Assembly (NCBI GenBank): GCA_030386875.1
Contig: CM059560.1
Coordinates: 28,514,183-28,578,182, forward strand
From: Morinoia aosen
Taxonomy: Eukaryota > Arthropoda > Malacostraca > Amphipoda > Talitridae
Direction: 5' to 3'
Length of the DNA: 64,000 nt
The position numbers and the translations under genes are program-made. The number at the start of each line of letters is the position of its first letter. Positions within the stretch are counted from its first letter, which is position 1. Shown here piece by piece: positions 1 to 64,000 of the stretch. Under the pieces are notes generated by a model, which ran no database searches, was not told the DNA's origin, and worked only from the letters and a program-made list of their open reading frames with translations.

Positions 1-227
1 CAGTCCAGTTTAGTCTCTGTTGTGGTCTCTATCTACGAGGATAACAGAAGAATAAGAAGGAGATCGGTAATAACGGCGTTGAAGTTCAAAGACGATGTAA
101 CTTTTTTGTGCTAACAATTTCCTTAGCAATTCTGCCACTTTAACCCCAACATTCTGACTTTCCTTTCCACAGTCAATAATTTTTGTACACATATTCCCAT
201 TTATATGTATATATATATATATACATA

Positions 228-305
<78 letters not shown>

Positions 306-3300
306 GAGCCCGAACAAAAAACACACATATATTAAAGTTATTCAATTTCAGCTTCAGAAAATTAGAAGAGTATACATATCAATTGCCTGTCGTCGAAATC
401 CGCGTGAACGAATTTTCTAGATGGATTTTTGAATTTTCAGGGCTGCAAACAACGTTAATGGCTTCTCACGTAAGGAGCGTACATTACATACTGTGATATT
501 TTTAGCAAGAATGTCTTCATCTTTTGCCATCAGTCATTATTTCTGAATCTTCGATGACTTTAAACTTGAGTGTCATGGATGATCAGTGGCAGTTTCTTAA
601 TTCTATTTTCTATTTGTATGTCATCTTCGCAGATCGATGAGGCAATTCTTCACTGCATGATGTTGGCTACATAAAAACTCTACTTCGATAATAAGATTCC
701 GTTTTAGAAAAATAACTTTTTCAACTTTTTATAAAGTTTTCAGACCTGTTCATGAGTTTCGCTCCATTATGAAGCACGAAGTGGGTGTTAGAAAAGTTCC
801 GGTGGTAAAAATGATACATGTTAAATGCGGGTAAAACTGAGAAATAGTGCCTATTTCCAATATGTACCACACTGACTGAAGCAGTTTAAAATATAAGAAT
901 GCCTAAACAAATTCATTTGATGCTTTCTTCCGGTATATGAGCACTCAACTATTTATGGTGTCTGTATTAAACTCGTTATTTAGATGGACACGTTGCAACG
1001 GGTGGATAATTTCTTGCGATGACAACCAATTCGATCAATTCAAGCAAACACTTGAGAAATATTGAATAATTAGATACGCTAGGAATTATAATTCATGAAT
1101 GATTAATATAATGATAATGATATGCTATGAATGATTGAGGATTTTGATGAGCAACACAAGACAATAAATAGTTTGATAACAACTTTTCGTGAGTCGAACA
1201 TGAACGCGTTGAGCTCAGAACTGTGGGGTATCTTAAAAATGAAAATATAAAATACTATGCATACACTTACAGTCAAAGTTAATGCGTGAACTAACGCTGA
1301 ATTGAGCCACTTATTGTAAACGGAGCAGTCTATGAGAATTTTTGTAGGTATAGTAACAATTATTTAAGCAGGTGATGGCGTTAGATTTGTGCCACACTTC
1401 AGTTGATGTTTTTTCACACCTGCAGCGCATGAAGTGTAAATCACTTTATATCAATTTTTTAACCTCTACTCGACTGTGCAGCTGAAATACATAGTCCTGA
1501 GGTCGATGCAGGCCATTGAAATAATCATATGTAATGAAACATATTGATATTTATAGTAGATTTGGATAAAATCGAAAGTTTACAGAGTTTCTCCAAGCAT
1601 AGCATATGAAATGCAAGCAAGTAAGTCAGATTGCATAGTATTTTTCTTCCAAAAACAAAGATAACCATAAAGGTGCAGAATTTCATCTGTAAAATAGCAC
1701 ACAATGTATTGGAAACATATCTATTAAAAACTATATTGGCTCTAATTAATAAAGGATATCATGTATTGATAGACTTTTAACCAAGCTTTACATGTGATCA
1801 TCTAATTTATGTATAATCTTTATGCTAATATAACAAAGCCAGCGGTCACATGATCTTACTGTTAACGCTCTCATATAAAAGTGCGCTTAATGTCATTTAC
1901 GAGGAATTTAAGAAGATGAAGAATAAACTGCAAAGCAGCTTGTTAAATACATGATCAGTATACTTCAGATGATCTACTTTCAACGTGTGAAATATATGTC
2001 CAGATACCTGAATTTTAATTACTTCGAGAATAAGCTCACAAATTTTATACCCACCGGGATAAATTTATCATAAAATACTCCTATAAGCCAAACAAGTAAC
2101 GAATATCAAAAATAAATCAGATGTAAAAGAACTTCAAATGCAGTATGTATAAATATTGCTGTAAATAATCTTTAGTAACATCAACATACCCTTGTATAAA
2201 TTTTAATACAGTTTTCAATCGTTCAACTAGTATTCGTACGACATCTATCGATTATGATCGAAACGTTTAGGAAATGAAAGATTTTCACTTGGTTTGCTGA
2301 ATTGGAGATTTCATAAAACCACAGACGGTTTGTGAGTTTTAGGACGTGAACGAAACTGAATGCTTGCGCGTTGTAATGCTTGGCTAAATGATTAAATTTT
2401 TTCGTCCCCCGACGAACGTAAATCTTGCTGAGCTACAGTGGTGTACGCGTATGCATTCTTATTCATTTCGTAAAAGAAAGGTAAATTCAGAGCAGAAAAT
2501 GCCACGCCACGCACGCATCGAGTTTTGGTTCTTAGTTCACTCAGAGAAATGCGAGTACTTCGTTGCCGCAGCCTCTGTTTACGGCTATTGCGCACCGAAT
2601 AGTGATGAACGTTGTACTGAATTTCAGGCTTTATGGCAGCAATGAAACTCACCTCAGGCGTGAGAAGGGCACTTCTCCCGAATAAATTAATACATCAGTC
2701 AATATGACGGCCTGTCCGCAAGAAGTCGAGTTTAAGTTAGGAAACGCGCACATTCTACGAATTTTTATACTGACAAAGTGCAGCTGTGGTTGCTTCCTTC
2801 GAGCTTCGCATTTACCGCACTTTCCAGCTTTATTGGATTTTCCAACATCGAAATTAGTCTATAGCGCTGATGCCATGAAGAACTCCTATTTTTTATATAT
2901 TCGTGCTTTGAGATCCTTCAAAAGTTAACAGCTGTCTCAATCGTGTCGTTAATAGATATATGCTAAAATGATTCCTTTAACCCGATTGGTCCATATCTTA
3001 CTTCTGCAAGTTTTTTTGACGACGACGTCAAACTTAAACGTACCAAAATATCCAACTTTCAAGAGAATTTTTTTTCTCTCCAAAAAACTAAATGGATTAC
3101 TCTTGCTTTTAACTTGAACAGTTTCAGAGGAACGCTTGGACTGATGTGTTATTCAGTGCAAAAACCACAATAAAGGACACCGATGAAGAAATTGATAGAC
3201 TTTCAAATTTTGGTGAAAATACGAACAGTATAATAACTAGCTAAATTCAATATTTTGTCAAAATTTATGATACTGTCCGTAGTTTTGAACAAATAGCTCA

Positions 3301-4785
3301 TCGCAAAATTACTATAAAGTCAACCCCGTCAGTACGCCAGCAAAAGAACTCACGATCTCAGCGTGCAGTAAATTTTCTAGGAGATTAAAATTCTAATGGT
3401 GAAGCAATCCATCCGCTGTGAGATACCGCAGCCTGTGCCAAATTTTCTCCAAGATCGATGCTTTGCACTGGGAATTTCTTGATCTTTCAGCCTGTTCAAC
3501 TAGCGCTCTCTACGTGAGTGAAGTTTTAGTTTGGTAAATCTGCGACATCGCTGACAATTATGGTGAAATATTACTCGCCCTGACTCCCAATGAATGCAGT
3601 CGGGAAATTCGATCGTTCGACTCATCTTTCACACATACTTCAAATGGTACCTATTGATAATTATTTCCAAGATTGTCGTAATTGTTCGGATTTCAACTCT
3701 GATTAAATTTCACGATATCTACAAGGAATAATTTCTAATATAATTAAAAATGAATACTACCCCAAACTCACAGTGAAGAATATTCTGAGTAATTTTGTCT
3801 AGGCTGACAGTAACTTTCATGAAAAGTTACTCGCAAAATCTGACTATACATCCTGTGAGACTTGCGTTCTACAAATATTTTACTAAAAAAATGCAGCATA
3901 GCATCACTCCAAAGAACGAGCGCATGTTTTACGACTTAATGCTTGCGTGATTCCACAAGAAACTCATATCGCTTATTTCCCCAGTTTTTTTTACCAATAT
4001 CAAGTTGCACTACTGTCTTTTCGAGAGCAGAGATTGCGTAGTTGTACCGTATTTAATTAAGTAGGTACTAGATAATCAATAATTCGTTTTCAGATGCATT
4101 GGGAAAGAGTAAGTCTTTTAATTGCGAACTTTTAGACACAAAGAAATTCCTATTCCCTCATTTTAAATATCCTCAGCTCTGCTCTAACGAACTGAAAGGT
4201 TTGATGATCGCAGATCATTTATAGTTAGTGTAGTTGTTGAAATTAAAAAAAGTGGTGGGTGCCTCCGGTACCTAAATGACGCAACAATTTCACACTTGCA
4301 ACTAAGGCCGAATGACAGACTGGGAAGCCACGCCAATAAATTGTACGTCGAGCTCTGACATAATAATGACAGGTCTGAAGCAGAGACTTGACATCAGCCA
4401 TAAATCCAGCCGTCGATCTCAGAATGGCACAGGACAGGCCCTAAATTCACAGGAATGAACGCCAACGACACGCTGGCAAAAATAGCGCAGTCATGACGAC
4501 GGCACACGCGTATCGCTAGTCGAAAAATCTTCATTGCCTATTTGATTGAAATTTATTTCACGGGGAATACAGTGTTTATTAGGTCGATGATGTGCTCAGT
4601 GCACTACTGTAGAGCGCGAATGGAACATTGGTCTTCTTTTTTCCATCAAAGGGAATGTGGTGCTTTTTCAAAAGATTTTTGACCATAAGAACACAAATGT
4701 GGGGATTTTGGCCGAAAAAGGTTAACTTAGATAGCTTGTACTGAACATAAAGAAGTGAAGAGCAGGAATTAAGTATAAAATTGCT
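1..4785. other. Probable intron or 3' flank of the Ig gene; no gene seen
   Basis: AT-rich sequence with only short chance ORFs on both strands (for example the overlapping pair near 2390-2650). I looked on the minus strand for the second half of Ig4, expected as the next exon after 11862, and did not recognise one. Apart from a TA microsatellite near the left edge I see nothing to annotate. Confidence 0.6.
230..302. repeat. (TA)n microsatellite
   Basis: About 36 uninterrupted TA dinucleotides, preceded by a shorter AT run at about 206-223. The minus-strand open frame across it (poly Ile-Tyr) is an artefact of the repeat. Confidence 0.97.
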
Positions 4786-5022
4786 CAAATTGCTATTTTG
4801 AATCTTTTTCAGGTAAGCCCGCCTCTAATGTAACACATGTAACTTTAGAAATAATGCGCCTATCGACTTCTAATTACTATTATACGAAGGATTAAAACAT
4901 TCTTTCGTTTGAAAGTAATTTAAAGTTGATAGGTGCATTATATCGAAAGTTACAATGGGGTGATTCCATGTGTTACATTAGTGGCGAGGCTTATCTGGAA
5001 AAGATTCGCTATTTTCAACTAA
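4786..5022. repeat. Foldback (palindromic) element, MITE-like
   Basis: Two arms of roughly 100-115 bp are imperfect reverse complements around a short centre near 4895. The left arm carries CTAATGTAACACATG and TAATGCGCCTATCGACTT. The right arm carries their complements, with CATGTGTTACATTAG and AAGTTGATAGGTGCATTA. No transposase is encoded. This could be a foldback MITE or a hairpin RNA source. I could not define a target-site duplication. Confidence 0.75.
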
Positions 5023-8000
5023 TCTATGCATGGTAGAGAGAATACGTAGGGTGCCACAATTTTTTTAGAGATGAATAATTTAAATCAATCCGGAGTATTT
5101 GATGGTTTACTACTGAATAAAGTACAAGATGGTTGGTAAAACTGATTACTTTGTAAAATTGCCATAACGTTTTTCACTGACAGGATAAGGAAACATAACT
5201 GGTTATAAAGGAAGAAGAAGAATTGAATTTCATTTTTACTTTTTCATTTTCATTCCGAGTCAAATTCATGTCTTTATCTTGGATTAAAGTTCTCAGTCTT
5301 TCACCATTTTCTGCTGTGCGTTCTGAAACTCTTCTTCCAGATCTTCCTTCATTAATGTTTCTCACAATAAACTGGGATTACCACGTTTAGAAGTTCCTCT
5401 GAATCGTTATTTTGTTAGGTTTGAATCGGTATTCTACGAAGAATTTGCTCGAGTCCCGACAATGGATCCCATTCTCATCATTTCTTCGATGATGAACTTG
5501 CGTTGTTGAAGAGTCAGTTGTGCCATGTTTGGTGATTGCAATAATTTTCTCTCCTGCACCCTTGATGTTTATGCTAATTTGAAGGGTATACCAGATACGT
5601 AAGAAAACACTGAATTCTGTCCTTTCGGGTGTTCTATGTTAGAGTCTCCTATTTCACATATTCAAAAAATTATTTTTATTTTAAAAGGTATGCATTTTTA
5701 GCAACCACCCTGTACTTATCGTCGAAATAATAAATTCATGCGTGTCGTAGATCATTAACGAGGGATTTTTAGGAACTATTTTTGTCGCTTGATGCTTCTG
5801 AACATGATTACTCAGCTCAATCGAGAAGGAGTTTGTAGAAAAAATATTGTGTAGTATTTTCTTCATCGTTCTTAAAGTTACTTATTATCACTCGACCTGT
5901 ATTCTCATTACTAGCTCAAGTCTCATTTTGAAGATCCAAAACGAAGCGAGCGTCACTTCATGGAAAATAATTAGGTAATTTTTGAGCGAGGTTTCACTTC
6001 AAAGCTTCAAAGCTGGAAAAAGCTGACAAAATCTTATCTCAGAAGGCAGTTAGATGCAGACGTCCAGAGAGCTCATGTCAGGAACTGGAGGAGGCAGGTG
6101 CCAATTTTCCGTCGCAATGAAGTGAAAATTCTTTGATGACAGCTAATGTGCTGTGAGATGGTGCATGCAATTGCTGTGACGGTGCGTTTTTAAGGACATT
6201 CAAGCCCAGCAGAATAGTAATTATTCCAGGGAATTTTTTTATGGAATATCATCGCTTCCTATTACCTTATTCCGATGAAGACCAAGGGAATTTCCAGAGT
6301 TTAGGATCAATGTTACTCAAGGCAATATTATACTTTTTGTGCTCAGAACGAGTAGATACCTCCCAGTCCTGAACACACTCCACAATTACCAGCTGGAGTA
6401 GGGTAGATATTGCGCAGCGTCATCCCGATGTTTGCACATCGGTGGTTTTTATCGATAAAATTAATCTTGCATGAAAGACTGCAAATTTATATTCCATGGT
6501 CATAGTATTATACAATCCGTCTTTGACTAGCATGTCGGTAAGGAAAATAGTTTGTTAACACCCGCATCATTGTTCATAGACTCTGCTGAATGAGGTTCTG
6601 TTGAAAGCCTGTAAGACTTAGATTTTCTCAGCAGTTTCTACAGGCTAGAAAATGAAACATTTTAGGCATTTTGCTTAGTTCTGATAAAGGTATGGCAATG
6701 GAATCTGCAGGTGCCCTCGTATTGAATTAATAAATACAACATACTCTGGGCAAAAATGAATTAGCAGTAACCGGTTACACTGATGAGAAATTAAATGGAA
6801 TATTTATTGATAAAAAAAGTTGAGCAATAAAATAGCACAATAAATTATACCTTTACACCCATAATAACTCCTCAAAAGAAGGGAGATAAGCTTTGTGCAA
6901 TATCTTTTCCGTTCACAGAAGCGGAATAATTCTTCCATTAGCACGCTCGCAGTCACGTTATTTAGTCAAAAAAGGAGCTATCGTGTATTCGGTGGACCTA
7001 TAACTAAATTTCAAGTATTTCTAAGCCTCAAATTTAAGTCTGAAGTTCATGTAACCTTTGCTAAAACCTTTATACACTAATAAGCCCTGCATTATCCTAT
7101 AAATGTACAATTTCCTCACAAAAGCATATGTTAGTTAGTTTGATGTCAAAGGCTTTGGGTCCCTTTCTAGTTCATAATTATAGGCCGCATGGGGAGAGAT
7201 CTCCTACCAGCTTGTTATACTACTCAATAGACGACACTGTGTCCAGCCAGTGAAGAGTGTAGTTTTTGTTATGGTGATAGTCTGAAGAGACAGAGACCTA
7301 ATGCACTATCGAGTGTTTGCGTAGCGTTTGCTTATTCGCTAGCATCATTTCTTAGGTGTGCAAATTACGTATGTGTATTCTGGTCTTTCAGAGTGTGAAA
7401 ATTTGGCCAATGAATTAATATAAATCGATATTCTTAATGAACGACGGGTATATTTCCATGTGTTTCGTTGTTGCGTTCCTTCAACATCAATAAATATTAC
7501 GTTTAATGCATTATTTGATATTGTTGGTCATAATACATATATTTGCGTAAATTTATTGTGGGATCAAGTCAAGACTAATTTAGCAAACACGCGGCTTTCA
7601 AACGTATACTGTTCGACTTATGTATGCACACCTTCACTGATTTTTTTTCAGCCAATTGCTACGTGTAACTATTCGTGAAAGTTCGTGAAAATCCATTTTT
7701 CCCCAGGAAGTGATTCTTTCACTGAAAATTTAACAAGAGTGAAGCTTTACTGATGGAGAAACTTTTGAAAGATATATTTACGTATTACGTTCACTTCAAC
7801 GCCTAAATTCTCCATTTGACAATCCAATATCGAGACTTGCTTTCAATGTACTAAAACTCAAAGTCACTGCTAAGTGACAGTGAAGGCATAGCTGTCAAAT
7901 CCATTCTTAGGTGGCGTTCATCACTGCAAGTTAAATGGCCGATGTTTAGGTGCAGTGAGAGTAGAATATAGCCGAATATCTTTATAAGAGTGCTGAACGT

Positions 8001-11000
8001 ATATTCAGTGTTGTATGATAAGATTGAAGAGGCGAACATTACTCGTACAATTTACGAGTATGAGGATTTGACAAGGTATGCTATCGAAATTTATCCACTA
8101 TTCAAGCCAGGTCACTGGATATGGGTTTTCAAAACAAACGATACGTACGATAAACTTTAACAAATTCATAATTTTGCAGGCGAGAATACAAAAGTTCGCA
8201 ATTCAAACCACCAATCTTGCACGTGTCTCGAATTTGAGTGAAATGAATAAGGGCGGTCAGTTGATCAAGTCAATGACCCATCAGCGTTGCCATTATTCTC
8301 TGATGAAACATCATTTAACAGAAGAGAGTGACGTTGATCTCATACTTCACGATATCATCACGTTTACGTTTCAATAATGCATTTCAATTACGTTTCAATA
8401 ATTCCATGGAGTTAGTACTGCTAAAATTTTACCCATCAGAAAGAGGATGGCATAAAAGCAGACTATTTCGGTACAGATTTGTCTGGTTAAAAGACCTACT
8501 ACCTTTCATCAATTTCATCATCGGCGACGATTTAGAAATCCATTGCTGGAACAGCAACACGATCAGTTCAAAATCATATCCCGTAAGTGTATAGCCGGAA
8601 AACACTCAGAATTTGCGTTTATTTTCTTGGTAACAAACATGCAGTATTTAATTATAAAATAAACATTGAGTTCATCTTATATTGCAGTCAAAAACATCTA
8701 TGAAAAGTGTAATAACTTTCTTAAAATGAAAGTTTGCGCACTAGAATTTTGGAATTGCCAGGAATCTGGCATTCCGTGAATTCCTCAATGCTTTCATAGA
8801 TCTGCTTGCATACTTCGTTTTCATAGGAAAGAATTTTTGCCGTTTCATTTTTCCACTTTCATCATCAAAACCTAGTGTTAATACGGCACACTTTTTTCGA
8901 GTACAGTTCGAAAGCAAGTTTCATAGTCAGAAGTTGTATGCTAGGCATTTAGGAGTTAGAATATTTAATGACTTCAGTTGTCTAGCTGGCTGTCTGAAGA
9001 CGGGCTTTGTCATGGTGGTGCAAAGCTTTTTAGAACAATGCGCTTCGGCATTTGGTGCTCTTGCTGGCTGGTTGAAAAGGTCCGTTTGATTCTAATCCTT
9101 GACATTTTCGAGCCAGAAAGTCTCTACACAGTTTTTATATTTTTTAGTGCGCACTGCAATCAGAGTAGAGATTTTTACAGATTAACAGCTGTGAGGATAC
9201 TCTTGAAATCTAATATAATATAAAATGAGAAAAAGTGACCCTTATAGTGTAAAATGAGAGGAAGTCACCGAAATAAGAAGAGGGAGTAACCTAAGAGGTG
9301 AATCTAATATAAAATAAAAAATGAGACAAGGTAACCCTTACTTTTTCTATTGGAAAAAATAGTATATTAATTTAATTTCCCTAATCCATATAGCGTTCTC
9401 TCCTTCTCTCAACTGGATGTCGTGTTTAACTCCTATCTGACAATATCAAACTTATTATAATTTGCTTCAGTACTCAGGCCAGGACTCCTGCATTTATGAC
9501 GTGGTCTAGAGAATAACAATTAATCATTTATTCTAAACGAAATTATCATTATTTTCAGAGATCAAGGGTATCGTCATGAGTTTTCTTCCAAAACAGTTTC
9601 ACCGCACTTCTTCCAAACAGCTTTACCGTCATTGAATAATGTGAACCGACGAAAATGTACCTTACGGGTGATCAATTTACTTTTTTACGTACCATGCAGT
9701 AAGCCCTACATTTGCCCATGACAGGCATCTCGAATTTCCAACGAGAGTAAGACCAAATATTGATGTCCTCCATGTCTTGGCCATCTTTGCACTTCCACTG
9801 TGGCTCTTTCGTCGCATTCCCAACTTCGAAACCACAGTAATGGATCCCCTGATCTGCTTTGTGATATGTGGGAAAGATATTCCAGCTTTTCTTCTTTGTG
9901 CGGAGGTTTTTTGATCCAGGGGAGAGAAATTTATTACTTTATAATTTCTACTCCTATAATACTTTGCAAAATAATTTATAAATCCCATCAGTTTTCCTAT
10001 TACGTGGAAAACGTATTTCGAATAAGAGATAAAAAATAAGTAATGCTGTAGGAAAAAAAACGAGAGACGGATTAGAATGCACCGTTTCCAGGAATTCGAA
10101 AGAAGGTCCTGTGACGCCGCTACTATTTTCAGTAATCCGGTCACGCAATCTTTATGCTTTTCTCCCACATGATATATTAAAAGATTGTTTTGAACTCCAA
10201 ATTGTACTGATAAGTTTTGATTAGGTATAACATAACTTGTAAAACTTCTATTGCTTTGTGTATAGCATTCAGTTAATTGACTTGGACAAAAATCTCAGAG
10301 ATATGAAGCCTTTAACATTGAGTGATAGTTTTATCTTGATGTTCTCAACAGAAAGGTTAATTTACATCACAGACCTAAAAATCACCCTCCTAATTTTTTG
10401 CGAGTTGACGTAAGGTTTTGTGCCTAATGTGCGCTGAATATTTTAATCATGTTACGCCTCTTGCCCATGAAATTCAACAAATTGAAACAGTTTTGGCCAA
10501 GTCGAGCAAGAAGAACATTTATGCATGACTACATAACACGGCAAAAGTTGACATTTTAAGAGCTTTAAATATAAACTAAAACAGTTGGTGGAACTCCGAC
10601 GGGAAATGGATCCCGGGTAATTTTTCTCCAGTGGTAGAACTTAGAGACAATGGTGGAGCTTCAGCTTTCATGTTGATGAATCTTGGTTAAATTTAAGAGT
10701 TTCGCCGCCATGACACGATCGAACCTTGAAGAGCTGGAGTCGAAGTGCCTACAAATCTGGCTCGAAGCGTCCTCGAAGTGTCCATTTTATGACCAGAATG
10801 TTCGCTTCAAACTTCCGACGGTCATTTTGCGAATGTCGCCAGCTCGCTGCAGCGCATCACGTAGCAACTCGCAAGGCGACATGTTCACTTTCGCTTCCGC
10901 CTTCCGTGCCTTGGTTTGCTTTTTGGCTCATGGCTCTTGCGCGTGAAAGTTTAAGCTTAGTGTAAAATAACATCATTATTTTGCACTCAACTCGCGTACC

Positions 11001-11500
11001 AGGGAGAATGCAAGTAAAGTTTTCATACTCCACCAGATTTATTTTATTTTGTACTCTATATTAAGCTCAAAAGACCTTACGATGTCTAGCAGAGTCCCAG
11101 AAGTCGAAATTAATAAGAGCAGTTGCGTCAGCCCAAATTATGCTACTCTTTTCTTTCTGCGCGTTTGTTTTGACAAGTTACTGAAATAACAGTAAATTAA
11201 TGATATCTTTCCCAGTATAGCACACACTAATCTCAGCAACCGGATAGTGGAAGAGCAGTGACCATATATTTCCTTTAACTGAACTCGCGGCCAATTTCTT
11301 CACTGAAGGACACCTGAACCGTTTTTCGCCAAGTAACTTTTCACCAAAGATGTGTGTGCATCTAGAGAATGAGCGCTGACGCACTAATGTTAAACATTCT
11401 ACAGTTTTCAATCCTTGCGAAACAAATTTATATGAACTATCAAACTTGTGTGAACTGTATTTTAGCATCCTGAATTTGTATGTCGTGTTTTTTTTTCAAC
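5023..11500. other. Probable intron or 3' flank; no gene seen
   Basis: AT-rich sequence without recognisable exons. The longest open frame, 163 codons on the minus strand at 9677-10168, overlaps open frames on both strands, has no recognisable domain and shows low-complexity hydrophobic composition. I do not call it a gene. A somewhat GC-richer patch lies at 10690-10940 without a recognisable product. Confidence 0.55.
9202..9345. repeat. Short degenerate tandem repeat
   Basis: A segment of about 40 bp with TCTAATATAA, AAAATGAGA and TAACCCTTA-type blocks occurs at about 9206-9243 and again at about 9300-9342. A weaker copy lies between them. No coding content. Confidence 0.6.
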
Positions 11501-11699
11501 AAATGTGAAACAGCTTGCTATGATATGGACGAAATTTACCCTCATGGTTTTTGCTCTCTCATTGGTATTTAACCATAGCCTATTTATTCAAAATATTTCG
11601 AATTCGTATCTTATGGTTCTTTCGAACAACTGGAAACAGCTTGCTGTGTTAAAGAACAAATTTAACCCTGAAGATTTTCGCTCCCTCAGTGGTATTTAA
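11501..11699. repeat. 127-bp direct duplication
   Basis: About 71 bp beginning near AAACAGCTTGCT and ending GGTATTTAAC recur at a shift of 127 bp (11511 against 11638). Divergence is moderate. The pair begins about 160 bp beyond the Ig4a splice donor in the gene's direction of transcription. Confidence 0.8.
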
Positions 11700-11861
11700 C
11701 ACTTGATTATGAAATCAAAACATCAGTTCTAAGGGATGGAAATCTTAACGATAAACGTACAAAAAATACTTATCCCTAATTGGATTAGTAAATCTTTTGT
11801 AATTGACACTCATGTTTTATCATTAGATTGATTTTATTTTGAGTCTCATCGGGCTACTCAC

Positions 11862-11992
11862 GTTATGGTACCACGATATTAGGGTGACGGCAGGGTTTGC
11901 GGTTACGTTGCATTCGAAGTAAACGTCGTCGCCTTCCTTGATGTCGTCCGCCCTCAGTGGCTTCCCTAGGGACAGCGCCGCTTGGGGTGCGT
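11862..11992 (-). CDS. Sidestep-family exon, first half of Ig domain 4
   Basis: The 131-bp exon starts after the acceptor TTCCCTCCAG and ends at CATAAC before GTGAGT. It completes a codon split T/AC with the previous exon (phase 1) and ends in phase 0. The product contains an APQAALSLGKPL linker, EGDDVYFEC with the B-strand cysteine, and a C-strand tryptophan in LISWYHN. The CNVTANP segment contains an N-glycosylation sequon (NVT). EGDDVYFEC is a hallmark of Sidestep-type Ig domains. The F-strand cysteine must come from the next exon, which I did not find in positions 1-11861. The intron splitting Ig4 is therefore at least 11.9 kb. Confidence 0.93.
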
Positions 11993-13359
11993 CTGGAGGG
12001 AAATTTTTTGTATTATTATTAAATACTTTCTGTGTAATCAATGAAAAAGTTCACCGACATCGAGTAAGAAATAGCGATTGATTAGTTGGTAGAGTGCGCG
12101 TCAACAATTTCTTTAATCGACAACGTTGAGGTATATAATAGAATTGAAACAAACTAGGGATGTTGTCGTTCTGAAAACGATCTTCCGTCCCTGAATAAGA
12201 AAAAGAGCTCAAAATAACAAAGCTTGTAATAATTAACAAGTGCTAAAATTCCATGGCTTCTAATTGCTCGGGAAAGCTAATATACATTTGACGCTTAAAG
12301 ATCAACAATGCTCCTTATTTTATCCCTTTATTAAATATTCCATTATTAGTAGGTCTTAGCTAGAACCGAAATTTACAATATGACACTGCCAATGGATAAT
12401 TAATTCCACAGGTAGCCACGCAACAAGTAATAAACAAAGGGAAAAAATTTGTGAAGAACTTTGAGAGACTACTTACATTTTTGCTGGAAGCAACACCCTA
12501 CTTATGTGGAGTACAAACCGTACAGAAACCTTCGTAAAAATAAAACATTTGTTCACTTCTACAAGTGCGTCTGCCTCGTTCAGTTACTGATATCCCAACG
12601 AGGAAATTTTCTACGAAATTGACAGTGCATCGTTTCAACTAAAAAACAATTCAGGAGTCTCATGCAGCAGTAATTTGAGCAAAAGATAGATTCACATACT
12701 CGTAATTACATTCAAACATGCAATCTAAATACAATTTGAATGACCGTTAAGGTAATTTAGAAGGGATTACAAAAAAAATGCTGAAGCACGAGCATAAGTA
12801 CTTCTCTCCATATACTAACTGAGGGTAGACTCTAAAAATTCTTGTTCGACCTCATAACTCAATTTCTAACATGATTGGAAAGTTTTTAAATGTTGCGAAT
12901 TGTGCCAGCATTCAGGGTTAAAAACAGTCATTTGAAAGGACGACTCATTCCAATGAAAGAATACTCCCAGAACTTGAATTAATTCTCAGATTAGTTAGAA
13001 CGGTTATACGTTTTTATTTGAATACCATTTTGCAAACACCATTTCGAAAAAAACAAGGAATCAGAATTTTTATGGGATCGCAATTAAAGTTCATGGGGTT
13101 CTCAATTAATTGTAAGCCGGAGTTGACGTCAGTTCTCAGAAAGGAGGTGCTTCCCTGCATGCCAGAATACAGGATATGATCAATTTGAATAATTTTTCTC
13201 TTTTGCCAATGAAACTTTGTGTGAGGAGTCATTTTTCAGTTAAAAAATGGACTGTCAACATGATGTCATGATTAAGGTAATGAATTTCTTCCGTAGCCCC
13301 CAAATGATAATCCAAAGTCATTTGTTACGGGACATTTGCATCATGTTACACCGACTCAC
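11993..13359 (-). other. Intron between Ig3 and Ig4 (phase 1, 1367 bp)
   Basis: Donor GTGAGT lies at 13359 downward and the acceptor CCAG ends at 11993. The sequence is AT-rich with no recognisable embedded gene. Confidence 0.85.
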
Positions 13360-13504
13360 AGAGTACGGTGAGAGTGGTTGACTGCTCAAGAGGAGTGTGG
13401 CTGATCTCTGGGTTGACAGCTCGACACGTAAATATTTGACCGTCATCCGCCTTTTGGGGGACAAACTTGACGGTGCCTGTTGTTAGGTTGCCGTTGTTCA
13501 TTAC
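13360..13504 (-). CDS. Sidestep-family exon, second half of Ig domain 3
   Basis: The 145-bp exon follows the acceptor TTGTCTCCCGCAG and ends TACTCT before GTGAGT. It starts in phase 0 and ends in phase 1. It encodes VMNNGNLTTGTVKFVP, then DDGQIFTCRAVNP with the F-strand cysteine of Ig3, then the G strand TTLTVL. An NLT sequon is present. The fit to the preceding exon (WWRGDVEMPEVQHT) is in phase and gives a normal Ig domain length. The longer open frame upstream of the acceptor is intronic. Confidence 0.94.
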
Positions 13505-16500
13505 CTGCGGGAGACAAACTTTTGTGTAAGGAGCGTATACCAACAGTAGGAGCAATAATAGAAGTACTCAAATATATTGAACTGTAGAACAATGTATGAT
13601 TGAAAGAAATTGACTCGTGGCTTACAGAAGTAAAAGCGCCGAGAGTATACAACTGACGATCCCTTTGCTGTTCTTTTAAACGCCCGTGTGGTATTAATTT
13701 GCAAGTACCGAAAAATTCTCGTTCCGAAGATTTTTTGATAAATTCTTTCAGTCAGATCAAAAAGACAGCCATTGCATCAGTCTTGGTCTGCATGAGGCCA
13801 CTGTAATTACATCTTTTTTCGACTCGGAGGAAAAAATCCGTGCCATCGATCACATTGCAGTCGGAAGGAAGCGGTCATTTTTCAAAGCATTGAATTAAAT
13901 GGAACTCCCACAGGAGCCGTATCGCGGGTTACCTTTCAATGAAATGTGACGTAAAATATCCCTTGTTTCTAATCTTTGTTTTAAACATTAATTTTCAATG
14001 ACTGAGGGGAAAGATGCCTCGCATGATGATTTATGCTGACCTAAGAAATGGAAAACGCGGAAAGTTAGTTCTCAAGTTCGCTTATTCATGTTTATATTCA
14101 CTTGTATATTGGAGACAACTAACATAGCTCATCATGAATAGTAACTAAATACAATATTGAACTTCAACCTTCCAACAAAGTACTGTTCTAATGAATATTT
14201 AATACCTACCTAGAGAGGTTTGTCGAAAAAACTATTAGAAAAATAATTTGCCCGATAAAAGTGCTCTAATGCTTTTGTATCGAGTGCTGGTATCAGCTAA
14301 CAAAGCTTCATTTGAACGAATACTCAGCCGGGAATTTATTTTACTCCACTAAATCACAAAATTATTGCAAAATAGCTGCCAGTGACAACATTATCTAACA
14401 GGATATCTTGAACAGCAAACAAAACAAAATACTAGTTTATTCTTCGTATTTATACAGAGAACTTATGTTTGCATGCAAGGAAATGGGCAGAGTGGTAAAA
14501 TCCGTGAATTTTTGGAAAAAACTTCAATGAAATTTCAATGTAGCTGTGTATGGGAAACGATGTTGAGCAACCTTAAAATATGAGTTTGAAATGATGAAAG
14601 TAACACTTTCTTAAGCAGTTATGAACAGATGAGCAAAAAGCGACGCCACGAGATGTAAGAGAGAGCAATTATACTGGCCTTTGAGAGCAAAGCAAGAGAA
14701 GATTTCCTAATTTTAGCGAGTGCAGAGGTACAGAAGGGCTGGCCAATTAACCATGGACTAATTAAATCACGAGAGCTCAATATTGACGACGCCAGACCAA
14801 CTGTTGACCTCTCAAGAAGGACGTGCTCAGAGAACTCGTCCATAGGTCAACGGTGGGGTATCTGGCCGTGATGTCTAACGGAAAATCACCATTGATGTGA
14901 ATATTTGAACATCCAGAATTCAATTTCGTTGACCTAAGAAAACGATCGCCTGAACAGTAGATCTTGAAACCATCTGCTCATTTTCAGCTATAAATCGACA
15001 AAACGTCGCTATACTTCTTTTAATCTGGGTGTGCCATTGCAGAGACCTTACCTGGAAAATTGACCAATTTCACTGCCTGAGATTTTAAAATGTGGAACCC
15101 CATTTGTGTAAAACTGCGATGGTTTGCGTCGTGATAACAGATCGTTGTTTCTGCTTTCCTTAATCGGTAGGGCTTTAGCACATCAGGGGATGAGCAAGAA
15201 ATGATTCGAATTTTTAGTTTAATATATTACTCACATTATTTTCCAGGTTGTAAGAGAAAAACTAATACAATTTGTGGTCTAGCTTACGTTCACGTGCGTA
15301 CTGACATTTTTATTTTTTTTAGTTGCATTGGATGTATCACGTCTCTATCTTACCTCGGATTGAACGACTTGATTTTCGCTGTCATACTGAGGTTTATTTT
15401 AAAATGTTACCGATCAGAGTATTATAGCACCCTTCTATTCTTCAAGTTAACCTCTAAGTCATATTACAAATTCAAGAAATAATCGGAATTCTTGCCAAAA
15501 TAAATTATTATTCATTTTAAGATTCCACATTGGGTTGCTTATATTTATAACAATTAATTTGTCGTTCAACCCAAAGAATTTTTGAATATTCTGTGTTTCA
15601 TCAATGCTAACCTAAGTAAAAAACATTTCATCTGCAAGCGGGAATTTTTCGATGTGTTCTGCAATGAAACCGTTTTGGTGTATGGTGAAAAAGAGATGAG
15701 CGAGATTTTTCTAGTACTGGCTAACCCAAATTAATGATCCATTAGCAAAAACTCAACGTTCACGTAGTGGGAAATCCTTAACTGTATGAAATCCTTCTGA
15801 ATGAAATTCTACAAAATTAATTTTATTATTTACTCTTTCTATGATGAATAAGTTATTGGAGGCAAGACGTAGCATTTCTTAACATATTTACACTCTAACT
15901 ATACTTGAGTAACGGTTTAGTTACAAACGAAAGAGGGATTAACGAAACCTTTACGATAGGAACTTTTTAAATCACTGCAGTGACGCCTTAACACGAGAGC
16001 TGGAGACCAAGTAAGGTCGAGTGCTCATTAGAAACAATGTCAAGCGTTTTCATGACATTCCTTATCGTAAAATAAGACAGAGCACGCATGAGCTGCTCGT
16101 GGGGCTTAGTTTCGAGCATGAGTCTGTTATTCGTTTAAACTGAGCAAGTGGAGTTGTGCATAATTTGTAGTGTTAAATTTCATGCATATGAAGTGATAGA
16201 CTCAAGGAAAAAGTATTTTCTTCTTAATAGCTCAATTTAAGTCGAACTCAGAATGCACACAATCGAGCGAGACTATCATTGGCCACATTTTTCATATGGG
16301 TTACGCAGTCAGATGCAAGAATTTTGTTGGAAATGTAAACTCTGGCGAAAGGGGTTTTCCAGTCCACTAACACCTTCTGTTTCTTTTTACCCTCAGACGT
16401 CAAAACTTCTGAAACTTCTGAACTACTTATTATGAAAATAACACGGGCCTGATGGTCCAAAATAGTGATTGATTACAATGCTTCCGTATCTTTGAAGGTT

Positions 16501-16735
16501 GAAAACTAACTTGAAAAGGAAGTCTTAGTGTTCAGCTGCGCCTAATCGCCCTTCTTGTTTTTATAATTTGGACCCCTGATGCCGAGGGAGAACTACTTGA
16601 GCTGTCAAGCATCCATCAACGAGAAGAAAGAAAAAAGAAAAAGAAAAAATGTTTATTTCCAAATTGTCACGTGAGATACATGCCAACATATTGGCTTTTA
16701 AAAGTTTCTTAAATATAGGACATCCTAAAACAAAT
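13505..16735 (-). other. Intron splitting Ig3 (3' part); no gene seen
   Basis: AT-rich sequence between the retrotransposon-bearing part of the intron and the Ig3b acceptor. Open frames are short and unsupported. Confidence 0.7.
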
Positions 16736-16738
16736 AGT

Positions 16739-17166
16739 CCATACGAGGAGTACTAATTGACAAACCATCCGAGGTGTACAAGTAGATGAGCCATACGAGG
16801 CATAATAATAGACAAACTATACGAGGTGTACTATTAGACAAACTGTCAGAGGTGTACAAGTAGATAGACCATACGAGGCATATTAATTGACAAAATATAC
16901 GAGGCGTACTAATAGACAAACCATTCGTGGTGTGCTAGTAGTCTAACAAAAGTTCTATACTAGGAGTACTAATTGACAAACCATCCGAGGTGTACAAATA
17001 GATAAGCCATACGAGGCATAAGAATAATAGGCAAACTATACGAGGTGTACTAATAGACAAGCTATCAGAGGTGTACAAAATAGATAGACCATACGACGCA
17101 TATTAATAGACAAAATATACGAGGCGTACTAATAGACAAACCACACGTGGCTTGCCAATAGTCTAT
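16739..17166. repeat. Higher-order minisatellite: monomers of about 27 bp in two 8-monomer blocks
   Basis: Monomers are variants of ATACGAGGTGTACTAATAGA followed by CAAAC. Eight distinguishable monomers form a block, and the block occurs twice with a shift of 216-220 bp (16745 against 16961; 16922 against 17142). The monomer types follow the same order in both blocks (for example the TCAGAGGTGTACA monomer and the GTCTAAC/GTCTATC end). It is not a CRISPR: the monomers are contiguous, without unique spacers. Confidence 0.9.
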
Positions 17167-17189
17167 CTCTGTCATGGGTAGTTGAATGA

Positions 17190-17375
17190 GAAATGAAAAT
17201 TATGCACTAAAAATACGCAAAGCCCTATCACCACCAAAAACATATTTCATGTCTTCTGGATATTCACCACATCATGCGGACATGGGTACATGGGATAAAA
17301 TAGAGATACAGTGTGAGCCGGTTACCACTCATGATTGACAAATATCTACAAAATATTGGTAGAAATGGGTAAACA
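17190..17375 (+). pseudogene. Decayed coding-like remnant, copy 1 (origin unknown)
   Basis: A plus-strand frame is open for roughly 50 codons from about 17187, with protein-like composition (for example ADMGTWDKIEIQC). It is then broken by in-frame stops. The last 100 bp match a second diverged copy 642 bp downstream. I cannot assign a family. A fossil of a virus or transposon is possible but unproven. Confidence 0.35.
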
Positions 17376-17479
17376 AACATATATTCAATATCAAAATTCA
17401 TAGCTTGTACAACATACGGACAGAAAGATAATTTTACTACGATTCATATGCTCAAATTGCACTTTATTTCATTAATTAT

Positions 17480-17880
17480 ATATGACATTAATACGATTCA
17501 CAGAAACGCCCTCTGGGGAAGTGATAGATCTATTTTTGAATCATTTCGCTGTTGCAATCAAATATATTAACCGAAAGGTTTTTGCGCAAAGAAATGAAAT
17601 AGAAACATGTATATCTATTTATGTAGATACATATATATACCTACACACGTACACACACATATTAATATATACTTATTGAAAATAAAATATTAGAAAAAAA
17701 ATACATATATAAGATAAAAGAAAGAAGCAACCTACCATCTACTACACAGAAAATGACAGCTGAGCTCACTGTAATCCTAAGAAATTTTCGCAAATATAAC
17801 TAAAAGGAAGAGAAGACTTCGAAAAACATAAAAATGAGCTGTTTTTTAATTTCTTCACAGAAATTTTTAAGAAAAGTCAG
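17480..17880. other. AT-rich spacer with short TA/CA microsatellite
   Basis: Contains a mixed ATATAT/CACACA stretch at about 17628-17675. A 65-codon open frame here has no recognisable domain. Confidence 0.5.
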
Positions 17881-17904
17881 GTTATAGTCAAGAATCAACA
17901 CAAC

Positions 17905-18060
17905 TCTTCAGCATTATACGGACATGTGTACGTGGGAGAAAATGGAGTAACATTGTGGCCGGATATCCCATCTGATTGGAGAATATTCGCAAAATTGGCA
18001 CATATAGGAAGATTAGGCCTTGATCCAAAAATAATAATTTTGATTACAGAAATTTAGAGT
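17905..18060 (+). pseudogene. Decayed coding-like remnant, copy 2
   Basis: Aligned with copy 1 at a 642-bp shift (CGGACATG at 17277 and at 17919), with several small indels and scattered substitutions. The frame equivalent to copy 1 is interrupted by stops and shifts, so it cannot be functional. It lies just beyond the 3' end of the LINE. Confidence 0.35.
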
Positions 18061-18592
18061 TTTTTACGATTTGAAAGTTCAGTGCTAGTGTGCGCTGAAC
18101 GCACGAAAAAAAAATAAATAAAAAGACTAAATGCAATGCTTAAATAACCCCTTTCCCCCCAGCTCAGCCGAAAATCGATTGAAAACATCTTCGAGAATGA
18201 TTTTGAAATAGCGAGACAACGTTAGCCAAAAATTTAATTCATTATAAACTTTGCACAACCCTCACATCTATAAACCTGTTTATTGGTGTACACACAAAAT
18301 GTATTTCATGGTATATTTGTCATACGGACTTTAAATATTAAATACATAAAGAGAAAGAAATAACAAAATAAAGATGAGGAAATACTCCTAATTATATTAT
18401 GGAAAGAACGTTCGTTCTGCTGCACTGAACTGACGGCTGTGGTGCTCATTGTTGTCGACAGAAATAAGTAAGATGAATATACGAATCGCTTAGCAAACGT
18501 AAAATGAAATAGTTTCTAAATTTCTAACATAAATTTCAGGAAAAATTAAAATTTCTGATAGATGGGAAGTTCACACCGAGATGCTGCAGGCC

Positions 18593-21556
18593 CTATGACA
18601 GAGATGCAAAATGACGTGACACATTTACTCTAAATTCTTTTCCAGTTTTAGAGTTTTTGATATGCTGGGGAAGCTTGTTCCACAAAAAAGCTCCAGAAAC
18701 TGAGAGAGCTTTTTGTCCCACGTTAGATGAACGGTAACTGACTAAAACATCGTTCCTCCGGTTTGGTCTTTCGTTTGGGATATTAGATGGAAAAAATTTT
18801 ACCACCTCTGCATTACTTTGGGGGAGGTACAGAGAGGAGAATACTCGTCGAGCTTTCTGGATCATGAATCTGTTCGGTATAGGGATCCAGTCGAGTTTTC
18901 TTAAAAGAGGGGTGACATGATCGTATTTATTGAAATTTCCTTTGCATACCACTTTGGCGGCGAAGTTTACACATTTTTGCAACTCTTCCTGACGACATTT
19001 AGGTAAGTCTCCCCACACAAGACTGCAGTAGTCCAGACGCGATAAAACTAGAGACTGAATCACTAATAATCTAGATTTTTCGTCAAGTGTGTTCTTTATA
19101 CGATGAAAGAACATTAAGGTTCCGTTAATTTTGTTGCACATTGTTTCGACGTGTGAATTGAAAGTCATATTTTTGTCAAACCAAACACCCAGATTTTTAA
19201 CCTTATCGACTGGTTTAATTGTATCGTCTCCAAATGTTAGCTGGAATGGTGGTAAATTTTCAGTCGCATTCTGTGAACCAAAAATAATGCATTGCGTTTT
19301 ACTTGCGTTAAGTTTGAGGCCATTTTGGTCATACCACAATTTCAGATTTCTCAGAAGGTTTTCAGCGTTGGCTTGTGTTTCTGTTAAATCCGCTGTTGAG
19401 CTTGTCATGGCAATTTGTACGTCATCAGCATACATTGAGATTTTTGTGTTTGCCGGCATGGTGGGGAAATCGTTGATGAAAATTGAAAATAGGAGTGGGC
19501 CGATGATTGAACCTTGAGGAACGCCAAAGTTATTTGGTATGAATGATGACATTTTGTTATTCAAGCACACTGCATGAGAACGGTTTCGTAGGTAGCTTTC
19601 AAACCACTGAGTGTCTATTCTGAGGTTTGAAATTTTTTGTAGAAGTTTCTTATGCTCAACACTGTCGAAAGCTTTGGAGAGATCAAGCAATAGTAAGAGA
19701 GTTAATTTTTTTTGGTCAATATCATTGTAAATTTTTTCTGTTATGTTTAACAGGGCGTCCTGAGTACTGGTATTCCTCCTGTAAGCATATTGATTGCGAT
19801 GTAGTAGATGTGACTCGTCTATGTAAGACGAGAGCTGGTTTGTTATTACTTTTTCTAATATTTTGGACATAACAGGCAGGAGACTGATTGGTCTGTAGTT
19901 TGACGCTATGTCGATATCACCAGATTTATGTAATGGCTTAATTATGGATAGTTTCCATTGATCGGGAAACTTGTTTGTGACTATAGATGTATTTATTATC
20001 AAGCGAATAAAGGGTGCTGTGACAGGGAAGCTGTCTTTTATATGTTTGAGGCTTATGCCATCATGTCCAGTCGCTTTAGTATTCTTTAGTGAGTATAAGA
20101 TTTTTCGTATCTCTATGACGCTAACTGGCTTTGGTCTCCACTTGTTGCTACTATTTGGGGATGAAACATCGCTCAGATTTGCCTCTGTAGATGTGTCTGA
20201 AACTGTCCTGGATACTTCATTGAAAACATCTTCGCCAACTTTTGAGAAGAAAGTGTTAAAGTCATTCGCCATTTCTGAGGGGTTGTCAAAAGTGCTTTTG
20301 CAGTCTGAATTTTTATACTGAGCAGCTTCTCTAATGATTTCCCAAGTTCTTTTAGGGTTTTGTTTTGCCGCCAAGAGTTCTTTGTGGAAGTAGTCCCGTT
20401 TTGCTTCCTTAACTTTTCTTCGTAGGATCTTCTCATGATCTTTATATAATTTTCGACGCGTACTGTCTGATTTATTCAGTTTGTACTCACGCTGCAAATT
20501 TCTTTTAGCTCTGCTCAAATGTTTTATCTCATCTGTTATCCATTTAGAAATTCTTGGCTTCACTTTCTTCGTAGTGAAAGGTGCGCATTCGTTAAGAGCT
20601 GATACGAAATTTTCGTTGAAAAGCGAAACTTGTAGATTGACATCATCGGTGTTTTCCATGCCTTGAAATTCACTCCATCTGTCTGATAGCTTTTCTTGAA
20701 ATATTTCAGGGGAGTAGTGGTTTTTCATGCGATATGTAATGTAACTAGATTTCTGTTTCTCTTTTGCAATATTGATTTGGCATTCTACAGAATGGTGATC
20801 AGAAAAGGACGGTAAGATTTCTGTGCTGAGTACTGCTTGGGGATTGTTGGTAATTGCTAGGTCAAGAAGAGTTTTAGAAGTGTTGGTAATTCGCGTTGGT
20901 TCTTGGACCATTTGAGAAAGATTAAGTCTGTGCAGCATCTTGCTTAGCTGATTGTTTTTATTTGTCAGATCCACGTTAAAATCTCCGAAAACATAGAAAG
21001 ACTTTTTGGCTGCAGAGATTGATCTAAGCGTATTTTCAATGAAATCTAATGTTGGACGAAGAGATGCTGACGGATGTCTGTAAAGACTGCCGATAATGAA
21101 AGACTTGTGTTTTTTTACTTGAACATTGAGCCAAACCATTTCTATGTCTTCGCATTTTTCTTTTATCGGAACTAAGGATGTAGAGTAGACATCTTTGACG
21201 AAAATGCATGAACCGCTACCTCTCTTACTCTTGACTCCGTCATAACGGTACAATTTGTACCCGGTAATGCTGAGATATGAGCTTTCGACTCGTGAATCGA
21301 ACCATGTTTCAGACACGCATAAAATATCGATATCGTTAGTGATCAACATTACTCGTACGTCATCCATTTTACCATTGAGGCTGCGGGCATTTATGTGCAA
21401 TATTTTGATATTATTTACCTCAATAGGCAGATCTTTAGTGGAGTTATTGCATTTTTTAGGTCTAGCAGGGCATTTAGTATTCGTCTCTAGGTCTTTATTG
21501 CCGCGTTCATTGTTTGTGATTTCAGCTTCATATTCAATTTGATCACTGTTATTTAG
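18593..21556 (-). CDS. LINE ORF2: APE endonuclease + reverse transcriptase
   Basis: Residues are numbered from codon 21400 (TTG, Leu in HINARSL). The APE endonuclease spans about 1-215, with NARS, SETW (Glu31), SLYRHP, GDFNVDL (Asp140, Asn142) and SDHHS (Asp201, His202). The reverse transcriptase spans about 440-720, with NYRPISLLP, DLSKAFD (Asp573), GVPQGSIIGPLLF and YADD (657-660). A C-terminal region includes LDYCSLVWG. No RNase H is visible. The frame is intact over 935 codons. It is also open upstream through 52 sense codons to the ORF1 stop, in the same frame as ORF1. That stretch has no ATG; the first in-frame ATG falls within the endonuclease fold (NGKMDD). The start is therefore set at the codon after the ORF1 stop, on the hypothesis of readthrough. 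Confidence 0.93.
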   Translation of the reverse strand, partial: LNNSDQIEYEAEITNNERGNKDLETNTKCPARPKKCNNSTKDLPIEVNNIKILHINARSLNGKMDDVRVMLITNDIDILCVSETWFDSRVESSYLSITGYKLYRYDGVKSKRGSGSCIFVKDVYSTSLVPIKEKCEDIEMVWLNVQVKKHKSFIIGSLYRHPSASLRPTLDFIENTLRSISAAKKSFYVFGDFNVDLTNKNNQLSKMLHRLNLSQMVQEPTRITNTSKTLLDLAITNNPQAVLSTEILPSFSDHHSVECQINIAKEKQKSSYITYRMKNHYSPEIFQEKLSDRWSEFQGMENTDDVNLQVSLFNENFVSALNECAPFTTKKVKPRISKWITDEIKHLSRAKRNLQREYKLNKSDSTRRKLYKDHEKILRRKVKEAKRDYFHKELLAAKQNPKRTWEIIREAAQYKNSDCKSTFDNPSEMANDFNTFFSKVGEDVFNEVSRTVSDTSTEANLSDVSSPNSSNKWRPKPVSVIEIRKILYSLKNTKATGHDGISLKHIKDSFPVTAPFIRLIINTSIVTNKFPDQWKLSIIKPLHKSGDIDIASNYRPISLLPVMSKILEKVITNQLSSYIDESHLLHRNQYAYRRNTSTQDALLNITEKIYNDIDQKKLTLLLLLDLSKAFDSVEHKKLLQKISNLRIDTQWFESYLRNRSHAVCLNNKMSSFIPNNFGVPQGSIIGPLLFSIFINDFPTMPANTKISMYADDVQIAMTSSTADLTETQANAENLLRNLKLWYDQNGLKLNASKTQCIIFGSQNATENLPPFQLTFGDDTIKPVDKVKNLGVWFDKNMTFNSHVETMCNKINGTLMFFHRIKNTLDEKSRLLVIQSLVLSRLDYCSLVWGDLPKCRQEELQKCVNFAAKVVCKGNFNKYDHVTPLLRKLDWIPIPNRFMIQKARRVFSSLYLPQSNAEVVKFFPSNIPNERPNRRNDVLVSYRSSNVGQKALSVSGAFLWNKLPQHIKNSKTGKEFRVNVSRHFASLS

Positions 21557-21559
21557 TCA
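21554..21559 (-). promoter_or_regulatory. Candidate stop-codon readthrough site UGA-CUA between ORF1 and ORF2
   Basis: ORF1 ends ATT TTG TGA CTA AAT on the minus strand (TGA at 21559-21557). The next 52 codons are open and lead in the same frame into the endonuclease. UGA followed by CUA is the established efficient readthrough context in eukaryotic and viral mRNAs. The frame identity is exact: 159 nt separate the TGA from the TTG at 21400. The alternative is a private nonsense mutation in a copy whose ancestor had a sense codon here. Confidence 0.7.
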
Positions 21560-24112
21560 CAAAATGGGGGAGGGAGCAACACGATTTTCATCACGCATTT
21601 TCAAGAGGGCGCTATAGTGGTCCTGTTTCCGGTGTATGTTTACCGGAGGACAGTTTATCAGAGCATTTGATGTAGGGGAGATTGTCGTCTTCCAAATCCC
21701 ATTGTCTCTTTCATCAAATACGTGAATTGGTGTTCTCGTTACATTAGAAAGTATTTGGGGTATGAGGTCTCCAACTGCGTGATCGAAGACTTTTCTATCG
21801 ATGTATTTATCGATGAGTTGTTCGAAACTGCCACTGTTCTTGTCAACGAATTTTGCATACTGGTCCTTGTTTCTGGAGCTCTCAGTTTTGATGGCTTTTT
21901 TCAGAGATATATAATTCCATTTCGATTTTTGTTGTGAAGCAAGCTGCGTCGTTACGGCGTGGAGGAGACAGTGTCCGTCACCTACAGTGTAAGCAGGCTC
22001 CAATTTGAGCGATCGTTTCAAGTCGTCCAGTGTGTGTGCAACGCGTGTGCAGATTTGATTCACTGTTGATTTTTCGGTAGCAGTATTAGTTTGGTCGTTC
22101 GACGGAGGCCCAGCAGAGGCATCAGATTTTTTTCGAATAATTTGATTTTCTTTGGAATAGTTTTGAATATCGGTATTCGCTTGACTTTCCTTGGTTCCTG
22201 CGTACTCACTGGAAAGTTGAGAATTGGTTGAAAAGGAGGGCATGTCGCAATCACTATTTGTGTCTGTTGCAAGTAACGCAAATTTATTTTTCGTACTGAC
22301 ATTATATTTGTCTGAGATCGAATCAGGGAAAGGCTCAGGCTTATTTACGTTCCTCATGCTGTGGGTGAGTGAGTTACTCAGACCTCTGCTTGATGACGCA
22401 ATCAATTTTGAAGGATTTGGTGTACCATGGGCAGTGATGTGCATAGGCTTATATTCTTTTTGAAAGTCTAATGTGAGACTATTTGTCTCATTCCGTAAAT
22501 TTTTCGATTCATTGGAATGATCTACAATTCCATGTATTGCTTGACATTTGTTGAAACGAGGACAATATGGCACGGTGATTCGCAATGTTGATTTCATTGC
22601 AAGTTGTTGAAGAAAACAGAAGTTCTCTTCCTGGGTCCGAGGCCATTGAAAGTTATTGAGTGCGTCACCATTTTCATTTTCTCGGTAAGTTTGAAATTGA
22701 ATCAAGTTTAAACCCAGGTTTTTGCAAAAATGCCTCGCTTTGTTGAAATCGTTTGCACTGCAAGCATCGGCAATATAAATACGAGAAAGTGCGTACTTTC
22801 TTACAATTTGTTGTTTGATTCGAGCAAGGTCTGAGGGCGAGTGGCACAGACCATCAAAACTTAGTATATAATTTTTAAATCTAGGCATGCAATTTACAGT
22901 ATGGAGAAGGTCATCGAAGCGCCCTGATGGAACAGTTTTGATCCAGCACGAGCGATCGATGTCCTTTCTTCTGATCGTGCTTAGGATATTATCACCTAGC
23001 AGCAAAGTGTCGTAAGGTTCTCGACAATTGGAGTCGATTTCACAAGAGATACTAGCAGGTACCACAGGTGCAAGGTCTTGAGAACTTATATGTGAATTTA
23101 AAGCAAAAAGCTGTTCGGTTAGGTTCTGAATGTTTGTTACTGTAGAGAAAATCGACGACGGGCTAGGAGGCTCACGTTGTCTTAGGGATTTATTGAAAAA
23201 CGCTGCTGTTAGAGACAAATTGTGAATAATTTCATGAATTTTTTGAGAGGTTGTTATTTGAAGCGGGTGCAAGTAGCCATTAAAAGAAGCAACAGTGTTA
23301 TTTTTATTGCTCTGTACTGGAAATTTTATTTTGTTTTCACAGCTTGCGCTCTGGGGTAATTTACTGCCAGTATCGGTTTGTGCGCGGAAATTATCGAACA
23401 TATTATCTGAAGAATGAGAAAAGTCTACCACGCTTGAAATGTCCTTATTAGTAAAAACTATTTTTTCTTGTACCACTGATGAGGATGGTGTTTGTATCCC
23501 CGCCACTGGCGGACAGTTCGGAGCGTTGTTGTTGACGCAGAGCTGGGGAGCTGGCACGCTGTTTTGCTTGTTCAGATGAGGAGCAGGTGGTTGTGGTGCT
23601 GCGGCTGAGACTTCACTGCTTCGAACCTTCAAATGATTGCTGGAGGTTTGGCAGATATGTTTTCCCTCATCCGGCAATATTGGTTGCATAGTCTTCACTG
23701 ACGTTGTTTCGGAAGGTGACACACATTCTTTGACGGGGTTACTGGCAGCTGTTAACAATTCTCCCGTCTTTTGAGCATTAGAATCTTGTGCGTGAGAGGA
23801 TGCAGCGTCTGAGAGATTTTCGCCCGTGTCAGATGACTCAGATTTTGCAGTCATTAGTGATGCTTTAGGGGCTGAGAAACACTTGCTTATATCAGACTTC
23901 ACGAACGTCCGAGAAGCATTTTTCGGTTTGAGTGTTTGAGGACCTTGAACTGATGGATTTACAGGGGCGGATTTATTAGGTCTGCCTTTCCGCTTTATGG
24001 CTGGTGCTCTGCGCATTTTACTGAGCTTTTCGTACGAAGCTGTACTGGAGGATGTTGTTTTTTCAGATGGGGTAACCTTCCGAGTAGTTGAACGAGTTCT
24101 ATATTGATACAT
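21557..24112 (-). CDS. LINE ORF1: SGNH-like block plus C-terminal OTU cysteine protease
   Basis: An 851-codon ORF with an ATG in good context (A at -3). Residues 1-220 are basic, then Ser/Pro-rich and probably disordered (KRKGRPNK near 41). Residues 365-505 resemble an SGNH/GDSL esterase fold like that of CR1-type ORF1 proteins, but the nucleophile position reads LLGDNIL (373-375), Asn instead of Ser, suggesting loss of activity. Residues 611-620 (FALLATDTNS) resemble the short NRF-x-x-L type motif of retroelement proteins. Residues 705-838 match an OTU cysteine protease: GDGHCLLHAV with Asp712 and Cys715, TPIHVFDE, and the catalytic His832 in DHYSALL. The OTU domain ends about 15 residues before the UGA. 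Domain calls rest on motif recognition only. Confidence 0.85.
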   Translation of the reverse strand: MYQYRTRSTTRKVTPSEKTTSSSTASYEKLSKMRRAPAIKRKGRPNKSAPVNPSVQGPQTLKPKNASRTFVKSDISKCFSAPKASLMTAKSESSDTGENLSDAASSHAQDSNAQKTGELLTAASNPVKECVSPSETTSVKTMQPILPDEGKHICQTSSNHLKVRSSEVSAAAPQPPAPHLNKQNSVPAPQLCVNNNAPNCPPVAGIQTPSSSVVQEKIVFTNKDISSVVDFSHSSDNMFDNFRAQTDTGSKLPQSASCENKIKFPVQSNKNNTVASFNGYLHPLQITTSQKIHEIIHNLSLTAAFFNKSLRQREPPSPSSIFSTVTNIQNLTEQLFALNSHISSQDLAPVVPASISCEIDSNCREPYDTLLLGDNILSTIRRKDIDRSCWIKTVPSGRFDDLLHTVNCMPRFKNYILSFDGLCHSPSDLARIKQQIVRKYALSRIYIADACSANDFNKARHFCKNLGLNLIQFQTYRENENGDALNNFQWPRTQEENFCFLQQLAMKSTLRITVPYCPRFNKCQAIHGIVDHSNESKNLRNETNSLTLDFQKEYKPMHITAHGTPNPSKLIASSSRGLSNSLTHSMRNVNKPEPFPDSISDKYNVSTKNKFALLATDTNSDCDMPSFSTNSQLSSEYAGTKESQANTDIQNYSKENQIIRKKSDASAGPPSNDQTNTATEKSTVNQICTRVAHTLDDLKRSLKLEPAYTVGDGHCLLHAVTTQLASQQKSKWNYISLKKAIKTESSRNKDQYAKFVDKNSGSFEQLIDKYIDRKVFDHAVGDLIPQILSNVTRTPIHVFDERDNGIWKTTISPTSNALINCPPVNIHRKQDHYSALLKMRDENRVAPSPIL

Positions 24113-25620
24113 TGTGACGTTGATAGAGAGGGAAGAAAAATTAAATTTTGTTCATTGGGTTAAAGTAGAAGACCTCGCCTTTTAAAGGTAGATAAAAAGA
24201 GACTGCCAGTAGGAGAGCAAGGGGGGGGGGGCTTGGGGTGTAAGCCAGAGGAGGACAGAGTGTGAGCGGGAGGAGGGGGCAGGATGCTTGCGGTCGGCAG
24301 AGCAGAGCAGCGTTGCTTGCTGTTCTGCTTGGGGAAGAAAAGAGAAAAGAAAAAAAGAGAAAGAAAAGAACTTCAACTTTTCCATCAGAAGATTGCTCTG
24401 GTGAACTATTCGAGAAACGTCGTATTGTTTAAATTTACTTCACATTGTGGAATTATGCTCCGTCTGTGAACACAGGCTTACTATGTTTAACATGGTAAGT
24501 TATTTCCAAAGTTGCTGGATCAAGTTTATTTAATTTTTATATTTAAAAGTTCCTTCAAAGAAGAAGAAGTGAATAATGACGACAATGACGTTCAGACTTT
24601 TGCAGGTTGACACATTTTACTCATTCAGTTTCTCAACGTTTCATAAACAAAATTTGTAATCCCTCATTCACTTTGAAAAATTGGGTGATTAACTTTCAAC
24701 AAGAAAAATAGCTATCATTGAAATGTTTGCGGATGAGGGATTGCGTTGCTCGTTCACATTTGAAGACGAAAATGACTGCCTTTTAATGCCAGATGAAGAG
24801 AAGCCGCCCGTAAGCAAGAGGGGGAGGGGTAGAGGAAAAGAGAAGGTAGAGTAGACAGAGACGGGGGTGCGGGGGAGCAGGATGCTTGCGGTGATCCAGC
24901 TTGGCGTTGCTCGTTCGTCTGCTTGTGAAGAAAACAATACAATTTTTTCCGTGTGAAGATTGCTATGGTGAGCTATCCACCAGACGTCATATTGCTGAAA
25001 ATTCGCCTCACGTTGTGGAAATATGTTCTAGCAGTGAACACAGATTTAAGTTAGCCACTATTACGGCGTGGCAATTTTTCCAAGGAGAGGGTAGGCTGGG
25101 GGGAGGAAGGGGTGCGGACGCAGACTTGGGGTAGCTGGGCCCTCATAGAGGTCTATTGTTTCAGGGTGTCACATTTTATTCACTCATTTTGAGACCTTCA
25201 ACATTTACAGAATTTATTTTTCTCTAAATCACTTTTTACGTCACTGTTTCATAAAGAGTTCTCAATAAAAGGACAGAGTTACTTACTGGTAAAGTAATTT
25301 GAGCACAATTTTGAGGATTAAAGGTCGATATTGACATAATTTTTGCAGTAACTGATAAAAATTACAAAAAAGTTATCACTGTGTTTTATGTTTGTCGTCA
25401 CGAAAATTCAAATTTTCTACTGCATCGGACCTTTTTTGTTTCCATGGTGGTATTAGTGGTACGTTTGTTCTATATGCGAAAAGAAGGAGGGGCAGGCGTT
25501 GCGGTTGACCAGGGAGGGAGGCTACACCGAGGGTCGCTGCACAGACTTCGAGTGGAGACAAAGTTTACAGAAAGCACCAGTCTGTTTTTGCACAATAAAA
25601 TTGGTAACAACTGATTGTAT
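24113..25620 (-). promoter_or_regulatory. LINE 5' region built of repeated GC-rich units of about 0.6 kb
   Basis: The region upstream of ORF1 repeats itself. AGGATGCTTGCGGT occurs at 24281 and 24879 (shift 598), and a diverged relative (CAGGCGTTGCGGT) near 25493. Around the first two lie matching blocks: GAAGATTGCT.TGGTGA, TCACATTGTGGAA/TCACGTTGTGGAA, GTGAACACAG and a CACATTTTA.TCA.TCA block. A run of 11 G at 24221-24231 on the plus strand is part of the first unit. By analogy with monomeric L1 promoters this may be a stacked-promoter 5' UTR. The promoter role is inference. Confidence 0.6.
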
Positions 25621-27190
25621 TTAATTACTGTTTTTCACTTTCGCGATTCAATGAGGTAGAAAGCACATTCACAGATACTCAGTTCGAGTTTGGGGTTTTG
25701 GGAAAGTTTCGTTCCCTTACATTTTGAAATGTTTGACGCCGCGTTTATGCGGAGCGTCAGTTCACCTCTGCACCCGACGAAGACCCGACGAAGATTAGAG
25801 GTGCCTTAATTTCATAATTTCAAGCAGGTAGCCGCAGAAATTTTTAAGCTGAATTGCTCTTCTGAAATTTGCATTTTAAGACAACTAAATAAGAAGTAGC
25901 AAGCGTTGTCTTTAAAATCCACAATTTCTCATTGTTTTTTCCGTACGGAAGAGCATCAAGCTTAGGTTAATTGAACTAAAACTTGTTCCGAAGTTTTCTC
26001 CGAACAAGTTGAAACCTCAAATTTTCCGCGACTTACTAACCAAAAACACCAATTGAACCGTAGCAATTTGTGACGTGAAATGTGTAATTGCTTCGAAAAC
26101 ACGTTTTGTAGAGTAAAATTCATTGTTGAAAAATGTTTAAATTTCAGAAATCTTTATATTATTTTATTCTTTGATTCTTTATATTTTTTCCTATAGAGAA
26201 CTAAATCATAGCTGTAATAAAGTACATAGGAATGTTATGGACGAGAGGCTTCCAAGTGAACAGCTAATGAAAGACTAGGACATCAGGCGGGGATAATTAT
26301 AAGATAGCATCAAGGCTGCCGAGACATACTGATGAGCCGAGTAGGACCGCTTCACCGTACACGCATGATTCGTCTCGAGATATCATCAGGGAGGATAACC
26401 AGGCGGGACTAGTGCACCAAGCAGAACACAAACTTTGGCTGGTTTACATTTTAGCATTTCGAGAAAAGTAGAATGATTTGAAGTTGAACTAAAGTCTTCA
26501 ATTTTCTCACCAGCAGGAGTTGTCTCATCGAAAGGAATAAGAGCAGATTTTTTGATTGCTAAAATACTTTAATGATTCATCGTTCACCTCATTGTTATTT
26601 TGGGCTAAATGCTTCAAACAGGAGAGGATATTTTATTCCCACATGGTTTCATTTTGAGGAAACTTCGGTGCACAGGACCAACATTAATCAGCAAGGAGGG
26701 ATCAATAATAGGGAGGCCGAAAGGAGTTATGAGTTTCTTTGTACTGCAGCCTCTGCTGCGCTGTGGCCAACAATAGCAAACTAATTACGATTTCAAAACC
26801 ACTGCTATACGGCTTGCCACGCGTAACCGAACACTGGGCACCATCAGATATTCGTCCTTTCGATCTATGTTCAGCGGCACAAAGCTCTCTTCATTATGGT
26901 ATTGCGCTGGTAGCCAATTACGGGCGCATCACTCCCGTGCAGCGCTGGCTTCTCATCAGCGCCTATGTTTTTCACCTCAGCAGCTGGGATTTTAGCCTCC
27001 CAGGGTAAATGTAATACTTTCGGGGCTCAAACTATTGATGCTCCTGCGAAAACAAACATACTTAAAGACGCACGCGCTGCGCTTTCCACTCATTTCTGCT
27101 TTTATGAACATACTTGGGAGCGCATTTGCTACCCAACATTTCTTATTCACGTGTTAATAAGTACATTTCAGACACACATAGAACACTCGC
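25621..27190 (-). other. Intron splitting Ig3 (5' part); no gene seen
   Basis: AT-rich, becoming more GC-rich towards the Ig3a exon. Short open frames only. Confidence 0.65.
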
Positions 27191-27318
27191 TGTACATTAC
27201 CGTGTGCTGCACTCCAGACACACACGCAACACCCGCTGCACATTACCGTGTGCTGCACTCCAGACACACACGCAACACCCGCTGTACATTACCGTGTGCT
27301 GCACTTCAGGCATCTCCA
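27191..27318. repeat. 46-bp tandem triplication carrying the Ig3a splice donor
   Basis: CATTACCGTGTGCTGCACT occurs at 27195, 27241 and 27287, exactly 46 bp apart. Read on the minus strand, each copy is AGTGCAGCACACG followed by GTAATG, that is the last exon bases plus the donor. The exon-proximal copy is the in-frame donor. The other two would extend the exon by 46 or 92 bp and shift the frame. Confidence 0.95.
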
Positions 27319-27444
27319 CATCGCCCCGCCACCAAGTGATGTGCGCTGCAGGCCGAGATCCCCGAGCCGCGCACACAAGCTCAGTTTCCACGCCCGCGGA
27401 CGCCCGCGGCTCTGCCTGCACCAGCTCCAGAGACACGGGCCTCA
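27293..27444 (-). CDS. Sidestep-family exon, first half of Ig domain 3
   Basis: The 152-bp exon follows the acceptor TGTTCGTGCAG and ends CACACG before GTAATG. It completes a C/TG codon with the previous exon (phase 1) and ends in phase 0. It encodes RPVSLELVQ, a B-strand cysteine in TELVC, and the family signature GSRPAAHITWW, ending MPEVQHT. The next exon also begins with GTAATG, the same six bases that follow the donor here. This donor is the first of three tandem copies, so alternative donors are possible, but only this one keeps the frame. Confidence 0.94.
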
Positions 27445-30400
27445 CTGCACGAACACCGAGGTAGAAGTTTGGGTAGAACAGCAGTTTCCTGAATTGTGTC
27501 ATCTGTTTTTTCTTTTTTTATATTGATGATTAATTTCATGGTGCTACATGAGGTAGCGTAGGTGGTTTGAAGGGCTGCAAAATGAAGAACACGCTAGTGT
27601 TACGAGCGCTGAAATGGTTCATGAGGTGTAGATGATGTGTTTTCTGAAAAATAAGTGAATACTCAAACATGAAAGAACGGAAAGATTTCCTTCTTTGACA
27701 TGAATTTCACAGTCGTCATGTTTGAATTGTTAACATTGTTCTAACATTTTAATTCATTTTCGCTAAAAGTTGGAAGTTTATCGCACTTCATTGAGACAAA
27801 CGAAGAAAATCCTGCAACCAAATGTGAAATCAGAATTTGGTTCTTATGTTTTCAATAAATTTGGATGCCTGTTGAAATGATTACCCTCTTCTAGAGAAGG
27901 AGACATTCATTAGAGTAAAAAATGCTTGTTTTACTAACAAGTGACCATGCATACATCATATTTTCTTAATAAACATTTATAAATCTACGAACATAACACA
28001 AAAACCCTCTGATATAACTCCTCGAAGCTTGTCTAGGCGTGAAGACCTGGGTGATTTTCGAATTTCTGTAGAATTGTCACTCACTTTCGCACACTGATAA
28101 TTGGTTATTAATTATCCAGTTATTATAACTAAAAAATTGGCTGTTTAATTCTGTCTTTGTACAATCTTGTTTTAACTCGCAACTTTTTATCAAAGTCGAA
28201 AATCGCTATAATTCAGCCAACAATTTCTGAAACTAATTCAATTGCAGTTAAATTGTTTTTATCGCAAGCCGTATAAGAATATTCAAGTAATGATTGCTCA
28301 AAATATGCCAAATATACAAAACAAACATTAACCATATTAGAAAAAAATTACGTTCAAATGAGGGTTTGAACAAATCGATGTGAAATTTATTTTCAAAATA
28401 TGTACTATGTTTGCATTGACGTTCGTCTTCTTACCATATCGAGGAAGTCGAGGGGATAAGTGGAACTAATGATGAAAGTGACTGTTGCTAAAATCATAAT
28501 AACTTCGCCTGTCAGAGGTGTCGACTTCCGGGTAGGCAATTAATTACTTTTTAATTGGTGTGTAATGAGCATGTCTTTCTATTGCATCAAGATGAGAAAC
28601 AGCTTCTGTGTCTTTCTCGGATGAATTTGCTTATTTTAAAGTCAAATAATTATACCCGTTCAAATTCAAATATAGATCTAAGATTTCTTTCACAAACTTT
28701 GAACATTGTTTTAAAAATTTTTGTTCCAAATTTTGGAACACTTTGAAGCAAAACATATGTAGACGACATTTATCCGAAAATACAACTTTTCTATCGCTGT
28801 TTCCCTACGTTCGCTTGCCTACGAGTTGACTAGTAAACCCACTGAGCAATTTTAGAATAAACTTTCACGAATATTACCTTGGCAGCTTTCGTTGAAAGAG
28901 TTTGAATTCCGTTTTCTTTACAAAAATGAGTCATCGCAAGTTATGTGGTCGATTTCCGTAAAACTTGGCTAAGTTAGAAAATAAAAATAAAGATTTTTAT
29001 GCCTATTTTGACGAAACGATTCTCAAAATTTAAAAGTTATTGTATGAAAAATTCAAGGACAGTTTGGAAAGCTTAATTTCTGTTTGACATCTTGTTAACT
29101 TGATTGACTACTAATGACACTAACCAACAATGTTCTACAATACATTAACTTTTTGAGTTTCACTTGCAAACCCCTTTTTTTTATTTGATCTTGATCCCCC
29201 TTGTATTTTTGTATAGATCACTCTTAAAGTCCCCGTTTATAAAAACAGTTTTTTGAATTTTTAAAGTGTTTAGAAATTCCCACTAACTGTTTGCATTTAT
29301 TAGTCAATCATGTTCAGGCCACTGCGTTTAAATATCTGCTAAATTTTCTCAATAAAATTTGGATTGCATTAGTGAAGTGTGATATTCTACTACACGCTTT
29401 AAATTATCTTGAGTTAAGGTGTTTTCTCACAAATTCGAAGGGTATAATCGTGGACGTAATCTCGAGTACGAAACTGCTGTCGTTTTGTGATGTTCTGAAT
29501 AATATATCATACTGCGATGATAAGATCTTATGAAGTATGCATCATAAACCGAAACCCAAATTAATTCGTATGAAAAAAATACACATTCAACGAAAACACA
29601 GCGTGGAATTATTATGGATAACAGCCAAAACATCGCCCAAAACTGGCTTGTTGTTTTTGTCTTTAAAAAAGCCGCACTAATTTAACAACCGGCTTGGTAG
29701 ACTTAATGTCTCAAAACTTCATGTGCCAAGACTTAACACTCAACACTTCATGTGATGAGGCAACACTTCATGTTATCGTCTCAACATTTCGTGATTCAGT
29801 CATGAACAATATTAACAATTCATTTTGATGAAAAATGTTTATATTTCTGTACCTATTCAATCTTAACTTCAATTTTTTTGTGCAGTTTCTAATTCGATTA
29901 GATTTGAGGAAACAACGTGTCAGGGCTGATATGAAGCTACATGTGTGTTACACGTAGATGGTTAAAAGAGATACGCGTGCAGGTAATTTGGGAACCGGTT
30001 ATTTTAGATGAACTTCAATTATTCTGCATGCCTAGATATAGCACGCCAGGCAAATTACCGTATTAGCAAGATGACCGTGTCCTATAAATATATTTTATTT
30101 ACATTTCCATGAACTTACCACTCACGAAAATCGGGGATTTTCTATTCTAACAATTTCTATTTGCTAACATCTTACCTGTTCTAAAGTTTTCATTTGCAGG
30201 AATACTGAACTGTTGATATGATAACAGTCTCTCAATTTGCTTTTCCCTCTATCGAGTTTTACTTACGTGGTTTATTATACAACCAGACATGCATCGTAAA
30301 TCACTGATATCACTTTTCTTCCTCCTAACTTTTTATTCTCGCGAAGCAAGCATTCGCGCATGTCTCGCATATTGAGTCGGTTATAAAAACCTGTCAAATC

Positions 30401-30605
30401 ACGGGAGGAAAGCTACGTTAAACAACAAGTTCTTAATTTTGTACCAACGTCCTAGTTCAGTTTGTGCAGATCGATGACTGAATGTTACTGTAACTCCTTC
30501 CTTTCACGGCAACTCTAGTGCCTGCGCGTGATTAGTCTGACTCTATACGACTTGAAGAGAAACTAGAGAATGGACAACTGTTGTCGTAGAGCATTTTATT
30601 TTGTT
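27445..30605 (-). other. Intron between Ig2 and Ig3 (phase 1); no gene seen
   Basis: The whole intron runs 27445-31445 (4001 bp). This part is AT-rich with short unsupported open frames. A small irregular repeat of CAACACTTCATGT-like segments lies at about 29712-29795. Confidence 0.7.
29712..29795. repeat. Short irregular direct repeat, about 20-bp spacing
   Basis: CAACACTTCATG occurs at 29741 and 29761, with variants near 29713 and 29782. No coding value. Confidence 0.5.
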
Positions 30606-30613
30606 CCGTCTAA

Positions 30614-31380
30614 TCTGCTCTACTACTCTCTACTCTGCTCTGCTCAACTCTACTCTACTCTACTCTACTCTGTTCTACTCTACTCTACCCTACTCTACTC
30701 TGTTCTTCTCTACTCTACCCTATTCTACTCTGTTCTACTCTACTCTATCATACTGTGCTCTACTCTACTCTACCCTACTCTGCTCTGCTCTACTCTACTC
30801 TACCCTACTCTACTCTGTTCTACTATACTCTATAATACTCTACTCTACTATACTCTACCCTTCTCTACTCCGTTCTTCTCTACTCTACCCTATTCTGCTC
30901 TGTTCTACTCTACTCTATCATACTCTGCTCTACTCTACTCAACCCTACTCTGCTCTGTTCTACTCTACTCTACCCTACTCTACTCTGTTCTACTCTACTC
31001 TATCATACTCTGCTCTACTCTACTCTACCTTTCTCTACTCTGCTTTTCTCTACTCGACCCTACTCTACTCTGTTCTACTCTACTCTATCATACTCTGCTC
31101 TGCTGAACTCTACCCTACTCTGTTCTGCTCTACTCTACTCTACTCTACTCTACTCTGTTCTACTCTACTCTATCATACTCTGCTCTACTCCACTCTACCT
31201 TACTCTACTCTGCTCTACTCTACTCGACCATACTCTGCTCTGTTATACTCTACCCTACTCTGCTCTGCTCTGCTCTACTCTACCCTACTCTGCTCTGCTC
31301 TGCTGTACTCTGCCCTACCCTACCCTACTCTTCTCTGCTCTACTCTACTCGGCCTTACCTAACCTGACCCTATACCCTTC
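30614..31380. repeat. TACTC pentamer satellite with 85-bp higher-order period
   Basis: About 150 pentamers of TACTC and variants (TGCTC, TGTTC, TACCC). A marker variant, TACTCTATCA, recurs at 30741, 30911, 30996, 31081 and 31166, with TACTCTATAA at 30826. All are spaced at exact multiples of 85 bp (17 pentamers). The plus-strand frames are free of stops only because the repeat lacks stop codons, so they are not genes. The array ends about 65 bp from the Ig2b splice donor and is purine-rich in the gene's sense strand. Confidence 0.97.
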
Positions 31381-31445
31381 CTCTAAGCTATTTTACTACC
31401 GCATGATGCCCCGTCAGCCTCTCCGAGCGAGAGGGAGCCACTCAC

Positions 31446-31593
31446 GCAGCACGTTGACGGAGAGCGATGTGGTGGAGGGCTCTGTGATGTTGTTGTTGAG
31501 CGCCTGGCAGGAGAGCGTGGCGTCGTGGAGTTGCCTCGTGACTTCCACACTAATTCTGCTTTCAATCACTGCCCCGCTGCCCAGGCCGGAGCT
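31446..31593 (-). CDS. Sidestep-family exon, second half of Ig domain 2
   Basis: The 148-bp exon follows the acceptor TGATGCTTGCAG and ends GTGCTGC before GTGAGT. It starts in phase 0 and ends in phase 1. It encodes SSGLGSGAVIESRISVEV, then HDATLSCQALNNN with the F-strand cysteine, and a G strand TTSLSVNVL. The usual F-strand Tyr two residues before Cys is replaced (ATLSC), as also seen in family members. NNIT is an N-glycosylation sequon. Confidence 0.92.
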
Positions 31594-34500
31594 CTGCAAG
31601 CATCAATTACAGCCGCCTTAGTGCAACGAGCCGTGATTTATGGAGGAAGACTAACATGCTTTGAGGCTAAATTCATTTGATTTAGGAGTGCCCCCAACGA
31701 GTCGGGATGAAATATCTGACTTCAAATGTTTAAATTCATTCGTGTTATCATTCCACTCGGAAAATTTGAGCATTGGAATTTTTAAAATCCTCGCTTCGTT
31801 ATGAGGGGCTGTTTTGCAAATGTAATTTCTTGCGACCGCGTAACTCGTATTGGATGTTAGAGCTTTAAGAGTTTTCACGTGGAAGTATTGCTTTATACAT
31901 GTTCATTACGAAATAGGATTCAAATAGCATTACAGTTAGGGAGCAAAAATTAACGTTAAATATATGTTTTTTACTTTTCCTTAGATTCAAACCGTGCTTT
32001 AAAATTGAACCTGTAGAACATAAAATCAACTTTCGAGGTCATCGGGTTCTCCTCACGGATGAATTCGAGATTCACAGAAATGAAAGCTTCGAGTGTTAAC
32101 GATAAACAATTCCGTCTTCTTATCTCCTTTTCTAGACGCTTGCATGGGAGGCTATTCAAGTGCTCTAAATCCTCGCTCTCGTTCACAAACTTCAAAGCAG
32201 TTCCGGATAGAAGGTATCTTCGAGTATTAATCACCTGGATTTATTTTTGGCCGGATACATCACAACATTTTCTTGAGTCCTGACAAAATGAAACCGAAAT
32301 GAATGACTTTCCAAGTCCTTCTCTATTCCAAGACAGAAAGTCTGCTATGAATGTAAACTCTGATTTAAATCCTGAAATAGCCATTAACGTTCGTTAACTG
32401 GAAGTTACTCGCTTTCGTGTCAACGAAAGCGAGAACAATTTAGTGTATAGTTTGAAAAAACATTCATTCTTTTAATATTTGGTGCGCGAAGATGCCAGAC
32501 ATAGTTTTCAATATTATATGTCTGGCAATATTATATGATGACGAAGCCTATGCCAAACCAAAGTAATGTGTTCGGAAAGAAATTGAAATAAATTTTGCTC
32601 GTTGCATTAGACTCGGCATGAATTCCATCATGGAATACAATGCATCGAAATATAACGTTCGGCGTTGTCCACTGTTGATTATGCGCCGTCAATTTTTGGC
32701 CTTCATTTTTGTTCGCAGGAATTACTGACGTATATCACTTGAATCGACACTTCTTCAGCTGATATTTTTTAGTCTGATAATAGAGCTTTTTTATTGATAG
32801 GAACAAATAAAAAAGTTAATGTTTGCATGCGCATTTTCTTATTTCGTAGCTGTCTTCATTAATTACGTGAGGGCGTTTAAATATTTCTGTCATGGGGACT
32901 AAATCAATTTCAGTCTGGATAATAGAATTTTTTTTACAGAAGAAAAACTTATTATTTAACCGAAATGATATATTGAATCTTAAAATTCAAAATGTAACAT
33001 TGTTTAGTCATGGGTACTCGTGCTATTAACCATATATACTACGTAAGTAGACCGTAGAATGTGTTGCGGTCACGCAATCTAGAAACTCTTCATTTTTCAT
33101 GAAAACCCCTTCGCTCACTTCTTTTTAGGCAGACACTGGAGGATTTTTAAAACAAGGGTTCTAAAGGAATCTAAAATGACTCCCAATATAACGGATGAAT
33201 TAAAAAAAAACAGTTATGCAATTCTAAGATGCAGAAATTTTTTATTGCATTTTGAAAACAAAATTCTTCATGCGCTGCACCTCTATAGCGCAGACAGAAA
33301 TCGGCGCGATTACGCAAGTTGTTCATTACGGTGCTAGTGAAATCTGGTCCAATTTGCAGGATTTCTACTTCGATGGACGCCTTGGTGTAGATTTGTACAT
33401 CTTTCACGGTAAACTCTTCCTATTAGGTATCTCCACGGGAAAGCATCTACTCAAGGCGTCCATCGTGGCATAAATCCAGGAAATTGAACCAAATCTCATC
33501 AGCGCCGCGCAATGAACAGCTTGCGTTATCGCTTTGATTCTTGTGTGTGCTCAGGGAGGAGGCACACATAGAATATTTTGTTCAAAACGCAATAAAAATA
33601 GCCCTTCGCAGTACTTAATCAGAGCTATATTGTTAAAGTCTATCCGAAATTGGGGGAGTTCTTAAAGGTTCTTTTAGGACCCATACTTATAAATCACCCT
33701 AAATAAGTACTGGAACCTTGATTGCACCCATGCTATCAAGAACCAATCAAATTTGTTGAAAAATTTGAATTTTTAACGACAAAATACGTACTAAAAGATT
33801 GTACGAACCCTTTCTCAGAAGTGCATTTTGTCAAATATTTACTGAACGCAGTTGTACAATAATTGACAGACTCCCTTGTTGTTATTCTTGACTCATGTTT
33901 CAAACGATCATATGAAATAATTTCCATTGATTGCTTCTTAATCATTTCTGTTTTCTCTAGCGACTGTTTTCTGAGCCATGTTCGTTCTAAATTTACTGGA
34001 AAGAAAGGCGAGGCAATTAATGATAGATAATGAATTTGAAGGGGAATCGAAGGGTCAAACTGACGTCATCTCACAGAAAGGGAAAACATCAATCAAACGG
34101 AAGCCTCATTTCAAAGCTCGAACTGAGAACAAGAAAATGTCGTTGGACCAAAACGCAGTTGAAATCATTCACGTCCCTCACCCCTGGCCAACCTCCTAAG
34201 CGCTTCACTCACTAACAGTGCACTGTAACCCTTTGCTCCCCTCTCTTCCTAAATTACAGTGAGTTTGGTCGATGAAACTCCTTCTGTCTTAAGTTTAGGG
34301 TTACGTTTGGGGTAAAACGTGACACTAACCTAACAGCGGTCATTTGAATCAAAATCTGATACGCAATACCTCTTCGATGCTCTAGCACTTTTTTGGAATC
34401 GAATGTACGCAGTTCGGTGGATGGTTCCAAGATTTTCGTCCATAGAGTGTAGATCTGGCATGAATAAATTGGGCCAATCTGGAAGCGCTATCAAGGAGGG

Positions 34501-37500
34501 ATTGAACCATCGATAAGAAAGTAAAGACGCGGAGGCTCTTGCTCTCGTATTCATCGCATGACTGGTTCAAGCTTTACCTTGAAGGAAGAGTGGAATTCAA
34601 TTTCATATTTGCAATATTTTTGTGACTAGCGCGTGGTCTATTTTGTATAACTTGTTCATTATTGTGTTAAGATGTGAAATTATTTTTAACGTATTTTGAA
34701 AACTATCGTATTCTAGCATAAAGTGGTAACAACAAAGAAGTAAACAACAAATTCCTGCAGAAAATGGTATCGTCGAATGCATGAAGAATTGTTTCATATA
34801 TGCATTTGTTTTATACATGCGAATCACAGATACATTTTCATTTCAATTAGCGTGAAAGCTAGAGTAAACATTCTGTACCTCTAAATCAGTTAGGAGAATA
34901 GAACCTGAAGTTCAGAAAGTTGTTAAAATTCTGTAAAATCGGACTATGAATTTATACATTTATCTACCTCTGATAATCGTGTTTGTTTGTTCGTTTGCTC
35001 GTCACTGCCCATGCTTTGTTTCCAGTTATAACTAATGACAAAATATAGAGGCCGGGTTTCCGTGAAACCTTTTGAGAAAATTCAGCATCGTTTTTCTTTT
35101 GTTGTAGGTAATTAAAGTATCCAATTGTTTCGTAAGGAGAAATTCTTGTCCCTCTAGGCTCAATTTATCCTCTTAATCCCACTCGTTGCATTGGTGGTAA
35201 GGTCTGCACTAAATGTTCATTTTTCTAAAAAGATGCGTCTAGAACTTTTTAAGAAATGTTCTCAATTGATTTTAAATTAATTCTACCACCGAGAAAAGTA
35301 TGATCTCCAGCCAACTACCAGATGAAAAATTATTTATATAAGCAGCCTTCCTAAACGAGCCATGAGTGCTAGAGTACAATATAACACTAGAGCTCAACGT
35401 ATGGGCAGAAGTATTTATGATATTGATTGATTTTTATTCTGTAGAAGAAGATAGCCTGCCGCATTATACAGAAACGTTTAGTGTTACTCAGGAATACGTT
35501 CTTTTTTTTTGCTTTCACAAAATATCATACAACAATAAATTCACGGCCGAAAGATTCTGAGGCAAGGAAACTCAGAGAAAAATAGTCATATTTCATTTTC
35601 CATACCTACAGAGTAATCTACATACATTTTCCATTATCTAAATCTAAATTGTATCGATAGTTGGTATTTTTCTAATCATTTTACTATTTTGACAATAATG
35701 GATTGATTATTCAATGAAATAATACGTAATCAACTTGACGATATCAATAGAAGTGATTTGGAAATTTACAAAACGTTTGCATTTAATTCTAAAAAACGCA
35801 GAATTATTATAAATGAATGTTTTGCCTCTTTGAATGCCAGTCGTCTTCGAACTATGTCAAAGAAAGCCGAGATTTCTTAAAAAAATCACGTATCATCTAG
35901 AATAAAATGAGGAGTACAGTAGGATAAGTTGGACCAAGAATAACACGAATTTTTATTTACTTCCAAATTGAATACTTAAAGACCAATTTGCAAGCAATGC
36001 ACTGCTTTATGAAAGTGAGTTACAATGAAGCTACCTTCGAAAATTATAAAGAAATCTACAGTAATACACACTCTTTGGATGAATCATTATTGAGAGCTCC
36101 GCATAATGATGTCTTTCCACAGAATTTTTTTCCTGAGAAGTTTTTGTAATTTATGAAGTGCTCGATGATCGAGGGGCATTCAGTGCATAAATCTATCTAT
36201 CAAAGGTTGTATAAAATCGCAGGTGATTGCAAATGAATCATTTTTCAAGTCTTTTTGTAATTGTTATGTAAATTGTGCAGAAATTACTTGCAGATAATGA
36301 GTGTTTCGTAGGCCCTCACAGTACTAGAACAATATCGAGAATTAACCCGTTGTTTTAGAGTGTCCAGATAGTTACTGATGCTTGGTTCAACTGCACAAAA
36401 TTTTCATCAGGCCTTTACTGAAGCATTTCTACCAGAGATTTAGTCACAATGTTATGTAACAGTGTTTTCTTGACTCCCTATCGACACAACAAAGTCTAAA
36501 ATGAGTCTATCAATCACTCTTTTTTTCATCTTTGCGACAATAAACTACAAGAAACATTGACTTTAAATTAAGGGGATTCCCAATGTTTATTATTCTATGG
36601 CATTGCAGGTATTGAGTTAAATTCCCAGTGATTTAATCGTGACATCAGTGATTAAATATGTTGTTGTGCTTTGCAATCATGTAGCGCTGCAGCTGAGGTT
36701 TCTCATTTTCATTGACAAAATTGTTGTTTTATTTCTGAAGGGACGCTTTTGATTATTTTGATGTCATTTAAAAATTTCCCTTCTTCATGAAGACTTTTCA
36801 CCAATCTGCTTTAATTCTAGAAATCCTGATACAGCTACCGAAAGGAATGAGTCATGTTCTTCTAACTGGATCTGTATAAAGGACTCGTTTATTCTGTTCT
36901 TTTGGAATGTCTAAGAAGAAGAATATGCTAGCATAATTTCAAAAAGAAAATCTGTTGCTATTCTTTCAACATTGCAAAACCTATGCTATGGTAGGCAAAA
37001 TCATGGACGAAAAATGCCCTAACCACGAGTCGAGAATTAAAGCAAATGTAACAATTACCCAAAACAACTCTTATATCAGACTGATGAACAAAAACCGTCG
37101 TTAAGTTGATAAATATTCATTTATTACTAACCAAAATTTAAAATTGATACTCGAGAAAAATATGAAGAACAACGCTAATGTTCAATGTGTTGCCGAACCT
37201 TGTGCAAGGGACCCCGGAGTAAAAATAATTTGAGTATCATTAAACAGAAAACAATTTTGTCTAACGTTATGTGCAATGGTTTGAGGCATTGATATTGGGC
37301 AAGTTGGTTCCGTGCAGTGGCGATGGGAGGAAGTTTATTTTTACATCAATTCACATTCAGAGATTATGACTCTGAATAGAAATTCCAAAATCAAATACCA
37401 CAATAATTATAGCGCATGCATCTTTAGAGTATTTGTTTCCATGAAAATTCAAAATAAGATCTTGAAGTTTCACACAATTACAAAAACTAAGTGGTGCAGT

Positions 37501-40500
37501 ACACACTTGAACAGCTACGGCCACATTTGAGTTACATGTATAAGTAGTCATCGAAAATAATAGCACAAAAAAAAGGACTGAGTCAAGGGTTCACAGATTC
37601 TACCAGTTCTACAACAATAATCAAGCTCCCACCCGTCGATGAGTGTTGACGTCCTTCACAATTTTGGAAGGGAACTTCCAAATGCAAAGTTCAATTGTGC
37701 ACTAAAGTGCGCATGAGTTATTTGGTGTGACACCGCTCGGCTTAATCGCTTTCATCAGGATACAGCGGATCGCTCGGATCTTGGATTGGAATAGATTCAA
37801 GCGAATGACTTAGAAAAAATGTATGTGTGATGACAAGTTACTGAGGGTAATGGAATTCTAATAATTATTGAGTGGAGAATGAAAAATTTTGATTCTGTTG
37901 ATTAAATTTCATGCATAAACAATAAATCGATTTCCCTTCATTAACACTCTCAAGATTTAATAAAATCTTCTTGTTTTACTAACTGTTAGCCCGAAAAATT
38001 TGCAAAATTGTCTAACAGGCAATAGATATTCTTATTGAACAAAGAAGAACATATCGCATTTTACCGAGGCAGTAGAAAGGACTCCTAAATGCCCTTTACA
38101 TTAGGAACATCTCAGTTTCCATACACAAGACTCGACTTCGCTCCGTTAACCGCATTCAGTAAGTGACAAACTCGAAGTTTGGCCGCATTGTCTCCGTGTG
38201 CGACGTTTGGCTGCAATAATTCATGCCATTCGAAACAATAGCTCCCCACGCTTTGTTTTCGCCAGAGTCATTCAACAATGAAAATGGGCGCCATTCCGCC
38301 TTCGAAAATGGGGAGTCTTTCTTAGGTAACAGCGTCATAATTTCTAAATCTACTTTTCAAAGTTTCTTTTTTCATATATTGCGCAATGTGTCATCATTGA
38401 TGACTAGAATTAGCGGGCCCAAGGAAATACCATTACTTAGAAATTCACTTCTTCCTTTCACGAGAGCAAAAAAAAAACGTAAAACAGTAAAGTTTTTGTC
38501 ACTTCAATCATTTCTGAAGATCAATTCTGCTATTTCATTTATGCAGCGAGTTGCGTTTTTTTACATAAAGGAAAAACACACTAACATATTGATTTAAATG
38601 TCACTTCGAGTTTCTTTGATAATATGAATTCATTGACGAATCAAACGCTCACTTCGTGTTGCAATAACCCACAATAAGCTTATATTTCGCATAGAAATTC
38701 ATCACTGCAGTTGTTTATCCTGTTTGTTTTACAAAGTGTTTACTTGCTCTACACACGACGTTTCCATACATGCGATATGGGTAACAGCTCCATTAAATAA
38801 TAGTGAAAATAACGACTAAGTTTATTATTATTGCCAAGTACACGATTATTTAAATTATTCGAATCAATGTAGTTGGTCGAAGAACTGAAGTTCTGGTTCT
38901 ATTTTTAACAAAAGATCTTCAAATTCAATTTGAACTTATGTTAGGCCCAGCATTCGATTATCTAAGAGGAGATCGTTTTCAGGGCTCATCGCATAGGAAA
39001 AGGAGCCATATTTTTAACAACGCATCATACAAAATGATAGTATTTTGCTTTGTAGCGAATGTTGCCCCGCCTCAAATTCAGTAGGTCTCAAGCCAAGTTC
39101 ATACGTATATCTAATCGAATCGATCGATCATTTGCCAGAACGAAAGATGCTGATTTGAGTGAACACCGGGTAAGTAATTGACGCTAGCTTATACAGCGAT
39201 GTGAAACCCTATGGCGTGAGCTTATAAATAGACGATTGGAAAATGGAGAGCTAATTCTTCGACGGACTGTGCGTCTTTGAATGACTAGCGGCGAGGAGAA
39301 GGCTCCCCCTAAATGCTCATACGGTTCTTCTTTTGTTCGGTTAAATATTCAATGATTAAAAAAAAAACTAGACGGAAGAAACGCTTAAACATTCCTTTCT
39401 ACAAGTTTCTCAAGCTTCAATGGCGATGCAAGGTGCAGGGATCAATGATACTGAAATTTATTCACGCCCTAGAAGTTCATTTAAGGAACCAAAAAGTTTT
39501 ATGCTGAAAAATTGCGGCAGATTTAATACATCATTCCTGTATTTAAAACGTACAATACAACAAATTTTGTTAGAATATTAGGCAATAATGTTATCGGAAA
39601 TTTTTAGCTTGCTGCAATAATGTGTTAGAGCTGAAAATTACTCGTAATTCACGTAGAAAAAAAATTTTCTTAAAATTTTATTTCACAGAAAAGAGGCGCA
39701 GATTCGATATCGAAAGCGCCGAGGATTAGCAGTCTCATATTTTCTGTAGGAAAATATCAATACTGTAGCCACCTTCTGTAGTTCATTTCCCTTGCCTTGC
39801 ATCATACATAAAATTTTTGTTTCTAAAATCAAATCGCAGAATGTTCACCGAAGTTCATTTTTACTCAGTACTTCACTTTCATTATTAGTTTATTTGAAGA
39901 GAGTAACTTTGATCAAAACTTCTTTGATCTCTAGTCAGGCAACCCAATTAGACGAATTTTATCTTAATCAAATTAATAATCATCACAGACAAGCCTGAGA
40001 GAGCAGCAGTTAAATAATTCTGTCTAAAACCTTTCATCCGTAGAGACGCATTTTATAAAAAGCTTACTCGCTCGTGCGTCGTATGGAAATTACAGCGCAT
40101 ATTTTCTACCGAACACTTGGACCCGACACGTGGAACTCTCAGTGTTCATTCGGACGAGCTGGCCGGTAAAAGCTTCCGCAGCTCATGTCAGGCTCCTCGC
40201 TTCACTATCTGCTCTCAAGCAGAAGCGTGTGTCTGTGTGTTCAAATAATTTCAGAGAAGCTGCTGCTGCATGTTTCAATTATTCGCCGTATTTTAGTCAC
40301 TTCATTTTTAAGATATAAATGGTGTTATTCGAAATGATGCTGAATCTGTACTCCAATGAGGCACAGCTGAGGCAATGATTCTTATAAATACTCAAATACT
40401 TTTTAATTTCCATTCGTTAACCCAGGATAAAGACTTAATCTTATTTTTTCAGAAACCCAAGCTTTCGTAGGTAAAGCATCATTTCGTGGGGTACTCTGAC

Positions 40501-43500
40501 GGGATTCAAGTGCGTTTTTTAAGAGAGGTAGCATTTTCCACGAAATTAGATTTGCTTCTATTTTCTTGAGTTGTACATGACTAGAAACCCGAATGCGGGG
40601 TGGACAATTTAGTTGTAACACCTCTCTGTGACTTATGGCAAATTCCTGATAATTCTAATGTCTCAATGTCGTTTTAGTTTTCAGTTAAAGAGGTTGATCA
40701 AAATGGCTAATCGGAAAATTAATGCCAAAAAATCTTAGCATTTCGATACTGCATTTCATTTCAATACTGTGGAGAAGAATATTTTATGAAGAATAAATTA
40801 CATCGGGTGTGGTTTCTACTGTTTTCATTAAGATCTTGAAAATCGTACACTGAGATGCGTAGAGATCTTTTTAAATTGAGAAAGTATTCAAGTAAGTTTC
40901 AAGTCGTGAGTTGCGAGTGCAAAAAAATACCGAAGTAAAATTTCTAAAGTAACCTTTGGCTTCGATGAAAAATCTCCCGCGCTCATTGTCTAGGTATGCT
41001 GGAGTGAAGATGCAAGCGCAAAATTCATACTATAGTTTTAATTATGAATATTCTTTTCAGTAATCAAGAACGCCCAATGTACATACGGACTTGCACATTG
41101 TCATTTTATATTTTAATATAGAAAAAGGGAAAAATTGCTTTGGAATATATATGGGGAAATAAGGATGGTGCTAATGATCCATGGAGAAATAAATGGCCAT
41201 GGATGGGCGGACATCAGACACATATGTATATGTGAGTAGATAGCTGGGATTTGTTAGAGGTAGTTTTAATCATCTTTTTTCTGAAAGAGGTCACAAACCT
41301 TCTTCAATGCTATGAGGATTGACATCGTTACTAGATGAAACGTCGGTAACGATACAGATTACGACTACATCGCACTCTGGTGACAACTTCAGAGACCTCA
41401 AAAAGCTTGACTTCGCGGCTGTCAGAGGCTCGTTGCCCCTATACTTGGCTGGTATATCGGTGTTTTAGTGACACAAATGTAAGTGCCTGAACTACATAGT
41501 GATCTTATTCTCATTTTTACTCGCAGTTTTGCATAGCTCTGCCCAGTAGTTACTTTGTATAAGCATGTAATTATTTCAACATTATCATCCGTCGAAGATC
41601 CAGTAGCCTATCTTGACTTTTAGAATGATTCATAAAACTTCGTTACCTTAGAAAATTAATGAGACCAAAATAGACAGCATTCCTGAAATAATGCATGCAT
41701 TGTACTCGGACATCGCACGGTATTCAATAATCACTCTCAACATATTGGTCAAGAATCAATTCATGACAACCAGTTGTGCATGACTGATCTATACAGGAGT
41801 CTCCGTATGCGATACTATAAAACCAGCCATGAAGGATCCTAAAAGAAGCAATTTTCAGATTCAGTTCCGTGAAGGATTTCTGTGAGAAATAAAGAGCCAT
41901 TACTCACTAATTCAGGTCTGATAGAGTCACATGGTTAAAGCTTCCATGAAGCGAGGAGAAATGGCTAGGTCATACAAAAGACTTACAGTAATAGGTTCCC
42001 AGTTGTTCTAGAACGTCTGAAACTGCTCAAACGAAGTGACTGAAAGATGAGGTAGTTGGGAATACAATTGGATTATTCAATGAAAAGTTTCAAAAGTGAT
42101 AAAAGAGCATCATCGGCCGGGAGAGAATTACATCACTGGCTCGCCATGTTACCCGAGGGACGAGTGAGGAAGCAGGCAGGTGAAAAAAACAGGAAGAACT
42201 CAAATGTTCCGAGAAAATTTTTGTACTGAAACTAGAGCAGAAGTTTTATATTTTATTTCCATTTCCCTGGATATCCGTCAGACCTCGTGGCACTGTGCTC
42301 CGCAAAGGAAAAAATATAGTTTCGGTATCTTGCGAAATGGAACTTAAGTTCATTTCCTTATTTCAACATATCCTTTCGAAAACATTCATGCTTCCGCTCG
42401 AAGCTCCCAAGAGTTGGTCAGGCATCAGCCGCTGGAACTCTGCGAGTAGACCACAAGTTCCCCCATGGAGAAAAATGACAGACTCCATTAACTTAATCCG
42501 GCTGAGGAGCGGGCGCCCTGATGGTTGTTGAGAAAATTATACGACCAAAAGTTCTAGGCATAACTCTCTCTTGTCCATCCTTTCGTCTGAGACGGGCTCG
42601 TGACGTGATAAGAACAGGGCTAGTAATGTGTATGTGTAAGACGTTTTAATGACACTGTGACATCGTTCAGTCGATTTTTTCTTCTCATTTTAATTAACCT
42701 CTCCTACCAGCTATGTGTATTAACATTATTTGTACATAACAAATATTTATGGAATAACATTATTTGTGCATATACTGTAGTATTCAAAATCGCATTAGAA
42801 TCCAGTGGGAGTGAGGGAATGTATTATTCATTATGTAATGCTCTCCTGTTTCTATTCTGATTTTCCATCTCATTACACTTTGAACCTTTCGTAAAACTTC
42901 AGACGAACTATTCTTAAAGAGGAAATAAATTAACCAAAGAACTGATCAACATCAATGACTTCTTCTTATAAAATTTTCATAATACGAGGTGAGCAGAGCC
43001 TGGTCATTAGTGATGTCGTTTAAAAAAAACACTTCACATGGACCATTACAAACGATCTCCTCAATTGCTTAATATTTTATTGAAAAGTCAGTGACAGTGA
43101 ACTTCACATTTCGACTTAAATTTCAGACTAAATATACGATACGTTGAAATGCTGTTGTGTAGCCAAATCTTTTTGAATGTAGTATAATGTTTTTCCATAT
43201 TTTTTTTATTTGAGACGTTATTTAAGGCACTCGAAATCATACGGACATGCGTGCTTTAGTCTGAGCTTTGTTATTTTCGTACTTTGTCACAAAATAATGG
43301 CTGTCTTGCTACACCCTCGCATCAAAGCTGCGTGACATCTCTATAATTCAGACCTTTCCTCATAAATCAAAACTGGCGCACTATAGAGGTTATCCTAAGC
43401 CAAACAGCTTGCGAGATAAGTCTGATTGCTTTCTTTTGCGGGGAAGAAGTTTCGAGCCGTAATGACTGTGATTAAACGACAGGCTGATGGATGCGAGAAT

Positions 43501-45453
43501 TTCATGCTTCGGAAGCTGAACAGTCTCTGATATGATATTTTCCGACAACTGGAAGCAAACGCATCCAAAAATGGTCAGAAAGGATGAGTGTTAGCGCATT
43601 CCTGGGGATTTCCTGGTTATAATTTTACATTATTAGAGGTTTTGTTGTGTGATTTTATGTTTAATTTTGTACGTTGTATTTGAAGGAAGCCATGAGTATG
43701 GTATTAATTTTCATTTAATGAGCAGACCAAAGGGTAAAAAACATCACGAATGAAATGGTTAAGCGCTGATTAGTAATTATTTCTTTGTAAACTTGAATGA
43801 AACAAAAGTTGACCGCATAAAAATGAAATGCCGGCTCATAAAACTGACTTTTATGACGTATGCAATAATTGGAACCGCGTATCTATCAGAAGAATTGCGC
43901 GGAGTATCTTGAGATTTACTTACCGATGTTCAATTTACCAAGTTGAGTTAGAACATTAGGCTCGCCCAACACATTTTAGCGCAATAACATTCGCGTGAGA
44001 GCAGGTAGCCGCAGCAAATAATATGACGACTGAGGCTGACATGTGGCTTCTTGAAACTACGCTGCTACAAGCAGGACATTTGGGCTGACCAGTGTGGTCC
44101 AGCGAACATTTCGGCCTCGGCGCTGCGCATCACCGGCGCTGCCACACACGCGAATGCGGCGCTGAGTCAAGGCGGTCTAGTTTGATCACAGCGGTGACTT
44201 TCAATAGGTAGTTCCTTGATATTTTTATTACTTTCAAACAGTGTTTGATTAATTGCATTTTATTTTTTATACATCAGTTCACATGTTTTTTTCAAGAGTC
44301 GGTAATGATTGCTAGTAGTCTTGTGCATCTAATCAAAAAACTAATGCTGCTCGTAATTTTGGTAGATCAGAAGCTATAGTTTCTTCATTGTTCGTGTCAG
44401 CCAGCGGCGCAAACGCTCTAGAAAGCATGTAATTGGCTCAAACGTTATAGTAAGCATGTAAATATAGCGGGTGGTGATAGTAAAGTTTTAAATTAATCAT
44501 GTTTAGTAAGACCAGTTTCTTTTGCTGATTAATTTTCTTTTTATTGTTATAAATGGCCATTAAGGTTTTTCTTTATTTTGATTTAAAATATTAGATGCTT
44601 GTGCATCTAAGCCTAATATCTAAGGTAGAATTTATGGTTGACTGTGGACCATTCATACGCTAACGTAATTTATGTTCGCATAATTTATTTTGTTTTAGAA
44701 AATTAAAGTTAGGAGAAATTGCAACTGCATGAAATCGGCCCTGTTTTTCGCTAGATACTCAATATTCATTAAATATTTCTTTGGTTCAGGGCAACTTCCT
44801 GGAAAAAAATTTTGTATGTGCATCGAAAATAGAGGCTTGACATCTAAATAGTAAGCTTTTACATCAAATCATCAGTTCATTAGTCGTTGCATTCCGCGAA
44901 AGGCCCTGATTTTATTTCAATACATCTGACCTGTTCTGTTTGGCTTACAAATCAATATTTTAATTTATGAAAATGTGAGAATTTAACTAATTTTTTGATC
45001 CTCTTTAAATGCGTAGCTAAATACTCAGCAAAAAAAAAAAAAATTAGAAGTTGCCTTCAAAGTGAAGTCATAAAGAAAAAGGGAAAAGTTATCAACATCT
45101 CACACGAGGTAAAAATCCCAAAATATCTATTTTTCTTTGATAATTACGTTGAAAACTATCTCTAATCCGCTCACATGCAGGTACATGCTTATGAATGAGG
45201 GTTTTATCATTTATACGCCCATATTGATGCCCGTGTATGCTAATACATTTCCGAACGCATGTACTTGGCCAGTCAACGAGCACTAAAAATGTATGAATTC
45301 AATAATTTTTCTTCACGGATATTGATTACAATTTGAACATGAAAACCGAAAAAATTGCGAGTGTGAACTTACATCGTTTATTCATCACATCCTTCGATAA
45401 CGTGTTTTGAATTTAAAATGTCCTCAATTCTTAGTGCCTACGAGAACACTGAC
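31594..45453 (-). other. Intron splitting Ig2 (13,860 bp); no gene seen
   Basis: The longest intron of the window, AT-rich. It contains a foldback palindrome at about 33289-33550 and an isolated GC-rich patch at about 44090-44175 with the repeated phrase CGGCGCTG. Small direct repeats occur near 44410-44462 (AAGCATGTAA twice). The open frames are short, without recognisable domains. Nothing else could be supported. Confidence 0.7.
33289..33550. repeat. Foldback palindrome of about 260 bp
   Basis: Arms of about 105-120 bp are imperfect reverse complements around 33420. CGATGGACGCCTTG (about 33371) pairs with CAAGGCGTCCATCG (about 33454). Further out, ATTACGCAAGTTGTTCATTACG pairs with its imperfect complement in the right arm (TGAACAGCTTGCGTTAT). 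The sequence is unrelated to the foldback at 4.8 kb. Confidence 0.75.
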
Positions 45454-45617
45454 CTGCTTCAAGCGCCGTCCATCTCGCCACCAGGAGAGCGTGGGCTCCG
45501 GAGTGCCGCCGACACTGCGGCAGGTCAAGTGAGCTCGCTGGCCTTCCTCCAGCGGGCCAACGGACCCCCGCACCTCTCTGCCTGCTGAGTCCAGCACCAG
45601 CGGCGGGCCGGCCGGCA
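45454..45617 (-). CDS. Sidestep-family exon, first half of Ig domain 2
   Basis: The 164-bp, very GC-rich exon follows the acceptor TCACACCTTCAG and ends AAGCAG before GTCAGT. It completes a G/TG codon (phase 1) and ends in phase 0. It encodes VPAGPPLVLDSAGREV, an EGQRAHLTC B strand and the C-strand motif PTLSWWRDGRRLKQ. A 17-bp repeat array begins 11 bp upstream of its first base, so the branch point and pyrimidine tract lie in or next to the array. Confidence 0.93.
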
Positions 45618-45627
45618 CTGAAGGTGT

Positions 45628-45876
45628 GAGTCATTGGAGTGCCTTAGTCATTGGAGTGCCTTAGTCATTGGGGTGTCTTAGTCATTGCTGTGCCTTAGTC
45701 ATTGCTGTATTATAGTCATTGGAGTGCCTTAGTCATTGGGGTGTCTTAGTCATTGCAGTGCCATAGTAATTTGGGTGCCTTAGTCATTGGAGTGCCTTAG
45801 TCGTTGACGTGCCTTAGTCATTGGAGAGCCTTAGTCTTTGGAGAACCTTAGTCATTGTAGTGCCTTAGTCATTGGA
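45628..45876. repeat. 17-bp minisatellite, 15 copies, abutting the Ig2a acceptor
   Basis: AGTCATT (or a variant) recurs at 45629 and then every 17 bp exactly to 45867, with no indels. In the gene's sense strand the unit is AAGGCACTCCAATGACT. The array sits directly upstream of the Ig2a 3' splice site, and each unit contains a UGAC core like that of many branch sites. Confidence 0.95.
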
Positions 45877-46514
45877 TAAGATTCGCCATTGAAATAGCTT
45901 TTCATGTGAAATAAGGTTAGAAAATGTTTGTCAACTTTATTTGGATACTGATGAGACTGCTAAAAAGGTTTTGCTATTTTTCATCAAGATTGCCAAAGCG
46001 TTGACATTAATTGGAAAACTAGTTTCTCTGATTTGAAGACCTACGTGAACCCCATATCTATAAAATATTTCGTTAGCTTCGGACAAGTATTTTTGCGTTC
46101 CTTATTCACATCAATGTATTTTCAATGTACATAATGGATACTCTTAGAATCTTTGAGTCTTTCTGACTAGTTATCAACTAAAATATCAATCATTCATTAG
46201 AGATGACATGCATTTAGTGAGAACTTCATTGCATCGTCTACTTACGATGGTAGATTGTCTCAAAGCTGAAAAAATATGAGAGTATTGGTTCAATATGACA
46301 CAATTAACAGTCAATATCATGCCTCACTGAAGTATTTCGGCAATAATCAAGAAAACTTTTAGAAAGTAGTCAATATACGTAATTCAATATAATTAAAAAG
46401 CAAGAAGAAATTCAAATTTACAATTAAACTGAAGAATTTTTGTCAATCGCGTAAGTTACTTTTAGAAACGCAGCTATCTGCTTTTCAGTGACCGAGCACT
46501 GGACGTCAGCTTAC
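45877..46514 (-). other. Rest of intron between Ig1 and Ig2 (phase 1, 897 bp total)
   Basis: AT-rich intronic sequence without other features. Donor GTAAGC lies at 46514 downward. Confidence 0.85.
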
Positions 46515-46723
46515 CTATAACTGTGAGGTTGACTTTGGTGAGTGCGTTCGGTCTGAACTTGAACTCAACTCTACAGGTGTAAAGGTCCTGGTCGGAGACT
46601 TTTACTTCCTTGATAACGAGCGTCGGAGGGTCGCTGTTGATGCGGAAGAACGCTCTTTCGCCGAGGTATGTCTCGTCTGCCCATCGGTGACCGTCCGCAA
46701 ATGGTCCGTTTCGCGAGTCGTAG
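46515..46723 (-). CDS. Sidestep-family exon, second half of Ig domain 1
   Basis: The 209-bp exon follows the acceptor GACTTCTTGCAG and ends GTTATAG before GTAAGC. It completes an AG/C serine codon with the previous exon (phase 2) and ends in phase 1. It encodes YDSRNGPF, then ERAFFRINSDPPTLVIKEV, the F-strand motif DLYTCRVEF and a G strand KVNLTVI (NLT sequon). The joined PIYSYDSRNG across the junction is characteristic of Sidestep Ig1. Confidence 0.95.
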
Positions 46724-46975
46724 CTGCAAGAAGTCACGCTCAACTCAGAAGCAACAGAGGAAAAAACTGCTTTACAGGCTCCCACATTTATCCTCACTAT
46801 TACCAAAGGTCATGCATCAGAACTTCGTAACGAACGCTTCGAGAATCTTAACAAAAGCAGTCACGCTGAACTTGGAATCAACAGAGGAAAACACAGTTTT
46901 ACGGGCTTCTACCTTTCACCTCACTCTCAGGAAAGGTCGTGCATCAGAGGTATGCGGCGAACGGAACTTTATTAC
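46711..46975. repeat. 127-bp duplication spanning the Ig1b acceptor edge
   Basis: AGTCACGCT at 46732 recurs at 46859 (shift 127). It is followed in both copies by CAACAGAGGAAAA, TTTACAGG/TTTACGGG, CCTCACT and GGTCATGCATCAGA/GGTCGTGCATCAGA. The similarity appears to reach weakly into the first exon bases (TTCGCGAGTC against CTTCGAGAATC). Confidence 0.85.
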
Positions 46976-49900
46976 TTTGTAGTTCACCGAAGAGACGAAA
47001 AAAAATGATCGTGAATTAGGGAGTACAGTTTTTTTTAAATTTCTACTTTTATTTGATTTAACCCAATATTCAGATCACCCTTATTTTTAAAATTTAAGGG
47101 AATGTCTAGGTAGTAAGGCTCACAGACTCTTATGATTTAAAACTATCATCTTAATATAACGACCTACTGAAAGGTTGAATACTTATGAAAACACTCAATA
47201 ACTAAACACTAGTATTTTAATACTTATGATACTTGGATGAGCAAAACTTGAGCTTGAACACTTGAACACGCAGTCGCTGTAGCTTAAAAACATATTTTAC
47301 TAGCCGGCTTTTTTCCCTTTTTGATATTCCATTACAACAAATTACATTGAAAATTTGTTTATGGGTTGAGACTGCAGCGTTTCAGTGGCACTAAATAATA
47401 TTCGAAGCAAAGTTCGTAACGGTTCATTTGTTACGGCAAAACGAAGTGCAGTTTTGGATTCAGCGGCTTGCGCAGCTTCGCTCAAATCTTTGCAGCTGTC
47501 GTGAAATGTTCACGTTAGCAGCAGTGCATTCGAAAGAGATTAAATTAGACTAGATGTTAGTTCAGTCTCCCTAACAGCAAATAAGGTGTTCCAACGAGAG
47601 AAAGGAGGAAGGCCTCATTTCGTATGGAGATAAGGAAACATGAAATCTACGAAATCTACGGTATGCACAGCGTGCATGAGAAAGAATTCATGAAACGCGA
47701 TAAAAGTCGAAGAAAAGAGTAGTAAGTGCTGAAAAAAATGACAGCAGTGAACGAAAAAGAGATGGCCCTTAACATAACAAGAAACAGTTCATGTCATCAT
47801 AAAGAAGACCTACCCAACTCTCAGCTTAGGACCTAAAATTTTTCCCCTCCTATACCCAGAAAGACAGTACTTGCATTCTCCTGAGGAGTCATTTGAAAGA
47901 AGATTGTAACTTGCATGAAGGTGTGCATCAACCCAAGACCCAAGTAGGATACTTAAATTAACAAATATTGCGCACTTGATGATATTTATTGTTCGTAAGT
48001 TCAAATGAGCTGTCAGGCAAATTGTCCAACCTAGCATTGCTCTGTGTGGAGTTAATTGGTAATATACAATCGTTCAGTTAATCAGTTAATCACTTCCGTT
48101 GATTGCTTAGAACTGAATAAAAAGACAGCGTTCTCCACCATGGTTATTTCCTATTGGCCTTTCTCTGCTGATGAACTTCGTTGGAATTCAGACCAGCATT
48201 CTTGCAGCTGTATAAAGAGCTCAGAATTTCAGTAATCTACAGGATAATATATTGTGAAAATTCCTTGAAACCTATGCTGGAAAAACTGTTGCATTGTATG
48301 ACAAGGAGTGAACTCTAGTACTTCCTAAGGATTTGCTTTGCACTAATAATTGATTAGAATTCAGTCATAAATAACCATATTGGTTGATTATACAATTTAT
48401 AAAGCAAAAACAACTAACCCACCAATATTAGCATTGCCCGATGTTTGAGTTTCTAAGCTATACTAATAGAAAGTGAAACTGAATTGAATGTCCAAAAATA
48501 TTATTGTACTCGGGAACCCATTCAATCGGTAGAAAAATGGGTACAGCAAATGGCTTTCCTGCCATAATTTCGAGCAAATAAATAGATCGAGTCGCCCAAT
48601 GACTTCTCGTTCGTCATTTTGCCTGGCCTTCAAAGCGTGTGTTACAGTCGACGCGCGGCGTAGAGCTTTAGTGTTTTCAACGCAAACATATCACGTTCTT
48701 TACGGATGCGAACTATTGTGTATGTTGAAGCCCTTTATAACACGGAAATATATTTTAGCTCACAGTTTCATGAATCAGTGTACAGGAACAAGCACTTGAA
48801 TTCGAAAGCAATAAGTCTGACATCATAGAAGACCGTATTGAAAACCATTGGAAAAATTATTTTGCACGATTGACATGATTTAAATTTGCAGAAAAAATGG
48901 TCAAGAATGTAAGAACGTTAAATATTGTAATTAAAGTAGGTAGCAAAATCTGAACAAATTCCATATTGATATAGTCGCAAGAGAGTTTATATACCAATTA
49001 TTCCAATTTGTAGATATACAGATCAGCCAGTTCATATGAATCACATTTCTAAGATGCCTGAATATTGAAGGCTTCTTTCCTTTTAATTGACATTTTCAAA
49101 GCAAAAAAAAGTTAAGTTTTACTCTACCTATAAATTCAAATACCGATTGAAGCAACGCTTGGAAACACACAATGAAAAACAGTTTGTCAAAAGTGTACAA
49201 TTTTGCTTGTAAAAAAAATGTTGATACTCATCATGTTGGCGTCACATTGTTCAGTTAATAAAAGTTGAATTCTTTCAAGGAAAAAATGATTGTGATCAAC
49301 GCTTCATTATAGTAGTAATGAAGTTTCTCAAGAAGATACTTTGGAAATTTTGCTAACTTGTTCAGTGACGGCTCCCAAAAACCTTCGGTGTAGTTCATTA
49401 CTCGTAGTAATCGGCAATATACCTGAGACTTTATTTCTAAACAGAAGTATTTCTACGAATGCCAACAGTATAAAAAACGATGGAATTCTTTCTTCAATCA
49501 ATAATTTCAGCGGAAAAATAAATTCAAATACATTCTTTAACCCTTCCCTCGTTTCACAACGAGCCTAATGTGCAAAAAATGACATCCAATTTTTCGTCTT
49601 TTTGTTGCTTATTTTCTGAACATGCCCTCTTATAAGGGTACCGTAATACCTGCCATATATTTTGTAGTAATACTATACACGAAATAGTATGCAGATAACA
49701 TATCCTGAGTGTAATGTAGCACAAGAGACGTGGTGGATCTGGAGTGGTGGAGAATGTTTCGTATAAGGTTAAGTGAAATCTTGTTTGCTGGGAATTCAAA
49801 TGAACAAATTTCTTGTGGAAGCGACGATAATAACTGAATTTCAACAATAACGTTCTTATTACTTTGCTACTTCGGCTACGACAAACTTCAGAAATTTGTC

Positions 49901-52900
49901 TTTCCTTGTGTTACTTAATCTCAAGGAATGCATCGCCATGCTGCTGCTCTGCAATATCTTCTTCCGTGAGGCAATTAAATTTGCAATTTTCATCAAACGC
50001 TGCAAAAAGTACGTATTTTGTTCTTATTCCATCACCTTGTTCGTTCTTCAATAAAATGCTTTCATCACAACTAATATAAAAGTGGCACGAATATTCATTT
50101 TCTATTCCTGAATTCATAGTTCAACTGTTAATATACAATAATTTACCATCGACAACCGTACGTACATACATACCACTTCTGTTAAATAGTAGAGTATCTC
50201 GTATAAAAATTCTAGATACTAGCATATAAATTAAATGCTGAATATTTTATTAAACAACCCTCAATGTGAGCAAATGTTTGAGGAATGAGTTAGAAATTCT
50301 GACATTCGAATGATCATTCAAACCGAGAAACTAACGGATCCCTTGAAATTTGCAGCTGAGCTTACTTTGATGTGATCTGTCTCACGTTAGATGAAACGTT
50401 AGTAACGGCTTATCTGACATTTTCTAAGTTCTCAACAATAAGTTCAGTACAACAAGGTTTCATGAAAGTGTTTTGTAACATTGAAATTTTCTGCACATAG
50501 CATCACGTGAACTTAGATTTTTACCGATGTTTGAGAATCAAGTTAAACAAAGTAAGCATTCATTGCTTTTCTCAAGAAATATGCTTGTATGATTGAAGCA
50601 TGTTGTTTCGGTGTTGCCTTCTTTCAAGTGTTGATATATAAATATAGCCAATATCCATAAAATATGCATCAATTTAAGGAAAAAGTGAATCAGACGTATA
50701 AAATAATCGCTTCAAACACTGCCTTCTAGCGATATATGATACAGACGTTGAAAATAAAATGCTACTGCAGTATTATGCGAAAACCTAAAATTGAATACAG
50801 TGGCTTCGTATTGTCGCCTTGAAAGAATGATCGTAAAATGCGAACTCATCGATAGCAGTAACAAAGTTGAGGTATGGAGAAGATCGACAGGGCTACACCC
50901 GACACTCAAATGCATTCGGCACAGCTAGCGGCGGTGATATACGTCCCTGCCTCGCAGCAAACGGCAGCGCAACACGCCAAGTGCCATGAGCGAGTGTGAA
51001 AAATTGAACAGCTATGTAGCCAGGAACGACCTCCCATGAAATTCATTCACTAGATAATTGCAGATTCCTCATTGCAGGTAATAATTCTTTCAAAATCTTA
51101 TGTTATTTGGAAATCTTCTAATGACCCTTTTGAACAAATTATCACGAATTATAGTTCACTCATCGTTTCGTTCAGTACACGGTCGTGACAGTGGTTGAGT
51201 GTTCTAGTAAAATGGTCCATTGAGCTACCAGTTCCGAATTAGTCCATGCCCCTCACTATGTCACGAATTACAGGTCTTGGAAATACATGACGAAGTCTTT
51301 ACTTCAGTGGGTGCATTTGATAGCTGTGGTGAGGGGTCGTTGTCTGAATGGTGCCTCTTAGTGTTCACTTCCGTCACGTTGCAGTTATATGAGAGCCTGA
51401 ATGAAGGGCTACTTTACTTTTTACAAGTTTTGAAGAATGTTTGAAAACCTTGGTTAAAGAGATTTTTTGGTATTCTAACCATACCATATACCGCAGATAG
51501 TAGTATTGTTGTTTGTAAATCGAAAGTATGTTGGTAAATATATTCAAAATTATTTGAAATTTACAAATTTGATATCAAGCTCTTCTTTAAAATGTATTAC
51601 ATCAAGCAATTAGATTTTTTCAAATAATTTACGGTGTTAAGATCTGCATATATTATTGAGAAATGAAAAATTAAGGGTATTGTTATAAATACAAAATGAG
51701 TAACTTAAAGTACTGTCTCATGAGTTATTAGATTTCCATGTTTTTTTAGGGCAAAAAGCTTTTACGTATTTCAGCGTAATAAATGGGTTATCATACAAGT
51801 TCATGCGTAAAAACTGTGCGCTTACAAATGTGACACTTCCAATTATGATAACACCATCAGTTTAAAAATAAATACTTTAGACTAACTCGCATTTCCATTA
51901 TGTTTTTATCTCTTTTGAGTAAGCTATTTAAGAATAATAAAAATCCAAAACTGAACGTAGGCCTGATCTATTTTCACAACGATGCAACTCATCAAACTTT
52001 ATTTAATCATACAAAAGTTCATTTACAGCGAACTTTATTCGCGTTATTGTTTTATCATGTCAAAATTCAAGGTTAGCGAGCTTAAATGATCGATGTGGTG
52101 ATATGTAGGTTTGTTCGAAAAAACAATGAAATTTTACTGAGATTATTTGAACTTGTAAAAAATAAACTTGGTCACCCAAGTGTTCCGGTGATAACATTTA
52201 TGACAACATGCACCCTGTTACTTTCTCGGTACGATGCTCTTTCTCTACTCAGGGATAAATCAATAATTTAGATTTCCATAGGATTCTTTTATATCGTAAA
52301 ATAATCTTCAGTTTTCGAATATATATTTGTGTTTATCTGATTCTCGCATTTCGGATCCAATACACCCGCACAGTGCGGATGCTTTTCGAGTCAAAAAGTT
52401 TTCTATTAACCTTATTCTACTTGGATGTGTGGTGAAAGCGTAACAATACTTTGGTTAATTCAGACAAGCTTACACTTAGTCGATGCAGACGTTGATAAAA
52501 GATATGATACGAGGCCAGAATACCTACTTGTGAATTCAATGCAGAAATTATGGGTAACATCGCATTCCACTGATAGAAAACTGCTCAGTCACGTGGCAAG
52601 CTCAGCATACATGACAGTGTTATCGCAATTTTCTGGAATCCCACCGAGCCATACTTAACGGCTCAATTCATTGGTGGGGTATAAATTTTGGGAGAATTTT
52701 AATATTTGATTATCGTTGACAACAGTAGGATCCAATAAAATAATTAAATTCTTAATTCAATTACACGAACGAATTCTATCTCCAACTAAGTGATATCGAA
52801 AATAAATTCATCATGAAGGCCTTTGATTGGAAATAGTTTGTAATGTCCCTGACAAAGAAAATTATATTTGATCCCGTGGCTAAAACAATAAGTATTTAAC

Positions 52901-55900
52901 TAAAAGCTCTTTATTTAGTCTACGGAAAAGGCAACCAGTATTTAACTATCCCAATGCCCATGCTGATGAACCAATTAAAAATGTCAAATGAAGAATAATT
53001 GCATGGAACAAATGTTTCACGTCTCACATTGACTCGTATGAAGTATGTGAACACTGGTTTATTTTTTCAGTAAGCTTTATTTTCATGCCGCATTTATAAA
53101 AAAAAAGCTCTTACACGAAATCTCTCACGAAACCTTTAACACGTCGGTCGCGTTGTGAGCAGCTGGTGTACACGGAGGAAATTTTCATAATGCTGTTGAC
53201 CGACCGGGAGTCATAAACTCAATCTAAAAAACCTCAATCAGAATTAAATAAAGACACGATACAGTTAATGTTTACTACTTTCAAATTTGTTTATTACCCT
53301 TGACTTCAAATTTGAGGCGAATATTGAACTTCAGTTTAACGCATCGCGGTCAATGCGTTAATTTATTTCACTTGCAGCGTTTGGCATTTCAATGAATCAG
53401 TAAGGAACTTACTTATTCACTGTTCTCACTAAAATAACTCCTCATGAAAACTAATCATTCGAGTAAACTACAGTAATTTGCAATTAATCCCTTCAATGAT
53501 GTCTCTTTTGGTACCGACATCATCTAGTTTTTTTGGGACCGACATCATCCTTACCATCATCATTAATTGTGCTCGTTGATTTTCTCCAAGATTTGCGCTC
53601 TCATTCGAGTTTTGCCTTCAGTAACATTCGAAGCTTAAGTAATATTGCGAGGCTCAACGTCTACCCATTGAATCATTTTATGATGATTTTCTCACGATAA
53701 GATGCACTTCATTTTCTTTTTGCAGACGATCAATTGCCATCTAATACAAAATTATGAATGTATTAATACTATCATGTTTACTAATATGCACATTCATTAA
53801 CCATGAGTACAGTTATAACAGAGCGACTTTCATTTGTGAGTAAAAATCAATCCGTGTTCAGAGTCATGTTAATTGAAGGCTGATTGAAAAGCCACAATTT
53901 GGCATGGTTGAGGCTGGATATGAAGATTTAAATGAAGTTAAGCTATTGCTCCTTTGTGTAGTTTCGCGGTTGTCTATGAGAAGAATTACTACCTACACAA
54001 CCACCCTTAGTACCTATATGCATCATTGAACGAAGTGGAGAAGAGCGAGTGACTTTGACCTTATCAAAGACTATTTAGACATTTCAGTTGCCACTTTATG
54101 AAAAGAACGCATTCATCTTGTTCATTTCACTGGACCCGTCATTCAGTACCTGTGGTCGAGCCTTTATTCAATTATTCATGTTTTCGGCTTAGTTTGCAAG
54201 CACTTCATGAGCTACTAATATATATTGGACTTAGAAAGATTTTAATACAAGGTGCTTCTTTCTGATTTTGATTTGCTGAATATGGATCTGAAGACATTCC
54301 ATATGGTGAAAACGAGTACGGAAATGAGCAATGCTCGAAAGTTAGTATCTCATTTAGATTTGAGTCATAGCGGCTTTAATGTAATATATGTAAAATTTTA
54401 TTCTGAAAACATTCACGAGCAACATTCTGAATGTTTCAATGAAACAAACCTTCTCATTGAAAAACGTACAATATTCGGATATAAACTGCATTTATTAGCT
54501 TCGATTTCATTGAATGTTTCATGTCAGATGTCTTGTAATTAGTCTCAAAATAAGAAAAATTCTGGTTAAACCACATTGATAAAAGCGAATTTACGTACAG
54601 AAAACGACTGTCCGAAAACTTTAGTCTGAGAAAATGAATTTTTCTGTGTCAAATGTAAGCAAATAGTGTTAAATCTGAGAAAAATTAATCGATTTTGCCC
54701 TCTACCGTACGACAACAAAAATTATTGGCATATTTTCGATTTCACTAATGGCTTTCGAAACGCACAAAAACACAGACCTTAGGAGATTATGCAAGGAATT
54801 AAATGAAATGGTGTAGAACTTTGATCGAGAGAATAAGCTTATTGAAAATAAGAATATAATTTAAAAAGCAGTAACCTGATCTTTTAGGGAAAAATATGTT
54901 GTTGAACATTAATGAAATTTAATAAGCTGATTAAAAATAAGAACCTAACATTAATAAGCAGTAACCTGAGCCCTGAGAAAAAAATACTTTATTGAACATA
55001 TATCTCCGAAATTCAATTCATTACACCATATCATGCCATTTGCATGTATGAATTAAGCTATTCTAAATTTATTCACGTAGATCAAATATATATTTAAATT
55101 AAATCATGGGAATGTAGACCATTCAAACATCTCTATTATTTCTGAAAAATAAAATAAAGTGCTATAGTATACAATTAAAGCCATGCAAAGTCAACTGGAT
55201 TCTCTTTTTGACTGGCAATTAACGACTCTAACAATCACTGAACGTTGCAAGAAGCCCATATAAAATATATTCCTCACACTTCGTATTTTAATATTATTCA
55301 TAGAAAGTAGATTATAAACTTGTTCGCATCCAAGATGAGATATTAGTGAGCATGTATTTGTGAAACATGGCCTTTGCGACTATAAAATGCAAAAATTGTA
55401 TCTTGGAAGCAAATAGCGTTCTGACGTTGCTCATGTAAGAGCTTGGATTTTCGTTTTTTGCTCATTTTTCTATTGTTATTATTATCTTGAATGAAGAAAT
55501 TCTCTTCCACATCATCACTCATTTTATATGACACGAAAATACCATTGATGTATTGTTATAATAAAAGTATAAAATTTATTCGGCAAAAATTTTTTCTATG
55601 AAACCCAATTGATTGCCTCGTGTTCCACAGAATTTCAAAGCCTCATTATAATGTTATTTTTACCTCTAAAATATGCAGGCCTAAAAATTGTATCATGGTT
55701 AGACCTGGAAATGGTGTGGGTCACAAGGTTTTCCATGTAGCTTCATAAAACCTTTTACACTTTTGAATGATTATTTGGTTTCATCCTAATCATTTTTTAT
55801 ACCAACTTTAATGCCATAAAATGCATACAAATATCAGCAAGGAAATTAAATTCCCTTTTTGGGATAGAATTAGTTGTTTCAGCCGACTTACACAGTGACG

Positions 55901-56396
55901 AGGAAAAATATTGATTGCCGAAAATGTCTATATATTTTTTGGGATTGTAATTTCCGCTTTGATCGATCTAAAAACCAAACCCATTTTTTTGTGTTATCAG
56001 ACTAACGAACTGCATTTCAATTTGTTCATATGGCATTGAGAGTATTACTGTTATTTTACTTAACTTAAATAAAACCAATTGACATTTGAGGATATCAATA
56101 TCCTAAGCTAAAAGTTTTGTTGAAAACGCGATGAACGGATAGAGTAATTTTTCTGGTAAAATGCACGATGCTAAAAATTATGTTACAGCACCCAGAAGAA
56201 TACCATGGCTAATTTACAATGCAAAATTAACAAATTTTCACCAATAGATAATTACAGGGCCACGAAACCAAACTCTTTTTCGCCAAACAAACAAACATTT
56301 TTTGGGGAACATTTCTGAGCGCATGCTTTTAAATGGACAGCCACAACAGGGTTTCAGTGAACTCTTGGTGGTAAGAATGAAGCCATTATGTCTCAC
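46976..56396 (-). other. Intron splitting Ig1 (9673 bp); no gene seen
   Basis: AT-rich, with many short unsupported open frames. A 90-bp tandem duplication lies at about 54832-55013. A TTTTGG.ACCGACATCATC phrase is duplicated at about 53504 and 53535. A short motif GATGAAACGT..GTAACG at about 50391 also occurs at about 41335 in another intron. Confidence 0.65.
54832..55013. repeat. 90-bp tandem duplication
   Basis: AATAAGCT, AAAATAAGAA, AGCAGTAACCTGA and TTGAACAT blocks recur in the same order at a shift of about 90 bp (GCAGTAACC at 54868 and 54958). Confidence 0.8.
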
Positions 56397-56532
56397 CTGT
56401 ATATGGGGACTTGTGACTGGTCCTGCTTGTACCACAGCACCAGCAGCGGCCGGTCTGTCTCTGACGGAGGGTCGGGCACCAGGCACGGCAGCTCCGCCTG
56501 CCCCCGCACCACCACGAATTCTGAATACCAAA
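56397..56532 (-). CDS. Sidestep-family exon, first half of Ig domain 1
   Basis: The exon encodes EFVVVRGQAELPC with the B-strand cysteine, then LLVLWYKQDQSQVPIY, ending ATACAG before GTGAGA (phase 2). Two acceptors are possible. TTGTTTTCAG gives a start at 56532 (136 bp) and has the better pyrimidine tract; TGGTATTCAG gives a start at 56520 (124 bp). They differ by 12 bp and keep the same frame, both phase 1, so four residues could be optional. The short ORF calls over this region in the other frames are shadows. The signal-peptide exon should lie upstream at higher coordinates and was not recognised. Confidence 0.9.
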
Positions 56533-56775
56533 CTGAAAACAAGAAATGTTTTTCAGATTTAAATTAGATTTAAATTAAGTAAGTTAATCAATGCCTACAA
56601 ATGCTGAACGGGATCCACACAGCACCATGAATTTTGAATACCAAACAAAAAATTAAATGTTTTTCAAATTGCAATTTAATGTAAATATTAAACGTCAACC
56701 AACACTTCCAAAAACTGAACATGATCTCAACACCAACACGAATTCTGAATCCCAAAATGAAAAAGGAAAAATACT
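56504..56775. repeat. 112-bp tandem triplication of the Ig1a exon 5' edge and acceptor
   Basis: CACCACCACGAATTCTGAAT followed by ACCAAAC (about 56508-56533) recurs as CACCATGAATTTTGAATACC (about 56622-56646) and as CACCAACACGAATTCTGAAT (about 56731-56750), shifts of 113 and 111 bp. A TGTTTTTCA block follows the first two. The copies contain about 13 bp of exon sequence plus the pyrimidine tract and AG, and diverge with distance from the exon. Confidence 0.85.
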
Positions 56776-59700
56776 TTTCACGAGAGCATTCGATGCAAGC
56801 ATTGCAAGTTAACGTGCATCTAAAAAACTAAACATGAATACCTGAAAATGCATTTTTCGTACACTCTTTATTTATTATAAAAGCTCTAGTCCTAAATTAA
56901 AGCGCATAGTATGAGTTGATAGGTATGCAGGTCAAAATTAAAAACGAAGCAGATAAGTGGAAAACCTAAAAATCAGTTGAAATTAAAAATAAATGACGTG
57001 ATCTGAACCTTGATCCAAAAGGTTCGTTTTGAGGCTGTAAGGAAAAACAGTTACTTGTTTCCCATGTGCTTCGCGAACATTTTGAACAGTTTTCATTATA
57101 TTCGTATTATTTTCGTATTATTTCCATTATTTTCGTTTCGGTCAAGAAAGCTAGAAACGTTAAGTTTTTCATGAATATTTTCCCTTCAGCCCATAAGCAG
57201 AAATCAATAATTCGAATTTGAAGGCGAATTTTGAAAATTTTCGAGCTTTCTTTGAAGATGCATAATTTGTGCGTGTTGTACATGGTCAGATGTCAGTCAC
57301 ATCTCTCATGCATTCAATGCCTGCGAGAATAGAAAAGTGTACCGAGCGCGAATGTTGAACAAATCCCCGCTTTAATTTCAATCATCCCCCAACTTTGAGC
57401 TGCATTCTGCCTGATATTTCTGTAAGCATAGCAAAAAAGTTGCTTTAAAATTTAAATGAATTGCTCCAAATGTCAAAATGTACTTCAAAGTTTCAATTTC
57501 CAGTAGACACTACTTTTTACGGTGAAAAATTCAACTTATTAATATCGTGTTTTTTAGAAATTAACCAAGAAAATATTGATGCAATGCATAAAAATTATGG
57601 CTTCTCGTTTCAAAAAATCATTTCAAACTAACGCAAGATTTTCATGGTAACACGATTTCAATAAATATCCTCATATCCATTTTTTTGAAACGTGTTATTA
57701 CTACTACTAAATTATTTCCTCTATGATCTTGATAACTGCAGTTATATTTTAGATTACAAATGCTCTCTCGAACAGGTTTACACACAATGTTACTGATACT
57801 AAATATGAAAAACCTATATTGCTGTCATACCACTGACAAATAAAGAGTGTTGTTTATTCGTATAGCCGCGCTGCATACAATTGCCACTAAAGAGCATGAT
57901 ATTAGCATTGAGTGGCCAATAGGCTTATGTATGCAATCATTTATAAATGAATATGTAGTTTGTTGCACTTTGCAATGAAGAGATCAAACGACTGATTTCT
58001 AGAAAAGATTGTCTGAAGCTTTGTATGAGCTTAACTGAGAAACTGACTGTAAAATATTTATAGATCAGGCTCCAAGTATTAATCTACGTTACGTGCTGCA
58101 AATTATTCATGGAAAAAAGATTGAATGCCATGCAGATAAAATTGTTAACAAGTTTATAGATGATGTATCAACATTGGGTGACGCAATGAAAGTAAGCATG
58201 AGAGTATCGCTGAATGGCAGAGCAGCCTAACTCAAAAAGTCATTTTAACAATGAGCGGTCACAAAAAATTACAAAAATAGCTGAGTTTAAACGGGATCAA
58301 AATGCACTTTAGATTGAGTGAAACATATTTGAAACTGTGCATTGTTCATACGGAGGCGGGAGCTGATTGTAAATTCTATCCAATTTCTCGACACAGAAAT
58401 AAATATTTTAAACGATATTGAAACCAGCGCTTCGAATGATAGAATGAATGAATGAACAAATGAACGAATGAGCGGATGTGTGAATCAACGAATGAACAAT
58501 GAATGAACGATCAAGTGGACGAATGAACGAATGAGCGATGAATAAGGAAAACTTTTTCTATAATCTTTTCATAGAGCGTAGAGTTGATCCAATAAATGGT
58601 TTAAGGAAAAAATATTCCCTGTGCTGAGTGGGAAAGAGCAAATGGTTCAAAAAGGGTTTTGAGATGTGCGCTTCGACTGAACAAGAATTCAAGTGTATGA
58701 TACAAAATGATGTGTTGAGGCCGTTAACAAAAAATGAAACGGATCTGATATGGCACACATTTTGCGTGTGAAACGAACGAGTGAACATCGTTAAGTTTGA
58801 AAGCGAGGTAAAGTCTGAGATAAATGGAGGTTTCTTCGCGACGAATGTGCCAAGAAGACTATGATTCAACTGTGATAGTCGATTGAGGTTTCATGAGTGT
58901 GAAAAGCTGAAAATCGCGAAGAAAACGTGAGACTAGTATTTTTTTCCTTGGTTTCATATTGGCTTGCCTCAATTCGAACAATCAAGCATAAGAAATGTGA
59001 AGAAATAGCATGATCCAACCGAATAAGTTAGCACCATTTCTGTTCCATTGTGCTCAAGCAGGCAGCTAAACGTCTAATTCGGAATGATGCGTGAAGAAAT
59101 GTGGATAGGTGATAGCATGAGCTTCTCAGTGCAATTGGATTTGTGAAGGATCAGATTTATCTTTAGATCTTCAAAAACTTTTTCCTAAGTTGCTTAGGCT
59201 TAATATAGTTGGTAAGCATAACTGAGTGAATTTAGTACATCATGAGTAGGTTTGAAAGCAATTGAGGTTTTGTCTAAAAAGTAGTCAAAAAAGTAAAGTT
59301 AATTATAGAAAATATCTTTTAGCTCATAACCGCGGGCTTGTTGCGCATTTTATCATGCCCAATGCATTGTTTAAGGAATAGCACTATGACATGAAACATT
59401 GAAGGGGTCATGAAGTCTTTTTAAATTTATTTCTTTTTTTGCGTTGAAAAGAGTTTTAAGTGAAAACTGCGTGTCACCAAAAGTAATACTTTCTAGAGAG
59501 GATCCGAGTTCCAATTAAGAGTCTCATTTACTGAGAAGGTCCGCAAGACAGTCGCTAATTGCAGCTGCAGAAGCCTTTATTGAACGGTTTCGATAGCCTC
59601 AGTAAGCAGCTTCAAAGTCTTGCTTCTTAGTAAAAATGTTTTATATGGAGGAACTGGCTGATACTGGAATTTGTAGCATTAAAGTCAAGAATACCTGTTA

Positions 59701-62700
59701 GTTTAGAGATGAAAATCCTGAAATTACCTCAGAAATCTAACGAAAGAAGACTAATAACGGAGAGTCATGTAAATTCAGAACACAAGGTCCTGAAACACTG
59801 AGACTTGAAGAGAACACGCAATTTTCTTTGCATTCCCAGTCTCGGAGCTGACTTGGGCAATTCTGACCGCACATCGCGAGATATTTCGAGCGTCATTACG
59901 GAGCTTATGGTTGCTGATGGCATCTTCTACTGAGCTGGGAGCTGGTGGAACCCGGTCTGAGTTACCGGTTAGTTCGTGGACCAGACTCTGATTTATTGGC
60001 TTGGCTCACGCATGGTTACAGTAGCTTTTAGTTCCTTCTTTGACGATAATGCTTCTTTGGCACACCACCTGCGTCGGAGGAATGAAATTGGTCGCTTCAA
60101 TCATGTATTTTCCTCAGAAAAATAGAATGCTCAAGTGTATTCACAGCGGTCTTATTAAAAATAGATTGATGTTAAGATATCACTCATGTTTTAAAATAAA
60201 TTCACTGTCATTCGAAACGACGAAAAACGGTATAACAATTTTTATTCATCTTTTGTACAGCGTATTTACTATTATATGTTCTAAATTTATTTCCTTGTCA
60301 TCTATTGCCATTTTTCATAATCTAAAAAGTCTATTTATGCCAGGAAACTCTAAACGAGCTTGTTCGAGCCCTGAGGTAAATTTGAGGATTCCTTGATTAG
60401 CTTCTACTTCATACTAAGAGTTCAATTGCGTACAAATCATAATCTAAAAAACATTTAACAATGTACGGAGTTTCCTTTCATTCCATATAAAATGTTTAAA
60501 ACCACTAAAAAAGATAATTCTATTACAGATGATAAATGAATTTACAGCAGCAACTCCTGTTTCTACCACTGATTTATAATGAATTTTTGTAGACATAGAT
60601 AAAAGAAGTTAAGAAATCGGTCTATTTATATCTAGCCGCTCATCAGTAGAGATGCATTTTTGTAAAGGAAATTCTGTATTACGAGTTGTTAACTTTTTAG
60701 AAAATTACTCGGGAAATAGTGTAACAGACTTCCGTTTTCATGATTTTTGTGTGGAAATATTTCGGACAAAATGTCCAGCGACACATCTGGAGGCTTAATG
60801 CTGCTTAAACAATCATGTTAACCTAAACAAAAACCTTGAAACACCTGGAGGAAATCAATTATTTCAACTTTAATTTATTGTAGCATCTTTCAAGTTGGTG
60901 TTTTTCTTCCTTTAGCCAATTCAAATGACCTACGCGGCAGTGTTGGTTTTGTTTCAGAATACAGTTCCCTTTATTAACGACAAAAAAGTATCTTCTAAAC
61001 ACAATGCGGTCTAAAGACCCTTAATAACAATAGAAATACACTTCAAAGACGAACTCTGAGCTCTAAGTCAAGGAAATTACGAGTACTACGAGTGAGAGAC
61101 TTCAAACAATTTTAGTAACAAGCACTTCAACAAGAGCGCCGTCGATGTTGGTCTATAGCACCGTCCTAGGTAGCCAATTTGCCGCCGGTCAGAAGCAACT
61201 ATCCACGTCTATGGGTCGGAAGGCGCGGTTCCGAAGACAACCAGGAGTCCAAAGGAGAACAATCGACCACCGAATGCGTTCGACGAGCTAAGGTACATCG
61301 ATAGACAAACAAGGCGCTAAACAATGGGATCCTTTGCTAGCTTTTAAGAGGGAAGAGAAATTGAAACTCTTATTTCGCTCTAAACCAACGTGATGTGACT
61401 GATCTAAAGCCTTAATTCCAATATTCGAAAAGTGTCATGGAGAAATTGAATGACGAATGTTTGACGAAACTGAAACTCGTTTAAAAACGTGCATCATCGT
61501 TTATAAAGCTATTTACTTATCTGCGGGATAAATTTCTATACAGGTCAGGTTTTAAAGGAATCTCCTGGAATTTATTTAAAAATGAATCACATATATAAGT
61601 CGAGCTGCTTGTTCAAATTTTTCTCTTCGAATTGATGCAGTAGGTGTAAAATAATTCATTCAACGTACCCTGACATTGGCTATTTTCCCTCAACAACATA
61701 AAAAATATTAAAAAAAGAATGAAATGAACTAAAGTTAGCAAGTTCGACTAAAAATTCTACTCACTTAAAAACGATGCCATTATGATCAAGTGATTAACAA
61801 TGGTCATTATCCATGTATGCAATATGTGTTAAACTATAATGTACCAATTAATCAACAGTTACCTTCGTATTTTAGTGCGCAAATGTTTGGATTAATTCAG
61901 TGTATGGGTTCGCCCCGGATGAATAAAGGTAATGTAGGCAAATAAGACAGTAACTGTCAATAGCTTGAACCTGATAATGTTTTTGTACAAGTCTGGAGAC
62001 CAACAGCGAAGAAAAAGGTACACAGGGAATAGTACAGGGTGAGTACTTGTGTTCAGGTGGTATACAGGGAGTCTGGAACGCAGCTTATTCAAAGGCAGCA
62101 GTGAGGATAAACAAATGCAGAGCGAAGAAACAAGAACCTTAAAGAAAAAAATGTAGTTTAGGGTTGAAATAAAAGGCCGGAAGCGAAATACCATAGATAT
62201 TTTTTCGATATCTAATGATGCGCGAAAAACGCTAGTTCACCTCATTGCTTGGCAGTGGATAAACAAACAAACATCGGCATCTAATGTTGCTTTATTTACC
62301 ATAATTCAAGCCTGATACATATCACCTTGTTCATTAGTTTTTCAAGTGCCTTATAACTAACACCAGGACGCCATGACGGTTTCCCCTGGTCATAACCGGT
62401 ACTTATTTCAGACACCTGGGTAGAGTTGGGTATTGTGCTTTGAATTTTTCCCTATACCCAACGGAGAAAGTCGCGCTGAATTTCTTGGCGCTAATTCACG
62501 ACTTCCACCAGGCGATATCGGTCAGTTCCGGATTATTAAAACATTTCAAGTCATCGTTGACAACTACTAGCACTGTAAAATATTATAAGTTCGATTTAAT
62601 TAATGGTACATAGGTCGGTCAAAACGTTTTTAACTATAATTTTCCATAAATATTCCCTACAAAATCGTACCTCTAAACGTCATGGCTTCCTCGCTGTCAG

Positions 62701-64000
62701 CTAACAAGCAATTCACCCTACCAGCTGTTTATTTACGACGGATTGAATTACTTCACTAATCCAGCCCAATTTCCTCAAGCGCGACTAAATTTTGAATTGG
62801 GTCCACCATCCTCGTAGGTGCCTATTATTTTTGTTGTAAAGTATCTAACTAGAACGTTATTGATTTGCTACCACTCTCCTCCTTATAAAAACATGAAACA
62901 TCTCTGTATTTGAGAATGCGATGTGCCCAATAAACAACATCGTAAAAAACTTAATCCAACATCAATTTTCTACCTCCATTTGCGATACTGAAAACATGCC
63001 TCCTTTGATGGTAACTTTTACATAAATTTTCATTCCTTCAGTGAATATCCCCTCCAACACACTTGCATTCGGTCGATAGATGAAGTCCTGCACTTTGATG
63101 CTTTTAAAAATGCCTTCAATATTATGGCTCTGCAACAGTTTTTGTCTGGATTTCTGCAAGCCGTTTTTTATTGTACGAAGTCAGAGAGAGTCACCAACAG
63201 ACATCATTATTTTAAAATAAAAATACATACTCGTATTCTAAAAGTAATACAAGTGCAAGAATATTGAATGAATGAATGTGGATATTGACTGTATCGATTC
63301 AGCTGTATATAAGATAGTTGACCACGATAGTTCAAGTATTTCTCTGCGTTGGTGAATTCAGAATGAAAGTGGCTAAGTTGGTTTATCAGAGTTTAATAGC
63401 CAATAAAACTTACAGTAAAACATATTTATTAGCCGAAAATCCTTACTGAAAATATCACAGCTGTTCGTAGCACTTTCTCTAGAATTATAAATAATTTGGT
63501 ATACGTAGAGAAGTAATAAACTTCACTGGAAGGCTAGAGATGTTAACTTGGTCTAGCAACGTTAAAACAGGCAATCATCTTCTACAGAATGTGCAGTCAA
63601 ACATTTTATGATCAACTTTTCTTCAGAGAGCAATGGAATAATACCAAACAATGCCCCAAGGTAATTTCCCCAAAATGGTAAATCAACTTTGCTATCGTGA
63701 AAATTGATCTTTGAACACTTTCAGAAGCAATTGTGGTCCGGGTTTTAAAGTTGCTAAGAACAACTCATGATTTATATGTATTACTGCACTGCTATGATGC
63801 ACATCTAGCTTACAGGTATCGGAGCTCTCCCTAAAAGCTCAATTAAGAGATGAGCCATCATTATTTCTTTATATTTACCCATATCTACATGAGTAGGACT
63901 GATATTTCTGCATCGGTTTTAAAAATAATTCCTTAATTGATTTATATAAGTAAAACACAATCATAGAAAAACTGATGGGTACAGAAAAATTTACTCGCTT
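56776..64000. other. Upstream intron or 5' flank of the Ig gene; no gene seen
   Basis: AT-rich sequence. I looked on the minus strand for a signal-peptide exon ending in phase 1 and did not recognise one. Open frames such as the 118-codon one at 60040-60396 (+) and the 103-codon one at 58558-58869 (-) show no domain and no coding bias. A GC-richer patch at about 61130-61330 has no recognisable product. Confidence 0.6.
58434..58545. repeat. Degenerate (GAAT)n microsatellite
   Basis: Repeated GAATGAAC, GAATGAGC and related units with irregular interruptions. Confidence 0.85.

Follow-up and report, generated by a model that had tools for sequence, protein, structure and literature searches.

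The window, that is, the whole stretch of 64,000 nucleotides that was analyzed (G000:C5:28514183-28578182), belongs to a searched genome of 1.99 Gb in 29 contigs. On its minus strand, a long ORF1 (21560..24112) starts with an ATG at 24112 and runs for 851 codons, with an OTU-like cysteine protease domain toward the C-terminus. The sequence and its translation show that the C-terminal residues ...PSPIL are followed by a TGA stop codon (21557..21559, minus strand), the proposed leaky stop, and this in turn directly by a CTA codon (21554..21556, minus strand), which together form the UGA CUA context (PMC4132726, PMC4359377). The frame of ORF1 is open again from the first base after the stop. This ORF2 frame (18593..21556, minus strand) comprises 987 codons plus a stop codon and encodes an APE endonuclease and a reverse transcriptase; its sense codons span 21556-18596, and its stop codon ends at 18593. 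The first 52 codons form a linker (21401..21556, minus strand) that is open in frame and devoid of in-frame ATGs. The first in-frame ATG of ORF2 is codon 64 (21365..21367, minus strand), which lies inside the endonuclease domain, 3' of the HINARS motif and within the Pfam Exo_endo_phos match (residues 56-254). ORF2 has Pfam matches above the cut-off to PF03372, PF14529 and PF00078, by which the element is an APE-type LINE (non-LTR retrotransposon). No Pfam match to an integrase or an RNase H was found in the window ORFs.

These features had been proposed beforehand. The minus-strand sequence at 21559-21554 bore out the TGA followed by CTA, and the 987 codons without a stop confirmed that the same frame stays open through the linker into the APE endonuclease. 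The location of the first in-frame ATG within the endonuclease was likewise correct. The stated absence of ATGs from the linker held for the ORF2 frame, but not out of frame, where four ATGs occur. The open linker is unusual for its composition, as it was stop-free in frame in only 0.41% of 20,000 dinucleotide shuffles (P 0.0041), and stop-free and ATG-free together in 0.03% of them; the absence of ATGs alone was not significant in such shuffles (P 0.09).

Next, the junction was analyzed in further copies. The element is multi-copy and dispersed, with at least 40 matches at 100% identity. Four of 77 fetched loci (L047, L051, L067 and L076) end before the junction, which we took as 5' truncation. 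The remaining 73 all contain TGA CTA; after three that had been fetched twice were dropped, they represent 70 distinct copies, the window's own included. A private mutation of the window copy, for which a sense codon would be expected in place of the TGA in most copies, was not borne out, since none of the 73 loci has one. Although the 30 loci from the DNA match set, all with TGA CTA, are a biased set because they were selected by similarity across the junction, the other 43 loci were selected by ORF2 protein similarity alone (28 of 30 and 15 of 17 of these reach the junction), and all 43 have TGA CTA as well. In a 3.5 kb read of the 30 DNA-match loci, 27 had no further in-frame stop, and the extra stops were one in ORF2 of L014 and some in the ORF1 part of L022 and L029. 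Seven of 28 protein-selected loci (L032, L038, L039 and L055-L058) carry an additional stop within the ORF1 portion of the frame and are thus damaged or frameshifted upstream, and L037 has an in-frame stop in ORF2.

The 52-codon linker is free of in-frame stops and ATGs in 70 of 70 distinct copies; the comparison was restricted to copies that match the junction key exactly, as all 73 loci do. Among the 70 copies is a subfamily (L038, L039 and L058) that is about 95% identical in ORF2 protein. An apparently high divergence of ORF1 in L039 and L058 (dS 0.36) was discarded as an artefact of small indels, the real difference being 0-13% per 100 bases. Between the subfamilies, the linker differs by two to three synonymous and two non-synonymous changes, too few for a selection test. 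In the suggested check for conservation and purifying selection, TGA-CTA and the open linker proved to be kept in all copies; the data on selection in the linker consist of four to five changes. Across the 70 copies, the TGACTA columns contain no variants, against an expectation of 1.7 at the local rate, a non-significant difference. As the copies are young, their uniformity shows that the active family has the stop and does not demonstrate selection. A genome search with the distant protein P0018 found the window family only, with an ORF2 frame of 987 codons in 44 of 44 scored matches, and other genome searches yielded ORF2 frames of 982-1084 codons. At these lengths, a fusion with ORF1 is absent from every scored match.

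The same genome contains a diverged family, family C, with at least 40 matches at 99-100% identity over the junction (reference copy L078 at G000:C6:85265900-85267500). Compared with the window element, identity is 36% for ORF1 over the part read, 52% for the OTU region (whose Pfam score in family C, 18.3, is below the cut-off of 23.3), and 57% for ORF2 from the linker into the APE domain (window ORF2 residues 7-186). ORF1 of the reference copy ends with TGA CAG, and ORF2 continues this frame without a stop and lacks an in-frame ATG ahead of codon 73. Among 13 family C copies selected by similarity across the junction, the stop is TGA in all 13, and the next codon is CAG in 12 and CTG in one. 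CUA is a feature of the window family and not of the clade. From the stop to the conserved motif there are 53 codons in the window element and 56 in family C. In the linker proteins of the two families, 16 of 49 aligned residues are identical, and 8 of 1000 shuffles score as well; this resemblance beyond composition speaks for translation of the linker. The family C linker was stop-free in 1.6% of dinucleotide shuffles (P 0.016) and ATG-free in 36%, so that the absence of ATGs alone was not significant.

In the protein search, the named ORF2 relatives belong to the amphipod Trinorchestia longiramus, with identities of 64-68% across 33-61% of the query, which makes an amphipod or a related crustacean the probable host. 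In the relatives P0006 and P0014, the predicted ORF2 protein starts inside an apparent ORF1 zinc knuckle, and the stop may be missing or moved. Prokaryote genome contigs were also scanned with an alignment of relatives, and nine loci were found, which we take to be eukaryotic LINE contigs that were binned into bacterial or archaeal MAGs. L091-L098 look like eukaryotic LINE contigs and are placed in MAGs assigned to Arcobacter, Aquifex, TM6 and others, probably by bin contamination; the L093 and L095 contigs were binned as Marinifilum and an archaeon. Six of the nine loci extend upstream of ORF2, two start inside ORF2 (L096 and L098), and L099 was left out. Scans of viral contigs found no relative.

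L091 and L092, whose ORF2 proteins are 51% identical to each other and 36% and 35% identical, respectively, to that of the window, both contain a single TAG, after which ORF2 continues the frame and reaches the APE motif without an in-frame ATG. ORF1, which is cut by the contig end, terminates in both with zinc-knuckle-like motifs (zf-CCHC E 0.0069, below the Pfam cut-off), and the stop is at the same place after the knuckle. Behind the stop, the encoded residue is shared at 9 of 21 aligned codons; the linker differences by codon position are 8, 8 and 10, which is no codon signature of selection. The stop contexts are TAG GGG in L091 and TAG GAT in L092, and neither is known to be leaky alone. 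In L097, a 443-codon ORF1 frame ends with TAG CAA CTA, which agrees with UAG CARYYA throughout; the frame then continues as ORF2, and the 11 codons that precede the APE motif contain no ATG. L097 is one contig, and a private change may have occurred there. Other arrangements were found in the remaining loci: in L093 and L095, a single open frame contains ATGs as well as an NPGP motif of the 2A type in the leader, and L094 has ATGs in the leader and no ORF1 in frame. The layout with a single in-frame stop is thus present in five of eight informative lineages, namely the window family, family C, L091, L092 and L097, and absent in L093-L095. The openness of the linker was not significant singly for L091 (P 0.15), L092 (P 0.09) or L097 (P 0.36). 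In an ORF2 protein tree, calculated without family C and without named CR1 or L2 reference elements, the window element, L091 and L092 form one clade with a support of 1.0, and L097 lies outside.

Stop codon readthrough would jointly account for the shared frame, the zero codons between the stop and the frame, the lack of an in-frame AUG at its start, and the textbook leaky contexts in two distant families. We infer that readthrough occurs, that it has a certain rate, and that the fusion is the working enzyme. According to this model, ribosomes would start at the ORF1 AUG and mostly terminate at the UGA, while a small fraction would decode the UGA in its CUA context via a near-cognate tRNA and continue through the linker into ORF2. 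The endonuclease/reverse transcriptase would be made as a minor ORF1-ORF2 fusion, and, judged from the sequence, it is probable that this APE-type LINE indeed produces its enzyme in this way. The original prediction of a readthrough fusion is supported insofar as the layout is found in all junction-reaching copies and extends to family C and to LINEs from other hosts.

UGA CUA has been reported as the high-readthrough consensus in human cells (PMC4359377), and a readthrough of about 1.5% has been given for UGA CUA alone (PMC4132726), with a range of about 1.5-2.9% when a further source is included (PMC11166343). The 5' context of a stop is also reported to affect readthrough (PMC12233894). Viral type II readthrough is described as UGA followed by CUA or CGG, and type I as UAG CARYYA (PMC11166343). 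The window family has the type II stop in 73 of 73 loci, whereas family C, with CAG in 12 of 13 copies, does not. The window element also has the open in-frame extension without an AUG of its own at the start, as in type II. L097 has the type I signal, with CARYYA directly following the UAG, in one contig. The stem-loop 6-12 nt downstream that accompanies many, though not all, type II stops was not found in the window family (z -0.28 to 0.29). For L091 and L092, the comparison with type III, which is characterized by UAG, a purine-rich spacer and a pseudoknot, yielded TAG G in both and z values from -0.98 to 1.74 with plain folding. Folding, which had been suggested as a check for a stimulatory RNA structure downstream of the stop, revealed none beyond chance in the five lineages (z -0.98 to 1.74, with plain folding and pseudoknots outside the model). 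Two other recoding mechanisms were rejected: selenocysteine at the UGA, as there was no SECIS among three Rfam matches at E <= 1 in 17500-25200, and 2A at the junction, as there is no NPGP in ORF1. We lean slightly toward a wider version of the readthrough reading, according to which an entire clade of animal LINEs and at least one LINE outside it would make the reverse transcriptase as a readthrough ORF1-ORF2 fusion like retroviral Gag-Pol, with a leaky signal that differs by lineage (UGA CUA, UGA C, UAG CARYYA or UAG G).

Alternatively, ORF2 might be translated separately, by termination-reinitiation or internal entry, starting either from a non-AUG codon of the linker or from the ATG of codon 64. 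Reinitiation is described as reported for SART1 and proposed for L1 (PMC5972666), and a non-AUG start in the linker is compatible with the sequence. However, in-frame ATGs are absent from the linker in 70 of 70 copies and in L078, and from the stretch ahead of the APE motif in L091, L092 and L097. The four out-of-frame linker ATGs of the window copy could catch scanning ribosomes, and a start at codon 64 would cut off the start of the endonuclease together with the HINARS motif. Moreover, reinitiation requires neither a shared frame nor zero codons between stop and frame, and a separate start does not account for a frame that, in five lineages, is open from the very base that follows the ORF1 stop. 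Zorro3, which has an inter-ORF spacer, is reported to lose most of its activity when the ORF2 ATG is altered (PMC1965478); for the same reason, it was rejected as a precedent for readthrough. Separate translation therefore appears unlikely.

Even less probable is a second transcript for ORF2, which would arise by splicing out of the stop or from an internal promoter that gives an ORF2 mRNA. A minor junction promoter is reported for Tca2 (PMC2194720), and the Trinorchestia gene model P0020, an annotated protein and not a transcript, links OTU to RT and omits the junction. Yet, if the junction were spliced out or the RNA contained ORF2 only, nothing would keep the linker open. We regard it as very improbable that the layout is incidental, with the UGA as an ordinary terminator and the open in-frame linker as a product of chance or a historical remnant. 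The context 3' of the stop differs between families, no RNA structure was found near the stop, and the codon-position signal is absent between L091 and L092, all of which would fit such a view. The recurrence of the layout in five lineages and the shuffle P values of 0.004 and 0.016 for the two long linkers argue against it. In addition, both the window family and family C are young and present in many copies, from which it can be presumed that ORF2 is produced in some way.

The OTU domain of ORF1 lies close to the stop. The Pfam match PF02338 (ORF1 residues 711-810, E 3.1e-7; 21683..21982, minus strand) ends about 41 codons before it. A DGHC motif is found inside the match and a DHYSAL motif at ORF1 residue 831, some 20 codons short of the stop; family C has retained both, and we take them to be the catalytic motifs of the domain. 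A single-sequence fold prediction of the OTU was set aside (pLDDT 39). In tymoviruses, an OTU protease releases the enzyme within its polyprotein. By analogy, the OTU protease directly upstream of the stop may, in the OTU families, release the enzyme from the fusion. In the Trinorchestia protein P0020, an OTU with 50% identity to the window OTU is joined to an RT with 68% identity, and this type of OTU is thus not confined to the window's genome. No OTU-type fused relative was found at E <= 0.001 among 598 protein-database candidates, and no ORF1 homologue among 7991 candidates in a search that scored words drawn from the N-terminal 500 residues, a range that does not include the OTU end. No paper on an OTU in a LINE ORF1 was found in the literature searched, which was covered in part, and the term OTU is absent from the text of a 2014 survey of the ORF1s of this group (PMC4120745).

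Stop codon readthrough is well known in viruses, and no described case in a LINE was found in the literature searched, which covers the field partially. The same applies to non-LTR elements in general, Repbase reports aside; the portions consulted of a 2016 review on recoding (PMC5009743) and a 2017 review on reinitiation (PMC5972666) name frameshifting or reinitiation for these elements. The window element resembles the type II readthrough cases of RNA viruses, OPRL1 and AQP4 in having UGA followed by CUA and an open in-frame extension without an in-frame AUG near its start. It differs from them in that it is LINE-borne, the extension is the whole endonuclease/reverse transcriptase, no downstream stem-loop was detected, and the base after CUA is A and not G. 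With gammaretroviral Gag-Pol (type III) it shares the arrangement of a structural ORF1 and an enzyme-coding ORF2 that lie in one frame and are separated by a single stop, and in L091 and L092 the UAG is followed by G; in contrast to Gag-Pol, the element is not a retrovirus, has an APE endonuclease and no Pfam match to an integrase or RNase H, and no pseudoknot has been shown. SART1, L1 and Zorro3 also have the dicistronic RNA of an APE-type LINE, but with an ORF2 AUG or a stop-start overlap, whereas the window element has neither before the endonuclease. LINEs with an N-terminal 2A likewise use recoding in translation, as the NPGP motifs in L093 and L095 recall, but there the 2A lies within one open frame that has an ATG, while a stop separates the ORFs of the window element. 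Tca2, an LTR retrotransposon of Candida albicans, also has an in-frame UGA between its two ORFs (gag and pol). Its junction is reported to give no readthrough in S. cerevisiae, yet pol is made from a gag-pol RNA (PMC2194720), a caution that a UGA in frame will not always prove leaky when placed in a reporter.

The mode of translation of the second ORF is known for few LINEs. If readthrough is used, a fixed leaky stop would determine how much enzyme is made relative to ORF1 protein, and the enzyme would be tethered to the ORF1 protein and so, perhaps, to its own RNA. LINEs would then have reached the retroviral Gag-Pol solution separately.

Three further observations were made elsewhere in the window. 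Upstream of ORF1, at 24250-25060, two imperfect copies of a stretch beginning gcaggatgcttgcgg were recognized by eye and are perhaps 5' UTR monomers. A tandem array with a 26-base unit is located at 16739-17161. The region 30001-32000 has a strong GC skew (-0.31) and AT skew (-0.22) in comparison with the rest of the window.
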